Origin: Gammaproteobacteria bacterium
Lineage (GTDB): Bacteria; Pseudomonadota; Gammaproteobacteria; Pseudomonadales; Pseudohongiellaceae
NCBI GenBank assembly: GCA_002711845.1
Contig: PASF01000002.1
Span: 410,224 to 474,223, forward strand
Direction of reading: 5' to 3'
Length of the DNA: 64,000 bases
Shown here: piece after piece, positions 1 through 64,000 of the stretch
Position numbering within the stretch: position 1 is the stretch's first letter
Layout of the letters: every line of letters starts with the position of its first letter
Program-made: the position numbers and the translations under genes
Notes under the pieces: model-generated
Told to the model about the DNA's origin: nothing
Database searches by the model: none
What the model saw: only the letters and a program-made list of their open reading frames with translations

Positions 1-213
1 ATCGGCGAGACGCAGGTCCTGCCGGAGCCAGACGAGGTTGGTGCGAGGTGCTGAAATAGTCGTGTCTCCCGAGTGAAGGCGAATTGTCAGTGGTACGCTG
101 ACTCACCCGGCAAGGATCATCTGCCAGTTAACAAATCATGGCCTTAATCTGTTATCTTGCGATTGATCAAGGGTTTGGTGATTTAGTGCCGGATCGGCAG
201 CCGGAGGACATTG
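1..213. other. Left-edge non-coding sequence, no gene assigned
   Basis: No convincing gene is visible. Each of the three forward frames is open from the edge for a short distance (stops near 52, 57 and 73), so the tail of an upstream gene may lie here, but nothing identifies it. The only clear signal is a Shine-Dalgarno GGAGG at 203-207 that serves the channel gene starting at 214. Confidence 0.4.
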
Positions 214-1047
214 ATGACAGCTGAAGGTGGCAGGGGCTCGGTGCGACAGCGTTTTTACCACCAGCTCTATGCCGGTGCCTGGACGGGGGAAGGCATGTCG
301 CCGGTGAACCGGCTGGTGTGCCTGCTGGTCGTCATCGCCGCGACAGTGGCAGTGCTGGACACCGAAGTCACACTGCGAAACCGTTTCGGGGACGTGTTTT
401 TCGGCATCGAACTGGTGCTGTTTGGGTTCTTCACCCTGGAGTATGTTGCGCGTGTCTACGCGGCAGGTGAGGACCCGCGCTATCAGGGAATCGCTGGCCG
501 CCTGAAATATATGGTCAGTTTTTGGGCTCTGGTAGACTTACTGGCGATAATACCGTTCCTGGTGACGCTGGGCGCCAATGACGCATTTGTCTTGCGTCTG
601 ATGCGCCTGCTCAGGTTGATGCGGCTGGCGAGACTGGGCCGTTTCAGCGATGCCATGGATGCAGTGGTGTCTGCGGTCGGAGAGCGACGTTATGAATTGA
701 TGCTGAGCCTGCTGGCGGCGATTTTTCTGCTGGTCGGCTCTTCATCCATGCTGTATCTGGTAGAGGCCGAGGCACAGCCGGAGGCATTTGGCAGCATTCC
801 CAGGGCGTTATGGTGGAGCATCGCGACGCTGACCACGGTCGGATACGGTGACGTGACGCCAATCACGGTACTGGGCAAGTTGTTCGCAGGTGTCACAGCC
901 ATTGCGGGTATCGGCCTGATCGCCATGCCGACGGGTGTCTTGGCGGCAGCGTTCAGCGACGCCCTGCAACGCAAACGTAACGGGTCCCGGCGCAGCAATC
1001 GTGCAGCAGCGGATCCCGGTGATAGAGAAGAGAAACAAAATGACTAG
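214..1047 (+). CDS. Voltage-gated-type potassium channel (ion transporter, six TM)
   Basis: This is a 277-residue inner-membrane K+ channel. It shows the S1-S6 plan: four hydrophobic segments, an S4-like segment at about residues 127-145 with arginines every third position (RLMRLLRLMRLARLGR), then S5, a pore loop and S6. The selectivity filter TVGYGD is at about residues 208-213, which fixes potassium selectivity. The C-terminal tail is short and polar, with no cyclic-nucleotide or RCK domain. A TTG at 211 is also in frame, but ATG 214 is better placed behind GGAGG. The gene overlaps the start of the radical SAM gene by 8 bases, so the two are probably co-transcribed. The physiological role (membrane potential or osmotic control) is inference. 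Confidence 0.9.
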   Translation: MTAEGGRGSVRQRFYHQLYAGAWTGEGMSPVNRLVCLLVVIAATVAVLDTEVTLRNRFGDVFFGIELVLFGFFTLEYVARVYAAGEDPRYQGIAGRLKYMVSFWALVDLLAIIPFLVTLGANDAFVLRLMRLLRLMRLARLGRFSDAMDAVVSAVGERRYELMLSLLAAIFLLVGSSSMLYLVEAEAQPEAFGSIPRALWWSIATLTTVGYGDVTPITVLGKLFAGVTAIAGIGLIAMPTGVLAAAFSDALQRKRNGSRRSNRAAADPGDREEKQND

Positions 1048-2017
1048 TTCTGCCCGGCAACAGACACGCACTGACAACGCCAGCATTCCGGTGGTCAATA
1101 TTGTGTCCCCACGACACGTGGATAGCTGGACACATACGCGCGGCGGCGACCCTCGCGGTTACATCGATGGGACTCAGTTGCGCGAACTGTGGATACATAC
1201 CGGCACAGCCTGCAACCTGGCGTGCCCGTTCTGTCTGGAGGGCTCCAGGCCCGGTGATACCCGGATCCCTGCGATGTCACTGGCGGATCTCAAGCCCTTT
1301 ATCCATGAAGCCGAAGACATGGGTGTCGAGCAGTTTTCCTTTACCGGCGGCGAACCCTTTGTCATACGCGATTTTGTCAATATCCTCGACTATGCCAGTC
1401 GCCACAAACCCTGTTTTGTGCTGACCAATGGCACGCGGGTGCTGATGCAGCGTGCCCGTCAGATTCTGCCCTTGCTGGACAACCCGTTCCCGGTCAGCTT
1501 TCGGATCAGCCTGGACTACCCTGATGCTGCGCGCCATGATGCGGGCCGGGGTGAGGGTAGTTTCGCCGAATCCCTGCAGAGCATTCGCTGGTTGCATGAG
1601 CAGGGATTCAAGGTGTCGGTGGCACGACAGATGCAGGTCGATGAAGACAGTGAATTGATCGAAGCCCAGTACCGTGCCGTTTTCCGTCAACATGCTATTC
1701 CGCATGCAGTCGCCTTCACGGCTTTTCCGGATTTTGGGTTACCTGGCACTGAAGATGGCACCCCGGAGGTGACCGAGGCATGTATGGAAAAATACCCGAC
1801 TGCACAGAGTCGTGAGCATTTCATGTGTACGCACACCCGGATGCTGGTCAATACCGATCGGGGCGTGCGGGTGTATGCCTGCACACTGGTGGATGACGAC
1901 CCTGACTATGATCTGGGAGGCACCCTGGCAGAGAGCATGAAGACACGTATCATGCTTCGTCATCATCGCTGTTTCAGCTGCTACAGGTTCGGCGCCAGTT
2001 GCAGTGCCCCGGTTTAA
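1040..2017 (+). CDS. Radical SAM protein of unknown substrate, with C-terminal Cys cluster
   Basis: A 325-residue radical S-adenosylmethionine enzyme. The 4Fe-4S/SAM motif CNLACPFC (Cys 58, 62, 65) is canonical CxxxCxxC, and the following TGGEPF is the GGE SAM-binding motif. The last quarter has further cysteines (YACTL, RCFSCYRFGASC), which resemble the SPASM/twitch region that binds auxiliary clusters, so a peptide or small-protein substrate is possible. I see no small precursor gene next to it. ATG 1040 is chosen over more upstream in-frame codons because an AGAAGAGA stretch precedes it and it overlaps the channel stop by 8 bases. The specific reaction is not recognisable to me. Confidence 0.8.
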   Translation: MTSSARQQTRTDNASIPVVNIVSPRHVDSWTHTRGGDPRGYIDGTQLRELWIHTGTACNLACPFCLEGSRPGDTRIPAMSLADLKPFIHEAEDMGVEQFSFTGGEPFVIRDFVNILDYASRHKPCFVLTNGTRVLMQRARQILPLLDNPFPVSFRISLDYPDAARHDAGRGEGSFAESLQSIRWLHEQGFKVSVARQMQVDEDSELIEAQYRAVFRQHAIPHAVAFTAFPDFGLPGTEDGTPEVTEACMEKYPTAQSREHFMCTHTRMLVNTDRGVRVYACTLVDDDPDYDLGGTLAESMKTRIMLRHHRCFSCYRFGASCSAPV

Positions 2018-2067
2018 GCGCAAAAAATTCAGTAAACGATCCCGGTAGTCGAAGTCCGGCCCCGCTT

Positions 2068-2853
2068 CTAAAGACCGGTCGCACGCTCGAAGAAACGCCG
2101 CGTCTCCTCGTCCGCCGGGAAATAGCTTTCGATCATCAGCTCCTGCAGGCCGGCGTCCAGTGCCGTGCCAAAGCTGCTGAGTGTCGAGAACACCCTCAAC
2201 TGTTGGCCGCGGATGTCCAGTTCGGAGGTCAGCATGGGGCCTTCCCACGAATCCGGGGACGGTGTCTGCCAGTCCTGCGGCGGATCCATGCTGAGCAGTG
2301 TCGTCATCAGTTTTGCCAGACCCGCGGTCGGATGAGTGTTAAGTTGCAGACGCAGACGGCGCAGCAGCAGAGAGGCCACGGTCTCCCAGTTGGTCAGGTA
2401 GGGCCGCAAACTGTCGGGATGAAAAATATGTTCCAGCATATTGGCTGATTGCTGTAACCGTTCGGCTGGCATCAATGCCAGCATCAGATTCTGCATCGCC
2501 GTATTGCTCATCAGCAGATTCCACTCGAAGTCGAGTACTGCCGCCGGATAGGGATCGTGTTTGTCCAGCATGATCTGCAGGGCCTCACGCACCGGTTGCA
2601 TGGCGCTGTCATCCAGGGACATGTCGGAGAAGACGGCGGCGTACCCAAAGGCATTCATCAGCCGGTTGCTGTCACGATGGCTCAGCCCCATAACCTCGGA
2701 CAGCCGCAGCAGCATGTCACGGCTGGGCTGCGCTCGCCCGGTTTCGATAAAACTGATGTGACGAGCTGACACGTCGGCCTGCAGACCCAGATCAAGTTGC
2801 GACAGGCGTCTGGCGCGTCGGATTTCCGTCAGGACATGACCGGTGGCTGGCAT
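2068..2853 (-). CDS. XRE-family regulator with MmyB-like ligand domain
   Basis: A 261-residue transcription factor. Residues about 1-70 form a Cro/C1-type helix-turn-helix (LSQLDLGLQADVSARHIS, then FIETGRAQPS). The remainder matches the MmyB-type sensor domain, with the typical DPYPAAVLDFEWNLLMSN stretch, a region that in this family binds a hydrophobic ligand. It is divergent from the small membrane protein at 3018, and the space between carries two palindromes (2913-2929 and 2941-2957) that are likely operators. Regulation of the divergent neighbour and of itself is inferred from this layout. Confidence 0.85.
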   Translation of the reverse strand: MPATGHVLTEIRRARRLSQLDLGLQADVSARHISFIETGRAQPSRDMLLRLSEVMGLSHRDSNRLMNAFGYAAVFSDMSLDDSAMQPVREALQIMLDKHDPYPAAVLDFEWNLLMSNTAMQNLMLALMPAERLQQSANMLEHIFHPDSLRPYLTNWETVASLLLRRLRLQLNTHPTAGLAKLMTTLLSMDPPQDWQTPSPDSWEGPMLTSELDIRGQQLRVFSTLSSFGTALDAGLQELMIESYFPADEETRRFFERATGL

Positions 2854-2912
2854 GGGAAGCTACCTTTTGTTGGGGCGGGCTCTGATTCTTGCGCATTTAC
2901 TGACCCAAGACC

Positions 2913-2929
2913 ATTACTTCTGAGGTAAT
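2913..2929. promoter_or_regulatory. Palindromic operator candidate 1 (XRE/membrane-protein gap)
   Basis: ATTACTTCTGAGGTAAT is a near-perfect 17-bp inverted repeat (ATTAC-yTC-n-GAr-GTAAT) in the divergent intergenic region. It sits 60 bp upstream of the XRE start. Binding by that XRE protein is inferred from position only. Confidence 0.5.
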
Positions 2930-2940
2930 TGAGCGGCATG

Positions 2941-2957
2941 ATCATCCGCCGGATGAT
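2941..2957. promoter_or_regulatory. Palindromic operator candidate 2 (XRE/membrane-protein gap)
   Basis: ATCATCCGCCGGATGAT is a perfect inverted repeat (8-bp arms around a single central base). It lies 11 bp beyond the first palindrome and 60 bp before the membrane-protein ATG. Its sequence is unrelated to the first palindrome, which suggests a second regulator or a hairpin at the 5' end of the transcript. Confidence 0.45.
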
Positions 2958-3017
2958 GTTCCCGTGCCGATCACACCTGGTCGGCGTTTATACCATCGTT
3001 ACGACAGGAGCTCCGTC

Positions 3018-3428
3018 ATGAAATTACCGAGTCTGGCTACTACGTTGCTGGTAAATGTTATCTGTTCTGCCGCGGTCGGCGCCGTGCTGGTGGTTGCACC
3101 CACGACCATGGCCGGCGTCATCGGTGAGGTGCCGGCATGGCTTTGTCAGCTGGTCGGTGCCGGATTGCTGCTGTTCGCCGCCTGGGTGTACTGGATATCC
3201 CGAAGACTGCCGGATGCCCGCACCGGCGTTACCTGGGTATTTGCGCTGGACATGGTGTGGGTCGTCGGCGTACCGGTTGTCATGGTGGTGTTTGCCAGTT
3301 ACCTGACGTTGTGGGGGCATAGTCTGTTGGGCGGTTCGGCGCTGTTGGTGGCGGGCTTCGCCTGGCTGGAGTGGTACTGGGTCAGGCGCATTTCGGACAC
3401 CAGCCGGCAGCATGCCGACGCCGTGTGA
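3018..3428 (+). CDS. Small four-TM membrane protein, unknown function
   Basis: A 136-residue, very hydrophobic protein with four predicted membrane segments (roughly residues 8-30, 43-60, 72-92 and 98-117). The C-terminus is short and charged. ATG 3018 has AGGAG at 3006-3010, so the longer frame beginning at 2964 is not needed. It is divergent from the XRE/MmyB-like regulator and is the probable target of that regulator. I do not recognise a named family. Confidence 0.7.
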   Translation: MKLPSLATTLLVNVICSAAVGAVLVVAPTTMAGVIGEVPAWLCQLVGAGLLLFAAWVYWISRRLPDARTGVTWVFALDMVWVVGVPVVMVVFASYLTLWGHSLLGGSALLVAGFAWLEWYWVRRISDTSRQHADAV

Positions 3429-3439
3429 GCTGCGCTCAG

Positions 3440-3952
3440 TCAGGTGTTGACGACCAGGCGGTTGTTATTGTCGCGGCTGCGTTTGATCAGGTCTTGGTGG
3501 TTGACCGAGGGTGACGATTTACACAGTCGGTCATACAGCACCACGTTAACAGACGCCGCCAGATTCATGCAGCCGACAGTGGGCACAAACACAACATGGT
3601 CGGCGGCATCAATGACACTCTGGGGCAATGATCCGTCCTCCGGGCCAAAAACATAGAGAGCGTGTCGTGGGTGTTCAAACTGCGGCAGCGCTTTGGCGCC
3701 CTCGGCCAATTCGACGCAGACCACTTGCATGTTCCCGGGCAGATCGCCCAGCAGGTCTGTGACCTGGGACAGCGGTATTGTGGTGTGGACATTCTTGGTG
3801 TCGGTCTGATACTTCACTGCGCGCGAAAAGCGTTCGCCCGTGTAGCGCACGGCACTGGCCTGATAGCAACCGGCGGCGCGCATGACAGAGCCGACATTCT
3901 CGGGGCTTTTAGGGTTTTGTAAACCGATGATCACAGTTTGCGGGGGCGTCAT
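3440..3952 (-). CDS. TrmH/SpoU-family RNA 2'-O-methyltransferase
   Basis: A 170-residue single-domain SPOUT methyltransferase. Motif 1 (NPKSPENVGSVMRAAGC), motif 2 (ALYVFGPEDGSL) and motif 3 (VPTVGCMNLAASVNVVLYDR) are all present and form the knotted SAM site. There is no N-terminal substrate-binding extension, so it is of the compact TrmL-like size. The target RNA and nucleotide cannot be read from the sequence. It ends 11 bp from the convergent membrane-protein gene and lies just downstream of the crotonase gene on the same strand (33-bp gap). Confidence 0.85.
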   Translation of the reverse strand: MTPPQTVIIGLQNPKSPENVGSVMRAAGCYQASAVRYTGERFSRAVKYQTDTKNVHTTIPLSQVTDLLGDLPGNMQVVCVELAEGAKALPQFEHPRHALYVFGPEDGSLPQSVIDAADHVVFVPTVGCMNLAASVNVVLYDRLCKSSPSVNHQDLIKRSRDNNNRLVVNT

Positions 3953-3985
3953 CGTCGTTTAAGGCGGGTCTCGCCAGGCTGGGAA

Positions 3986-4807
3986 TTACACATCCTTGAA
4001 CACCGGCGCGCGCTTCTCGAAGTAGGCCGTGACGGCCTCATTCTGGTTATCGGAACCGATCAGCTGGTGAATTTCGTCGCGCTCCGCCGCGAACTGCTTG
4101 GCGGCTTCCGCTCTTAGCGTTCGCGTTAACAGTCGCTTGGCGGCGCGCACCGCGTCGGGGCTGCGGCTGGCTATCTCGCGGGCCAGGGTTTGTGCGGCTG
4201 CCAGCGGGTCTTCCGATAAATGGGTGACCAGCCCCAGTGCGTGCCCTTCAGCGGCGGCAAGCATTCTGGCGGTATAAACCAGTTCGCGCGCAACATCCGG
4301 GCGGACCAGATGTGACAGCATCAGGGTGCCGGTCATGTCCGGGATCAGCCCCCAGAACGTCTCGCGCACGGACAGTTGCGTATCAGGATGGGCGATGCGG
4401 ATATCAGCGCCCAGCGCAATCTGCATGCCACCTCCCAGCGCGTGGCCCTGCAGAGCGGCAATGACCGGGACCGGCATCTCCTGCCACACCCAGCAGACCT
4501 GTTGCGCCAGGTGCGTGATGGCGTCTTCGGACACCATGGTGCCAATGGTGGACGGTTGGCCATCACGCTGCGACATGCCTTTGAACGAGCCGAAGTCCAG
4601 GCCAGCACAGAAGGATTCACCGGCGCCGGACAGGACCACCGCACGCAGGCCCGGCAGCATCTTGAGTGCCTCACCGGCAGCGGCCAGCGACTGGAACAGG
4701 GCATCATCAAGGGCGTTGCGTTTATCCGGCCGGTTCAGACGCACATCAGCGATGCCCTGGCGCAGGCTGACCGTGACGCGATTTTCCTTGATTCCTTCGA
4801 TGTGCAT
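3986..4807 (-). CDS. Crotonase (enoyl-CoA hydratase/isomerase) family protein
   Basis: A 273-residue crotonase-fold acyl-CoA enzyme. The oxyanion-hole segments are clear: SFCAGLDFGSF and ALGGGMQIALGADIRIA. In classical hydratases the residue after GGGx is glutamate (the first catalytic Glu). Here it is Gln (GGGMQ), while the second glutamate (VRETFWGLIPD) is kept. A simple hydratase reaction is therefore doubtful; isomerase or another crotonase chemistry is possible. The start ATG is preceded by GGGGAGGC. It is divergent from the SDR gene at 4969, and both would suit acyl-CoA or alcohol metabolism, although no pathway is proven. Confidence 0.85.
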   Translation of the reverse strand: MHIEGIKENRVTVSLRQGIADVRLNRPDKRNALDDALFQSLAAAGEALKMLPGLRAVVLSGAGESFCAGLDFGSFKGMSQRDGQPSTIGTMVSEDAITHLAQQVCWVWQEMPVPVIAALQGHALGGGMQIALGADIRIAHPDTQLSVRETFWGLIPDMTGTLMLSHLVRPDVARELVYTARMLAAAEGHALGLVTHLSEDPLAAAQTLAREIASRSPDAVRAAKRLLTRTLRAEAAKQFAAERDEIHQLIGSDNQNEAVTAYFEKRAPVFKDV

Positions 4808-4968
4808 GGGTGCCTCCCCTGGGCGTGTGTCCGGGTGAACGTTGAAGTCTAATTCTAAATCCGTAGCAGGGAAAGAACCATCTAATCCGGGCTATGCTAC
4901 CATCGAGCCATCCGTTTCCCGCTGCAGCCGGGACACTTACATTCAACAGCAGGCATGAAGGGTTTATC

Positions 4969-5745
4969 ATGAGCAGAGGATTATTTGATCTGAGCGGCAA
5001 AGTGGCACTGGTCACGGGCGGCAATGGAGGTATTGGCCTGGGATTTGCCATGGGCATTGCCCGGCAGGGTGGTGATGTGTGTATCTGGGGACGCAATGAC
5101 AGTAAGAACCGTCAGGCCGTCGAGCAGCTTGGTCAGTTTGGCACGCGCGTTCACGCGATAAAATGCGACGTGGTCGATGAAGTGGTGGTGGAGCAGGCAT
5201 TTGCCGACACGCTGACCCGGTTCGGGCGGGTTGATGCGTGTTTTGCCAATGCCGGTGTCGGTGGTGGTGGCCGCTTTGATGAGCTGACGCTGGCGCAATG
5301 GCGGCAGGTGATGGCGGTCAATCTGGATGGTCTGTTCCTGACCCTGCGCGCGGCGGCACGGCACATGAAAGCGCGGGCAGAAGCCGGCGATGCTGGCGGG
5401 CGTCTGATCGGCACGTCATCCATCGGTGCGAAGCTGGGCATGGTGGGCGGTGAGGCCTATGCCGGCAGCAAAGGCGCAGTGCTGTCGATCATGAAGGGGC
5501 TGGCAGTGGAGTATGCGCGCTATGGGGTCACGGCAAACTCGGTGTTGCCCGGTCATATCGAAACCGCAATGACTGAGGAAACCTACCAGCGCGAGAAGTT
5601 TCACAATGCCATCATGCCGCGGATTCCGGCGCGCCGCTGGGGCACGCCGGAAGACTTTGAGGGCATTGCCGCCTATCTGATGAGTGATGCCAGCCGCTAC
5701 CATACCGGTGACAGCTTCGTCATCGACGGCGGTTTTATTATCTGA
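4969..5745 (+). CDS. SDR-family oxidoreductase (NAD(P)-dependent)
   Basis: A 258-residue classical short-chain dehydrogenase/reductase. The cofactor motif TGGNGGIG is at about residues 16-23, ANAG is present, the catalytic Ser lies in GTSSIGAK, and the YAGSK motif supplies Tyr and Lys. The C-terminal VIDGG is typical. Length matches the family. ATG 4969 is preferred over an in-frame ATG at 4894 because homologous proteins begin just before the LSGKVALVTGG strand. The substrate cannot be predicted. It is divergent from the crotonase. Confidence 0.88.
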   Translation: MSRGLFDLSGKVALVTGGNGGIGLGFAMGIARQGGDVCIWGRNDSKNRQAVEQLGQFGTRVHAIKCDVVDEVVVEQAFADTLTRFGRVDACFANAGVGGGGRFDELTLAQWRQVMAVNLDGLFLTLRAAARHMKARAEAGDAGGRLIGTSSIGAKLGMVGGEAYAGSKGAVLSIMKGLAVEYARYGVTANSVLPGHIETAMTEETYQREKFHNAIMPRIPARRWGTPEDFEGIAAYLMSDASRYHTGDSFVIDGGFII

Positions 5746-5755
5746 ACGTGCTGGT

Positions 5756-6241
5756 CTACATTTCCCTCAGGGAGTTGTAGGCCTTGCTCAGCGCGATACG
5801 TTCTTTCTCTTCGCCGGCTTTCAGGTCGGCAAACACGTCGCGTACTTCGGGAACATTGCTGCCGTCATGCAGCACGGTCAGCAGTTCCTCAATGTATTTC
5901 TCGGCGCGACTGCCCAGCTCGTAGAAGTCATCGGGGTCCAGACTGGCTGCGGTTTCCGGTTTCAGGTCGGCTTCCAGGTTGGTCAGAAATTCGTTCGGAT
6001 CCTCTGGGTAGGATACCTGCAGCATGGTTCCCAGGATCCGGTCGGGCGCCGTTTCCTGATACGCGGTCAGTGTTTCCACCAGGCGCAGCTCGCGGCGCTG
6101 CATCTCTTCGGCCAGCAGTCGGGAGTATTTGTTGTCCATCATGGCGCTGAGCCGGCCGTACACATTTGCCAGTTTTTGATGGAACTTGATCAGAATGGTC
6201 AGCAGATGTGTCACTTTGTCATAACTGGGTACACGGCTCAT
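5756..6241 (-). CDS. All-helical hypothetical protein (ferritin-like four-helix appearance)
   Basis: A 161-residue acidic protein predicted almost entirely helical, with helix-forming stretches such as LLTILIKFHQKLANVYGRLS and a repeated pattern of Glu/His/Tyr residues (KLANVY, LLAEEMQRRELRL). This resembles a rubrerythrin/ferritin-like bundle, but I cannot show a full di-iron ligand set. ATG 6241 is chosen because GGAGACC lies just before it; the longer frame would run into the trpG leader. It is divergent from trpG and convergent with the SDR gene. Confidence 0.65.
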   Translation of the reverse strand: MSRVPSYDKVTHLLTILIKFHQKLANVYGRLSAMMDNKYSRLLAEEMQRRELRLVETLTAYQETAPDRILGTMLQVSYPEDPNEFLTNLEADLKPETAASLDPDDFYELGSRAEKYIEELLTVLHDGSNVPEVRDVFADLKAGEEKERIALSKAYNSLREM

Positions 6242-6355
6242 GAGGTCTCCTTGTCTTGCCAGACGGTTACTTGCAGAACACCCCAGCATACCGTTTTCGC
6301 CGCCGTTCGTCAGCCCGGCACCCGCTAAAGTCACGATATTACCATTGAGAGGTTT

Positions 6356-6415
6356 ATGTCTGTGCGGTTTTGGGAGAAAATGCAGCTCTCGTCGCGCCGT
6401 CAGGTGGCGCGATAG
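6356..6415 (+). CDS. Possible 19-codon leader peptide before trpG
   Basis: ATG 6356 follows GAGAGG with suitable spacing and encodes 19 residues including one Trp (RFWEK). The stop lies within an inverted repeat TCGCGCC-N7-GGCGCGA. It ends 26 bp before trpG. With only one Trp codon and no U-tract after the hairpin, attenuation by tryptophan is weakly supported. Treat as a candidate only. Confidence 0.25.
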
Positions 6416-6441
6416 AAGGGAATTCAGGGGATAGCCGCCAG

Positions 6442-7020
6442 ATGATCTTGATGATCGATAATTACGACTCATTTACCTACAATATCGTGCAATATCTTGG
6501 CGAGTTAGGTGCAGATGTTCAGGTTTATCGCAATGACGCCTTGTCGCTTGCAGACATTGACAAGCTGGCGCCGGCCAAAATCGTGATCTCACCGGGGCCA
6601 TGTTCTCCCAGTGAAGCCGGTATCTCCATTGATGTGATCAGGCACTTCGCCGGCCGCATACCGATTCTGGGCGTCTGCCTGGGACATCAAAGTATCGGTC
6701 AGGCGTTTGGTGGCGATGTCATCAGGGCCAGGCAGGTCATGCATGGCAAGCTGTCCGCCATTCATCACACCAACACCGGCGTGTTCAGTGCGCTGCCCAG
6801 TCCGTTCACGGCAACCCGTTATCACTCGCTGGTCGTGGACAGCAAAACGCTGCCCGACTGCCTGGAGGTCACGGCCTGGACCCAACTGGCAGATGGCAGT
6901 GTTGATGAGATCATGGGGCTGAGGCACAAATCCATGGATCTGGAGGGGGTACAGTTTCATCCGGAATCCATACTCAGTGAGCATGGCCACCAGTTGCTGA
7001 AGAACTTCCTGCAACGCTGA
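6442..7020 (+). CDS. trpG: Anthranilate synthase component II (glutamine amidotransferase)
   Basis: A 192-residue class I glutamine amidotransferase that supplies ammonia to TrpE for anthranilate synthesis; in such bacteria it may also serve PabB. N-terminal [14 protein letters not shown] is diagnostic. The catalytic Cys is in GVCLGHQS, and the His-Glu pair is in VQFHPESI. The start at 6442 matches family N-termini. It begins trpG-trpD-trpC, with trpD 27 bp downstream. trpE is not in the window. Confidence 0.95.
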
Positions 7021-7047
7021 CAGAGACAAACCAACAACAGGTGTTTT

Positions 7048-8079
7048 ATGGATATCAAACAGGCGATCCGCCAACTCACCGAACGTCAGGACTTCAGTGC
7101 CGCGCAGATGGCCGCGTTGATGCGCGAGCTGATGACAGGACAGTGCACCGATGCGCAGATTGCTGCGGTCTTGATAGCGTTACAGATGAAAGGTATCAGG
7201 ACGCCGGAACTGCTGGGTGCTGTGCAGGTCATGCGAGAGCTGGCGACACCCGTCGAGGTGCCGCCGGACGCTCACCTGGTGGATACCTGTGGCACCGGCG
7301 GCACGGGCACGGATACCTTCAATATTTCCACGTCAGCAGCCATGGTCGCCGCCTGTGCCGGCGCCAGAGTGGCCAAGCATGGCAACCGCGGTGCCACCAG
7401 CAAAAGCGGCAGTGCCGATCTGCTTGAGGCTGCCGGCGTCAAACTGAGCATGACACCGGCGCAAGTGGCAGCCTGCATAGCGGAGCTCGGGGTTGGCTTC
7501 ATGTTTGCCCCCGGCCACCATAGCGCCATGAAACATGTGATCGGGGCGCGACGCGAAATTGGCGTGCGCACCATTTTTAATATGCTGGGGCCGCTGACCA
7601 ACCCGGCATCGGCGCCGAATCAGGTACTGGGTGTATTTGACCCGGTGTGGATTGAGCCGATACTCGATGTGCTCCTGGAGCTGGGATCGCGTCACGTGCT
7701 GGTGTTGGCGGCTGACGACGGGCTGGATGAGATCAGTATCTCGGCAGTAACCCAGATCGGCGAGTTGCGGGACGGCCATATTGTCCGCTACGCCGTCAGT
7801 CCGGCAGATTTTGGCATGACACAGCGCGACGGTATCGCCATGCTGCAAGTCAGCTCGCCGCAGGAAAGTTATGCCCTGGTACAAAAAGCCCTGACCTATG
7901 CGGACGAAGCGGCCGGCGACATTGTCGCCCTGAACGCCGGGGCAGCAATATATGCGGCCAATCTGGTGGATGACCTGCCTGCCGGTGTCGCCCGCGCACA
8001 GGCTATCCTGCGCAGCGGCGAAGCGCTGCAGAAACTGCAGGCCCTGGCCAGCTTTACGTCGACACTGAACCCGGACTGA
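7048..8079 (+). CDS. trpD: Anthranilate phosphoribosyltransferase
   Basis: A 343-residue enzyme that joins anthranilate to PRPP, the second step of tryptophan synthesis. The PRPP/pyrophosphate loop DTCGTGGTGTDTFNIST is at about residues 79-95, and KHGNRGATSKSGSADLLE follows at about 110-127. Length is standard. It lies between trpG and trpC on the same strand. Confidence 0.96.
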   Translation: MDIKQAIRQLTERQDFSAAQMAALMRELMTGQCTDAQIAAVLIALQMKGIRTPELLGAVQVMRELATPVEVPPDAHLVDTCGTGGTGTDTFNISTSAAMVAACAGARVAKHGNRGATSKSGSADLLEAAGVKLSMTPAQVAACIAELGVGFMFAPGHHSAMKHVIGARREIGVRTIFNMLGPLTNPASAPNQVLGVFDPVWIEPILDVLLELGSRHVLVLAADDGLDEISISAVTQIGELRDGHIVRYAVSPADFGMTQRDGIAMLQVSSPQESYALVQKALTYADEAAGDIVALNAGAAIYAANLVDDLPAGVARAQAILRSGEALQKLQALASFTSTLNPD

Positions 8080-8155
8080 CGCCAGCGTTGTCATGGGCCC
8101 GTTCCGGTGTCCATGCACGCCCCCTTAGAGCCCGCTTGAATACGAGAATGTCATT

Positions 8156-8953
8156 GTGAATACCAGCACTATTCTGGAAAAGATCATCGCGCACAAACAG
8201 TTTGAAATTCAGCGCAACAGCCAGCGCACAAGTCAGGCGGTGCTGGAGAAACAGGCAGTGGCCAGCATGCCGGATCGACGCGGCTTTATTCGCGCATTGC
8301 GTGAGCGCATGGAGACGCAGCAGGCGGCGGTGATTGCCGAAATCAAGAAAGCCTCGCCGAGTCAGGGGCTGATCCGGGCGGACTTTGATCCGGTCCGCAT
8401 TGCGCAGCAATATGCCGAGGCGGGTGCCACCTGTCTTTCGGTGTTGACCGACGAGCAGTACTTCCAGGGCAGTACGCTGTATCTGCAGCAGGCACGTGCA
8501 GCCTGCTCACTGCCCGTGATTCGCAAGGACTTCATTATCGACCCCTACCAGGTGGCTGAAGCCGGCGCCATGGGGGCCGATTGTATTTTGTTGATTGTGG
8601 CCGCACTGAACCCGCCGCGCCTGCGTGACCTGGCGGCTTGTGCACGTGATTTCGGACTGGATGTGCTGGTGGAAGTTCATAATGAAACCGAGCTTGATAT
8701 CGCGCTGTCGGCGGGGTTTGATCTGATCGGCGTCAATAACCGCAACCTGCATGACTTCCATACTGACCTGGAGATCACGTTCCGCCTGGCTGCACTGGCC
8801 CCGGATGACAAGCTCATTGTCACGGAAAGCGGCATTGCCAATGCCGGTGATGTCAAGCGTATGATGTCTCAGGGTATTTACGGATTCCTCATTGGCGAGA
8901 CGTTCATGCGCGCCGAGCACCCGGGCGACAAACTCCGCGAACTGTTTGCCTGA
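8156..8953 (+). CDS. trpC: Indole-3-glycerol phosphate synthase
   Basis: A 265-residue TIM-barrel enzyme that closes the indole ring in tryptophan synthesis. Motifs include EIKKASPSQG (catalytic Lys near residue 64), IRKDFIIDPYQ, VEVHNETE, GVNNRNLHDF and ESGI. Unlike the enterobacterial enzyme it is not fused to TrpF. The start is GTG 8156; the 76-bp gap from trpD suggests separate tuning of expression within the same operon. Confidence 0.96.
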   Translation: MNTSTILEKIIAHKQFEIQRNSQRTSQAVLEKQAVASMPDRRGFIRALRERMETQQAAVIAEIKKASPSQGLIRADFDPVRIAQQYAEAGATCLSVLTDEQYFQGSTLYLQQARAACSLPVIRKDFIIDPYQVAEAGAMGADCILLIVAALNPPRLRDLAACARDFGLDVLVEVHNETELDIALSAGFDLIGVNNRNLHDFHTDLEITFRLAALAPDDKLIVTESGIANAGDVKRMMSQGIYGFLIGETFMRAEHPGDKLRELFA

Positions 8954-8986
8954 CGCTAAATTGTTCAGGGCTGCAGCCGATATTCA

Positions 8987-9742
8987 GTGAAGGTCACCTT
9001 CTTAAGGCTTTCGCGCGGGTTGGGCATGGTTGCTTCCTACATTCTGTCGACGCTGTTCCTGCTATGCCTGATGCTGGCAGGCCTGATGCTGGCGCAACAG
9101 GCTGCGCAGCGGCAGGGCCAGCATGTCAGTCGTTTATCCCGTCTGTCGGCGCTGGAGTCCCGGCGCAAGCAGGTGTACCAGACCGCTCGGGCATTGCAGC
9201 AGATGGAAACCGATCCCGAGGTGCTGGCGCTGCTGTTCGGCAGTCTGCTGGAGGATCTGCAAAACATCAAAGCCCTGGATCCGGTGCGCAGCGATCTCGA
9301 TAAGCAGATCAAAGAGGCTGAAGCGGCCAGCAGGCAGAGTGGCAGCAACAGCAATGCGGGCAGCAGCGCGGCGGTGGCGACAGAGGAAGAGCTCACCATG
9401 ACGCAGCGCCATATCCAGCGTGCCATGAAAATCTTTGTGACCCTGTACAAGAGCGATAAAATCAGTGCCGGTCAGTACCAGGCCTGTCGGGACAAGTTGC
9501 GCATGCTGGGTCTGCGGGTGGCGGTCAATTCCTGTCTGTTGATGGCGCAGCGTGCGGTCGATGGCGAAGATGCCATCAAGGCCATGTCATGTTTCCGGCG
9601 CGCTGAAAGCTTCCTGAGTATGAAAGGCCTGCCCGGTCCTGAAATAGCCGAGAAAAAAACCTACATCCGCGCTGAGCGCGAGAAGTTGATGGCACAGTCG
9701 GCTTCCGGGCGAGGGCTGTTGCTGATGGCGACGCCTGACTAA
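8987..9742 (+). CDS. Membrane-anchored hypothetical protein between trpC and crp
   Basis: A 251-residue protein starting at GTG 8987 with one N-terminal membrane segment (about residues 14-38). After it comes a long polar helical/coiled-coil region with a Ser/Asn/Gly-rich low-complexity linker near residues 115-130, then a second helical domain with three cysteines. An ATG at 9026 would be out of this frame. I do not recognise the family. It is 33 bp after trpC on the same strand and its end overlaps the end of convergent crp by 4 bases. Confidence 0.6.
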
Positions 9743-10374
9743 CGTGTACCGTAGACGACGATGGTCTGGCCGCTGACCGCAATCAATTGCTGTTCCTCCA
9801 GGGTCTTGAGTACCCGTCCGGCCATTTCCCGCGAGCAATTAACCAGCCGTCCCAATTCCTGCCGGGTAATCTTTATCTGCATGCCGTCGGGATGGGTCAT
9901 CGCATCGGGCTCGCGGCTCAGCTCTATCAGTGTGCGGGCCACCCTGCCGGTGACATCATAGAATGCCAGATCCCCAACCTTGCGCGTGGTATTGCGCAGG
10001 CGGCTGGCCATCTGTTGACCAATGGTGAACAGGATCTCGGGGTGCATGCGGATATACTGATTGAACTTCTCGTAGCTGATTTCGGCGATCTCGCACTCGG
10101 TCTTGGCGCGGCAACTCGCGCTGCGTGCCTTGCGCGTGTCGAACAGGCCCATTTCGCCAAAAAAGTCGCCGGGATTGAGGTAAGCAACAATGACTTCCTT
10201 GCCGTCGTCGTCCTCCAGCACCACGGACACGGTGCCACGCATGATGTAGTACAGCGTGGTAGGCACATCGCCGGCATAGATCAATGTCTGGTTGCGGTCG
10301 TATTTTCGCAGGTGACTGAAACTGAGGAAATTTTCCAGGTCTGCTATGTGCGGGGTGATGGCCATCAATGCCAT
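9739..10374 (-). CDS. crp: cAMP receptor protein-type regulator (CRP/Vfr)
   Basis: A 211-residue global regulator very close to E. coli CRP and Pseudomonas Vfr. Residues about 20-120 are the cyclic-nucleotide domain, with [17 protein letters not shown] containing the Arg-Ser that binds cAMP phosphate. The C-terminal winged helix has the recognition helix [17 protein letters not shown] with Arg-Glu conserved, and the protein ends in IVVYGTR as in CRP. Its place between trpC and a divergent OsmC gene matches Pseudomonas vfr. Confidence 0.95.
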
Positions 10375-10509
10375 TAATGTGATCTCCTGACCCTGATTCC
10401 TTGGTTAATCCTACTCCATTGTAGACCGGCTGGCTAACCTTTGACGAGGGTCTGTGGTAATCTTGCGACCTCCGACAACAGGCGTCGGACGAACAGAAGG
10501 AGAGGGTCA

Positions 10510-10929
10510 ATGAAAGCAACAGTGCGCTGGGTAGACAATGCCATGTTTCTGGGCGAATCGGGCAGCGGGCATACCGTGGTCATGGATGGACCGGAGGCCA
10601 ATGGGGGGCGCAACGTCGGGATCCGGCCCATGGAAATGTTGCTGATTGGTGCGGGGGGCTGTTCGTCGTTTGATGTTGTCAGCATTCTGAAAAAATCCCG
10701 TCAGGACGTCACCGGTTGCGAGGCTGACGTCACTGCCACCCGCGCCGACGCGGTTCCGGCCGTCTTTGAAACCCTGAATCTGCATTTCCGCATCAGTGGC
10801 AGAAATCTCAGCGAAAAGCAGGTGGAGCGCGCTGTTGAGCTGTCGGCGGACAAGTATTGTTCTGCGACCATCATGCTGGCCAACGGCGGCGTCAAGGTCA
10901 GCCACAGCTTCGAGATTATCGAGGTCTGA
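10510..10929 (+). CDS. OsmC-family protein (YhfA-like)
   Basis: A 139-residue OsmC/Ohr-fold protein. The GAGGCSSFDVVSILKK segment carries the first redox cysteine and SADKYCSATIML the second, as in thiol peroxidases of this family. The shorter YhfA branch fits better than Ohr or OsmC itself. ATG 10510 has GAAGGAG upstream. The gene is divergent from crp; in E. coli yhfA also neighbours crp. The natural peroxide or substrate is not known. Confidence 0.88.
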   Translation: MKATVRWVDNAMFLGESGSGHTVVMDGPEANGGRNVGIRPMEMLLIGAGGCSSFDVVSILKKSRQDVTGCEADVTATRADAVPAVFETLNLHFRISGRNLSEKQVERAVELSADKYCSATIMLANGGVKVSHSFEIIEV

Positions 10930-10934
10930 CCGCA

Positions 10935-11768
10935 CTAGCGCCTCAGCAGCTCCAGGTCGATGGTTTTCAGTAACAGTGTCAGGCTCAGGTCAGGAATATC
11001 CTGAGCCGGAAACCGCTCCGCAAGCCCGGCGCAGATGTCGGCGAAAGGGTTTCCTGCGCGCAATGCGCTCAGAAAACAGTGCATGTGAGCATTGATACGC
11101 TGGAACTGCATGCGATGCTGTACCCGACGGATCAGGTAAAAATTTCCCTGCGCCCGTGCCGTCGGGCTTGCGCGCTCGACCCCGAACGGTACCTCGCCTG
11201 GTTGTGCCTGGTCGCTGGCCAGAAATTGCTGCATGGCGGCCCAATACTTCTCCAGATCGAACTCACTGTGCATCAGCGCCCAGTCGTCACGGACCGGCCA
11301 GCGGGTCGTTGGCCATTGCCCGGGGGGCAGCTGCTGCAGGTCTGCCAATGTGTAGGCGTTTTGATCAGCGCGGTCAAAAAGCGTAATCAGCAACGTTTCC
11401 AGTTCTATGATGTCGAGCATGGCCGGCAGTTTGCCGAACTGGGGATGCTGACTGGCAAAGTCATGCAGGTTTTCGCCCAGCAGGCCCATGGGGCCGGGGC
11501 GTGGTGGATGCTGGGCCAGATAGGCCAGCCACAGGTGCGTATACACGGCGTCACCCAGCGTGTGATACAGAATGGGGTAGAGTTCGGCGGAAATATTGAT
11601 CAGCCGCTGATGATAGGCGTTATTGTAGATGCCCAGCGCGTCCACCTGATCCAGCTCACGGTGGGGCGCAAACATGTCACGGATGTCCTTGCTGCTGTCC
11701 CGCAGGTCCTGGGGTTTGGTGATCCAGTCCCAGAAAGCCTGTTGCTCGTCTTCCCAGCGCATGCTCAT
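10935..11768 (-). CDS. DUF2063 partner protein of the MNIO/bufferin operon
   Basis: A 277-residue protein of the DUF2063 (HvfC/BufC/MbnC-like) family. The N-terminal half with IYNNAYHQRLINISAELYPI, LGDA and the L-G-E-N motif is typical, and this domain class partners DUF692 oxidases and binds the precursor leader. Its ATG overlaps the stop of the MNIO gene by 4 bases (ATGA), so the two are translationally coupled. By family knowledge it forms a heterodimer with the oxidase and delivers the precursor; this is inferred here, not shown. Confidence 0.88.
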   Translation of the reverse strand: MSMRWEDEQQAFWDWITKPQDLRDSSKDIRDMFAPHRELDQVDALGIYNNAYHQRLINISAELYPILYHTLGDAVYTHLWLAYLAQHPPRPGPMGLLGENLHDFASQHPQFGKLPAMLDIIELETLLITLFDRADQNAYTLADLQQLPPGQWPTTRWPVRDDWALMHSEFDLEKYWAAMQQFLASDQAQPGEVPFGVERASPTARAQGNFYLIRRVQHRMQFQRINAHMHCFLSALRAGNPFADICAGLAERFPAQDIPDLSLTLLLKTIDLELLRR

Positions 11769-12598
11769 GCCCGCTGCGGTGGCGCGGTTCCGGCCAGTGC
11801 CGCCTGCTGCAGGCGGCGAGCCTGATCCAGCTCGTGCATCAACTCGGTAAACGCTGGTATTTGATCGTCTCGCTCCAGCAGCGTGGCCACGGCACCGGTG
11901 TGTTTGCAGGCTTCGCTGTACAAGGCCCAGACATCGTCACTGACAGCCTGGTCATGGGTGTCAATGATGTGGCTGACATTGTGCGTGTGTCCGGCCAGAT
12001 GAAATTGTTGCACGCAGTCGGGACGGATCGCCCGGATCTGTGTCAGCGGGTCCAGGCCCAGATTGAAGCTGCTGACATAGACATTGTTCACATCCAGCAG
12101 GATTTTGCAGCCGGTGTTGGCGACCAGGGCGTTGATGAAGTCGGCTTCGGTCATGTCCGATGATTTGAACTGCAGATAGACTGAGGGGTTTTCCAGCACA
12201 ATGTTCTGTTGCAGGGTGTCCTGAATATGCGCGACCTTGCTGCTGACCTGTGCCAGTGTCTGTTTATTGTAGGCGATGGGCAACAGATCATGCGACGTGC
12301 GTCCATGCAGCCCGGTCCAGCACAGATGGTCGGATACCCACGCCGGCTGGCATTCGTGGATCAATTGTTTGAGCTGGTGCAGATAATCGGTGTCGGGCGC
12401 TTCCGCCGAGCCGATATTGAATGACAGGCCATGCAGTACCACCGGGTAGTGCTCACGGACTTGTCGCAGAATGGCCCGGGGCCGGCCTCCGGGCGCAAGA
12501 TAGTTTTCGGTGATCAGCTCAAACCAGTCGACTGCCGGCAGGTGCTCCAGCACATAGTCATAGTGGGGGCTGCGCAGTCCGATTCCGAAACCAAGCAT
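11765..12598 (-). CDS. bufB: DUF692 multinuclear non-heme iron oxidase (MNIO)
   Basis: A 277-residue TIM-barrel MNIO, the RiPP-modifying family that includes MbnB and BufB. Recognisable metal-site and fold motifs are GIGLRSPHYDYVLEH, FELITENYL, WVSDHLCW, VLENPSVYLQF, DVNNVYVSSFNLG, FHLAGHTHN and IDTHDQAV. The iron ligands (His, Glu, Asp) lie in these. A GTG at 12610 is also in frame, but ATG 12598 has GTGGGGA before it. It is 27 bp after the Cys-rich precursor. Family members convert Cys in EGKCG-like motifs to thiooxazoles or related heterocycles; that the precursor here is the substrate is inference from operon structure. Confidence 0.9.
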   Translation of the reverse strand: MLGFGIGLRSPHYDYVLEHLPAVDWFELITENYLAPGGRPRAILRQVREHYPVVLHGLSFNIGSAEAPDTDYLHQLKQLIHECQPAWVSDHLCWTGLHGRTSHDLLPIAYNKQTLAQVSSKVAHIQDTLQQNIVLENPSVYLQFKSSDMTEADFINALVANTGCKILLDVNNVYVSSFNLGLDPLTQIRAIRPDCVQQFHLAGHTHNVSHIIDTHDQAVSDDVWALYSEACKHTGAVATLLERDDQIPAFTELMHELDQARRLQQAALAGTAPPQRA

Positions 12599-12624
12599 GG
12601 CATTCCCCACGGTATCGCTCTGTT

Positions 12625-13146
12625 TTACAGTGATGACAGGACGGTGCCACCAAGCTTTTCACACAACGATTCAGACAGCGCCTTGTCGCCCGTGTAAACA
12701 CCGACGAATCCGATGCCATGACAGGTATTCTGACCCGCACAACTGGCGTTGGCGTTGCCTTTGCAGGCGCTGAGGCCGGCGCAGGTAAACACGTCATTAC
12801 AGTACGCAACATGAACCGCTTCTTCAGCGAGTGTGGTATCCGGCATGGCGGTCAGATGGGCGGCTTCGCTGCCGCCCATGACCTGGCACATGGCAGCGGA
12901 AAAATTGGCATTTCCCGTGCTCACCGCGACAAAACCGACGTCTCCGCTGGGGTTGGCGCCAGCGCCGGCGTCATTGCCCAGCCCTTTGCAGGCGCTCTGG
13001 CCGGCCGCGTGCACGCTCTGACACAGGCTGATCTTGATCGGGGCGTCAGGGTTCTTACTTTCCACGTCAAAGGCAGCCATACCTGATCCGGACATCATCA
13101 GCGCTGCGGCAGCCGATGCCAGGGTAAAACCATCAGTCTTCTTCAT
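12625..13146 (-). CDS. Cys-rich secreted precursor, BufA2/bufferin-like, internally duplicated
   Basis: A 173-residue protein with a signal peptide (KK start, Ala-rich core, GMAA about residues 22-25) and nine cysteines (42, 53, 87, 116, 122, 128, 136, 142, 162). Residues 50-92 and 125-167 align without gaps (19 of 43 identical): SACKG, GFV-V-TG, C and GG recur. In copy 1 the cysteines equivalent to 136 and 142 are Gly61 and Ser67. CKG/CAG/CHG triplets resemble the modification sites of BufA2-type copper-binding bufferins, which act in the periplasm. ATG 13146 follows GGGAG. It is the first gene of the operon with the MNIO and DUF2063 partners. Confidence 0.85.
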   Translation of the reverse strand: MKKTDGFTLASAAAALMMSGSGMAAFDVESKNPDAPIKISLCQSVHAAGQSACKGLGNDAGAGANPSGDVGFVAVSTGNANFSAAMCQVMGGSEAAHLTAMPDTTLAEEAVHVAYCNDVFTCAGLSACKGNANASCAGQNTCHGIGFVGVYTGDKALSESLCEKLGGTVLSSL

Positions 13147-13254
13147 GTGCAATTTCTCCCGGACGCTCGTAGACCGTCAAATGATCGAGCGTCCATTATG
13201 CGCTAATTGTGCCTGAATACGCGCTTAACAGTCGGCGTGTCACCGCGAAAAGCT

Positions 13255-13276
13255 GCGTAATGCCGTGTTATTACGC
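13255..13276. promoter_or_regulatory. Inverted repeat upstream of the bufferin operon
   Basis: GCGTAAT-N8-ATTACGC is a perfect 7-bp inverted repeat in the 184-bp gap between ubiJ and the Cys-rich precursor, about 110 bp before the precursor ATG. A possible -10-like element (CATAAT on the minus strand near 13197-13202) lies between it and the gene. No known copper-regulator box was recognised. Confidence 0.4.
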
Positions 13277-13330
13277 TTGACGGACTTTAACGGATTATCT
13301 CACTGTGCGGCCCGAATACAAGCGGCTGCG

Positions 13331-13960
13331 TCAATTTGTCACAAGCTGCTGTAGGTGCTGAATCCGCGCCTGAAGGCGATCCAGGCGCAGGCGCAGTGCA
13401 TCAAGCTCATCGGTAAAATGCTGTGTTTCGTGCCGGGTTGGTGTCAGCCCGGCTTCTTCCTGAAGAAAATCGCTGATATCGCGTTTCAGTGCTTCCGCGG
13501 CATTCGTGACGGTATCGCGGCCGTGTTCCCAGCCGGTTGCCGCTGCCCGTGTGCCAATATCGCCCAGCGCGGGGCCCAGCAGGTCCTGCCAGTTGATATC
13601 GAGCTCGGCCAGCGCGCGATGCAAGCGCTGTATTAGCTGTACATCGCCACTGAGTTCGATGTCAGGGTCGTGCAATGCGGTGGCCGGATCATCGCTGACC
13701 AGCAGTCGGCTCAAGGCGCGGTGGTTCCCGGCCAGGCTGGCGTCCGGGTGGTCCTGGGGTGCCGACAGCAGCATGATCCGGTCAGGGAGTATGGTCAGGC
13801 TAAGCTGCCACCGTGGCGTGCTGGTGCAGCTGACGGTAATGGTTTTACCGGCGCCTGCCGCGCTCAGCACCTTGATGATATGGGGGTCGCGGGCGATCAG
13901 CCGATTGATGGCAAATTCGAGGGGTTGCAACAGTGCGGATCCCAGCAGAGACAGCGCCAT
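13331..13960 (-). CDS. ubiJ: Ubiquinone biosynthesis accessory factor UbiJ (SCP2 domain)
   Basis: A 209-residue protein. The N-terminal MALSLLGSALLQPLEFAINR and following beta-rich region form the SCP2 lipid-binding domain; the C-terminal third is a coiled coil (ALRLRLDRLQARIQHLQQLV). In E. coli UbiJ and UbiK organise the soluble Ubi complex and bind the polyprenyl lipid. It follows ubiE by 14 bp on the same strand. The usual third gene, ubiB, is absent downstream; the bufferin operon is there instead. Confidence 0.88.
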   Translation of the reverse strand: MALSLLGSALLQPLEFAINRLIARDPHIIKVLSAAGAGKTITVSCTSTPRWQLSLTILPDRIMLLSAPQDHPDASLAGNHRALSRLLVSDDPATALHDPDIELSGDVQLIQRLHRALAELDINWQDLLGPALGDIGTRAAATGWEHGRDTVTNAAEALKRDISDFLQEEAGLTPTRHETQHFTDELDALRLRLDRLQARIQHLQQLVTN

Positions 13961-13974
13961 GGTCGATTCAGCCG

Positions 13975-14745
13975 TTATTTGTACCCGACGTGCACGGCAC
14001 TGATGCCGCCCAGCAGGTTGTGGTATTTGCAGTCGCGGAAGCCGGCGTCCTGCATCATCTCGCGCAGGGTCTCCTGGTCCGGATGCATGCGAATGGACTC
14101 GACCAGATAACGGTAACTGTCGGCATCACCGGTGACGGCTTTGCCTGCCACCGGCCACAGCGTGGACCAGGCGTCATAGGCCTTGCCCAGCATGGGATTG
14201 ACGGGTTTGGAGAACTCCAGTACGAGGACCCGGCCGCCCGGTTTCAAACTGGCGTACATGGAGCGCAGGGCCGCATCCTTGTCGGTCACGTTACGGAGCC
14301 CATAGGCGATACAGATGCAGTCAAAGCTCTCATCGGCAAACGGCAGCTGCTCGGCGTTGACCTGGGCGATGGTGACATTGCCGGAAATACCTTTGTCGAT
14401 CAGGCGATCGCGGCCGACCTTGAGCATGGAGTCATTGATGTCGGCGAGCACCACATGTCCACTGTCGCCCACCAGGGGTGAAAAACGCATGGAGAAATCG
14501 CCGGTGCCACCGGCCAGGTCCAGCACAGTCTGCCCCGCGCGCACGCCGCTGAGTTCAACCGTGAACCGTTTGATCACGCGGTGTGTGCCCATGGAAATCA
14601 GATCATTCATGGCATCGTAACGGTTGGCAACGGAGTGGAACACCTGGCCGACGCGCCGGGCCTTGTCTCGGGTGCTGACCGTTTCATAACCGAAATGCGT
14701 GGTGTCGTTCTGGTGCTGGTCGGCCTGCTGCTGTTTGTCACTCAT
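13975..14745 (-). CDS. ubiE: Ubiquinone/menaquinone C-methyltransferase UbiE
   Basis: A 256-residue SAM-dependent C-methyltransferase of ubiquinone synthesis (and of menaquinone where present). Diagnostic motifs are [36 protein letters not shown] (SAM motif I), [11 protein letters not shown] and [10 protein letters not shown]. Length is standard. It is transcribed from hslVU-DUF971 toward ubiJ, 3 bp after the DUF971 gene. Confidence 0.96.
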
Positions 14746-14748
14746 AAG

Positions 14749-15201
14749 TCACTGTCCGCCAGCATTGCCGGCATTGCGGTCTGGGTCAACAATCTTAATG
14801 GCTTGCGTGCCTGCTGGCAACGCATCACGGCTGGCCTGGGCTTGCTGTAAGCGTGTCAGGTACTGCTGCCAGCGTTCCTGCTGGTGCGTGCCCAGGTCAT
14901 AGAGCAGCTCCCAGCTGTAGATGCCGGCGTGGTGGCCATCATCAAAGTCCAGTCGCACCGCATACTGACCGATGGCCTCAATGCCCGTGATCAGCACGTT
15001 GCGCTTGCCGGTCTGCAGGACTTCACGGCCTTCGCCATGGCCTTTCACTTCGGCAGACGGAGAATACACCCGAAGCAGTTCTGCGGGTAGTTCAAAACGG
15101 GTGCCGTCGCTGTATTGCAGCGACAGCAGCCCGCTCTTTCTGCGCAGATGAATGTCCGTCGGGACCGGTTTGCGCTGGTCAGAGGTCCCGGTGCCGGTCA
15201 C
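14749..15201 (-). CDS. DUF971 protein (gamma-butyrobetaine hydroxylase N-domain-like)
   Basis: A 150-residue protein whose core ([30 protein letters not shown]) is the DUF971 domain, similar to the N-terminal domain of gamma-butyrobetaine hydroxylase and to domains found near Fe-S assembly proteins. Function is unproven. It starts with GTG overlapping the hslU stop (GTGA), so it is translationally coupled to hslU. The same order occurs in Pseudomonas. Confidence 0.85.
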
Positions 15202-16541
15202 AGGATAAATCGGCTCAGGTCTTCGTTGCGTGCCAGGTCGCCCAGCTGCTTCTCGACGTACTCACTGTCGATGGTCAGGGTTGTGTCGTCCCCTGCCGAC
15301 AGGTCAGCTGCGGTGAAAGAAACTTCTTCCAGCAACCTTTCCATGACGGTGTGCAGGCGGCGGGCACCAATATTCTCTGTGCGCTCATTTACTTCCCAGG
15401 CAATCTCTGCGATGCGGCTGATGCCATCGGGCGTGAACGTCACGGCAAGGTTTTCCGTGCCCAGCAATTGTTGATATTGTTCGGTCAGTGACGCATTGGG
15501 TTCGGTCAGAATACGTTCGAAATCGTTCGCGGTCAGCGCATCCAGTTCAACACGAATCGGCAAACGGCCCTGCAACTCGGGAATCAGGTCTGACGGTTTG
15601 GACAAGTGGAAAGCGCCGGATGCAATAAACAGAATGTGGTCGGTTTTGACGCTGCCGTACTTGGTGGTCACAGTTGAGCCTTCAATCAGCGGCAGCAAAT
15701 CTCGCTGCACGCCTTCGCGTGATACGCCGCTGTTACCGCTATCGCCACGCTGGGTGACCTTGTCGATTTCGTCGAGAAACACAATGCCAGTCTGTTCGGT
15801 AACGTCGATGGCCTGGTTCTTGATTTCCTCTTCATTAATCAGTTTGCCTGCTTCCTCCTCGCGCAGCATGCGCAATGCCACTTTTACCGGCATGCGTCGT
15901 GACTTCTTGCGGCCGGTATTCATCGAGGAAAACATGTTCTTTAACTGGCTGGTCATTTCCTCAAGGCCGGGCGGCGCCATGATTTCCACACCTGCTGGAT
16001 TGTCGCTGACGCTGATTTCAATTTCCTTGTCATCCAGTTCACCTTCCCGCAGTTTTTTGCGAAACATCTGTCGGGTGGGGGATGGCTCGGCCAGAGGTGA
16101 GCTGTCGCTGTTGTCGGTGCTGCGCGCTGGCGGCAGCAATGCGTCGAGCACGCGCTCCTCGGCGGCGTCTTCGGCGCGATGCTGAACCTTGCGGATCTGC
16201 TCATCGCGCAACATCTTGACAGCAATATCAACCAGATCGCGAATGATGGATTCGACATCACGCCCGACATACCCGACTTCGGTAAATTTGGTGGCTTCAA
16301 TCTTGATGAAGGGGGCATTGGCCAGTTTGGCCAGTCGCCGGGCAATTTCGGTTTTACCGACACCTGTGGGCCCGATCATCAGAATGTTCTTGGGGGTGAT
16401 TTCCTGGCGAATATCGGTGCCCAGCTGCATGCGGCGCCAGCGGTTGCGCAGCGCAATCGCCACTGCGCGTTTGGCGGATTTCTGGCCGACAATATGTCGG
16501 TCCAGTTCCGAGGCTATTTCTCGTGGAGTCATGGTGGTCAT
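15198..16541 (-). CDS. hslU: HslU ATPase subunit of the HslUV protease
   Basis: A 447-residue AAA+ unfoldase that feeds substrates to HslV. Walker A is GPTGVGKT at residues 57-64, the pore motif GYVGRD follows ([11 protein letters not shown]), and Walker B is [10 protein letters not shown]. The inserted I-domain covers roughly residues 110-240. The C-terminal DLSRFIL tail, which docks into HslV, is intact. It lies 70 bp downstream of hslV in the heat-shock operon. Confidence 0.97.
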
Positions 16542-16611
16542 TACGTCATCCTGTGGGGCGGGGGCTTTGGTCCTGCCCGGCTAAAAGTCCAGTGGGGCGG
16601 ATCAGGCGGGA

Positions 16612-17154
16612 TCAGCCCAGGTCAAGTTCTTCAATGATGTGCTGATGGTTGGTGTAGACGCAGATATCGGCAGCAATGCCGAGGCTCTTGCTGACAATGT
16701 CACGTGCTTCCATGTCGGTGTTGAAATACAGCGCGCGTGCCGCCGACAGGGCAAATGAGCCACCGGAGCCGATGGCCATCAGGCTGTCTTCCGGTTCGAT
16801 GACATCGCCGTTGCCGGTAATGATCAGCGAGGCGTCTTTGTCGGCCACGACCAGCAGTGCCTCCAGGCGCCGCAACGAGCGTTCCGTGCGCCACAGTTTG
16901 GCCAGCTCAACGGCGGAACGCACCAGTTTGCCGTGGTGCTTGTCCAGCTGCTCTTCAAAGCGTTCAAACAGGGTGAAGGCATCGGCAGTGCCGCCGGCAA
17001 AGCCGGCCAGCACCTGATCCTTGTAAAGTCGGCGGACTTTGCGTGCGTTGCCTTTGAGCACGGTATTGCCTTGTGATACCTGGCCGTCGCCGCCGATCAC
17101 GACCTTATTGCCGCGTCTTACTGAAAGTATGGTGGTGCCTCGGAACTGCTCCAA
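16612..17154 (-). CDS. hslV: HslV peptidase subunit of the HslUV protease
   Basis: A 180-residue proteasome-like threonine peptidase. The TTILSVRR block contains the catalytic N-terminal Thr, here preceded by a short MEQFRG extension that would have to be removed; [11 protein letters not shown] and GSGGSFAL are typical. I chose TTG 17154 because ACAGGAG is correctly spaced before it; an in-frame TTG at 17187 lacks such a site. A sigma-32 promoter lies at 17245-17272. Confidence 0.94.
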
Positions 17155-17244
17155 ACCGTTTCTCCTGTGTTCGGTGTCCGCCGCCAACCGGCAGCGGAGA
17201 GGGTGTCGCTAATTGCGGTGTCGTATCACGCGTCCTGACTGCAG

Positions 17245-17272
17245 ATATGGGGACGGGTGACTCGCTTTCAAG
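17245..17272 (-). promoter_or_regulatory. Sigma-32 heat-shock promoter of hslVU
   Basis: On the minus strand CTTGAA (17272-17267), 14 bases, then CCCCATAT (17252-17245) is an essentially perfect match to the sigma-32 consensus. It is 91 bp before the hslV start and its -35 hexamer overlaps the last codons of the upstream SPOR gene. Confidence 0.85.
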
Positions 17273-17987
17273 GCTGGCTGAGGGTGATGCGCATGCTTTC
17301 GATGCTGTTGTTGCGCAGCAGTCGTTCCGCCTGCATCATCTCATCGCGCGAACCATAGGGGCCGGCCTGCACCAGAAACAGGGTTCGTCCCGGCAGGTCC
17401 TCCTGCCGCACGCGGGCATCGAGGCCGATAGCCCGCAGTCGGGCGGCCTGGGCATTGGCGGCCGTCTGCTGTCTGAAAGCACCGGCCTGCAGCATGAACA
17501 TGGCGGTGGGTGCCGACGCGACGACAGTCTCTGGCGCCGCTGCCGGTGTCGAGGTGCCTGACGCGCTGGGCTGTTCAGTCGCCGACTGTGGCGCGGTCGT
17601 CGGGGTGTCGGCGGCGGTTGCCGCCGTGGGGGCATTGATCGGCGTTGCATCCACCACCACTTCGTAGTTGGGCAATTCCTGGTAGAACTCAAGTTGCAGA
17701 CGCGCTGCCTCGCGCTCCTGTTCCGCAGACAGGTCCCCATCATCTGCATCGGTGCTGTCAGCGGCAGTGGCAAGCTCTGCCGGCGTCACCTCACGGGAGG
17801 TGTCATTGGCCTGGCCGGGCGCCGGCGGCAGCACTCCGCTCAGGTAGACCAGCAGGCTGATAAACACGCCCACGGCAATACCTGTCAGCAGGCCGGTGAG
17901 CAGCAGCCCCACGCTGGCGCTCGAGGGCTGAGGCTCCGGCTCGGCCAGCGGCGTGCGAGTACGTTGTTTGGCGAAATCCTGAACCAT
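17268..17987 (-). CDS. SPOR-domain protein, FtsN-like
   Basis: A 239-residue bitopic membrane protein: cytoplasmic basic N-terminus, one membrane helix (about residues 26-50), a long Ala/Pro/Thr-rich periplasmic linker and a C-terminal SPOR domain (about 165-239; FMLQAGAFRQQTAANAQAAR, LVQAGPYGSRDE). SPOR domains bind denuded septal peptidoglycan. The position between priA and hslV is that of ftsN in many relatives, so a divisome role is likely, although sequence alone does not separate FtsN from other SPOR proteins. Confidence 0.8.
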   Translation of the reverse strand: MVQDFAKQRTRTPLAEPEPQPSSASVGLLLTGLLTGIAVGVFISLLVYLSGVLPPAPGQANDTSREVTPAELATAADSTDADDGDLSAEQEREAARLQLEFYQELPNYEVVVDATPINAPTAATAADTPTTAPQSATEQPSASGTSTPAAAPETVVASAPTAMFMLQAGAFRQQTAANAQAARLRAIGLDARVRQEDLPGRTLFLVQAGPYGSRDEMMQAERLLRNNSIESMRITLSQP

Positions 17988-18045
17988 GATACGAGCTGTC
18001 CTTCTTGCTGTTCTGGTGATTGTGTGATGACGTGCCCTGTGCGGC

Positions 18046-20124
18046 TTATATCATATCCTGCGGGTCGACATCGACTGACCAGCGCACGTTGCGTTTCGTG
18101 TTCATCTGCTCCAGTTGCAGACACAGCACCGGCAACAGCGTCTGCAGGTCAGCGCGCTGGGGACTGCGCAACAGTAGCTGTTGACGGTAGCGATTGGCGC
18201 GTTTTTCCATCGGTGCCGGCAACGGGCCACTGATCTGTACCTGGTGTCCGTTCGGCATCTGCCCCAGCAGGTCCTCGGCCTGCGCTCGCGCGGCGCTCAG
18301 GAACTGTGCCGGGGCACCGGCGTTGATGGCTTCCGCGCGCAGTATTGCCAGCGCCGCAAAAGGCGGCATGCCAGCCTGCCGGCGCTCGTCCAGCAATTGC
18401 GTCGCCAGTGCATGATACCCCTGATTGATCAGCATCTGCAGTGATTGATGTGTACTGTGTCGAGTCTGTATCAGCACTTCACCCGATCTGTCCGTGTTGT
18501 CGGCGCGTCCAGCCCGGCCAGAGACCTGCACCAGCAATTGCGCCATGAACTCCTGACCGCGGAAGTCGGCACTGAACAGGCCGCTGTCGGCATCGAGCAC
18601 GGCGACCAGGGTGACGGCCGGAAAATGATGACCTTTGGCCAGCATCTGCGTCCCCACCAGAATACAGGGCGTACCCTGATTGATTTCTGCCAGCAGGTCG
18701 TCCAGTTCGTGCTTGCGGCTGGTTGCGTCCCGGTCGACCCGGATCACGCGTGTCTCCGGGAAGTGGCGTTGCAACAGGGCCTCGCTGCGTTCAGTGCCCA
18801 TGCCCACCGCCAGCATGGCTTTGCCCTGGCACTCCGGGCAGTGTGTGTGCACGGGTTCGCGCCGTTCACAGTGATGACAACGCAGATGCACCGGGGTGCG
18901 ATGCAGGGTCATGCGGGCGTCGCAGTGTCGGCACTCAGCCGTCCAGCCGCAGTCCCGGCACTGCAGGACGGGTGCGAAGCCGCGGCGATTGATAAAAACC
19001 AGAGCCTGGTTACCTTTGCCTACATGCTGTCGGATGGCACGAATAAGATCGGTTGAGAAGCCGTCTTCCAGCGTCTGGCTGCTGGTATCAATCAGCCGGG
19101 TGACCGGCAACCTGGCATTGCCCGGCCGCCGGGTCAGACGCAGATGCCGGTAGCGCCCGCTGAGGGCATTGTGCAGGCTTTCCAGGCTGGGGGTGGCAGA
19201 GCCAAGCACGATGGGAATGGTCTCGCTTTGCGCGCGTATTACACCCAGGTCGCGGGCTGAGTAGCGAAACCCATCCTGCTGTTTGAATGAGCTGTCGTGC
19301 TCTTCATCAATCACGATCAGGCCCGGCCGCGCCAGCGGCGTGAAGATGGCAGAGCGGGTGCCGATGATGATGTCGGCCTCGCCTTGCGCTGCCGCCAGCC
19401 AGGCATTCAGGCGCTGCCGTGGTGTCAGGCCGGAATGCATGATGGCGACGCTTTTCTGCGGGAAGCGCTGCCGGAAGCGAGCGACGGTTTGCGGGGTCAG
19501 GCTGATTTCCGGCACCAGTACCAGCACCTGACGCTCGCGTGCCAGGGTATCGCTGATAACCTGCAGGTAAATCTCGGTTTTGCCGCTGCCGGTGACGCCG
19601 TCCAGCAGGAAACACTGGAACGCCCCGTGCGCCGCACAAATGGCATCACGCGCCCGCTGTTGCTCGTCTGTGAGCTCGTCATCACGGGCCGGATGGTCCA
19701 GCTCTGTGGTGCCGGTCAGCAGTGTATCGCTTTTGCGTTTTTTGATACCTGCCTGAGCTTTGCCCCGCAGTCCGGTGGGCATCAGCGTATGCAATGCATC
19801 ACCGACCGGATGTTGATAGTAACGTGCGGCCCATAACCACAGTTTAAGCAGGTGCCCCGGGATCAGCGACGTCTGGTCGAGTATTTCGATAGCGGGTTTC
19901 AGCTTGTCAGCACTGACCTGAGTGGTATCACTGACTTCCAGCAGAATCCCGGTCAGTTCGCGATTGCCGAACGGAACGCGAAGACGTATGCCCGGTTGCA
20001 GGATGTCTGGCGTCGTGGAGCTGTCGATGGGCAGGGCGTAATCAAAGCTGCGGCGCAGAGGGGAAGGCACGGCCACTCGCAATATCGTGACGGGCTCTGC
20101 TGCGCTGGCGGGTGTGGCTGTCAT
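18046..20124 (-). CDS. priA: Primosomal replication restart helicase PriA
   Basis: A 692-residue superfamily 2 DNA helicase that restarts collapsed replication forks. The N-terminal 3'-end-binding domain (VAVPSPLRRSFDYALP, RVPFGNRELTGI), Walker A (GVTGSGKTEIYLQ), DEEH box, and the zinc region with paired cysteines (CRDCGW, CRHCDA, CHHCERR, CPECQ) are all visible. ATG 20124 matches family N-termini; a longer in-frame extension to 20229 is not needed. argS, often next, is absent. Confidence 0.96.
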   Translation of the reverse strand: MTATPASAAEPVTILRVAVPSPLRRSFDYALPIDSSTTPDILQPGIRLRVPFGNRELTGILLEVSDTTQVSADKLKPAIEILDQTSLIPGHLLKLWLWAARYYQHPVGDALHTLMPTGLRGKAQAGIKKRKSDTLLTGTTELDHPARDDELTDEQQRARDAICAAHGAFQCFLLDGVTGSGKTEIYLQVISDTLARERQVLVLVPEISLTPQTVARFRQRFPQKSVAIMHSGLTPRQRLNAWLAAAQGEADIIIGTRSAIFTPLARPGLIVIDEEHDSSFKQQDGFRYSARDLGVIRAQSETIPIVLGSATPSLESLHNALSGRYRHLRLTRRPGNARLPVTRLIDTSSQTLEDGFSTDLIRAIRQHVGKGNQALVFINRRGFAPVLQCRDCGWTAECRHCDARMTLHRTPVHLRCHHCERREPVHTHCPECQGKAMLAVGMGTERSEALLQRHFPETRVIRVDRDATSRKHELDDLLAEINQGTPCILVGTQMLAKGHHFPAVTLVAVLDADSGLFSADFRGQEFMAQLLVQVSGRAGRADNTDRSGEVLIQTRHSTHQSLQMLINQGYHALATQLLDERRQAGMPPFAALAILRAEAINAGAPAQFLSAARAQAEDLLGQMPNGHQVQISGPLPAPMEKRANRYRQQLLLRSPQRADLQTLLPVLCLQLEQMNTKRNVRWSVDVDPQDMI

Positions 20125-20338
20125 GAACACAGGATTCCGGGGTGTGTCAGCCTGGCGCCGACACACAAGTGATCGGGATCTGCGCCTGACCCCGGGCAGG
20201 GTCGGGAAGCAGAAGCCCGGCGTAATCAATAAGACCCAGTATAACTGGTTTTAGACTGGGCTGGCTTCCATTATACTGTATCGCGGCCTGGCGCTTTTGT
20301 TCGGCCCGCCGGCAATCGAGATCGACCACGGAGTAAGG

Positions 20339-20674
20339 ATGAGCAAACGTCACGAACCCAGTAGCCCGGAGCCTGGCAAAGAACTGCAGGAACTGAGAAA
20401 GCAGATAGACCGCCTTGATCAGAGTCTGGTTCTGCTGCTCGCCAACCGGTTTGCATTAACGCGCAAGGTAGGAGAAATCAAGGCTCGCGCCCGGCTGGAG
20501 TCCTTTGATCCTCAGCGTGAAGCGCAAAAGCTGATGGATATTCGTGATGCCTGCACCCGGCATGAGCTCAATCCTGACATGATGGCGGATATTCTGGCCC
20601 AGGTCATGCGCGAAACTGTCAGCAATCATGAGCGTATTAAGGCCGAAATTGCGCAGTCACTTGCGTCCGGCTGA
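20339..20674 (+). CDS. Chorismate mutase (monofunctional AroQ type)
   Basis: A 111-residue all-helical chorismate mutase converting chorismate to prephenate. The core ELRKQIDRLDQSLVLLLANR, FALTRKVGEIKA and FDPQREA carry the Arg and Lys residues that bind the substrate in AroQ enzymes. There is no fused prephenate dehydratase or dehydrogenase and no signal peptide, so it is cytoplasmic. ATG 20339 has GGAGTAAGG upstream. It is divergent from priA. Confidence 0.88.
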   Translation: MSKRHEPSSPEPGKELQELRKQIDRLDQSLVLLLANRFALTRKVGEIKARARLESFDPQREAQKLMDIRDACTRHELNPDMMADILAQVMRETVSNHERIKAEIAQSLASG

Positions 20675-20688
20675 TTCTCTGCTACAAT
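20661..20688 (+). promoter_or_regulatory. Probable promoter of rpmE
   Basis: TTGCGT (20661-20666), 16 bases, TACAAT (20683-20688) is a fair sigma-70 match overlapping the 3' end of the chorismate mutase gene. It would give an rpmE leader of about 130 nt. Confidence 0.5.
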
Positions 20689-20761
20689 GGCGCCCCTTTT
20701 TCCAAAGTCCTGCGGAACATTCCTTTTCCGTAGTTGCTGACTCAGGTATGGTGCCATGGCG

Positions 20762-20806
20762 CTGGCAACCCGCTTAACGGGTTGGGCGATGTGGTGGCGA
20801 TGCCAG
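20762..20806 (+). promoter_or_regulatory. Structured rpmE leader (candidate L31 autoregulatory element)
   Basis: CAACCCG (20766-20772) pairs perfectly with CGGGTTG (20778-20784). An outer stem CTGGCA (20762-20767) / TGCCAG (20801-20806) shares two bases with it, so the two are at least partly exclusive. The element ends 19 bp before the rpmE ATG. Ribosomal protein L31 leaders are known in gammaproteobacteria; assignment to that class needs a covariance-model match. Confidence 0.4.
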
Positions 20807-20825
20807 TTAAATATGAGGTAATACC

Positions 20826-21038
20826 ATGAAAGCCGATATCCACCCGAAATACCAGGCCATCAAGGCCACCTGCAGCTGCGGTAACGTGATTGAAACCCGT
20901 TCTACCATCGGCAAGGACATCCTGGTTGACGTTTGTGCGCAGTGCCACCCGTTCTACACGGGCAAGCAGAAGATCATGGACAGTGCCGGCCGTATCGATC
21001 GCTTCAACAAGCGTTTCGGCAATCGCACACTGAAGTAA
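20826..21038 (+). CDS. rpmE: 50S ribosomal protein L31 (zinc-binding form)
   Basis: A 70-residue large-subunit protein, [20 protein letters not shown] at the start and [14 protein letters not shown] after. The CxC and CxxC cysteines show the zinc-binding C+ type, not the zinc-free paralogue. GAGGTAA lies just before ATG 20826. A strong terminator follows. Confidence 0.97.
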
Positions 21039-21070
21039 TCGCCAGCGGGTATCGGCAAACTTGCCAGATA

Positions 21071-21111
21071 AAATGGCCTTGTCAGCGTTCAGCGACAAGG
21101 CCATTTTTTTT
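21071..21111 (+). terminator. Rho-independent terminator after rpmE
   Basis: AAATGGCCTTGTC (21071-21083) pairs perfectly with GACAAGGCCATTT (21094-21106) around a 10-nt loop, followed by a T-run to 21111. On the minus strand it also ends in several T residues, so it may serve the convergent PBP1A gene as well. Confidence 0.92.
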
Positions 21112-21130
21112 GGCGAGTGCGCAAGGCTTG

Positions 21131-23581
21131 CTAGAATATAGTTTCCGTGGACAGACTTTCGTCGTTGTTGCGGTTGGATGTGTCTGCCGGCCGGCGGCTG
21201 TTGTCGGCGGGAGCGGTCTCCGCCATAAACACCTCAAATGTGGTATTGGCCTGTCCGGGGCGGGCGATCTGCCCGGTATTTCTGTCAATCAGGCGATCGA
21301 CCAGGCCGTTGGGGCGGGGCATGGTGTTTTCCGGTGTGTCCGCCAGCGCTACTTTCATGAAGTCTATCCAGATGGGTACGGCCACCGTCGCACCCTGTTC
21401 CGACTCACCCAGCGCTTCCGGCTGATCAAAACCAACAAATACACTGGTGGAGATATCGCGATTGAATCCGGTGAACCAGACTTCCGCGGGCCCGTTGGTT
21501 GTGCCGGTTTTGCCCATCAGGTCGCGACGCTCGAATTCACGATTTACGCGACGACCGCTGCCCTCTTCGACAACGCTGCGCAGCATGGTGTTCATGATGT
21601 AGGCCACCCGGGGGTCGGTTACCTGTTCCGCCTTCAGCGGTGCCGGCTGCGTGTCGGCCAATGGCTCACGATCCTGAATATCGGTTTCTGCCTCGCCGTC
21701 GAGCACGGCCGTTGCCGCCAATGGCGCACCGGTCGCAGATTGCGTGGCGGACCCGGCGTCACAGTTGTCGTCGCAGACGGTGGGTTGTCGCGCGCGGTAC
21801 ACGATGCCGTCCAGTGTGGAGATGGTTTTGATGAACGTGGGTTCAATGCGATAACCACCGTTGGCAATCATGGCGTAACCGGTGGCCATCTGCAGAGGTT
21901 GCACGTCCTGGCTGCCCAGTGCCACCGTCAGGTCATTGCGTGGAAACGTGTCGGTGTTGAAGCCGAAACGGGCAGCAAAGTCGAACAGTTTGCTGGTTCC
22001 CAGCTGGTCATAAAGTCGCACGGCCGGCACATTGCGGGAATCCTTGAAGGCATTGCGCAGCGTGATCGGGCCAACAAAATTGCGTTCAAAATTCTGTGGG
22101 CGATAGTCACCGCGAGCAAACGGCGCATCATTGATCAGCGTTGCCGGGTTGTAACCGTCCTCTATGGCAGCGCCGTACAGGAAGGCCTTGAAGCCGGAGC
22201 CGGGGGGACGCGATGCCAGCGCACGATTAACCTGGCTATACTGAAAGTCGTAACCGCCGACCAGGGCCAGGATGTCGCCATTGTCAGGCGAAACCGATAC
22301 CAGCGCGCCCTGAATCTCCGGCACCTGCCCCAACTGCAGTGCACTGCCGGTGCGACGGACGCGGATCAGATCGCCAACATCGGCGACATCACTGGCCTGC
22401 TGGGGCGGCGGCCAGGCGTTATCGCGGGAGATAAAGGGGCGGGCCCACTCCAGACCGGCCCACTCAATGGTGCCTTCACTGCCATCGCGGAACAGCACAT
22501 CCAGGCTGCGCGCGTTGACCCGGGTCACCACAGCCGGTTGATGATTGCCATAAGTAGGCGTGACATTGAGGTCCTGCAGCCAGCGCTCTCGGGGGTCCTC
22601 GCCGACGACTGGCAGTTTTGCCTCGGGGCCCCGATAGCCATGTCGGCGGTCATAGTAGTTTTCCAGTCCACTGCGCAAGGCGCTGGTTGCGGCGGCCTGC
22701 ATTTTGCTGTCAATGCTGGTCACCACTTCGATACCCAGGCGATAGATATCATCGCCGTACAGTTCAAACAGCTCCTGCCTGACCATTTCGGCTACGTAGG
22801 GGGCATTCACTTCGATGTTACGCAGGTGGCGCCTGGCAGCAATGGGTTCGGCCAGGGCAGTAGCATGCTGGCCACGATCAATCATGCCTTGCGCCAGCAT
22901 CTTGTTGATGACCACGTCGCGGCGGCCCTGGGCACGGCCCGGATCGGTGACCGGGTTGCATACCGACGGGCAGGGCAGCAGGGACACCATGGTGGCAAAC
23001 TCACCCAGCGTCATTTCATCCACTGACTTGTCATAGTAGACCGCTGCCGCTGCGCTGATGCCGTCAGCGCCCTGGCCGAAGTACACCAGGTTCAGGTAAA
23101 GCGTGAGGATTTCCTCTTTGCTCAACTCCTGCTGAATACGCAGCGCGAACGGTATTTCCTTGAGCTTGCGTGCATAAACATTGTCGCTGTCGAAAGAGAT
23201 GTTGTTGGCCAGCTGCATGGTAATGGTGCTGCCGCCACCCAGATTGACGCCGCGCAGGAAACCATAAAAACCTCGCACCAGGCCGCGAAAATCAACGCCC
23301 GGGTGCGAGTAAAAGCGGGCGTCTTCGCTGGCAATGACAGCCTGCACCATCAAAGGCGGGATTTCCTCGTAGGTAATGGGGTCGCGACGCACACCGATTT
23401 CCTCAATCAGTTTGTGGTCTGCGGTGAGGATACGAAGCGGCGTTTCCAACTGCACTTCACGGTAACTTTCTGCCGACGGCAATTGAGGTGACAGGTAGAG
23501 ATAGGCCGCCGATGCCACCATAAAAATGCCGCTTAAGCAGAATACGCCAAACCAGAACAGTACTTTTAAGGTTTTCAGCAT
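21131..23581 (-). CDS. mrcA: Penicillin-binding protein 1A (bifunctional class A PBP)
   Basis: An 816-residue inner-membrane peptidoglycan synthase. One N-terminal membrane helix, a GT51 glycosyltransferase domain (VIASEDARFYSHPGVDFRG and GGSTITMQLANN), an OB-like insert and a transpeptidase domain. The active-site Ser is in PPGSGFKAFLY near residue 460 (S-x-x-K kept, although SGFK replaces the more usual SSFK), with SRN and KTGTTNG as the other two motifs. A TATAAT box at 23643-23648 on the minus strand is a likely -10. It is divergent from pilM, as in Pseudomonas (ponA). Confidence 0.96.
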   Translation of the reverse strand: MLKTLKVLFWFGVFCLSGIFMVASAAYLYLSPQLPSAESYREVQLETPLRILTADHKLIEEIGVRRDPITYEEIPPLMVQAVIASEDARFYSHPGVDFRGLVRGFYGFLRGVNLGGGSTITMQLANNISFDSDNVYARKLKEIPFALRIQQELSKEEILTLYLNLVYFGQGADGISAAAAVYYDKSVDEMTLGEFATMVSLLPCPSVCNPVTDPGRAQGRRDVVINKMLAQGMIDRGQHATALAEPIAARRHLRNIEVNAPYVAEMVRQELFELYGDDIYRLGIEVVTSIDSKMQAAATSALRSGLENYYDRRHGYRGPEAKLPVVGEDPRERWLQDLNVTPTYGNHQPAVVTRVNARSLDVLFRDGSEGTIEWAGLEWARPFISRDNAWPPPQQASDVADVGDLIRVRRTGSALQLGQVPEIQGALVSVSPDNGDILALVGGYDFQYSQVNRALASRPPGSGFKAFLYGAAIEDGYNPATLINDAPFARGDYRPQNFERNFVGPITLRNAFKDSRNVPAVRLYDQLGTSKLFDFAARFGFNTDTFPRNDLTVALGSQDVQPLQMATGYAMIANGGYRIEPTFIKTISTLDGIVYRARQPTVCDDNCDAGSATQSATGAPLAATAVLDGEAETDIQDREPLADTQPAPLKAEQVTDPRVAYIMNTMLRSVVEEGSGRRVNREFERRDLMGKTGTTNGPAEVWFTGFNRDISTSVFVGFDQPEALGESEQGATVAVPIWIDFMKVALADTPENTMPRPNGLVDRLIDRNTGQIARPGQANTTFEVFMAETAPADNSRRPADTSNRNNDESLSTETIF

Positions 23582-23739
23582 GCAGGCAGTCCCGTGCGGA
23601 TCGGTCAGGTGACGTTGGCTCGGTTTTACGTAAACTGAGGCGATTATATACTTCCTTGACCGGGAATTCTTGTGATAAATCCCGGCACAACCGGCAGAAA
23701 TCCGCTAATAAACCTATGTGAAGGCCATGGAGGGCGATC

Positions 23740-24684
23740 ATGCTGGGTATAGATATAGGTGTGTCGGCAATCAAGCTTGCGGTCATGCGTCGTCAGCGCC
23801 GCGGCTGGGCTCTGCAGGCCTGTGCCGTGCAGCCGCTGCCGTGTAGCATGCCCGGCCGCTGTGGGCTGGACAGTGAGATCGTGCGAGACGCCCTGAGAAG
23901 CAGCGTGGCCGATTTGCCGGTGCGGGTGCGCGATGCGACGGTGGCCGTGGCCAGTGCGGACGCGATTACCCGTACCATCAGTCTGGAGGCGGGCCTGGGT
24001 GACCAGGATCTGGAGAACCGGATGGCAGTCGAGGCCGGACAGCACCTGCCGTTTGCCCTGTCCGAGGCCAGCATGGACTTTTGCCGGCTGCCTGACCATG
24101 GCAGGGCCTGCAGACCGGATCAGGACGCGCTGCTGGTGGCATGCCGCCGCACCGAGGTGATGCGGCGGGTGGCGCTGCTTGAACAGTGTGACCTCCGTGC
24201 CGTCGTGGTTGATCTGGATGCCCTGGCGCTGTCACGGGTGGTCGGGGACGCGGGTCCGGATACCGTCCAGGTAGTGCTTGATCTGGGTGCGTGTGGCTTT
24301 CGCCTGCATGCGTTTGCGCAAGGCCGACTGCTGTACAGCCGCACTCACCAGGCGGGGGTGTCCTCACTGGCCGGGCCGGCAGCGCTGTCGTCACAGGTCG
24401 CGGAGCCAGCCCCGGTGTCCGGGCTGGTTCAGGAGATCCGGCGGGCTATCCAGCTATTTCTGATATCCACCGCCTGTGAGCAGGAGGTCATCATCAAGCT
24501 GGCAGGCGGGCAGGCTGTGCTGCCCGGACTGACGGATGGGATCTCGACCGCTTGCGGTCGGCCCGTCAGCCGGGTGCAGATGTTGCCAGACCTGACCGTA
24601 CATGCCCGGGTCAGGCAGGCGTTCTGGCAGGCATCGGTACCGCGGTTGTCGCTGGCCTGCGCACTGGCAATGAGGTGCCGGTGA
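23740..24684 (+). CDS. pilM: Type IV pilus assembly ATPase-like protein PilM
   Basis: A 314-residue actin/FtsA-like cytoplasmic protein that binds the PilN N-terminus. MLGIDIGVSAIKLAVMRRQ is the first phosphate-binding loop, VVDLDALALSRV and LDLGACGFRLHAF follow. It is shorter than typical PilM (about 350 residues). ATG 23740 has GGAG upstream. The stop overlaps the pilN start (TGATG). Confidence 0.88.
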   Translation: MLGIDIGVSAIKLAVMRRQRRGWALQACAVQPLPCSMPGRCGLDSEIVRDALRSSVADLPVRVRDATVAVASADAITRTISLEAGLGDQDLENRMAVEAGQHLPFALSEASMDFCRLPDHGRACRPDQDALLVACRRTEVMRRVALLEQCDLRAVVVDLDALALSRVVGDAGPDTVQVVLDLGACGFRLHAFAQGRLLYSRTHQAGVSSLAGPAALSSQVAEPAPVSGLVQEIRRAIQLFLISTACEQEVIIKLAGGQAVLPGLTDGISTACGRPVSRVQMLPDLTVHARVRQAFWQASVPRLSLACALAMRCR

Positions 24685-25283
24685 TGGCTATCACGCGCGC
24701 CCCCCGAATCAATCTGCTGCCCTGGCGGGAGGCCAGGCAGTTGCGCCGGCGTCAACTGTTTCTAAGCAGCGTCGCTGCTGCCGTGGTGCTGACACTGCTG
24801 TGCGTCGCTGCCGCTTTCATGCGGGTGCAGGCAGCCCTGGCCGCGCGCGAACATGACAATGCCATTCTGGGCGAGCGCATCATCCGGTTGCAGCAGCGTG
24901 CCGATGAATCGCATGCGCTGTCTGCAGACTTACAGCGACAGCAGTCAGCATTTGCGTTCGTCAGGCAGATACACGCCACCCGCATCAGATCGACGAGACT
25001 GCTGTCCGAACTTGCGCAGACCCGACAACCGGGCGTGATGCTCGGCGAGTTGCACTTTGAGCATCCGGTCATCGAATTGACCGGGTCTGCCGAGTCGGCC
25101 GGGCACGCCAGCCAGTGGCTGCGCAGGCTGGAGACGCGCGATGACACGGCGGCGGCCGAGCTGCAGGCACTGTATCTGAACCCACCGGGTCAGGCTGATA
25201 AGTCACGTGATTATTTTTACCGGATACGGCTCGCACTGCACGGCGCAGGCGTCGAGTACACGCCGCCCGGACAAGCGCCGTGA
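24684..25283 (+). CDS. pilN: Type IV pilus inner-membrane protein PilN
   Basis: A 199-residue bitopic protein. The N-terminal INLLPWRE motif, which docks onto PilM, is exact (RINLLPWREARQLRRRQ), followed by a membrane helix and a coiled-coil/ferredoxin-like periplasmic domain. It starts at ATG 24684 overlapping the pilM stop and ends in the same TGATG arrangement with pilO. Confidence 0.9.
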   Translation: MAITRAPRINLLPWREARQLRRRQLFLSSVAAAVVLTLLCVAAAFMRVQAALAAREHDNAILGERIIRLQQRADESHALSADLQRQQSAFAFVRQIHATRIRSTRLLSELAQTRQPGVMLGELHFEHPVIELTGSAESAGHASQWLRRLETRDDTAAAELQALYLNPPGQADKSRDYFYRIRLALHGAGVEYTPPGQAP

Positions 25284-26089
25284 TGCGTTGGCACGCCACT
25301 ATCAGGCGCCAATTCTGGCACAGCCTGCGGGACTTTGACTGGTCGGAGCTGCGCTATTGGTCCACCTGCGGTTACTGGCCATTTGCAGTCCATGCATTGG
25401 CATGCGCCGGCACGGTAGTGCTGATCGCGCTGATATCCTGGCTGATCCTGGCGCCGGGCCTGATCGACTCCTGGCGTCATGCGTTGGCGCGGGCCTCAGC
25501 GCTGGCCGGTGAACAGGCCGTGCTGACATCACAGCTGCGCGCCGGGTCGGCAGCCAATATCAGCCTGGCCTGGCAACATGGGCCAGCTTCCGTTGTTTAT
25601 CAACAGTTGCTGACCGCAGCGACCATGCCCGGCGCCCTGGATCAATTGCGTGCCAGGGCAGCCGCGCGGGGGATTGCGGTATCAGCGCTGCGGCCGCAGC
25701 AAAAATGGCAACAGCATGGACAACAGGCTTTTACGATCATGTTAGAGGTGCAGGCCAGCAGGCTGCAGCTGGCAGCGCTGCTGGCCGATATCCGGGCGCT
25801 GCCGATGGCGCTGAGCATTCAGCAGGCTGACTGGCAACAGGCGTCGGACAAGGCCAGGCTTACGCTGTTCCTGGTGGTCTCTGAACACGCCGCGGACAGG
25901 GGCACGCACAGGCGCGAAGACAACCATGATGGCCAGGCAAAGGCGCCTGCCGGTCAGGCCGGCGCGGCGCACACCCCCTGGCGCCGCGTGGCTTTTATTC
26001 AACGCGGCAATGACTACCTGGAAGTGTTGCGCGATGCCCACGGTGCCACCAGGCGTCGTCGTGGCAAGGTCAAGGAGGGTGAAGAATGA
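25283..26089 (+). CDS. pilO: PilO-type protein with C-terminal PilP-like tail
   Basis: A 268-residue protein with a cytoplasmic N-terminus, one membrane helix (about residues 34-57), coiled coil and a PilO-like ferredoxin domain to about residue 200. Then comes a polar linker and a short basic C-terminal block (RRVAFIQRGNDYLEVLRDAH) that resembles the last beta-hairpin of PilP/GspC proteins. No separate pilP exists between this gene and pilQ. A fusion with a relic of PilP is my interpretation. GTG 25280 is also possible. Confidence 0.75.
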   Translation: MRWHATIRRQFWHSLRDFDWSELRYWSTCGYWPFAVHALACAGTVVLIALISWLILAPGLIDSWRHALARASALAGEQAVLTSQLRAGSAANISLAWQHGPASVVYQQLLTAATMPGALDQLRARAAARGIAVSALRPQQKWQQHGQQAFTIMLEVQASRLQLAALLADIRALPMALSIQQADWQQASDKARLTLFLVVSEHAADRGTHRREDNHDGQAKAPAGQAGAAHTPWRRVAFIQRGNDYLEVLRDAHGATRRRRGKVKEGEE

Positions 26090-27423
26090 TCATGGCTGGT
26101 TCAGCCGGGTGTCCGCTAGGGCGGCTGGTAGCAAAAGCCCTGGTAGCAAAGGCCCTGGCGGCCATGCTGATACTGCTGCCGGCAGTGATCGCTGCCTCGG
26201 CGGCTGCTGACGACAAAGCCCCGTCGATCAGCGTGGAATTCAACGATATGGATCTGCGTGCTGCAATCCGCTTACTTGCCAACGAATTGGGGCAGGAGGT
26301 CGTCATGGACGAATCAGTCAGCGGCCGCCTGACCCTGAACATTGACAGTGTAGAACCCTTGCGGGCTCTGGAGGGCATATTGCTCAGTCGTGATCTGGAT
26401 ATGCGCTTTCAGGGCGGCTTCCTGCATGTGGCGCCAGCGGCGGTCTTTGTCGCACGCGATGGCGAAGCACAGCGATTGCAGGAAGCCACTGCCGCCCTGT
26501 CGACCGCCTATTTGCAAATCAACTATGCAGACGTTGAAGTCATTCTCGCGCTGGTTACTGGCGAAGCCGACGCTGCCGGCAGCCTGTTGTCGGATCGTGG
26601 TTCGGCGAGTATGGATGCGCGCACCAATACACTCATCATGCGTGATACCGAGGCCCGGCTCGATGACGTCAGGGCGCTGCTGCGTCAACTCGATGTGCCG
26701 GTGCGGCAGGTGCTCATCGAAACGCGCATTGTCAGTGCGTCTACCGAGATCGGGCGGCAGTTGGGCACGCGCTGGGGAGCCTTCAGCGGCAATCCGCAGC
26801 AGACCGACGGCGGCCGCGAGCAGCGGGCAGGAACGGGCGCGGCGCCGGGCAATGGTCTGACGGTGCTGGCCGATCACCGGCAGTCCAGTACGGTGGCCGC
26901 CAGCGTGCTGCGCCGCAGATTACTGCTGGAGCTGGAGTTGTCGGCACTGGAAAACTCCGGTCAGGCAGAACTGATTGCCCGGCCGCGAGTCACCACGCAG
27001 GACAATGTGCCGGCCAGTATTCGCTCGGGCGTCCGCATCCCCTATCAGGCGCAGGCAGGCGGCACTGCCGGCGGATCCATCACCGAATTTGTTGACGCCG
27101 TGCTGTCACTGGACGTGACACCCCTGATCACGCCGGACGGTCGCATTATCATGCAGCTGGGCATTCGTCAGGATTCGGTGGCATCTGGCAGCGGTGATGT
27201 ACCGGCGATCAATACCAATACGGTTACTACGCAGGTGCTGGTCGACAATGGTGACACGCTGGTGCTGGGCGGTATCTTTCGAGACGAGCAGACGCGAGAA
27301 GAAGTTCGCACGCCGATACTGGGCGATGTGCCGGGGCTTGGATGGCTGTTTCGGCGAACGCAACAGGCGGCCAGGCGCACCGAACTGCTGATTTTCATCA
27401 CGCCGCAAATAGTTTCGCCCTGA
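26086..27423 (+). CDS. pilQ: Short secretin PilQ (HofQ/ComE size)
   Basis: A 445-residue outer-membrane secretin. After a signal peptide come an STN/N0 domain (ISVEFNDMDLRAAIRLLA), an N1 domain, and the secretin core (LIETRIVSASTEIG, LIARPRVTTQDNVPA, GDTLVLGGIFRDEQ, LFRRTQQAARRTELLIFITP). AMIN domains that bind peptidoglycan in classical PilQ (about 700 residues) are missing. In size it matches HofQ and Haemophilus ComE, the DNA-uptake secretins. ATG 26086 overlaps the pilO stop by 4 bases. Confidence 0.88.
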   Translation: MIMAGSAGCPLGRLVAKALVAKALAAMLILLPAVIAASAAADDKAPSISVEFNDMDLRAAIRLLANELGQEVVMDESVSGRLTLNIDSVEPLRALEGILLSRDLDMRFQGGFLHVAPAAVFVARDGEAQRLQEATAALSTAYLQINYADVEVILALVTGEADAAGSLLSDRGSASMDARTNTLIMRDTEARLDDVRALLRQLDVPVRQVLIETRIVSASTEIGRQLGTRWGAFSGNPQQTDGGREQRAGTGAAPGNGLTVLADHRQSSTVAASVLRRRLLLELELSALENSGQAELIARPRVTTQDNVPASIRSGVRIPYQAQAGGTAGGSITEFVDAVLSLDVTPLITPDGRIIMQLGIRQDSVASGSGDVPAINTNTVTTQVLVDNGDTLVLGGIFRDEQTREEVRTPILGDVPGLGWLFRRTQQAARRTELLIFITPQIVSP

Positions 27424-27541
27424 GCACGGTCAGGTTCAGGTGTGCGCCGTAATACCGCTTTTTGCTTGAGTTTTCCCGCGCAGACGGGTTAGATTGCGCC
27501 CTTGAAATTGCAACCGCCCCTCCCAAGGACACCTGACCGCT

Positions 27542-28075
27542 ATGCAGCCAAGCGCCAATCTTTACCTGATCGGCCCCATGGGGGTTGGCAAAAGCACGAT
27601 CGGGCGGATGCTGGCGGCAGCGCTGGACAGGCCCTTTTTTGACTCGGACCGTGAGATCGAGGCGGTGACCGGCGCAGATATTCCGTGGATCTTTGATGTT
27701 GAAGGTGAAGCCGGGTTTCGCGTGCGTGAAGAGCGCATGATTGATACCCTGACCCAGCGTGACGGGATTGTCATGGCGACCGGTGGGGGCGCGATTCTGT
27801 CTGCCAACAGTCGTGCCAATCTGAAAAGCCGGGGCACCGTGGTCTACCTGAAGGCGTCGATCGCGCAGCAGTTCGAGCGCACCAGCAAGGATCGTAACCG
27901 CCCCCTGCTGCAAACAGCAGACCCTTTGTCACGGATACGCGAATTAATGAATATACGCGAACCCCTGTACAACGAAACCGCTCACATCATGGTCGACACC
28001 AGTCGCCGTGGTCCGCGCACGGTGGTCACCGAAATTCTGCGCCGTTTGCGTGAATACGAACAACCCGCGACCTGA
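27542..28075 (+). CDS. aroK: Shikimate kinase
   Basis: A 177-residue P-loop kinase that phosphorylates shikimate. Walker A is GPMGVGKST (residues 12-20), the shikimate-binding DSDREIE and GGGAI segments follow, and the LID region has RNRPLL. It follows pilQ by 118 bp and precedes aroB by 21 bp, the common aroKB pair. Confidence 0.96.
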   Translation: MQPSANLYLIGPMGVGKSTIGRMLAAALDRPFFDSDREIEAVTGADIPWIFDVEGEAGFRVREERMIDTLTQRDGIVMATGGGAILSANSRANLKSRGTVVYLKASIAQQFERTSKDRNRPLLQTADPLSRIRELMNIREPLYNETAHIMVDTSRRGPRTVVTEILRRLREYEQPAT

Positions 28076-28096
28076 ACCCATACGGAATCTGAACGC

Positions 28097-29197
28097 ATGC
28101 TGAAACTTGATGTCGAGCTGGGTGAGCGCAGCTACCCAATCCTCATTGGCCCTGGTCTGTTGGCGCAGTCCGGTATTCTGCGGCCCTACATAAAAGGGTC
28201 CCGGGTACTGGTGGTCACCAATGATGTGGTGGCGCCGCTGTATCTTGAAAACCTGTTGGCCTCACTGCAGCAGGACAGCAGCCTGCAGGTGGATACCCTG
28301 GTACTGCCCGACGGTGAGCACTGCAAAACCCTGGCGACGCTGCAGCTGATTTATGACGAGCTGTTGCGCCAGCGCCATGAGCGCAGCACCACACTGATCG
28401 CCCTGGGCGGTGGCGTGACGGGTGACATAACCGGGTTCGCAGCGGCAACCTATCAACGGGGCGTCAACTTCATCCAGGTGCCGACGACGCTGTTGTCTCA
28501 GGTGGATTCTTCGGTCGGCGGCAAGACCGGCGTCAACCACCCCCTGGGCAAAAACATGATTGGCGCGTTTTATCAGCCCCAGTGTGTGCTGGCTGACATT
28601 GATGTGTTGTCGACCTTGCCGGTCCGCGAGTTGCAGGCGGGGCTGGCCGAGGTGATCAAATACGCACTGTTGGGTAATCATGAGTTTCTGGTCTGGCTGG
28701 AGCAGCATATCGAGGCCTTGCTTGCCGGCGATACGGCGCTGCTGACGCAGGCTGTGAAAATCTGTTGTGAGGAAAAAGCCCGAATAGTGGCCGCTGATGA
28801 GCGCGAGGGCGGCAAACGTGCGCTGCTGAATCTGGGGCATACCTTTGGTCACGCGATAGAGGCGGCCATGGGTTACGGTAACTGGTTGCACGGAGAAGCG
28901 GTCGCTGCCGGCATGGTGATGGCCGCTGACCTGTCGCACCGCCTGGGCTGGATCAACGCCGATGAGGCGGCCCGGGCGCGGGCGCTGATCGCACGCGCCG
29001 GCCTGCCGGTGTGCCCGCCACCGGGGATAAGCGCTGAGCAATTCATGTCGCTGATGTCAGTGGACAAAAAAGTGCAGTCGGGCAAAGTCCGTTTTATTCT
29101 GTTGCGTCGCCTCGGTGATGCGGTCATCGAGTCTGATATCGACACCGCGTTGCTGCAGCAGACGCTGAGCGCCGGTGCCGACCTGTGCCGCAGCTGA
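28097..29197 (+). CDS. aroB: 3-Dehydroquinate synthase
   Basis: A 366-residue NAD- and metal-dependent enzyme that makes 3-dehydroquinate from DAHP. Motifs: [58 protein letters not shown] and [12 protein letters not shown] carry the substrate and metal ligands. Length is standard. It is followed not by a damX-like gene but by hemE after 85 bp. Confidence 0.97.
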
Positions 29198-29282
29198 GCA
29201 TCGTCGAATTACCCGGCTGACCCACTGGGGCCGGCCTGGGTTTGTGTGTAGAATACCGCCTCAATATTGATAGGAGTTGCCT

Positions 29283-30347
29283 GTGGCACCGTTGAAGAAC
29301 GACAGATTTTTACGAGCATTGACCGGGCAGTCCGTGGATGTGACACCGGTCTGGATGATGCGCCAGGCCGGTCGTTATCTGCCCGAGTACCGTGCAACGC
29401 GCAAAGTGGCCGGCGATTTCATGAGTCTGTGTCAGTCGCCGGAGATGGCCTGTGAGGTCACGCTGCAGCCGCTGCGTCGATATCCCATGGACGCCGCCAT
29501 TCTGTTTTCCGACATTCTGACCATTCCCGATGCCATGGGGCTGGGGCTGTACTTTTCGGAAGGCGAGGGGCCGCGATTTCGCAAAACCGTGCGCACCGAA
29601 CAGGATGTTGAACAACTGCCGGTACCCGATATCGCGCGCGATCTGTCTTATGTGACTGATGCGGTATCCCTGATTCGCCGTGAACTCAATGGTTCGGTGC
29701 CGCTGATCGGATTCTCCGGCAGTCCCTGGACGCTGGCAACCTATATGATTGAGGGCAGCGGCAGCAAGGATTTCCGCCATGCCAAAGAGTTCATGTATAA
29801 CCACCCGGAGCTGATGCACCAGCTGCTGGACAAGCTGGCGCAGACGGTGACCGCCTACCTGAATGCCCAGATTGCTGCTGGTGCCCAGGCTGTGCAGATA
29901 TTTGATACCTGGGGCGGCATTCTCTCTACCGGGGCATACCAGACTTTTTCGCTGGCCTACATGAAGAAGATTATCGCCGGTCTGACCCGCGAAGCCGATG
30001 GTCGCAAAGTCCCGGTCATCGTGTTTACCAAAAACGGTGGTTTGTGGCTGGAGCAGATTGCGGACAGCGGCGCCCATTGCGTGGGTCTGGACTGGACCAT
30101 TGAAATGGGCCGTGCCCGCGCCATGATTGGCGACAAGGTGTCCCTGCAAGGCAACATGGATCCGACCATTCTGTACTCATCGCCAGCGGCCATTCGCTCG
30201 GAAGTGGAACGCATACTGGCCTCGTATGGCGAGGGTAACGGCCATGTCTTCAACCTGGGGCACGGGATCACCCCCGGCGTCGACCCGGACAATGTGGCAG
30301 TGTTTATCGACGCGGTTCATGAGCTCTCAGCCCAGTACCACCGCTGA
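29283..30347 (+). CDS. hemE: Uroporphyrinogen decarboxylase
   Basis: A 354-residue cytoplasmic enzyme that removes four carboxyl groups from uroporphyrinogen III in haem synthesis. [47 protein letters not shown] and LQGNMDP are diagnostic. GTG 29283 is preferred because AGGAG ends 6 bases before it and the N-terminus then matches the family; TTG 29277 is too close to that site. Its 3' end overlaps folK by 29 bases. Confidence 0.97.
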
Positions 30348-30828
30348 GCTGATTGCTCGCTATGGCCCGGCGGGGCTGGACATCGACCGCCTGGCGATTG
30401 TGTCGCTAGGCGCCAACCTGCCCTCGCGTTTCGGCCCCGCCCGCGCCACGCTGGCACGGGCGGCGGATCAGCTGTCAACCCTCAGTGCCTGGCCGGTGGT
30501 GTTGTCGCCCATCATTGAGACCGAGCCGGTGGATTGTCCGCCAGGGTCTCCGCCATTCTGCAATGCGGTGGCGGTTCTGGATCCGGGGGAGTCAGTGACA
30601 CCGATGGAATTTCTGCAGTCGTTGCAGGCTATCGAAGCGGATTTCGGGCGCGTGCGCAGCGGCCGCGTCAACGAGGCCAGAGTGCTGGATCTGGATCTGA
30701 TCTGTTTTGGTCATCAGCAATGCCGCACGCCGGCGCTGACCCTGCCCCATCCTCGGGCTGCACAGCGCGATTTTGTGCTGCAACCGCTGGCGGTGATCTG
30801 GCCGGAATTCCGGCTGCCGGGCTCTTGA
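30319..30828 (+). CDS. folK: HPPK-type 2-amino-4-hydroxy-6-hydroxymethyldihydropteridine diphosphokinase
   Basis: A 169-residue pyrophosphokinase of folate synthesis. [19 protein letters not shown] opens the domain; [29 protein letters not shown] and [19 protein letters not shown] are the pterin and ATP sites. ATG 30319 lies inside the end of hemE, a 29-base overlap that suggests co-translation. folP is encoded separately at 49.2 kb; folB is not in the window. Confidence 0.9.
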
Positions 30829-30852
30829 ACCTGGGTTTGAAGTATGTATACT
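30825..30852 (+). promoter_or_regulatory. Promoter before the TonB-receptor-like gene
   Basis: TTGAAC (30825-30830), 16 bases, TATACT (30847-30852) is a good sigma-70 match starting at the folK stop. The expected start near 30859 gives a leader of about 95 nt. Confidence 0.6.
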
Positions 30853-30954
30853 GGAGTGCTCGAGACTGGCTTGAAGCGGATGCGGCAAGGTCTTGGGAAT
30901 TACCAGAACAAGAGCGTATGACAACGTCGAATAATCAGGTCTCCTAAAAACCCG

Positions 30955-31833
30955 ATGAAAAGAACCCGCCCACAAATCGTCAGCCTTCTCCTGGCCCTGA
31001 GCTCTCTGGTGGCAATGCCATCGGCCGTAGCGCAGCAGTCAGCCGATGCTGAAGCTGACCGGGGTATGTTCTCCAGCGCCGCGCGCTCCCTATCCAGCAG
31101 CGTCGGACAGTGGTTTGGTTTTGATCGGCAGTCTCCGGCAACGGCGGACGCAGCACGGGTCAGCGACAGTGACGCTGAGGTGGTGGAGGCAGAGCTGCTG
31201 CTGGACGCTTTCCCGGCGCTCAACTCCGCCGACGACGTTTTGCATTCGCTCGATTACCGCCGCGAGCGTCGTTTTCTGGATACCACGCGAGCGGTGCCCC
31301 AGGAGCTGGATCTGAACGCGTCCTATATCTGGGAATCACCCCGTTTCGGGCAGTTTATCCTCAGCACCAATACCACCTATATCTACAATACCCGTCAGAC
31401 CGATGTGTCGCGCGAGCAGGCTGCCGCACTGGCGACATCGGACAGCGGTGCAGCGGGGTTCGGGCTCAATGCCGGTATTGCGACTGGCATGGCACCGGAG
31501 CTGCAAAGCAGTCTGACGTTTACCTGGCAGATCGGCAATCATACCGCCACGGCCGTCACCCGCTACGTTGACGGGCTGGAAACTTTTGGCAAACTCGGAA
31601 ACGATACGCTCAATATCGAGCAGCTCAATGAATTGATGGGCGAAATTGCCACCCTCGATCTGAGTTACGGATACAACGTCAAGGCCGGGCGCCAGGGGAA
31701 TGCGTCCATTTCCGTGGGTCTGCGCAGTCAGCTTGATCGACGGCAGTGGACACCCGCTGTTAACCCGGCTGCCGCCCGCATTCTTAACACGCCGGAGCGG
31801 ATGGCTTACGGTACGATCAAGTACCAGTTCTGA
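30955..31833 (+). CDS. Outer-membrane protein resembling the C-terminal part of a TonB-dependent receptor
   Basis: A 292-residue protein with a clear signal peptide (MKRTRPQIVSLLLAL to AVA-QQ near residue 26). After a Ser/Ala-rich, acidic segment of about 80 residues, the rest reads as amphipathic beta strands (ELDLNASYIWESPRFGQFIL, FTWQIGNHTATAVTRYVDGL) and ends in aromatic Tyr-Gln-Phe (YGTIKYQF) as BAM substrates do. These strands match the last barrel strands of TonB-dependent receptors, but the plug domain, TonB box and most of the barrel are absent. It may be a deletion relic that kept a signal peptide, or a small porin-like protein. It has its own promoter. Confidence 0.6.
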   Translation: MKRTRPQIVSLLLALSSLVAMPSAVAQQSADAEADRGMFSSAARSLSSSVGQWFGFDRQSPATADAARVSDSDAEVVEAELLLDAFPALNSADDVLHSLDYRRERRFLDTTRAVPQELDLNASYIWESPRFGQFILSTNTTYIYNTRQTDVSREQAAALATSDSGAAGFGLNAGIATGMAPELQSSLTFTWQIGNHTATAVTRYVDGLETFGKLGNDTLNIEQLNELMGEIATLDLSYGYNVKAGRQGNASISVGLRSQLDRRQWTPAVNPAAARILNTPERMAYGTIKYQF

Positions 31834-31871
31834 GTACCCGGCGCCAGCTCCCGGTCAGCCATTCAGCACCA

Positions 31872-33188
31872 TTATCCGTCCAACGCTGCAGCCACCGTTG
31901 CCACAGCGCCACACAACGTTGACAGTTGTGCGGGCGTGATGATGAAGGGTGGCATGATGTAAATCAGCCTGCCGAACGGACGAATCCAGACACCAAGTTC
32001 GACAAAGCGCGGCTGGACACTTGTCATGTCAACCGGTTGTCGCAGCTCGACGACGCCGATGGCACCCAGTACCCTGACATCTGCCACGGCGGGAAGGTCA
32101 CGGCACACTGCCAGCCCGGTGTTCAGTTGTTGCTCAATCCGCGCAACGCTGTCCTGCCAGGGGCTGCTCAACAGCAATTCCAGACTGGCATCTGCCACCG
32201 CACAGGCCAGAGGATTGGCCATGAACGTCGGGCCATGCATGAACGTGCCGCCATTGCCGGAAATGGTGTTTGCCACCGTGTCGGTCGTCAGGGTCGCCGC
32301 CAGAGTCATGTAACCTCCGGTTAACGCCTTGCCAACACACATAATATCGGGGCTGATGCCGGCGTGCTCACAGGCGAACAACTTGCCTGTGCGACCAAAA
32401 CCGGTGGCTATCTCATCCGCGATCAGCAACAGACCATACTGATCACACAATGCCCGCGCTTCCCGCAGATAGTTTGGCGAATAAAAGAACATGCCGCCGG
32501 CGCCCTGCACGACCGGTTCCAGGATAACCGCAGCCAGCTGCTGATGGTGAGCACTTACCAATTCGCGCAGCGAGCAGATATCGCGATCGTCCCAGGGTTC
32601 GTGAAAGCGGCAGCGGGGCGCATCGGCAAAGAACTGACGAGTCAGATTGTTCTCAAACAGTGAATGCATGCCGGTCACCGGATCGCAGGTCGACATCGCG
32701 GCAAACGTGTCGCCATGATATGCCCGGCGCAGACTCAGTAAGCGGCATTTCTCCGGTTTGCCCTGTGCCTGCCAGTACTGAATGGCCATTTTGATGGCAA
32801 CTTCCACGGCCACTGAGCCCGAGTCGCTAAAAAAAACTTTGCGCAGCGGCGTCGGGCAAATGCTCAGCAGACGCTGGCCCAGGCGGATGGCAGGTTCGTG
32901 CGTCAGGCCACCAAACATGACGTGCGACATGCGCTGCAACTGGCCTTGAACGGCGGCATTGAGGACCGGGTGATTGTAACCATGGATCGCCGCCCACCAG
33001 GAACTCATGCCGTCAATCAGCACGCGTCCGTCTGCCAGCTGTAATTCACAGCCATGGGCACTGTGAACCATAAACACCGGCGACGGTTCGGTCATTGAGG
33101 TGTAGGGATGAATCAGGTGGTCGTGATCGAATTGGGTGAATTGCGCATGTTGGGCCGCGGGCACAGGCGCGTGACTGGGATTGTGCAT
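31872..33188 (-). CDS. bioA: Adenosylmethionine-8-amino-7-oxononanoate aminotransferase (DAPA aminotransferase)
   Basis: A 438-residue class III PLP aminotransferase of biotin synthesis that uses SAM as amino donor. [15 protein letters not shown] and [14 protein letters not shown] are typical of Bio[16 protein letters not shown] carries the PLP Asp and GKALTGGYM the Schiff-base Lys. It lies 6 bp after comF on the minus strand and so is divergent from bioBFD. Confidence 0.95.
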
Positions 33189-33194
33189 GAGGGT

Positions 33195-33959
33195 TCAGGA
33201 TTCCGTTTGATGATTGCTGCGGGCCAGAGCCCACACATCGATTCTGGTTGCGGCGTAATTGCGCATGACCGAGGCCATGGCCTGCGTCGTTGCCGTGGTC
33301 GTGACCACGTCATCAATGATGGCAAGGTGCCTGCCGGGTGTCAACGCAGGGGCGGTCAGTGGTCGGAACACACCCCGCATGTTGTGCTGTCGGTCCTCTG
33401 CGTTGAGGCCACGCTGGGGGGTGCCGGCCTGGCGCAGGCAACTGTCAGCCAGCACGGGGATACCGGTCTGACGGGACAGGCGCCGGGCCAGCAGCAGAGC
33501 CTGATTGAAGCCCCGGGCCCGAAGTCGGGATGCATGCAATGGCACCGGTACTAACAGATCAGGCAAGGGCACACGGTGATCGTCGTGAAAGCTCAGGAAA
33601 TGCTCGGTGAAACAGTTGGACAAAGCACGATACTCGGCGAAACCGGCATTGTCCTTGAAGCGTCGGATCATATCGGAAACGGGCGGTTCGTAGGCAAATG
33701 TACACCGGCACTGATCGAACACGGGTGCCTGATGGAGGCAGCGTGAACACAGGGGGGCAGGCGGGCGGAACCTGGTCGTCGACAGGTCGTCTGGCCAAAC
33801 GCCGGTCAGCGCGACGCCACACCGCTCGCAGCCTGGTGGCTGCCAGGGCAGCTCCTCCTCGCAGGCAGCACAGAATCCGCGGTGCCGGGCGGGCACGGCC
33901 AGACATGCCAGGCACGGCGTCGCCAGCAGACGGCTGACAATATTTTTGTATGGATTCAT
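33195..33959 (-). CDS. ComF-family phosphoribosyltransferase-like protein
   Basis: A 254-residue protein. An N-terminal zinc-ribbon region has four Cys pairs (CLACL, CAACE, CERCG, CSRC), followed by a type I phosphoribosyltransferase domain with RGFNQALLLARRL and the PRPP loop LAIIDDVVTTTATTQAMA. ComF proteins are needed for DNA uptake in transformable bacteria. The neighbour of bioB in Pseudomonas is also a comF gene. ATG 33959 is chosen; the frame extends to a TTG at 34001. Transcription starts in the operator region shared with bioB. Confidence 0.85.
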   Translation of the reverse strand: MNPYKNIVSRLLATPCLACLAVPARHRGFCAACEEELPWQPPGCERCGVALTGVWPDDLSTTRFRPPAPLCSRCLHQAPVFDQCRCTFAYEPPVSDMIRRFKDNAGFAEYRALSNCFTEHFLSFHDDHRVPLPDLLVPVPLHASRLRARGFNQALLLARRLSRQTGIPVLADSCLRQAGTPQRGLNAEDRQHNMRGVFRPLTAPALTPGRHLAIIDDVVTTTATTQAMASVMRNYAATRIDVWALARSNHQTES

Positions 33960-33980
33960 GATGTTCGGGGCCGCAAATTC

Positions 33981-34009
33981 GTCAACCAAAAAAGATTTCA
34001 AAAGTTGAC
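33981..34009. promoter_or_regulatory. BirA-like biotin operator
   Basis: GTCAAC (33981-33986) and GTTGAC (34004-34009) form an inverted repeat with 17 bases between, the same geometry as the BirA operator of E. coli (GTAAAC-N17-GTTTAC). It lies in the gap between divergent comF-bioA and bioBFD, and its right half contains the bioB -35. Repression by biotinyl-AMP-bound BirA is inference. Confidence 0.6.
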
Positions 34010-34032
34010 AATGGGTTGTGCTCGCTTAAAAT
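34005..34032 (+). promoter_or_regulatory. Promoter of bioBFD
   Basis: TTGACA (34005-34010), 16 bases, TAAAAT (34027-34032) is a strong sigma-70 match whose -35 lies in the right half of the operator. The leader to bioB is about 78 nt. Confidence 0.75.
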
Positions 34033-34116
34033 GGCGCAGTGACCGTGACCTAGTCATCTTACTATTTTAGCAGCGAGCCTGTGCCGCTGCTGCCCGATCA
34101 ACGCCAGGAACTCCCG

Positions 34117-35136
34117 ATGAATCAACAGACCGCAGAAATTCGACACGACTGGACACGCAAGCAGGTACAGGATCTGTTTGAACAACCGTTTATGGACCTC
34201 CTGTACCAGGCGCAGACTGCGCACCGTGCTCACTTCGATGCCAATCAGGTGCAAATGAGCACGCTGCTATCCATTAAGACCGGTGCCTGCCCCGAAGACT
34301 GCAAGTATTGTCCGCAAAGCGGTCACTACAATACCGGTCTGGCCAAAGAGAAACTGCTGGCTGTCAGCAAGGTCATTGAACAGGCCCGCCTGGCCCGGGC
34401 CAATGGTGCCGCCCGCTTCTGCATGGGCGCCGCCTGGAAGCATCCCTCGGACAAGGATTTTCCGCATGTGCTGGATATGGTCCGTGAGGTCCGTGCGCTG
34501 GGTCTGGAGACCTGCATGACGCTGGGCGCCCTGTCCGCCGAGCAGACCCGTGCATTGGCAGAGGCCGGTCTGGACTACTATAACCACAACCTGGACACAT
34601 CGCCGGAGTACTATGGCGAGATCATCACCACTCGAACCTATCAGGAGCGACTTGATACGCTTGGTCGGGTGCGGGATGCCGGCATGAAAGTGTGCAGCGG
34701 TGGTATCGTGGGCATGGGTGAAAGCGCTGCCGACCGCTATGGTTTACTGCAGCAGCTGGCCAACATGCCGGCCCACCCGGACAGTGTGCCCATCAACAAT
34801 CTGGTCAAGGTCAAGGGTACCCCGCTGGATAATGTGGAAGACCTCGACCCGTTTGATTTCGTGCGCACCATCGCGGTGGCCCGAATCATGATGCCGGCTT
34901 CGTACGTACGTCTGTCTGCCGGCCGAGAAGCGATGAATGAACAGGTGCAGGCGCTGTGTTTCTTTGCCGGGGCCAATTCGATTTTCTACGGTGAGAAGTT
35001 ACTGACCACGCCGCTGCCCGAAGAGAGCGCCGACCTGGCACTGTTTGCCCGCCTGGGCCTGCGTCCCGAGCGCCGGCAACCGCATGCGCCGGCGGCAGCG
35101 GCCGCTGAGGATACGCGTTTCTACGCGGCGATGTGA
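34117..35136 (+). CDS. bioB: Biotin synthase (radical SAM)
   Basis: A 339-residue enzyme that inserts sulfur into dethiobiotin. The radical SAM motif CPEDCKYC has Cys 58, 62 and 65; [39 protein letters not shown] and LSAGREAM are typical and include ligands of the second, sacrificial cluster. ATG 34117 follows CAGGAA; the in-frame codon at 34081 has no such site. The stop overlaps bioF (TGATG). Confidence 0.97.
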
Positions 35137-36380
35137 TGGCGTTGGCAACTCACTCAGGCTTCATGTCACGCCTGCAGCAGCGCCTGGAGGCTCATGGCCG
35201 GCAGGGCCTGGTGCGCCACAAGTTACTGCGCGAGGGCCCGTGCGCGGCTGTGCAGCGGTTCGGTCAGCACGAACGGGTGTCGTTCTGCAGCAATGACTAT
35301 CTGGGACTGGCCAATCATCCGGCAGTGATTGCCGCATGGCAGGAAGGGGCTGCACGTTACGGCGTCGGCAGTGGCGGTTCGCACCTGGTAACCGGGCACT
35401 GTCGGGCGCACCAGGCGCTGGAGCAGGCGCTGGCCGAGTTCACCGGTCGCGAGCGTGCCCTGCTGTTTTCCACCGGATACATGGCCAATATTGGTGTGAT
35501 CAACGCGCTGATGCACGAGGGCGGCGTGGTGTTGCAGGATGCGCTCAACCACGCTTCCCTGCTCGATGGTGGCTGGCTGAGCCGGGCACGTTCGATACGT
35601 TATCCGCACAATGACATGCAGGCGCTTGCCGACCTGCTGGTGCAGCACCAACAAGACCCTTGCCTGATTGTCAGCGACGGTGTGTTCAGCATGGACGGGG
35701 ATGTGGCGCCGCTGCCAGAGATGGCAAGGCTGGCAACCGCCCATGGTGCCGGCCTGATGATTGATGATGCTCACGGCATCGCCTGTCTGGGCGACAGGGG
35801 TCGGGGGGTTATCGAGCTGTTTCCCGAACACAGTGGCAGGGGCAATGTGCTGACCGCCCGCGAATTGCCGGTGCTGGTGGGCACGTTCGGCAAGGCCTTG
35901 GGGACTGCGGGAGCCTTTGTCGCAGGCGATGCGGTACTGATTGAATACCTGGAGCAGTTTGCCCGCAGTTATGTGTTTACCACGGCCATGCCGCCGGCGC
36001 TGGCCGTGGCGACACTGACCAGCCTGCGGGTGAGCCAGGACGAGTCATGGCGCCGGGAGCGCCTGCAATTGCTTATTCGCCGATTCCGGCAGGCCATGGC
36101 GGACATGGCATTTCCGGTGCTCGATTCCCATTCTGCGGTGCAGGCGGTGGTCCTGGGTGATGTCGATACCACGCTGGCCGCCAGCGCGCTTTTGCGTGAT
36201 CATGGTCTGCAGGTGTCGGCAATCCGGCCACCGACGGTGCCCAGGGGGGAAGCCCGATTGCGCATTACACTGAGTGCCGTGCACACCGATACTCAATTTG
36301 ATCAGCTGCTACAGGCGCTGATGGTCGTCAATGACCGGTTCATCGCCAGCCGGTCCCGGAGCGCCAATGCAAGTCACTAA
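35136..36380 (+). CDS. bioF: 8-Amino-7-oxononanoate synthase
   Basis: A 414-residue PLP enzyme that condenses pimeloyl-ACP with alanine. FCSNDYLGLANHPAV, GVGSGGSHLVTGH, LIVSDGVFSMDGD, IDDAHGIACLG and VGTFGKALGTAGAF (Schiff-base Lys) are all present. ATG 35136 overlaps the bioB stop; GTG 35133 is also possible. Its last 14 bases overlap bioD. Confidence 0.95.
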   Translation: MALATHSGFMSRLQQRLEAHGRQGLVRHKLLREGPCAAVQRFGQHERVSFCSNDYLGLANHPAVIAAWQEGAARYGVGSGGSHLVTGHCRAHQALEQALAEFTGRERALLFSTGYMANIGVINALMHEGGVVLQDALNHASLLDGGWLSRARSIRYPHNDMQALADLLVQHQQDPCLIVSDGVFSMDGDVAPLPEMARLATAHGAGLMIDDAHGIACLGDRGRGVIELFPEHSGRGNVLTARELPVLVGTFGKALGTAGAFVAGDAVLIEYLEQFARSYVFTTAMPPALAVATLTSLRVSQDESWRRERLQLLIRRFRQAMADMAFPVLDSHSAVQAVVLGDVDTTLAASALLRDHGLQVSAIRPPTVPRGEARLRITLSAVHTDTQFDQLLQALMVVNDRFIASRSRSANASH

Positions 36381-37071
36381 ACCCAAAGCTTTTTTTGTCA
36401 CCGGCACTGACACTGAGGTCGGCAAATCGCGGGTGGCCGCCTCGCTGCTGGCCGCCGCTCGTCAGGCGGGATTGTCGACAGCGGCCCTGAAGCCGGTCGC
36501 GTCCGGCTGTGTCGAGATTGACGGCCAGCTGCGCAATGAAGATGCTTTGTTGCTGTCGCAATACTGCAGCCTGCCGTTGAGCTATGACCAGATCAACCCG
36601 GTTGCCTTGCGTCTGGCCATAGCCCCACACCTGGCCGCAGCCAATGACGGCCGCCGCCTGCAACTGGACCGCCTGGTGGGCTTCGCCAGAGGCATGTTGA
36701 TGCAGCGCGCTGATGTCACCATCATGGAGGGCGCCGGTGGCTGGCGCGTACCTCTGAATTCACATGAATTCCTGTCCGGATTGCCAGCGGCGCTGAACAT
36801 GCCGGTCATCCTGGTAGTCGGGCTCAAGCTGGGGTGTATCAACCATGCACTGCTGACCGCAGAAGCTGTTCGTCGCGACGGTTTGCCGCTGGCTGGCTGG
36901 GTCGCAAATCACCTCAGCGCCGACATGCCCGCAGCTGCTGACAACCTCGCCACGCTGCGTGCCGCGCTGCCAGCGCCATGTCTGGGGGAGTTGCCCTGGG
37001 CGCCGGCGGACACGCCCGATGACTGTGGCCGACAGCTGGACCTGGCGCAATTGTTGACAACTGACACATAG
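36367..37071 (+). CDS. bioD: Dethiobiotin synthetase
   Basis: A 234-residue ATP-dependent ligase that closes the ureido ring. FFVTGTDTEVGKSRVAASLL is the P-loop, KPVASGC holds the catalytic Lys, and MEGAGGWRVPL is the third motif. ATG 36367 overlaps bioF by 14 bases. bioC and bioH, commonly found between bioF and bioD, are missing from this operon. Confidence 0.95.
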   Translation: MQVTKPKAFFVTGTDTEVGKSRVAASLLAAARQAGLSTAALKPVASGCVEIDGQLRNEDALLLSQYCSLPLSYDQINPVALRLAIAPHLAAANDGRRLQLDRLVGFARGMLMQRADVTIMEGAGGWRVPLNSHEFLSGLPAALNMPVILVVGLKLGCINHALLTAEAVRRDGLPLAGWVANHLSADMPAAADNLATLRAALPAPCLGELPWAPADTPDDCGRQLDLAQLLTTDT

Positions 37072-37076
37072 TTGAC

Positions 37077-37094
37077 GTTGACGTTAACGTCAAC
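37077..37094. promoter_or_regulatory. Perfect 18-bp palindrome upstream of the acyl-CoA dehydrogenase
   Basis: GTTGACGTTAACGTCAAC is a perfect palindrome located 61 bp before the GTG of the dehydrogenase and 5 bp after bioD. An extra GTTGAC directly precedes it (37071-37076). It looks like the operator of a TetR- or GntR-type fatty-acid regulator; which one is unknown. Confidence 0.6.
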
Positions 37095-37155
37095 TGCCGG
37101 TAATTTAGGCATCCCATCCAATCAAGTTCGCTGTTAAAGCAGCCGGAGTCTGACT

Positions 37156-38946
37156 GTGTCTGATTACAAAGCCCCCGTCCGGGATATGAAGTTCGTGTTG
37201 AATGAAGTACTGGCCGCCGACCAGCTGCTGGCAACCATGCCGGGCACCGAGGAAGTCAGTGAGGACCTGATCAATTCAGTGCTGGACGAGGCCGGCAAGG
37301 TGGCTGAGTCACTGCTGGCGCCGCTCAACCGAAGCGGGGACGAAGAAGGTTGTCACTTTGATGATGGCAAGGTCACGACACCGACCGGTTTCCGGGATGC
37401 CTACCACACGTTTGCCCAGGGTGGCTGGATCGGCCTGGCCGGCGATCCCGCCTACGGCGGACAGGGCATGCCGAAAATGCTGGCGGTGTGTTTTGAGGAA
37501 ATGATCATGGCAGCCAACAGTTCGCTGGCACTGTATGCGGTGCTCAGCGCGGGTGCCTCGCTGGCGTTGGCTCGCCACGGCAGCGAAGAACTGAAGCAGG
37601 CTTACCTCCCCAGACTTTATGATGGCAGCTGGAGTGCCACCATGTGTCTGACCGAGCCGCATGCCGGGACAGACCTGGGGATTATCAAGACCAAGGCGGT
37701 GCCACAGGCTGATGGCAGTTATCAACTGACCGGAACCAAGATTTTCATCACTGGCGGTGAGCACGATCTGACTGACAACATCATTCATCTGGTGCTGGCC
37801 AAGTTGCCGGATGCGCCTGCCGGCCCGCGCGGCATTTCACTGTTTCTGGTGCCCAAGTTCATGCCTGACAGCAACGGCGAGGCGGGCGAGCGTAACCAGC
37901 TGAGCTGTGGTTCCATCGAACACAAGATGGGCATAAAGGGTTCAGCAACCTGTGTCATGAACTTTGATGGCGCCACCGGTTACCTGGTTGGAGAAATCAA
38001 CAAAGGTCTGGCGTGCATGTTTACCATGATGAATTACGAGCGCCTGACCATTGGCCTGCAGGGGCTCGGCCTGGGAGACGCGTCCTATCAGACCGCTGCT
38101 GCCTACGCCAGGGATCGCCTCCAGGGACGCGCCGCGACCGGGCCGGTGGCGCCAGAGCTGACCGCCGATTCGTTGCTGGTGCATCCCGATGTGCGACGGA
38201 TGCTGCTCACCATGCGTGCCAATACCGAGGGCGCCAGGGCGCTGGCCATGTACGTGGGCAGCCAGCTTGACGTTGCCTACTTCCACCCGGACGAACAGGC
38301 CCGTAAACGGGCGTCCAAACTGGTGGCGCTGCTGACGCCGATTGCCAAAACGGCGTTTACCGACAAGGGTTTTGAAGCCTGTGTGCTGGGCCAGCAGGTG
38401 CTCGGTGGCCACGGTTATGTGCGTGAATGGGGCCAGGAACAGCATGTCCGTGATGCCCGTATTGCCCAGATCTATGAGGGGGCCAATGGCATTCAGGCGC
38501 TGGATCTGATGGGGCGCAAGGTGGTGTTCGATAAAGAGGGGCTGCTGGACGTACTGGTCGACGAAATCCGTGACTACATCAAGGCCGAGCAGAATGGGCG
38601 GGCGGCACCCTTTATTGCCACGCTGGACGAAGCGCTCGACTGTCTGGTCAGCACCACGGACTGGATACGAAATGCCAGTGCTGACAACCCCAATGAAGTG
38701 GGCGCGGCGTCGGTGGCCTACCTGGAGCTGATGACGTTGATCCTGTACCTGTATATGTGGGCAAGAATGGTGTCAACGGCAAGCGCTGCACTGGAAAACG
38801 GTGCCAGCGAAAAAGACTTCTACACGGCCAAGGTGCAGCTGGGCTGTTATTTCCTGGATCGCCTGATGCCCCGATACAAGTCGCTGGCGGAAGAGATCAA
38901 GGCTGGCAGTGATGTGGTGATGGCATTGGATGCGGCGCTGTTCTGA
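37156..38946 (+). CDS. Acyl-CoA dehydrogenase (long form with extra C-terminal domain)
   Basis: A 596-residue FAD acyl-CoA dehydrogenase. The FAD/substrate segments MCLTEPHAGTDLG and TGTKIFITGGEHDL, and the core ending VLGGHGYVREWGQEQHVRDARIAQIYEGANGI, are typical. The final 130 residues are the additional helical domain of the FadE5/DmdC-size subfamily. Chain-length preference cannot be read from sequence; DmdC-like activity on methylmercaptopropionyl-CoA is possible but unproven. GTG 37156 follows CCGGAG. The palindrome upstream suggests repressor control. Confidence 0.9.
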   Translation: MSDYKAPVRDMKFVLNEVLAADQLLATMPGTEEVSEDLINSVLDEAGKVAESLLAPLNRSGDEEGCHFDDGKVTTPTGFRDAYHTFAQGGWIGLAGDPAYGGQGMPKMLAVCFEEMIMAANSSLALYAVLSAGASLALARHGSEELKQAYLPRLYDGSWSATMCLTEPHAGTDLGIIKTKAVPQADGSYQLTGTKIFITGGEHDLTDNIIHLVLAKLPDAPAGPRGISLFLVPKFMPDSNGEAGERNQLSCGSIEHKMGIKGSATCVMNFDGATGYLVGEINKGLACMFTMMNYERLTIGLQGLGLGDASYQTAAAYARDRLQGRAATGPVAPELTADSLLVHPDVRRMLLTMRANTEGARALAMYVGSQLDVAYFHPDEQARKRASKLVALLTPIAKTAFTDKGFEACVLGQQVLGGHGYVREWGQEQHVRDARIAQIYEGANGIQALDLMGRKVVFDKEGLLDVLVDEIRDYIKAEQNGRAAPFIATLDEALDCLVSTTDWIRNASADNPNEVGAASVAYLELMTLILYLYMWARMVSTASAALENGASEKDFYTAKVQLGCYFLDRLMPRYKSLAEEIKAGSDVVMALDAALF

Positions 38947-39001
38947 GCGTCGCACCCGTTAGCCGGTTGCCTGGGTGGACCCTGGGCCTGATTGGATAGG
39001 T

Positions 39002-39730
39002 CTAGATGGACCACTCAATGTTTTCGCGCAGCATCTGTTCGTAGCGTCCCAGGGATTCGTTTTTCTCACCAATGACGGCCATGTTGCCCTCATCGACCGG
39101 AATGATGCGTCCGTGAAAGCGCTCGTCGCGCAGTTCCACCCCTCGACTGACCGGCGTCGTTCTGATAAAAATGATGGACACTGGGCCGTGCACGCCACGG
39201 GTAACCAGATGCGCGCTACGCGAACCCGCCAGTCCGCAAAGCCGGGCGAATATCATATGCATGGCCGCCAGTTCTTCGGGGGACTTCAGAGCGGTGCCTG
39301 AGGCTGTGAGGATGGTTTCAACCTGGCTCCAGCTGATGGCATTGCCGTTGTCATACCCGGTCTGGTAAACGGGCGCTTCCTGATGCAGGTGTTCCACCAG
39401 TTCGTCATGCAGTGCCAGATCCTGGGCGCTGAGCCCGGGTTGCAGAAACAGGTTCAATGCCAGGCCGGTTGCCACGACCATGCTCGCCGCCATGGCCAGC
39501 AGGCCGCGGCTGCGCAGGGGGGATGCCGGGCGGGCATGCTGAGTGAGCTTGCGTTTGAGCCCCGCGGGAATATCAACGCTTCCCAGCGTGCGCTGCAGCT
39601 GGTGCTCGAAATCATTGAGTTCACCCATCAGTTTGCGGCGTTCAGGGCTGGCGTCGGCGGCCGCCCTGAAGTCTTCCTGCTGGTCAGACGGGTTGCTGAA
39701 TGCACGCGTGCGAAATTCCAAATCATCCAT
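39002..39730 (-). CDS. DUF3379 membrane protein, putative anti-sigma partner
   Basis: A 242-residue protein: a cytoplasmic N-terminus with MDDLEFRTRAFSNPSDQQED, a membrane helix at about residues 80-98, then a periplasmic domain. This is the DUF3379 family, which regularly sits downstream of an ECF sigma gene. It is 39 bp after the sigma gene on the same strand. By position it should bind and control the sigma factor; the activating signal is unknown. Confidence 0.8.
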   Translation of the reverse strand: MDDLEFRTRAFSNPSDQQEDFRAAADASPERRKLMGELNDFEHQLQRTLGSVDIPAGLKRKLTQHARPASPLRSRGLLAMAASMVVATGLALNLFLQPGLSAQDLALHDELVEHLHQEAPVYQTGYDNGNAISWSQVETILTASGTALKSPEELAAMHMIFARLCGLAGSRSAHLVTRGVHGPVSIIFIRTTPVSRGVELRDERFHGRIIPVDEGNMAVIGEKNESLGRYEQMLRENIEWSI

Positions 39731-39769
39731 CGTGTGAGAGGCTCTCGGCTGTCAATATTTTTATAGGTT

Positions 39770-40342
39770 TCAATCTGTTATTTTATCTGTCAGGTCTTCG
39801 CCCGCTTCTTCGTTATCAGCGTCAGGCACCAGAATATTCTTCAGCTTGCTGCGTGCCCGGAACAGGCGCGTCATGACAGTGTTGTTATTAAGATCGAGTA
39901 TGTCGGCAATTTCTTTCCCGCTGAAGCCACCAATTACCTGGAGCAGCAGTGGATCCCGGTAATCCTTGTCGAGCCGCATGATGGCCTGGTGCAGTTCCAC
40001 CTGCTTTTGCTTGTGATCCGGTTCAGCGGAATGTTCTTCCGCCACGGCGACATCATCGATATCAATCAGCTCGGGGCGGTAGCGCTCGTACTGCCGGGCG
40101 TTCTCCCGGCGCAGGATGGTAAACAGCCAGGCTTTGGCGGCTTTCTCGTTTTGCAGGCTGTCAAATGAACGCCAGGCGCGCAGGAAGGTTTCCTGCACGA
40201 GATCTTCAGCAATACCTTTATTGCGCGTGAGCCAGTAGGCATAGCGAAAAACATCCTGATACAGCTCATCAACGAGCGCTTCATACCGCCTGCGTCTGTC
40301 GTTGTCGCTGTTGTTGCGTCCTGGGACCGGTGATTTGCTCAT
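39770..40342 (-). CDS. ECF RNA polymerase sigma factor
   Basis: A 190-residue sigma-70 family factor with only regions 2 and 4. Region 2 has VFRYAYWLTRNKGIAEDLVQ and ETFLRAWRSF; region 4 has LLLQVIGGFSGKEIADILDL and NTVMTRLFRARSKLKN. An Asp/Glu-rich tail ends the protein. It is followed by the DUF3379 gene, a typical sigma/anti-sigma pair. Its targets are not evident here. Confidence 0.92.
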   Translation of the reverse strand: MSKSPVPGRNNSDNDRRRRYEALVDELYQDVFRYAYWLTRNKGIAEDLVQETFLRAWRSFDSLQNEKAAKAWLFTILRRENARQYERYRPELIDIDDVAVAEEHSAEPDHKQKQVELHQAIMRLDKDYRDPLLLQVIGGFSGKEIADILDLNNNTVMTRLFRARSKLKNILVPDADNEEAGEDLTDKITD

Positions 40343-40454
40343 TTTGTTTCGTGCTGGCTTCCTGTTCCGGGCGTCCGGTATTCTGTTGGTTCGTCGTGTT
40401 AAGCGTTATACTCGCATATTTTGCGGTAGCTGATCAGCAATAAGTGGCAAATAA

Positions 40455-41261
<807 letters not shown>

Positions 41262-41333
41262 TGGGCGCGGAATCAGGCAGCAAATTTGGTCTGTGAGTGC
41301 GGTTTCGGCGTAGACCTAAGGGCGGGTTTCCAG

Positions 41334-41339
41334 TACAAT
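41334..41339 (+). promoter_or_regulatory. Likely -10 element of the carAB promoter
   Basis: TACAAT 72 bp after dapB. The hexamer 17 bp upstream (TAGACC, 41311-41316) is a weak -35. A start near 41346 would make a leader of about 108 nt containing the hairpin at 41388-41426. Confidence 0.45.
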
Positions 41340-41350
41340 TGCGCCTCAGT

Positions 41351-41461
41351 ATGATTAACACTGAGCACAACACCAGACAGCACATCCAAAAGCGGAATGA
41401 GAGAGAGCTTTCATTCCGCTTTTTTTCGCCTGTCTACTATCCGGGAGATCACATTGAATAA
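41351..41461 (+). CDS. Possible 36-codon carAB leader peptide
   Basis: ATG 41351 opens a 36-codon frame that runs through the terminator-type hairpin and stops with TAA overlapping the carA TTG start by 8 bases. No Shine-Dalgarno is visible; with a transcript starting near 41346 it would be almost leaderless. It may be chance. Confidence 0.25.
41388..41426 (+). terminator. Terminator-type hairpin in the dapB-carA gap (candidate attenuator)
   Basis: AAAAGCGGAATGA (41388-41400) pairs perfectly with TCATTCCGCTTTT (41411-41423), followed by a T-run. Only 27 bp separate it from carA, too little for a promoter downstream of it. It is therefore either the dapB terminator lying inside the carA leader or an attenuator. 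Confidence 0.85.
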
Positions 41462-42602
41462 TCCAGCAGTTCTGGCCCTTGAGGATGGCAGCGTCTTCAA
41501 AGGCAAGGCTATCGGTGCCCTGGGTCTGGCCAGCGGAGAGGTTGTTTTTAACACAGCCATGACCGGCTACCAGGAAATATTGACCGACCCTTCCTACGCA
41601 CGACAGATTGTCACGCTGACCTACCCTCATATCGGCAACACCGGTTGTAATGCCGAAGATAATGAATCTGATCGCGTCTGGTCTGCGGGCCTGGTGATTC
41701 GCAACCTGTCGATGACCGTGAGCAATTGGCGCAGTGAGCAGACTCTGGAAGAGTTTCTGCTGGCACAGAATGTGGTCTCCATCGCCGATATTGATACCCG
41801 TCGTCTGACCCGGCTGCTGCGCGAGAAAGGCCCGTTGAACGGTTGCATCCTCAGCGGTGACGAGCTTGCCGGCAAAGGTGAGCAATACGCCATTGAGCAG
41901 GCCCGGGCCTTCCCGGGGCTGAAAGGTATGGATCTGGCCAAAGAAGTGTCGGTCAAATCCAGTTATGAGTGGGGGCAGGGCGAGTGGCAGCCGCTGGGAG
42001 CCGGTTATCCAGACACGGCACACGATAAACCGTTTCATGTGGTGGCCTGGGACTATGGCGTCAAGCGCAATATCCTGCGCATGCTGGCGCAACGAAACTG
42101 CAAGGTGACAGTCGTGCCGGCGCAAACCACGGCAGCCGAGGTGCTGGCCATGCACCCGGATGGTGTTTTCCTGTCCAATGGTCCGGGAGATCCGGAGCCC
42201 TGTGATTATGCCATCACGGCGATCAAGGCTGTGCTGGAGACCGATATTCCCGTGTTTGGCATCTGCCTGGGTTGCCAGCTGCTGGCATTGGCCTGTGGTG
42301 CGCAAACCGTGAAAATGCAGCTTGGTCATCACGGGGCCAACCATCCGGTCCAGAATCTGGATGATGGCACAGTGCTGATCACCAGTCAGAACCACGGTTT
42401 CGCGGTCGATGAGAAGTCGCTGCCGGCCAACCTGCGCGCGACGCATCGCTCCCTGTTTGATGGCTCCCTGCAGGGTGTGGAGCGCACGGACAAACCGGCA
42501 TTTGCCTTCCAGGGGCACCCGGAAGCGAGCCCGGGGCCGCACGATATTGCTCCGCTGTTTGACAAATTTGTTGCTCTGATGCAAAAACGCGCCGCGCGCT
42601 GA
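41454..42602 (+). CDS. carA: Carbamoyl-phosphate synthase small subunit
   Basis: A 382-residue glutaminase subunit that channels ammonia to CarB for arginine and pyrimidine synthesis. [47 protein letters not shown] and the catalytic Cys in [12 protein letters not shown] are diagnostic. TTG 41454, 8 bases after GGGAGA, matches family N-termini; the ATG at 41397 lies inside the hairpin. It is 33 bp before carB. Confidence 0.95.
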
Positions 42603-42635
42603 TCCGGCCAACCCACATACAGACACGGTTAAGTT

Positions 42636-45600
42636 ATGCCAAAACGTACAGATTTAAAAAGCATTCTGATCATCGGTGCCGGGCCCATTGTTATCGGCCA
42701 GGCCTGCGAGTTTGACTATTCCGGCGCCCAGGCCTGCCAGGCGCTTCGCGAAGAGGGTTATCGCGTTATTCTGGTGAACTCCAATCCGGCTACCATCATG
42801 ACTGACCCGGCGATGGCTGACGCCACTTACATTGAGCCGGTGACCTGGCAGATCGTCGAGAAAATCATTGAAAAAGAGCGTCCTGACGCTATTCTGCCAA
42901 CCATGGGCGGGCAGACGGCGCTCAACTGTGCGCTGGATCTTGAGCGTCATGGCGTGCTGGAAAAATACAATGTGGAAATGATTGGTGCCCGTGCCGAGTC
43001 CATCGACAAGGCTGAGGACCGTGAACTGTTTGATGATGCGATGAAGGCCATAGGCCTGGAGACCCCGCGCCATGGTATCGCCCGGAACATGGACGAGGCG
43101 TTTGCCGCGCTCGACCTGGTGGGTTTTCCCTGCATTATCCGCCCCTCATTCACCATGGGTGGCAGTGGCGGCGGTATCGCCTATAACAAGGAAGAATTTG
43201 TTGAAATCTGTACCCGTGGCATGGAACTGTCGCCGACCAATGAGCTGCTGATCGACGAGTCGCTGATTGGCTGGAAAGAGTACGAGACCGAAGTGGTCCG
43301 TGACAAAAATGACAACTGCATCATTGTCTGTACCATCGAAAACTTTGATGCCATGGGTGTACATACCGGCGACTCCATCACCGTGGCGCCGTCACAGACG
43401 CTGACCGACAAGGAATACCAGATTCTGCGTAATGCCTCGATTGCGGTGCTGCGCGAGATCGGCGTGGAAACCGGCGGCTCCAATGTGCAGTTTGGCATGT
43501 GCCCAAAAACCGGCCGCCTGGTGGTGATCGAGATGAATCCGCGGGTGTCAAGATCGTCGGCGCTGGCTTCAAAAGCCACCGGTTTCCCGATTGCCCGGGT
43601 GGCCGCCAAGCTGGCCTGCGGCTTCACGCTGGATGAATTGCGTAACGAGATAACCGGCGGTGCAACCCCGGCATCGTTTGAACCGACCATCGACTATGTG
43701 GTTACCAAAATCCCGCGCTTCACCTTTGAAAAATTCCCGGAAACGGACGACCGTATCACCACGCAGATGAAATCCGTGGGTGAGGTCATGGCAATTGGTC
43801 GTACTTTCCAGGAGTCCCTGCAAAAAGCCTTGCGCGGGCTGGAAGTGGGCATCAGTGGGTTTGACCCGATACTGGATACCGGTGTCAGTGATGCCATGGA
43901 TACGCTCCGCGGTGAACTGATGGACGCGGGCAGTGACCGCATACGGTACATTGGTGATGCTTTCCGGCAGGGCTGGTCAGTGCCTACTGTCGCTGAAATG
44001 ACCGGCGTCGATCCCTGGTTCCTGACCCAGATCGAAGACCTGATACAGGACGAACAGCGCATCAGCGAGATGACGCTCAAGGACCTGGACCGTGACACAC
44101 TGTACGGCCTGAAGCGCAAGGGCTTTTCTGATTCGCGCCTGTCAGCATTGCTGCAGGCGCCCGAGCACAAGGTACGCGAGCACCGCCAGGCGCTGGGTGT
44201 GCGCCCCGTGTACAAGCGTGTTGATACCTGTGCGGCGGAGTTCGAATCGGGCACCGCCTATATGTATTCAACCTATGAGGAAGAGTGCGAGTCCAAACCC
44301 AGTGACCGGAAGAAAATCATGGTGCTGGGCGGCGGCCCCAACCGCATTGGCCAGGGTATCGAGTTTGACTACTGCTGCGTGCACGCCGCCCTGGCGATGC
44401 GCGAGGACGGGTACGAAACCATCATGGTCAACTGCAACCCGGAAACGGTATCAACCGACTACAACATTTCCGATCGCCTGTACTTTGAACCCGTGACGCT
44501 GGAAGATGTACTGGAAATCGTCGCGCTGGAAAAACCGGTCGGGGTGATTGTGCAATTTGGTGGTCAGACGCCATTGAACCTGGCGGACGGGCTGGAAAAA
44601 GCCGGGGTGCCGGTCATTGGCACCAGCGCTGATGCCATCGATCTGGCGGAGGACCGTGAGCGCTTCCAGAAGATGATCCAGAAGCTGGGCCTGAAACAGC
44701 CACCCAACTGCATTGTGCGCAGTGTCGAGCAGTGCATCACCGAGGCGGAAAAAATTTCCTACCCGCTCGTGGTCAGGCCTTCCTATGTGCTGGGCGGCCG
44801 CTCCATGGAAATCGTTTACAACAAAGAAGAGCTCAATCGATACATGCGCACCACGGTCAAGGTCGGCAACGACAGTCCGGTGTTGCTGGACTACTTCCTC
44901 AATGCCGCCATCGAGATTGATGTGGATCTGGTCAGTGACGGCAAACAGGTGGTGGTTGGCGCCATCATGCAACATATCGAGCAGGCTGGCGTTCACTCTG
45001 GTGACTCGGCCTGTTCACTGCCGCCTTACAATTTGTCAGCAGAAGTGCAGGACAGGATTCGTGAACAGGTCACCGCGCTGGCCAAAGAGCTCAATGTTGT
45101 GGGGTTGATGAATACGCAGTTGGCTTATCAGGATGGCGATCTGTATATCATTGAAGTCAATCCGCGGGCATCAAGAACAGTGCCTTTTGTCTCCAAGTGC
45201 ATTGGCGTGTCGCTGGCAAAAGTGGCCGCTCGATGCATGGCGGGCACCTCGCTGGCGGAGCAGGGTTTCACCAAAGAGATCATCCCCAAAACCTTCGCCG
45301 TTAAAGAAGCCGTGTTCCCGTTTAACAAGTTCCCCGGCGTTGACCCAATTCTGGGGCCGGAAATGAAATCCACGGGTGAGGTAATGGGGGTGGGTGACAC
45401 CTTCGCCGAAGCGTTCTCGAAATCCCAGCTCGGCGCCGGCGAAAAAATCGCCAAGACCGGCAACGTCTTTATCAGTGTCCGCGATGCCGACAAACCCAAG
45501 GTGGTCGAGGTTGCCCGGCACTTCCATGAGCTGGGTTTTGCCGTGGTTGCCACCACCGGCACTGCCGGCATCATAGAGGCAGCGGGGCTGCCGGTGACGC

Positions 45601-45851
45601 GAGTGAACAAGGTCATGGAAGGGCGGCCGCATATCGTCGACATGATCAAGAACGACGAGATTGCCCTGATTGTGAATACCACAGAAGGCAAGCAGGCGAT
45701 CGCAGACTCGTCAATGATCCGCCGCACCGCCCTGCGCCATGACGTCTTCTGCACCACGACCATTGCCAGTGCCAGTGCGGTTTGTGAGGCGCTGCAATTT
45801 GGTGATAACCTGTCTGTGTACACCATACAGGAGCTGCATGCGCGCCTTTAA
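42636..45851 (+). CDS. carB: Carbamoyl-phosphate synthase large subunit
   Basis: A 1071-residue enzyme with two homologous ATP-grasp halves: residues about 1-400 make carboxyphosphate, about 550-935 phosphorylate carbamate. Paired motifs [19 protein letters not shown] and [16 protein letters not shown] mark the halves. The C-terminal MGS-type allosteric domain ([20 protein letters not shown]) is intact. Full length. A terminator follows. Confidence 0.98.
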
Positions 45852-45920
45852 ACCGGGCGCATACAGCAGGTCTGGACAAGTCCGCCGATAATCCGCATGA
45901 TATGGTTTGTCTGAACAGTG

Positions 45921-45961
45921 CTGGCGGGGCCTCCTGGAGGGGTCCCGCCGGTATTTTTTTT
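45921..45961 (+). terminator. Terminator after carB
   Basis: CTGGCGGGGCCTCC pairs with GGAGGGGTCCCGCCGG (one or two mismatches), followed by a run of eight T. It lies between carB and greA. Confidence 0.85.
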
Positions 45962-46002
45962 ATTCCCTGATTTTGACGATCGCGAAGATCTGTGAGAGTG
46001 AT

Positions 46003-46479
46003 ATGAGAAAAGTGCCTATGACCATGGGCGGCGCTGAGCGACTGCGCGCTGAGCTCAATGAGTTGAAGTCCGTTAAGCGCCCGGCGATTATCAAGGCCAT
46101 TGCGGAAGCGCGTGAACACGGTGATCTCAAGGAAAACGCCGAGTACCATGCTGCGCGCGAGCAGCAGGGTTTCTGTGAAGGCCGTATTCAGGAGATCGAG
46201 GGCAAACTGGCCGACTCCGAGATCATCGACATCACCAAGCTTCCGCCGTCCGGCAAAGTCATCTTTGGTGTGACCGCCACACTGCTGAACCTGGAAACGG
46301 AAAAAACCATACGTTATCAGATCGTTGGTGAAGATGAGGCGGACGTCAAGGCTGGTAAGATCTCTGTGGGTTCACCCATTGCGCGCGCCATCATGGGTAA
46401 AGAAGAAGGCGATGACGTCGTGGTCAAGGCCCCGTCCGGTGATATCGAGTATGAAATCAGCAAGATAGAGCATATCTGA
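46003..46479 (+). CDS. greA: Transcript cleavage factor GreA
   Basis: A 158-residue factor that rescues backtracked RNA polymerase. The N-terminal coiled coil has [20 protein letters not shown] with the acidic tip DLKENAEY, and the FKBP-like C-terminal domain has [23 protein letters not shown] 46003 gives the family-standard [15 protein letters not shown] start. It follows the carB terminator by about 40 bp, so it has its own promoter. Confidence 0.97.
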
Positions 46480-46535
46480 GGTACTGAGGGTCAGGCAGCC
46501 TGCCGCCGCTGCTTGCCGGTGGCAGGTGCCCGGTA

Positions 46536-46850
46536 TCAGGCCGGGGTATGGCGCAGAATATTCGACAATTTCGGATTGGGCTTGTCAGCCGGCCTGTACA
46601 GCACCGCAATATTGCCAATGGTTTGCACGCAGACGGCCCTGCTGATACGACAGATTTCCTCGGCTGCTTCCTTGCGGGCATCACGGTCGCCAGCCAGTAT
46701 CTTGACCTTGATCAGTTCGTGCTGCTGCAGCGCCCGGTCGATCTCTTTGCACACAGTTTCCGACAGCCCTTTTTGCGAGATGGTGACGACGGGCTTGAGT
46801 TTGTGCGCGATGGCGCGTAATTTTTTGGTATCCAGGGTGGTAGAAGTCAT
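46536..46850 (-). CDS. yhbY: Ribosome-associated RNA-binding protein YhbY (CRM domain)
   Basis: A 104-residue CRS1/YhbY (CRM) domain protein that binds pre-50S particles in E. coli. LKPVVTISQKGLSETVCKEI carries the GxxG-type loop and VKILAGDRDARKEAAEEI is typical. ATG 46850 gives the standard short length. It is convergent with greA and divergent from ftsH. Confidence 0.93.
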   Translation of the reverse strand: MTSTTLDTKKLRAIAHKLKPVVTISQKGLSETVCKEIDRALQQHELIKVKILAGDRDARKEAAEEICRISRAVCVQTIGNIAVLYRPADKPNPKLSNILRHTPA

Positions 46851-47260
46851 AAGGTGTCCGGCGATGGCAGCGGTAACGGGTCTGCAGTCAGGTGAGTCGG
46901 GAGGATCGCATCCTCGGGTGCCCATTGTAGCGCAGCCCGAACTGCTGACAAAGCATTGCGCGTGGTTCGGTGCCCGCAACCCTTGGACAATGACAAGCGT
47001 CATCTTGTAATATCAGAATCAGCCCCCATCATTAGGGAGCATCCGACCAACATATCAGCCCGCACGTTCTGGCATATCCCGCCCGCGGAATCAGGCTTCC
47101 AGGCTGTAATAACAAGTATCCGGGGTCCGAGGGAATAGCAATCCCGCTTGCGGCGGTCTTTACCTGTAAGGATGTTGGCCGCTAACGGGTTTAACAGGTT
47201 CATTTGAGCATTAGCCGGAAGACAGTCGACCGGTTACACAAAGAGAAGGGGGATATTCCC
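46851..47260. other. 410-bp yhbY-ftsH gap without rlmE
   Basis: In many relatives the 23S rRNA methyltransferase gene rlmE lies here, reading toward ftsH. No reading frame with SAM-methyltransferase motifs is present in any frame. The gap holds the sigma-32 promoter at 47004-47031 and a leader of about 220 nt. I see no obvious RNA gene in it. Confidence 0.7.
47004..47031 (+). promoter_or_regulatory. Sigma-32-type promoter of ftsH
   Basis: CTTGTA (47004-47009), 14 bases, CCCCATCA (47024-47031) differs from the sigma-32 consensus at one position in each element. It lies about 230 bp before the ftsH start. Confidence 0.65.
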
Positions 47261-49213
47261 TTGAACGATATGGCAAAGAATTTACTGCTTTGGATGGTTA
47301 TCGCGGCTGTATTGCTGACGGTATTCAACAACATCAATCAGGAACCGGTGGCGACGCAGGTCAACTATTCCGACTTTATCCGCGAGGTGCGCTCGGGGCA
47401 GGTGAGTTCGGTCAATATTGCCGGCGTTAATGTCAGCGGTGTCCGCACTGACAATTCTCGCTTTACCAGCACCATCCCGATGATCGGAGACGATCAGCTG
47501 ATGGATGATCTGTTTAACAATAATGTTGAAATCCGGGCCTCCGAGCCCGAGCGACAGAGTCTGTGGACACAGTTGCTGGTGGCCAGTTTCCCGATTTTGA
47601 TCATTATCGCCCTGTTCTTCTTCTTCATGCGGCAAATGCAGGGAGGTGCCGGCGGCGGCAAGGGCGGTCCCATGTCGTTTGGCAAGAGCAAGGCCAAGTT
47701 GCTGGGTGAAGACCAGATCAAGATCACCTTTTCTGATGTGGCCGGTGTCGATGAAGCCAAGGAGGACGTCAAGGAGCTCGTCGATTTCCTGCGCGAACCA
47801 GACAAATTCCAGCGCCTCGGTGGCCGCATTCCGCGCGGCATCCTGATGGTCGGGCAGCCCGGTACCGGTAAGACCCTGCTGGCCAAAGCCATTGCCGGTG
47901 AAGCCAAGGTGCCTTTCTTCTCGATTTCCGGTTCGGATTTTGTAGAAATGTTTGTGGGTGTCGGTGCTTCCCGAGTGCGTGACATGTTTGATCAGGCCAA
48001 AAAGCAGGCGCCCTGCATCATCTTCATCGACGAGATTGATGCCGTGGGTCGCCACCGGGGCGCAGGTCTGGGTGGTGGTCACGATGAGCGTGAACAGACC
48101 CTGAACCAGTTGCTGGTGGAAATGGACGGTTTTGAGGTCAATGACGGCATTATTGTCATTGCGGCCACCAACCGCCCCGACGTGCTCGATCCGGCGCTGT
48201 TGCGCCCCGGTCGGTTTGACCGCCAGGTGGTGGTGGGGCTGCCCGATATTCGTGGCCGCGAGCAGATCCTGAAAGTGCATATGCGCAAAGTGCCGATCGC
48301 CGACAATGTCGATGCGGCGGTCATCGCGCGTGGTACGCCCGGGTTCTCCGGCGCCGATCTGGCCAACCTGGTCAATGAGTCAGCGTTGTTCGCAGCACGT
48401 GGCGGCCGAAGACTGGTGACCATGGAAGAGTTCGAGAAAGCCAAAGACAAGATCATGATGGGTGCCGAGCGCAAATCCATGGTCATGTCGGACAAGGAAA
48501 AAACCAATACCGCCTATCACGAAGCGGGCCACGCCATTGTTGGCCGTCTGGTGCCGGAGCATGATCCGGTCTACAAAGTCAGCATCATACCGCGCGGCCG
48601 GGCCCTGGGTGTGACCATGTTCCTGCCGGAAGAAGACCGCTACAGCATCAGCAAGCGGGCCATTCTGAGCCAGATCTGCAGTCTCTACGGCGGCCGGATC
48701 GCCGAGGAGATGACGCTGGGTGCGGAAGGTGTCACCACCGGTGCTTCCAACGATATTCAGCGCGCCACGGAAATGGCTCGCAATATGGTCACCAAGTGGG
48801 GCCTGTCGGAAAAACTGGGGCCGCAGATGTACGCCGAGGATGATGGCGAGGTATTTCTGGGGCGCTCGGCGGGCGGTTCGCAGAAACAGCATTCCGGCGA
48901 AACGGCCAGGCTGATTGATGAGGAAGTGAAAAACATCATCGATTACTGCTACAACAAGGCCAAGCAGCTGCTTGACGAAAACCGGGAAAAGCTAGAGCTG
49001 ATGAAAGACGCGTTGATGGAGTACGAGACCATCGATGTTGAGCAGATTAATGACATTATGGCAGGTCGCAAGCCCCGGCCGCCGGCGGACTGGTCTGATA
49101 CTGACAGTGGCTCCGGTTCGGCGCGTGCGGAATCGCAGGACGATGCCCGCGACGGCAAGTCTGATGAGCCCCGTTCGGATAAACCCATGGGAGGCCCGGT
49201 CAGCGAACACTGA
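47261..49213 (+). CDS. ftsH: ATP-dependent membrane metalloprotease FtsH
   Basis: A 650-residue inner-membrane AAA+ protease. Two N-terminal membrane helices flank a periplasmic domain (about residues 5-25 and 105-125). Walker A is GQPGTGKT near residue 200, the SRH is present ([20 protein letters not shown]), and the zinc site HEAGH is near residues 420-424. TTG 47261 is 7 bases after AGAAGGGGGA; ATG 47270 is also possible, and the frame extends to TTG 47204. Heat-shock control is likely from the promoter upstream. Confidence 0.96.
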
Positions 49214-49248
49214 TCGCGGCACATCCCCGGACCGCACGAGACCTGTTG

Positions 49249-50148
49249 ATGCTGTCACAAACCACTGATCCGGACGTGTCGGCGCCGTTCCTGCAATGCG
49301 GTAGCCGGCGCCTGGATCTGTCCACGCCCCGTATCATGGGCGTTCTTAATGTAACCCCGGATTCGTTTTCCGACGGTGGCGCCCTGCGGGCTTCACGCGG
49401 CGACGCTGCGGGTTTCTCCGTCTCCCTCGACAAAGCCTTGCGCCGCGCCGAATCGATGGTGGCCGACGGGGCCGCCATTATTGATGTCGGTGGGGAGTCC
49501 ACGCGCCCGGGCGCTGCGCCTGTCTCCGAACAGCAAGAGCTGGATCGGGTGGTGCCGGTGATCGAGGCACTTGCCCGGCGCCTTGATGTCATTGTGTCGG
49601 TAGATACCAGCAACCCGGCTGTCATCCGTGAGTCAGCACGGGTCGGTGCCGGATTGGTCAACGATGTCAGGGCCCTGCGTCGGGAGGGCGCGCTGTCTGC
49701 GGCGGCGGCCACTGCCATGGGGGTTTGTCTGATGCATATGCAGGGCGAGCCCGGCACCATGCAGCAGGCGCCCGACTATGATAATCTGCTTGCCGACGTG
49801 CAGGCGTTCCTGCAGCAGCGCGCGACCGCCTGTGAGGCGTCAGGCATCGCGCGCGCCCGCATCTGTCTGGACCCCGGCTTTGGTTTCGGTAAGACACTGG
49901 CGCATAATTACACCCTGTTAAGAGACATGCAGCAATTACTGGGGACAGGCCTGCCCTTGCTGGCCGGCCTGTCGCGCAAATCCATGATCGGCGCCGTGGT
50001 TGAGCGGCAGGTTGCTGACCGGTTGCCGGGCAGCCTGGCGGCGGCGGTGCTGGCCGTCATGCACGGCGCGAGTATCGTGCGTGTTCACGATGTTGCCGCG
50101 ACAGCAGATGCGCTGAAAGTAGTGCAGGCGGTTAATAACGCAAGCTGA
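49249..50148 (+). CDS. folP: Dihydropteroate synthase
   Basis: A 299-residue TIM-barrel enzyme of folate synthesis that condenses pABA with hydroxymethyldihydropterin pyrophosphate (the product of folK); it is the sulfonamide target. IMGVLNVTPDSFSDGG, DVGGESTRPGAAPVS, MHMQGEPGTMQ, DPGFGFGKTLAHNY and GLSRKSMIG are diagnostic. ATG 49249 follows TTG 49246. It is 35 bp after ftsH and 33 bp before glmM. Confidence 0.96.
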   Translation: MLSQTTDPDVSAPFLQCGSRRLDLSTPRIMGVLNVTPDSFSDGGALRASRGDAAGFSVSLDKALRRAESMVADGAAIIDVGGESTRPGAAPVSEQQELDRVVPVIEALARRLDVIVSVDTSNPAVIRESARVGAGLVNDVRALRREGALSAAAATAMGVCLMHMQGEPGTMQQAPDYDNLLADVQAFLQQRATACEASGIARARICLDPGFGFGKTLAHNYTLLRDMQQLLGTGLPLLAGLSRKSMIGAVVERQVADRLPGSLAAAVLAVMHGASIVRVHDVAATADALKVVQAVNNAS

Positions 50149-50181
50149 GGCGTCGGCAGCGCAAAGGGAAACGAGGGAAGT

Positions 50182-51543
50182 ATGGAATCGCCCAAAAAAA
50201 TGGAAAAACAATACTTTGGTACAGACGGAATTCGGGGACACGTAGGCGAGTATCCCATTACGCCCGATTTTATGCTGAAGCTGGGCTGGGCAGCCGGCAA
50301 GGTGTTCGCACGCGCTGGCGGTCAGCGCAGCAAAATTCTCATTGGCAAGGACACCCGCATATCCGGCTACATGTTTGAAGCGGCGCTGGAGTCGGGTCTG
50401 GCGTCAGCGGGTGTGGACATCAACATGCTGGGGCCGATGCCCACACCGGCGGTTGCCTACCTGACGCGAACCTTTCAGGCGCAGGCAGGCATCGTGATCA
50501 GTGCTTCACATAACGCGTTTCAGGACAACGGCATCAAGTTTTTTGCCGGAGACGGCACCAAGCTGCCGGACCAGACCGAACTGGCCATTGAAGAATACCT
50601 GAGCCGAGATATCACCACCGTTGCTTCCGACCAGATTGGCAAGGTAACGCGTATCACTGACGCTGCCGGGCGCTATATTGAATACTGCAAGCGCACGGTA
50701 CCCGGCAATGCAGTGTTGCAGGGGCTAAAAATAGTGGTGGACTGCGCCCATGGATCGACCTACCACATTGCCCCGAGCGTCTTCTCGGAGCTGGGTGCCT
50801 CCGTGAAAGCCATTGGTGTATCGCCCAATGGCATGAATATCAACAAGGATTGTGGTTCGACGTCTCCCCGGAGTCTGGCCCAGGAAGTACTGGCGGAGAA
50901 AGCCGATCTTGGTATCGCGTTTGATGGGGATGGTGACCGTGTGGTCATGATTGATCACCTGGGGCAGGTTGTGGACGGCGATGAGCTGCTCTATATCATC
51001 GCCCGCGACCGGCGGCGTCGACAGGTCAATTTTGGCGGTGTGGTTGGCACGCTGATGAGTAATCTGGGGCTGGAGCTGGGTCTCGCCGCGCTGGATGTGC
51101 CTTTTGTTCGCACCGATGTCGGTGATCGATATGTCATGGAAATGCTCAAGAAGAACAATTGGCAGCTTGGCGGTGAGTCGTCCGGCCATGTCGTGTGTCT
51201 CGACGTGACCACGACCGGTGACGGTATCGTCTCTGCTCTGCAGGTGCTGGCCGCCATGATGCAGACCGGCGGCAGTCTGCACGAATTGCGCAGCAGAATG
51301 ACCAAGATGCCGCAGCATATGGTCAACGTCAGGGTGGCCAGCAAGGCGGCCGTCATGTCCCACCCTGATGTGCTGGCTGCGGTGGCCGCGCTTGAGCATA
51401 AACTGGCAGGCCGCGGTCGGGTGCTGCTCAGACCCTCAGGCACAGAGCCGCTGATCAGGGTCATGGTGGAGGGCGACGACGAGACGGCTGTCGCCGCCCA
51501 TGCCAGCGCACTGGCCGACGTTGTCGCAGCGACACGCGGGTGA
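50182..51543 (+). CDS. glmM: Phosphoglucosamine mutase
   Basis: A 453-residue alpha-D-phosphohexomutase that makes glucosamine-1-phosphate for UDP-GlcNAc. FGTDGIRG is the N-terminal signature. The phosphoserine is in [11 protein letters not shown] near residue 108 (the usual Pro after SHN is Ala here). The metal loop [10 protein letters not shown] and the sugar loop GGESSGHVV are intact. RBS GAGGGAAG precedes ATG 50182. Confidence 0.97.
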
Positions 51544-51634
51544 TACAGCTGATCTTGCAAGGTCAGGGTAAACTGGTTATAGTGGCGCCCCGTTTTAACA
51601 ATGTCGGGCGCCGGCATCGCACAGGGTAGTCTAC

Positions 51635-52390
51635 ATGCGTCGGGCTTTGGTTGTTGGAAACTGGAAAATGAACGGTTCGCGCGACAGCATACAGGCGCTG
51701 TTGCGAGCGCTGGTCGCGAAGGTGTCGCATGGCATTAACGGCGTTGATATTGTCATCTGTCCGCCGTTTCCGTACCTGGCGCTGGCTGCTGACGCGATAC
51801 GTGGCAGCGAAATAGTGCTCGGTGCACAAAATGCCTGGTGCGGGAACGAAGGCGCCTTCACTGGCGAAGTTGCACCTGGCATGCTGGTTGATTGCCGCGC
51901 CCGCTATGTCATTCTGGGGCATTCCGAGCGCCGCCAGCACATGGCTGAGACAGACGAGCTGGTCGCGCGCAAGTTTGTGATGGCCCAGCAGGCCGGCCTG
52001 ATCCCGATTTTATGTGTAGGCGAAACCCTGTCGCAACGCGAAGAGGGCCGTGCGCAGGCCACGGTGGCTGCTCAGGTCAACGCCGTGCTGACAGTGGCGG
52101 GTATCGCTGCCTTTGAGCGCGCTGTCATTGCTTACGAACCGATCTGGGCCATTGGTACCGGGTGCTCGGCGACGGCGGATGAGGCGCAACAGATGCATGC
52201 CGGTATCCGTGAGTTGCTGGCGGCGCAGGATGCTGACGTGGCCGGTGCAATACAGTTGCTTTATGGCGGTAGCGTAAGCCCGGCCAATGCCGCTGAACTG
52301 TTTGAGCAGGCCGACATAGATGGCGGGCTTGTAGGTGGGGCCTCGCTCGATGCGTTGGCATTTATCGAAATTTGTAAAAGTGTGAGCTGA
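51635..52390 (+). CDS. tpiA: Triosephosphate isomerase
   Basis: A 251-residue TIM barrel interconverting dihydroxyacetone phosphate and glyceraldehyde-3-phosphate. GNWKMNGS holds the catalytic Lys, GHSERR the His, YEPIWAIGTG the Glu, and YGGSVSPANA the phosphate loop. It is 91 bp after glmM and 3 bp before secG. Confidence 0.97.
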   Translation: MRRALVVGNWKMNGSRDSIQALLRALVAKVSHGINGVDIVICPPFPYLALAADAIRGSEIVLGAQNAWCGNEGAFTGEVAPGMLVDCRARYVILGHSERRQHMAETDELVARKFVMAQQAGLIPILCVGETLSQREEGRAQATVAAQVNAVLTVAGIAAFERAVIAYEPIWAIGTGCSATADEAQQMHAGIRELLAAQDADVAGAIQLLYGGSVSPANAAELFEQADIDGGLVGGASLDALAFIEICKSVS

Positions 52391-52393
52391 ATT

Positions 52394-52777
52394 ATGGAAA
52401 CTCTTGTGGTCGTTGTGCATGTGATTGCCGCTATCGCGATCATCGGCCTGGTGCTGTTGCAACAGGGCAAGGGCGCTGATGCTGGCGCCGCCTTCGGCAG
52501 TGGTGCTTCGCAGACGGTGTTTGGCAGTTCAGGGTCGGGCAATTTCCTGACGCGCTCAACCACGATCGCGGCGGTGATCTTTTTTGCCACCAGCCTGGTG
52601 TTGGCGATTTATGCCCAGCAATACAGCATGGGTGGCATGAATGACTCGTCTCCGATTGTGAATCCTGAGATTTTGCGTGAGCTGGAAGAGTCCGATGTGC
52701 CGCAGTTAAACGCGCCGGCGGTGTCTTCGGATGTGCCTGATGTGCCTGATTCGGCACCGCAGGGCGGGCAGCAGTAA
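52394..52777 (+). CDS. secG: Protein-export membrane protein SecG
   Basis: A 127-residue SecYEG subunit. The first membrane helix ends in IGLVLLQQGKGADAGAAFGS, the family hallmark, followed by GASQTVFGSSGSGNFLTRST and a second helix. The C-terminal tail is acidic and Pro-rich. It starts 3 bp after tpiA; tRNA-Leu begins 8 bp after its stop, the classical order. Confidence 0.95.
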   Translation: METLVVVVHVIAAIAIIGLVLLQQGKGADAGAAFGSGASQTVFGSSGSGNFLTRSTTIAAVIFFATSLVLAIYAQQYSMGGMNDSSPIVNPEILRELEESDVPQLNAPAVSSDVPDVPDSAPQGGQQ

Positions 52778-52785
52778 AAGTTTTG

Positions 52786-52872
52786 GCCGAAGTGGTGGAA
52801 TTGGTAGACACGCTATCTTGAGGGGGTAGTGGCCTTATGGTCGTGCGAGTTCAAGTCTCGCCTTCGGCACCA
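52786..52872 (+). tRNA. tRNA-Leu (anticodon GAG)
   Basis: A class II tRNA of 87 nt including the encoded CCA. Acceptor GCCGAAG pairs with CTTCGGC. The anticodon stem CTATC/GGTAG encloses the loop TTGAGGG, giving GAG. A long variable arm follows, and the T arm contains GTTCAAGTC. It reads leucine codons CUC and CUU. Confidence 0.97.
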
Positions 52873-52930
52873 ATTGCGGGAAGTTGTTTGTTAAAGCGTG
52901 CTCGATTATGGGGCCGCGCTCGAAAGTCAC

Positions 52931-52960
52931 TTGACTTTTGCGTCTTCAAGCAACTAGAAT
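52931..52960 (+). promoter_or_regulatory. Promoter of the tRNA-fMet-rimP-nusA-infB operon
   Basis: TTGACT (52931-52936), 18 bases, TAGAAT (52955-52960) is a strong sigma-70 match in the 179-bp gap between the two tRNA genes, about 90 bp before tRNA-fMet. Confidence 0.7.
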
Positions 52961-53051
52961 ACCTGCCCTCAGATAAGGGCTTTGCCAGAAGCCATCTGAG
53001 CTCGATAAGCACTGCAGTCATGCAAGGTTATTGAGAAAATTGAAGTTTTGT

Positions 53052-53128
<77 letters not shown>

Positions 53129-53212
53129 CTATTTGTGCAACCCAGGTCTGGATCCAGTTGCCTGGGTTGTCAAACTGCAGTAGCTGCGCTTATTGGCCTG
53201 GCTCTGTACCAG

Positions 53213-53234
53213 AGCCCCTTGATGGGGCTTTTTA
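53213..53234 (+). terminator. Terminator after tRNA-fMet
   Basis: AGCCCC-TTGAT-GGGGCT followed by T residues. Its left arm is also used by the hairpin starting at 53200, so read-through into rimP may depend on which structure forms. Confidence 0.7.
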
Positions 53235-53396
53235 TTAGGTGCGGATTTTGGTCAGGCGCAAATTTGTTCAGCTTGCAGTGGTATACGATGTGCAAGGTGT
53301 GAAAAGTGTGTTCGCCGGTCATGCCGGGTACACAGGTTCCGCCACCGGGATAGCGTTTGCTGGTATCCCCGGTAAGACAAATATTTTGTTTTCGAG

Positions 53397-53418
53397 GTGG
53401 GCCGCAGGCCCACTTTTT
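53397..53418 (+). terminator. Terminator-type hairpin 30 bp before rimP
   Basis: GTGGGCC-GCA-GGCCCAC followed by TTTTT. It lies in the leader, so the operon must read through it, perhaps by NusA-dependent control. Confidence 0.7.
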
Positions 53419-53447
53419 GTTTGTGTCTTAAAAAGGGTTAACGCAAG

Positions 53448-53897
53448 GTGGTAGCATCAGTCGACATGATCTCTGATTTGCTTCAGCCCACAATCGAGGC
53501 GCTGGACCTGGAGCTGTGGGGTGTAGAGCATATCGCCCGTGGGCGGTCGAGCCTGCTGCGTATCTATATTGACAGCCCGCAAGGCATCACCATTGATGAC
53601 TGTGAGCGTGCCAGCCGGCAGGTTAGCGGTGTGCTGGATGTGGAGGACCCCTTGTCAGGTGAATATACCCTGGAGGTTTCATCCCCGGGAATGGATCGCC
53701 CCTTGTTTCGATTTGAACAGTACAGTCAGTTTATTGGTGACGTGGTGAATTTGCGCCTTCGGACACCGATTGATGGGCGCCGCAAGTTCAAGGGCGTTCT
53801 GGAGAAGGCGGAAGCAGATCAGATAGTCATGACTGTTGACGGCGAATTAATTGAAATTCCATTTCAGCAGGTCGATAAGGCCAATATTGCATTTTAA
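53448..53897 (+). CDS. rimP: Ribosome maturation factor RimP
   Basis: A 149-residue 30S assembly factor. MISDLLQPTIEALDLELWGV, LRIYIDSPQGITIDDCERAS and VSSPGMDRPLF are typical. The GTG at 53448 is used here; an internal ATG at 53466 would shorten it by six residues. It is 60 bp before nusA. Confidence 0.93.
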   Translation: MVASVDMISDLLQPTIEALDLELWGVEHIARGRSSLLRIYIDSPQGITIDDCERASRQVSGVLDVEDPLSGEYTLEVSSPGMDRPLFRFEQYSQFIGDVVNLRLRTPIDGRRKFKGVLEKAEADQIVMTVDGELIEIPFQQVDKANIAF

Positions 53898-53957
53898 CTG
53901 GCATGTTGGTCCGGTTCGCAGCTGGGACGATGAATCCGTGTGTAAGGTGACACTACT

Positions 53958-55445
53958 ATGATGAGTAAAGAAATTCTGATGGTTGCAGACGCGGTCTCGA
54001 ATGAGAAAGGAGTGTCACGCGACGTAATCTTTGAAGCCATCGAAGTGGCGCTGGCAACGGCGACCAAAAAGCGCTTCGAGGAAGAAGAAGTGCAGTGCCG
54101 TGTGCGTGTTGATCGCAAGACGGGTCTGTATGAGTCTTTCCGGGTCTGGGATGTGGTGGCGGATGACGAGCTGGAAGAGCCGGCCGCGCAGATCACGCTG
54201 ACGGCAGCAAAGGAAAAGAATCCGGACCTCAATGTCAACGATGTCTATGAAGAAAAGATAGAGAACACCGATTTCGGCCGCATTGCCGCGCAGACAGCCA
54301 AGCAGGTTATCGTCCAGAAAGTGCGCGAAGCAGAGCGGGATCTGGTTATCGCAGAATACCGCGACCGGATAGGCGAGCTGGTATCCGGCACCGTCAAGAA
54401 AGTGACCCGTGAAAGCGTGCTTGTTGATCTGGGTGGAAACGCCGAAGCGTTGCTGACCCGTGATCAGATGATACCGCGCGAAATGTTCCGCACCGGTGAC
54501 CGTATACGCGCCTTGCTGCTCGACGTACGCCAGGAAGTGCGTGGCCCGCAACTGTTCCTCAGCCGCACAGCGCCGGGCATGTTGATCGAATTGTTTAAAA
54601 TTGAAGTGCCCGAAATTGCTGAGGAAGTCATTGAGATCCGCGCCGCCGCTCGCGATCCGGGCTCCCGGGCGAAAATCGTGGTGAGCACCAATGACGGTCG
54701 CATCGATCCGGTCGGCGCCTGCGTGGGTATGCGCGGCTCGCGTGTACAGGTGGTGTCCAACGAACTGGCCAACGAACGTATTGACATCATTCTGTGGGAT
54801 GATAACCCCGCACAACTGGTGATCAACGCCATGGCGCCTGCCGAAGTCGCGTCCATTGTCATGGACGAGGACAGCCACACCATGGATGTGGCTGTTGAGG
54901 AAGACAACCTGGCGCAGGCCATCGGCCGAAGCGGACAGAATGTACGCCTGTCTGCCGAATTGACTGGTTGGGCAATCAACGTGATGAGCGTTGACGATGC
55001 CAACGAAAAACAGCAGCAGGAAGCCAGCGGGTTTATCACCACGTTCATGGAAAAACTGGATGTTGATGAAGATGTCGCGGAACTGCTGGTCAGCGAAGGT
55101 TTTACGTCGCTGGAGGAAGTGGCGTATGTACCGATGGACGAACTGCTGAACATCGACGGCTTTGACGAAGATATCGCCAAGGAGCTGCGTGACCGAGCGC
55201 GTGATGCGCTGTTGACCCAGGCGATCGCCTCGGAAGAAGGTCTGTCCAGCGCCAACCTGGAAGCCGATTTGCTCAATATGGACGGCATGGATGATGTGCT
55301 GGCCCTGGCTCTGGCGGGCAAGGGTATCGTCAGCATGGAAGATCTTGCAGAACAGGCAATTGATGAATTGATGGATATTGAAGGCATGGACGAAGAACGT
55401 GCCGGAAAACTGATTATGACCGCTCGAGCGCCCTGGTTTGCGTAA
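53958..55445 (+). CDS. nusA: Transcription termination/antitermination factor NusA
   Basis: A 495-residue RNA polymerase-binding factor. N-terminal domain (about 1-125; [20 protein letters not shown]), S1 domain (about 135-200), two KH domains (about 200-345; [20 protein letters not shown]) and two acidic C-terminal AR repeats (about 360-495). ATG 53958 or 53961 is the start. It may regulate its own operon leader. Confidence 0.97.
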
Positions 55446-55504
55446 ACTGTTTGTTTGAATTGTTTGCACAAAACCCGGCACCAAGAGTAGACAGGAGTAG
55501 CTAA

Positions 55505-58111
55505 ATGGCAGATGTAACAGTCGGTGAACTTGCCAAAGTGGTTGGTGTTACCGCGGAACGGCTTCTGGCCCAGATCAAAGAGGCCGGACTGCCGCACAAG
55601 CGCGCGGAAGAACCAATATCCAATGAGGACAAGAACGCATTGTTATTGTTTCTGCGGCGCAGTCATGGCGCATCTGAGGCCGTTGATTCCGCTCCCAAGA
55701 AAATCACTCTGAAACGAAAAACCGTGGCCACGCTCAAGACCTCATCGGGTCAGGGCCGTGGCAAGACGGTGAACGTGGAAGTGCGCAAGAAGCGCACCTA
55801 TGTTAAACGCAGCGAGCTGGAACCCGAGAAGCCGGTGGAAGAAGCCGAGGCGGTTACCGTTGACGATATGCAGGAGCAGGCGCCACCGCCCGAGCCGGCA
55901 GTCGAGCAGCAGCCAGAGCCTGCCGTCAAAGCTGACGAAGTTGCGGGTGAAGACGCGCCCGCGGCGAGCGAGGACGTCAAGCCTGCGGCCAAAACGCCGG
56001 CTGAGGACAGCGCTCAGCCGGATGACAGTGCCGATGTCGCTGCAGCAGCGACAGCCGAGCAGGTGGAAGCAGCGCGTGCAGCCAAAACCGGGCAGCCCGC
56101 CTCCGGCAAAGCCAAGGCGCCGGTCAAGACCGGGCGCAAGGATGACGCTGACGAGAAAGACGAAGACAAGAAATCCGGGTTCCGTAAGAAGTCGGCGCCT
56201 GCCAAGAAGCAGGGCAAAGCGCGCATTACTGCGGATGATTTTGTCCTGGAAGATAATGATTTTGATAGCGCCGGTGGCCGTGGTCGACGTGGTGGGCCGC
56301 GTAAGAAGGCGCGCAGTAAGCAACATGGCTTTGAAAAGCCAACGGAGTTCATTTCGCGCGAAATTACTATTGGTGAAGCCAACACTGTGCCAGACCTGGC
56401 GCAAAAAATGTCACTTAAATCAGCCGAGCTGATCAAGAGTCTGTTCAAGATGGGCGTTATGGCAACCATCAATCAGGTGCTCGATCAGGATACCGCAACA
56501 TTGCTGGTGGAAGAGTTTGGCCACACCGCCCGGTTCGTGTCTGCCGATGCCATCGAAGAGGACCTCTACGAGTCCATCGCCTATGATGGCGGCGCCGAAG
56601 CTGTGAGTCGAGCGCCGGTTGTTACCGTCATGGGGCACGTTGACCACGGCAAGACGTCGTTGCTGGACTACATCCGCAAGTCCTCTGTGGCGTCTGGTGA
56701 GGCGGGCGGCATTACCCAGCATATCGGTGCCTACCACGTGGAAACCGAGCAGGGCATGATCTGCTTCCTGGATACACCGGGCCATGCGGCGTTCAGCGCC
56801 ATGCGTTCGCGCGGCGCCAAGGCCACTGACGTGGTTGTGCTGGTGGTTGCCGCCGATGACGGCATGAAACCACAGACCGAAGAGGCCATTCAGCATGCCC
56901 GCGCTGCCGGCGTGCCGATTGTCGTGGCCATCACCAAGGTCGACAAGGAAGACATTGATATCGACAAGGTCACCAGTGAGCTTGCCGCCAAAGATGTGAT
57001 TCCTGAAAGCTGGGGTGGTGACACCATGTTTGTGCAGGTGTCTGCCCACACCGGACAGGGTATCAATGAATTGCTGGAAGCCATTCTGTTGCAATCGGAA
57101 ATGCTTGAACTCAAAGCCTACATCGATGCATCAGGCAAAGGTGTGGTCATTGAATCGCGGCTGGATAAAGGTCGTGGGCCGGTGGCTTCAGTGCTGGTGC
57201 AGAATGGCACGCTTAACGTCGGTGATGTGGTGCTGGCCGGTCACGAATACGGCCGCGTCCGGGCGCTGATTGACGAAGCTGGCCGCTCGGTGAAGTCTGC
57301 CGGTCCGTCGATTCCGGTGGAAGTCCTGGGCTTTAATGGTGTGCCCGAAGCCGGCGACGAGTTTGTCGTGGTGGTTGATGAGAAGAAGGCCAAGGAAGTG
57401 GCCGAGTTCCGCCTGGAACGCCACCGTGACCACAAGGCAGCGCTGCAACAGGGCAATAAGGTTGAAGCCATGTTTGCCGGTCTCGGGCGCGCAGGCAAGG
57501 GTATCCTTAACGTCATCATCAAGTCTGATGTACGTGGTTCCATGGAAGCCATTGTCGGTTCGTTGCAGAAAATTGGCACTGAAGAAGTGGAAGTCAACGT
57601 GGTCGCCTCCGGCGTCGGTGGCATATCCGAGACCGATGCGCATCTTGCGGCCACATCAAAGGCCATGCTGATCGGCTTCAATGTACGCGCTGACAAAACC
57701 GCGCGTGATGTCATCGAGAACGAAGGCGTCAATCTGCGTTACTACAATGTCATTTACGACGTTATTGACGACGTAAAAGCCATTCTGGGTGGCATGCTGG
57801 CGCCCGAGCTGCGCGAGGAAATTCTCGGCGTTGCGGAAGTGCGTGATGTGTTCAACTCGCCGAAATTTGGTCAGGTGGCTGGCTGCATGGTGGTGGAAGG
57901 CAGTGTGTTCCGTAACAAGCCGATCAGGGTGCTGCGCGATAACGTGGTGATCTATGAGGGCGAACTGGAATCCCTGCGTCGCTTCAAGGATGACGCCAAC
58001 GAAGTGCGTAACGGCATGGAGTGCGGCATTGGTGTGAAGAACTACAATGACGTCAAGGTTGGCGACAAGATTGAGGTTTACCAGACCATTCAAGTCGCAC
58101 GTTCGCTGTAA
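55505..58111 (+). CDS. infB: Translation initiation factor IF-2
   Basis: An 868-residue GTPase that places fMet-tRNA on the 30S subunit. IF2_N at residues 1-50, a long Ala/Lys/Glu-rich linker (about 60-275), a second IF2_N (about 280-340), then the G domain with [27 protein letters not shown] and TKVD, followed by domains II, III and C2. Length is normal. It follows nusA by 59 bp. Confidence 0.97.
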
Positions 58112-58122
58112 GGGCGCCGGTT

Positions 58123-58605
58123 ATGAATAAGCCCTCACCGAGAGCTCAGCGCGTCGCGGACCAGATCCAGCGTATTCTGGCTGATCTGATCCGCCGCGAA
58201 ATCCGTGACCCACGTGTGGGCATGGTGTCGGTCACCGGCGTCAACGTCAGTCGTGACTTTGCATACGCGAATGTGTTTGTCACAGTGCTCAGCAGCGGAC
58301 TGGTGCAGGACGGGTTCGGCAGTCAGCTGAAAGACATGGGTGACCTGGACCGCAAAGAGATAGACGACAGCCTGGCCGTTCTGAACAAGGCCGCCGGCTA
58401 CCTGCGCAGTTTGCTGGGTAAAGAGCTGAGCCTGCGCACCACACCGGCCCTGAAGTTTCATTATGACGACAGTATTGCCCGCGGCAGCTATCTGTCCACC
58501 CTGATAGACAAGGCGCTGGCAGAAGACAGTACGCATGAGCATTTGCCCGATGCCGAAGATGGGTCTGATGACGCTGACAGCGCCGGCCATTCTGACAAGC
58601 ACTAG
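58123..58605 (+). CDS. rbfA: 30S ribosome-binding factor A
   Basis: A 160-residue KH-type cold-shock and 16S maturation factor. RAQRVADQIQRILADLIRRE, RDPRVGMVSVTGVNVSRDF and LRTTPALKFHYDDS are typical. The C-terminal 30 residues are an acidic Asp/Ser-rich tail. It is 11 bp after infB. Confidence 0.96.
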   Translation: MNKPSPRAQRVADQIQRILADLIRREIRDPRVGMVSVTGVNVSRDFAYANVFVTVLSSGLVQDGFGSQLKDMGDLDRKEIDDSLAVLNKAAGYLRSLLGKELSLRTTPALKFHYDDSIARGSYLSTLIDKALAEDSTHEHLPDAEDGSDDADSAGHSDKH

Positions 58606-58632
58606 CAGACAGTTATACAAGAGAGTAATACG

Positions 58633-59559
58633 TTGGCCACAGACAGAAAACGGAAAGGTCGTGACATCAGCGGCATTCTGTTGCTGGACAAGCCACTGGG
58701 CATGAGCTCCAATGCCTGTCTGCAACAGGCCAAACGGTTGTTTCAGGCCAGCAAGGCGGGCCATACCGGCGCGCTGGATCCACTGGCGACAGGCGTGCTG
58801 CCATTGTGTTTTGGCGAGGCGACCAAAGTGTCGCAGTTTCTGCTGGAAGCGGACAAGCGGTATCTGACCACCATCAGGCTGGGTGAGCGCACCAACACGG
58901 CAGATGCGGAAGGCGAGATTATCAGCACGCGCCCGGTGGGAGAGCTGACAGAACAGGCGCTGGTCACATGCCTGTCACAGTTCGAAGGTGATATTGAGCA
59001 GGTGCCGCCGATGTACTCGGCACTCAAACATAAAGGTCAGCCGCTGTACAAATTGGCGCGGGCAGGCCAGGAAGTGGAACGCAAAAGCAGGCAGGTCACC
59101 GTCCATGATCTGATCCTGCACGAATTTGACGGAACGTCGCTGTCACTGGAAATCCATTGCAGCAAAGGGACCTATGTGCGTACTATAGCCGACGATCTGG
59201 GTGAGGCACTTGGCTGCGGCGCCCATGTCACGGCGTTAAGGCGCACCCAGGCAGGTGTATTCCGGTTGCAGGAATGCGTCACGCCAGAGGCGTTGCAGGC
59301 GATTTTCGACGCCGGCGGTACAGAGGCGCTGGATGCCCTGTTGCAGGCGCCAGACCTGGCCATAGAACATTTGCCGAAGGCGATCCTGTCAACACAGATG
59401 GCAGGTTACGTTCGGCAGGGGCAGGCCGTGATGTTGAGGCAATTGCCCAGTCACGGTCTGGTGAGACTGTACGATGAAGAAGCATTCATCGGTATTGGCG
59501 AAGTGCTCGACGATGGTCGGGTCAAGCCACACCGGTTAATAAAGGAGACCGCCAGGTAA
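58633..59559 (+). CDS. truB: tRNA pseudouridine-55 synthase
   Basis: A 308-residue pseudouridine synthase. GILLLDKPLGMSSN opens it; the catalytic Asp is in GHTGALDPLATGVLPLCFGE; KRYLTTIRLG and MYSALKHKGQPLY follow. The C-terminal PUA-like region is present. The start is TTG 58633, after a GAGAG site. Confidence 0.96.
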   Translation: MATDRKRKGRDISGILLLDKPLGMSSNACLQQAKRLFQASKAGHTGALDPLATGVLPLCFGEATKVSQFLLEADKRYLTTIRLGERTNTADAEGEIISTRPVGELTEQALVTCLSQFEGDIEQVPPMYSALKHKGQPLYKLARAGQEVERKSRQVTVHDLILHEFDGTSLSLEIHCSKGTYVRTIADDLGEALGCGAHVTALRRTQAGVFRLQECVTPEALQAIFDAGGTEALDALLQAPDLAIEHLPKAILSTQMAGYVRQGQAVMLRQLPSHGLVRLYDEEAFIGIGEVLDDGRVKPHRLIKETAR

Positions 59560-59633
59560 CTGTCAGTATGCACGGTTATGCTGGTTGACAGGATGTCTTA
59601 TCACTTAGCGCATATTATATTGGAGATTTAAGA

Positions 59634-59903
59634 ATGGCTTTAACAACTGAACAGAAAGCAAACATTGTCAAAGAATATGGCCAGGGCGAAGGTGACACCG
59701 GTTCACCCGAAGTTCAGGTGGCATTGCTGACCGAAAACATCAACCTGCTGCAGAGTCACTTCCGTGAACACTCTCACGATCACCACTCCCGTCGTGGACT
59801 GATCCGTATGGTAAACAGCCGCCGCAAGCTGCTGGACTACCTCAAGCGCAAGAATGTTGACCGTTATGCCACTTTGATCAAGCGTCTCGGCCTGCGTCGC
59901 TAA
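59634..59903 (+). CDS. rpsO: 30S ribosomal protein S15
   Basis: An 89-residue 16S rRNA-binding protein: [40 protein letters not shown], and KRLGLRR at the end. Length is exactly that of the family. It starts 74 bp after truB and precedes pnp. Confidence 0.98.
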
Positions 59904-60008
59904 GACGTCTTCCGTTTTCAAAACGATGAGAAAGTGAGAAGAGACTCTTGGTAAAAAGGATGTTGCTGCAATGCTGCCCGGGTCTCAAATAAAAAACAGG
60001 AACAGGTT

Positions 60009-62129
60009 ATGTTTAATATTGTAAGCAAGACATTCCAGTATGGTGACCAGACGGTCACTCTGGAAACCGGCAAGATTGCACGACAGGCAACCGGTGCGGT
60101 TGTGGTCACCATGGGTGGTTCACAGGTGCTGGCCACTGTGGTGGCAAAAAAGACCGCCAATCCGGGCGCTGACTTTTTTCCACTGACAGTCAACTACCAG
60201 GAAAAAACCTATGCCGCCGGCAAAATCCCCGGCGGTTTCTTCAAGCGCGAAGGTCGGCCGACAGAGAAGGAAACCCTGGTTTCCCGCCTGATCGATCGCC
60301 CGATTCGTCCTCTGTTTCCGGCCGGTTTCAAGAATGAAGTACAGGTTGTCTGTACGGTCATTTCCGCGACCAAGGATCAGGATCCGGACATCGCAGCCCT
60401 GATTGGTGCCTCTGCGGCACTGGCCATTTCCGGCGCGCCGTTCCAGGGGCCGGTCGCTGCCGCCCGTGTCGGTTTCGACGTCGAGCGCGGTTATGTGCTG
60501 AACCCGGACGCCAAGCGTCTGGAAACCTCCGCGCTGGACATGGTTGTCGCTGGCACAGAATCCGCCGTGCTGATGGTTGAATCGGAGGCCAAAGAGCTGA
60601 CCGAAGACCAGATGCTCGGTGCGGTGCTGTTTGGTCATGAAGCCATGCAGACAGTGATTTCAGCCATCAAGGAACTGGCTGCGGATGCCGCCAAGGAAGC
60701 ATGGAACTGGCAAGCGCCGGCGGTCAATGAGACCCTGACCGGGGCCATCGATGCTGCCTTCGCCGCCGGCATTGCTGAAGCCTACCAGATCTCCGACAAA
60801 ATGCAGCGTTATGATGCCCTGGGTGAGTTGCAGGCGCAGGCCGTAGAGCAGTTTGCCGGTGACGAGGAAGGTGTCAGTGCCGAGGAAGTCAAAGGTGTGT
60901 TTGGCAAGCTGGAAAAGAAAGTGGTGCGCAACCGCATTCTCGACGGTGCACCACGCATTGACGGCCGTGATACCCGCACTGTGCGTCCTATCGAAATTGA
61001 GACGGGTGTACTGCCCAAGGCGCACGGTTCGGCGTTGTTTACCCGCGGTGAGACCCAGGCCCTGGTCGTGACCACCCTGGGCGCCATCCGTGACGCACAG
61101 CTGATCGAGGGCCTGGAAGGTTCCAGAAAAGAATCCTTCATGTTCCATTACAATTTCCCGCCCTTCTGTGTGGGTGAAACCGGCTTCATGTCGGGTCCCA
61201 AGCGTCGCGAGATTGGTCACGGCAAGCTGGCCAAGCGTGGCGTTCAGGCGGTAATGCCCAAAGAAGATGATTTCCCCTACGCGATTCGTGTGGTGTCGGA
61301 GATTACCGAATCCAATGGTTCCAGCTCCATGGCGTCGGTCTGTGGCAGCTCACTGGCGATGATGGATGCCGGTGTGCCGCTGTCAGCGCCGGTGGCGGGT
61401 ATTGCCATGGGTCTGATCAAGGAAGGTGAGCGTTTCTCGGTTATTACCGACATTCTGGGTGATGAAGACCACCTGGGCGACATGGATTTCAAGGTTGCCG
61501 GTACCGAGAAAGGTGTCACGGCGCTGCAGATGGACATCAAGATCCAGGGCATCAACGAAGAAATCATGGAAATTGCTCTGAATCAGGCACATGAAGCCCG
61601 TATTCACATCCTGGGCGAGATGAACAAGGTGTTGCCGAAGGCACGTGAAACTGTGTCGGAGAACGCGCCTTCCATGGCCATGATGAAAGTCGACTCCGAC
61701 AAGATCCGTGACGTCATCGGCAAGGGCGGCGCAACCATCCGCTCCATTACCGAAGAGAGTGGCGCATCCGTTGATATCGACGATGATGGTAATATCCGCA
61801 TCTATGGCGAGGATGCGGCATCACGCGATCTGGCCATCGAGCTGATTCAGCGCATTACGGCTGAAGCGGAAGTGGGTCAGCTGTACATGGGCAAAGTCGC
61901 CCGTATCGTTGATTTTGGTGCGTTCATCACTATTCTGCCCGGCAAGGATGGTCTGGTTCATATTTCCCAGATCTCTGCTGATCGTGTGGAAAACATTGGT
62001 GAATACCTCAATGAAGGTCAGGACGTGCTGGTCAAGGTCATGGACCTCGATGCCCGCGGCCGCATCAAGCTGAGCATCAAGGAAGTCACTGATGAAGACC
62101 GTGCAGCCTATGCTGCCGACGCTGAGTAA
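60009..62129 (+). CDS. pnp: Polynucleotide phosphorylase
   Basis: A 706-residue phosphorolytic 3'-5' exoribonuclease. Two RNase PH domains (about 10-230 and 320-550) with [20 protein letters not shown] and [12 protein letters not shown], then KH (about 560-615; [15 protein letters not shown]) and S1 (about 625-695; [13 protein letters not shown]) domains. The 105-bp rpsO-pnp leader contains complementary GAGAC/GTCTC arms, the kind of hairpin cleaved by RNase III in autoregulation. Confidence 0.98.
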
Positions 62130-62148
62130 TCAGCTGTAAACCTCCGCA

Positions 62149-62173
62149 GCCGCTGCCCTGTCCGGGCAGCGGC
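62149..62173 (+). promoter_or_regulatory. Strong hairpin after pnp, without T-run
   Basis: GCCGCTGCCC (62149-62158) pairs perfectly with GGGCAGCGGC (62164-62173). It ends 16 bp before the next gene and no T-run follows, so it may protect the pnp 3' end or mask the next ribosome site more than terminate. Confidence 0.6.
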
Positions 62174-62189
62174 GATTGGGAGTCCGGTT

Positions 62190-62816
62190 ATGTCCCGCCG
62201 CAAATGCCCTGCCTGTTGTCGGCCCCCCGCCTACTGTTATTGTGCGTGCATTGCTGACATCGCCAATACCTGGCCGGTGTTTATCCTGCAGGATGTTCGC
62301 GAAGCCAGACATCCCATTGGCACTGCCAGAATTGCCACCCTGTCGCTGCGCCACGCAGAGATGGTACCGCTTGACCCCGACAACCCCGATCCCTCCGCTG
62401 ATTTTCTCGACACACTGTTCTCACGACCGCTGATGCATCCGGCGCTGGTCTATCCCGGCGACAATGCCGTGTCCATTGATGATCTGGAAACGGGTGGCGC
62501 ATGGGCTGACAGGCCCCGGGATCTGTTGTTTATTGACGCCAGTTGGGGGCGCAGCGTGCGCATGATGAAGGTGTTCCCGGCACTTGGCACATTGCCACAG
62601 GTTGCTTTGCGCGGGTTGCCGACGTCGCGATATCGTATTCGCAAACAACCCTCTGCAGACGCTGTGTCCACACTGGAGGCTATCGCCTATGTGCTGCAGC
62701 ATGTGGAGCCGGCTCTGGATTGCCAGCCGATGCTGGCCACCATGGACTGGGTCATTGACCAGCAGATAAAACGCATGGGTCGCGACGTATACCGCCGCAA
62801 CTACCCACCGGAGTAG
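62190..62816 (+). CDS. DTW-domain protein (tRNA aminocarboxypropyltransferase-type)
   Basis: A 208-residue protein. An N-terminal zinc-like cluster (CPACCRPPAYCYC), HPIGTARIA, and the DTW signature in the form LLFIDASWGRSVRM (Asp-x-Ser-Trp) are visible. Members such as E. coli TapT add an aminocarboxypropyl group from SAM to tRNA uridine 47. The start ATG is 17 bases after the post-pnp hairpin. Confidence 0.87.
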   Translation: MSRRKCPACCRPPAYCYCACIADIANTWPVFILQDVREARHPIGTARIATLSLRHAEMVPLDPDNPDPSADFLDTLFSRPLMHPALVYPGDNAVSIDDLETGGAWADRPRDLLFIDASWGRSVRMMKVFPALGTLPQVALRGLPTSRYRIRKQPSADAVSTLEAIAYVLQHVEPALDCQPMLATMDWVIDQQIKRMGRDVYRRNYPPE

Positions 62817-62874
62817 CCGGGCAACATGATACTGATGATATGATGTCGATGAATGCCAGACACAAGGAAAAACA

Positions 62875-63219
62875 ATGGTGGATTTGCCCCGCTGTCCCGA
62901 ATGCCGTTCGGAATATACTTACCAGAGCGGTATTCTGTTCATTTGCCCTGAGTGCGCCCATGAATGGGGAGCTGAAGACAGCACGCTGGCGGTGAACGGC
63001 GATGAGAAGGCCGTTCAGGATGCCAATGGCAATGTCCTGGCTAACGGTGATGTGGTGACTGTCATCAAGGATCTGAAGGTCAAGGGGTCTTCCCTGGTGG
63101 TCAAGGTGGGCACCAAGGTCAAGAACATACGACTGGTTGACGGCGATCATGATATCGACTGCAAGATTGATGGCATCGGTGCAATGAAGCTCAAATCGGA
63201 GTTTGTCAAGAAAGCCTGA
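62875..63219 (+). CDS. yjdM: YjdM/PhnA-like zinc-ribbon protein
   Basis: A 114-residue protein with an N-terminal zinc ribbon ([20 protein letters not shown] has both CxxC pairs) and a C-terminal SH3-like domain ([16 protein letters not shown]). It is the family once called PhnA; a role in phosphonate use is not established. ATG 62875 follows AAGGAAAA. Confidence 0.93.
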
Positions 63220-63288
63220 GCACAGAGTTGCACTGTAACCGTTGCTGGGCAAGGTTACAGGCAAGGCCAATAGCAAGGGAATAGTTTG

Positions 63289-64000
63289 ATGGATGTCGCT
63301 GTCACTGTCACACGATGCAAAGTTGCAGCACGCCGGGCGGCGGCGCTGGGCATGTTACTGACCTGTGCACTTTTTGCCTGCGTGGCGACGGCGCAAACCC
63401 CGTTGCGGGTTGGTGTCTATGAAAATTCCCCGAAGATATTTCTCGACGCTGATGCCCAGCCCGGCGGCATGCTGGGGGAATTGCTGGTCAACATGGCACA
63501 ACGCGAAGGCTGGCTGATCGAGTCTGTTCCCTGTCAGTGGAATGACTGTCTGCAGTTGCTGGCGTCCGGTGACATAGACGTCATGCCGGACGTTGCCTTC
63601 ACTGCCGAGCGCGCGCAGCGATTCGATTTTCATCAGACAGAAGCCCTGTTGAGCTGGTCGCAACTGTACGAGCGCGACGGACTTGGCCTGGCCAGTCTTC
63701 TTGACCTGAACGGGCGGACGGTTGTGGCGCTGCAAGGCTCGGTGCAGCAGGGGTACCTGATGGAGCTCGCCGAGAATTTCGACCTGTCGGTTGAATGGCT
63801 CTGGGTTGATACGCTGGAGGCATCGTTCGAGGCGGTTGCTGCCGGTCAGGCCGATGCAGCCGCAGCAAACCATTTTTATGGTGACATGATGGCGTTTGAA
63901 TACGGGCTGGGGCGCACCCCCATCATGTTCCAGCCCAGTCGTCTGTATTTTGCCGTGCAGGCGGGCCAGCATGCAGAGCTGCTGGCGACAATCGATGCTT
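63289..64000 (+). CDS. Periplasmic solute-binding-domain (SBP_bac_3-like) protein, 3' truncated by window edge
   Basis: An open frame from ATG 63289 to the window end, at least 237 residues. It begins with a signal sequence (AALGMLLTCALFACVATAQ), then LRVGVYENSPKIFL, GMLGELLVNMAQREGW, LASGDIDVMPDVAFTAERAQ and FDFHQTEALL, the pattern of family 3 solute-binding domains. This domain is often the N-terminal sensor of histidine kinases or GGDEF proteins (BvgS-type). What follows past position 64000 is unknown. Confidence 0.75.
   Translation, partial: MDVAVTVTRCKVAARRAAALGMLLTCALFACVATAQTPLRVGVYENSPKIFLDADAQPGGMLGELLVNMAQREGWLIESVPCQWNDCLQLLASGDIDVMPDVAFTAERAQRFDFHQTEALLSWSQLYERDGLGLASLLDLNGRTVVALQGSVQQGYLMELAENFDLSVEWLWVDTLEASFEAVAAGQADAAAANHFYGDMMAFEYGLGRTPIMFQPSRLYFAVQAGQHAELLATIDA

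Follow-up and report, generated by a model that had tools for sequence, protein, structure and literature searches.

The window analyzed here (the whole stretch of DNA, 64,000 nucleotides) encodes a bufABC operon whose secreted precursor, BufA, is made of two homologous halves. Among the 29 genomes carrying this type of precursor, the N half has often lost its inner cysteines and has kept its outer cysteine pair and a frame under strong purifying selection, whereas the C half has mostly retained its cysteines. With moderate confidence, we read the product as a copper-buffering RiPP of the bufferin/captophorin type, in which the C half is modified and the N half would be an unmodified, disulfide-stapled scaffold or docking module. 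Bufferins are widespread, and the case bears on how an MNIO and its partner select and process the many cysteines of a secreted substrate. In the open-licence literature we found no report of one-sided cysteine loss in Buf2 precursors, and the word Pseudohongiella is absent from the literature matches listed there.

The three genes form a single minus-strand operon (13146-10935; Table 1), with the precursor gene ahead of those of the MNIO and its partner, as in the Buf2/BufA2 order. The original prediction of a secreted protein of 173 residues and nine cysteines, followed by a DUF692 oxidase and then by a DUF2063 protein overlapping it by four bases, was borne out in both coordinates and domains. 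An artefact of the gene table is ruled out, since reading frames and gene order hold across the 25 operons that were fetched. In 23 of these 25 loci the order hslU-DUF971-ubiE-ubiJ-bufABC is found together, and the remaining two end at contig ends. This constant site beside ubiJ disfavors a recent transfer of the operon inside the family. Within bufABC itself there is no copper gene and no regulator was identified, which counts against our reading.

Table 1. Features of the bufABC region, with positions in the window.
Feature	Position	Strand	Basis or remark
bufA, secreted precursor of bufferin type with two domains (173 aa, 9 Cys)	12625..13146	-	Open reading frame (ATG at 13146, stop ending at 12625), BufA2 profile
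bufB, MNIO (DUF692) maturase	11765..12610	-	PF05114, MNIO_BufB; start is GTG 12610 or ATG 12598
bufC, DUF2063 partner (PME-type 1)	10935..11768	-	PF09836; 4-base overlap with bufB (11765-11768)
BufA signal-like N-terminus, residues 1-25, conserved G6, A10, A13-L16	13072..13146	-	Kept in 28/29 genomes
BufA N half, residues 42-92, Cys slots 1, 3, 6 only (C42, C53, C87)	12871..13023	-	Slot alignment
BufA C half, residues 116-167, six of six Cys slots (C116, C122, C128, C136, C142, C162)	12646..12801	-	Slot alignment
Promoter-like CTTGTAT-N16-GATAATC, upstream of bufA	13293..13322	-	Looser form in 21/25 operons
Direct repeat TTAAG-N5-ATTCAG (13213-13228, 11-bp period), then CATAAT	13195..13228	-	Motif count

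BufB matches PF05114 (E 4e-103) and passes the curated cut-off of NCBIfam MNIO_BufB (NF050167) with 353.2 bits against 310. PMC8888699 (in its available text) names eight iron ligands and a general base in VcMbnB. In alignments to 7dz9, 3bww and 7fc0, the eight ligands are identical to His60 (via 3bww and 7fc0 only), His95, Glu140, Asp173, Asn176, His204, Asp217 and Glu246 of BufB, and the base to Asp248. By alignment, BufB has the iron ligands and the general base of an MNIO. BufC passes the cut-off of PF09836 (DUF2063; 42.6 bits against 27.2). For a putative C-terminal RRE-type domain, it scores below the cut-offs of NGO1945_C (16.7 bits, cut-off 27) and HvfC (23.8 bits, cut-off 142), and the comparison of BufC with solved structures gave only a chance-level match (E 0.067).

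Residues 50-92 and 125-167 of BufA align without gaps over 43 positions with 19 identities, at an offset of 75 that is the best of all offsets tested. The local alignment of one half against the other scores 112, for shuffled sequences averaging 27.1 +/- 5.3 with a maximum of 64 (0 of 5000 as high). The two halves are truly related and derive from an old internal duplication. This confirms the repeat described in the original prediction, which had named unrelated halves as the finding that would speak against it; that outcome did not materialize, as the shuffle test supports homology. The Gly61/Cys136 and Ser67/Cys142 differences that it reported are exactly as claimed. It had overlooked a third one: copy 1 offers no cysteine opposite Cys122 of copy 2 (Ala47/48, with a gap of one residue) and thus holds three of the six motif cysteines (slots 1, 3 and 6). 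The signal-like N-terminus, which we judged by eye as a putative Sec signal peptide with cleavage near GMA-AFD, is oddly conserved, as if the maturation enzymes read it. Its residues were counted in 28 of the 29 genomes because the sequence of G099 lacks the N-terminus at a contig end. PMC12452194, in its available text, proposes that the signal peptide takes part in recognition.

In a profile search of the kind proposed in the original prediction, BufA matches NCBIfam BufA2 (NF050166) in two stretches with an E-value of 5.9e-11, but its 42.4 bits stay under the curated cut-off of 60. None of the 137 genomes of the window's family passes this cut-off, which counts against our reading and also means that the cut-off misses precursors of the Pseudohongiella type. 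Among control genomes, 3 of 14 match at an E-value of 1, none of them above the cut-off, and 0 of 14 at 0.001. The source genome has one MNIO and one BufA2 match (E 1.5e-7). BufA matches no Pfam family at E-values up to 1, and thus not DUF2282 (Buf1), and its profile has no match among solved structures. Its nine cysteines also differ from the six, or twelve when duplicated, of Buf2. The bufferin-type RiPP operon of the original prediction holds, with BufB above its curated cut-off, a DUF2063 partner and a BufA2 match in two stretches. BufA would work like a Buf2 bufferin; judging by the cut-off and the cysteine number, it is a divergent variant rather than a regular member.

Within what was searched, this BufA type was seen only in Pseudohongiella and its family, here called Pseudohongiellaceae, in 29 genomes: all 15 of the window's genus, 13 of a second genus and one of a third. 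They were drawn from the 137 family genomes, 28 by BufA2 match and G008 by protein search. MNIO genes occur in 32 of these 137. Besides the 29, these are G048 and G134, which are without a bufA-type operon and have DUF2282 (Buf1) precursors before the MNIO, and G049. In the latter (L191, 976-3064), a 505-residue MNIO-containing protein is preceded by two small sister peptides sharing LGCPACCSGFDIRFD; these are a possible further MNIO substrate pair. Scanning named genomes yielded 27 loci. Of these, 26 belong to the BufA type and are titled Pseudohongiella or mostly Gammaproteobacteria MAGs; the 27th, from a Myxococcota MAG, matches only weakly (35% over residues 117-169). The records of L167 and L181, titled Rhodoferax and Klebsiella pneumoniae, have bufABC with its neighbors, and these MAG titles look wrong. 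Among 390 sampled genomes of the order, 13 matched a profile of the BufA precursor. Seven are of the window's genus, and the other six are weak matches (E 9e-10 to 1e-4); five of these six genomes have canonical 12-Cys Buf2, and the sixth has a single-domain Buf2. We also observed two-domain 12-Cys Buf2 genes at L149 and L150, where the fetched stretch contains neither an MNIO nor a DUF2063 match; the L150 genome has a second such gene with an MNIO (L151). At L153 and L154, two or three Buf2-like precursor genes, some with extra CKG repeats, stand consecutively before one MNIO.

To compare the halves we use slots C1 to C6, the cysteine positions of the aligned Buf2 domain. In the N half, slots 1 to 6 are kept in 29, 9, 21, 0, 17 and 29 of the 29 genomes, and in the C half in 29, 28, 28, 26, 29 and 29, the C-half assignment of G008 being uncertain because of a 14-residue deletion. 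The inner slots of the C half read CAG or CNT, CKG (one CNG), CAG, and CHG (one CHA). Two-domain Buf2 precursors of other families keep all 12 cysteines in 13 of 13 cases (12 genomes, 8 genera; the rows leave out the multi-repeat precursors of L153 and L154, the two-domain matches of G069 and the second one of G297). The decay part of the earlier suggestion that one half is partly decayed or specialized is upheld by the loss of inner N-half cysteines across the 29 genomes. The loss could tentatively be read as a tuning of dosage, in which fewer modified cysteines are needed, inner cysteines drift off, and the N half is kept for stability and export. The C half does lose inner cysteines occasionally, lacking slot 4 in three genomes, and the 14-residue loss of G008 leaves it two inner cysteines in all; this counts against our reading and suits dosage tuning. 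Still, the C half retains its inner slots in 26-29 of 29 genomes, and the N half in 0-21 of 29. Such a strongly one-sided loss argues against dosage tuning and is in line with our reading of the N half as an unmodified module.

In 8 of the 29 genomes (three of the window's genus, four of the second, one of the third) the N half has lost the loop with all its inner cysteines. The BufA of the window is an intermediate with three N-half cysteines. Slot 5 of the N half varies among close relatives: it is retained as Cys in G011 and is Ser in G000 and G013 and Thr in G006. In a tree of BufB and BufC (26 genomes), placing the eight loop-less genomes in one clade is rejected (AU test, p 3.4e-31). Parsimony gives four loop-loss changes on this tree, bootstraps three to four, and well-supported branches force two. 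With BufB alone, parsimony also gives four and bootstraps three to five, but well-supported branches force only one origin, which counts against repeated loss. Both 26-row trees leave out G003, G004 and G005. Hence, a single origin of the loop loss is rejected on BufB and BufC together, and the well-supported branches of BufB alone are compatible with it.

These losses bear on the other half of the original prediction, that the two halves may bind metal differently. In this view, the N half would not be decaying but would be specialized for another metal or oxidation state, giving two unlike metal sites. The retention of N slot 3 in 21 of 29 genomes and of slot 5 in 17, together with purifying selection on the N half overall (dN/dS 0.043), speaks for such a site. 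We nevertheless think this unlikely, given that 8 of 29 genomes, in at least two places on the BufB and BufC tree, lack the loop and all inner cysteines of the N half and keep the rest of it, and that slot 5 differs among G011, G000, G013 and G006. A loss of modification sites fits better, since inner cysteines are lost, up to the whole loop in eight genomes, and the outer pair and the frame are kept. The suggestion of different metal binding retains as its scope the 21 genomes with N slot 3.

Selection was estimated from Nei-Gojobori counts pooled over 23 close pairs, with ranges from codon bootstraps. The dN/dS is 0.063 (0.029-0.100) in the N loop (residues 43-72) and 0.008 (0-0.028) in the N frame (73-92), with 0.039 in the linker and 0.016 in the C half; the bootstrap range of the C tail is 0.008-0.042. 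In three pairs of loop-less genomes, the N frame still has a dN/dS of 0.027 (2 nonsynonymous and 15 synonymous differences). Moreover, all 29 genomes share P36, K38, C42, G78, S83, C87, G91 and G92, which belong to the N half or to the segment immediately preceding it. Pure decay, in which the N half would be a functionless leftover of the duplication that is being lost, could account for N-half cysteines graded from five to two and for the loop losses, but the constraint on the frame, also in loop-less pairs, and these eight invariant residues make it very improbable.

The AlphaFold model of BufA is of low confidence (mean pLDDT 51.9, pTM 0.52), which weighs against relying on it. For each half it predicts a strand, a loop, a second strand, a helix and a third strand, in that order. 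In this low-confidence model, the first strand has slot 1 at its end, and the helix contains slot 6. The loops holding the inner cysteines (49-69 and 122-146) have pLDDT below 50, and the surrounding frames 55-74 (in blocks of ten). The stretch absent from the eight relatives is the modeled loop, so that its loss would leave the frame.

We favor a course of events in which BufA would be made with a Sec-type signal sequence, with BufC holding the precursor. BufB would oxidize Cys122, Cys128, Cys136 and Cys142 of the C loop, and perhaps also Cys53 of the N half. These inner cysteines would become metal-binding thiooxazoles before Sec export; in the available text of PMC12538549, MNIO modification removes four hydrogens per cysteine. 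The outer pairs 42-87 and 116-162 would close as disulfides, stapling each strand-helix frame, and the exported BufA would buffer a metal, most likely copper, in the periplasm. In Buf1, modification affects the central cysteines, and a disulfide joins the outer two (PMC12452194, available text). That text states the outer disulfide for Buf1 only, and our literature search found no published assignment of the modified cysteines of Buf2; both points count against our reading. PMC13097082, in its available text, models an Asp of the BufA2 maturase in contact with a Lys of the substrate and calls the BufA2 group 'Cys-Lys'. An Asp follows the base in 26 of 26 family BufB examined, which counts for our reading. 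Against it, this Asp is also found in 10 of 13 outgroup MNIOs (two have Ala, one has no match) and is thus not specific to the family, and the Cys-Lys motif, presumed to guide BufA2 maturases, remains only at slot 3 of each BufA half.

Since the duplication, loop cysteines have been disappearing from the N half, completely in some lineages, under strong purifying selection on its frame. As the sites are lost and the frame is kept, the N half, itself unmodified, probably serves as a scaffold or as a docking module, either for BufB/BufC or for the C half. Its function, probably in recognition or stability, is the least certain step of our proposal. A more specific version, which we regard as speculative, is that a duplicated substrate domain has repeatedly evolved into a leader-like domain that is folded and unmodified. 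The N half would retain nothing but its disulfide-stapled frame and would position the C half in the BufB/BufC complex. If true, it would show a core module evolving into a recognition module. The family offers natural variants with two to seven inner cysteines on one scaffold and at one chromosomal place, loop-less N halves included. With them, the identity of the modified cysteines, the outer disulfide and the need for the unmodified half in recognition become directly testable.

Two-domain Buf2 precursors have already been published, and a duplication is therefore nothing new in itself. The one in BufA looks independent of the published 12-Cys duplication and probably arose within the Pseudohongiella-type family. 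In a tree of 53 single domains, the two BufA-type halves form one group (100/98), whereas those of the 12-Cys proteins join single-domain Buf2 (100/98). The spacing between slots 5 and 6 is 20 residues in both BufA-type halves and 13-14 in the others listed. This grouping and the common spacing point to a separate duplication. A common origin with the 12-Cys duplication is disfavored by the domain tree, which has only 48 columns and long branches between groups. Single-domain rows were obtained from 19 of 46 loci (plus strand, fixed Cys pattern); the tree further includes 9 of the 13 outgroup proteins and, from the family, 8 of the 29 genomes, all loop-bearing.

Upstream of bufA, the looser form of the promoter-like element consists of TTGTA, 15-20 bases and ATAATC. 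A TGTGACAnnnTGnCGCA stretch lies upstream in 14 of 25 operons. Of the 12 operons from the window's genus, 11 have the repeat TTMAG-N5-ATTMAG ahead of bufA, as against 0 of 13 others, and with the following YATAAT it occurs a single time in the source genome. This repeat resembles PmrA/QseB-type response-regulator boxes.

Among known systems, the oxazolin and fontiphorin (EGKCG) captophorins described in the available text of PMC13097082 also rely on an MNIO with a DUF2063 partner to process a Cys-rich precursor that is secreted. They differ by EGKCG repeats and by a Phe after the MNIO base, where the window has no EGKCG and an Asp. Buf1 (DUF2282) shares with our reading an outer cysteine pair, inner target cysteines and copper buffering (PMC12452194, available text), but it has four cysteines in one domain, and the BufA of the window is without a DUF2282 match. 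The closest system is Buf2 (BufA2; Buf_6/12Cys; 'Cys-Lys' captophorin), with BufB and a PME-type 1 partner. According to the available text of PMC12452194, 90% of Buf2 have six cysteines and the rest twelve, and the modeled 12-Cys one consists of duplicated domains. Relative to a 12-Cys Buf2, the BufA of the window has nine cysteines (6-11 in its family), a BufA2 score under the cut-off, 20 rather than 13-14 residues between slots 5 and 6, a duplication branch of its own and Cys-Lys at slot 3 only, and no doxX adjoins its operon. It shares with Buf2, as described in the available texts of PMC12452194 and PMC13097082, the bufA-bufB-bufC order, a putative signal sequence, the BufB-class MNIO and the six-Cys domain, which is duplicated in 12-Cys members as it is in the BufA of the window.
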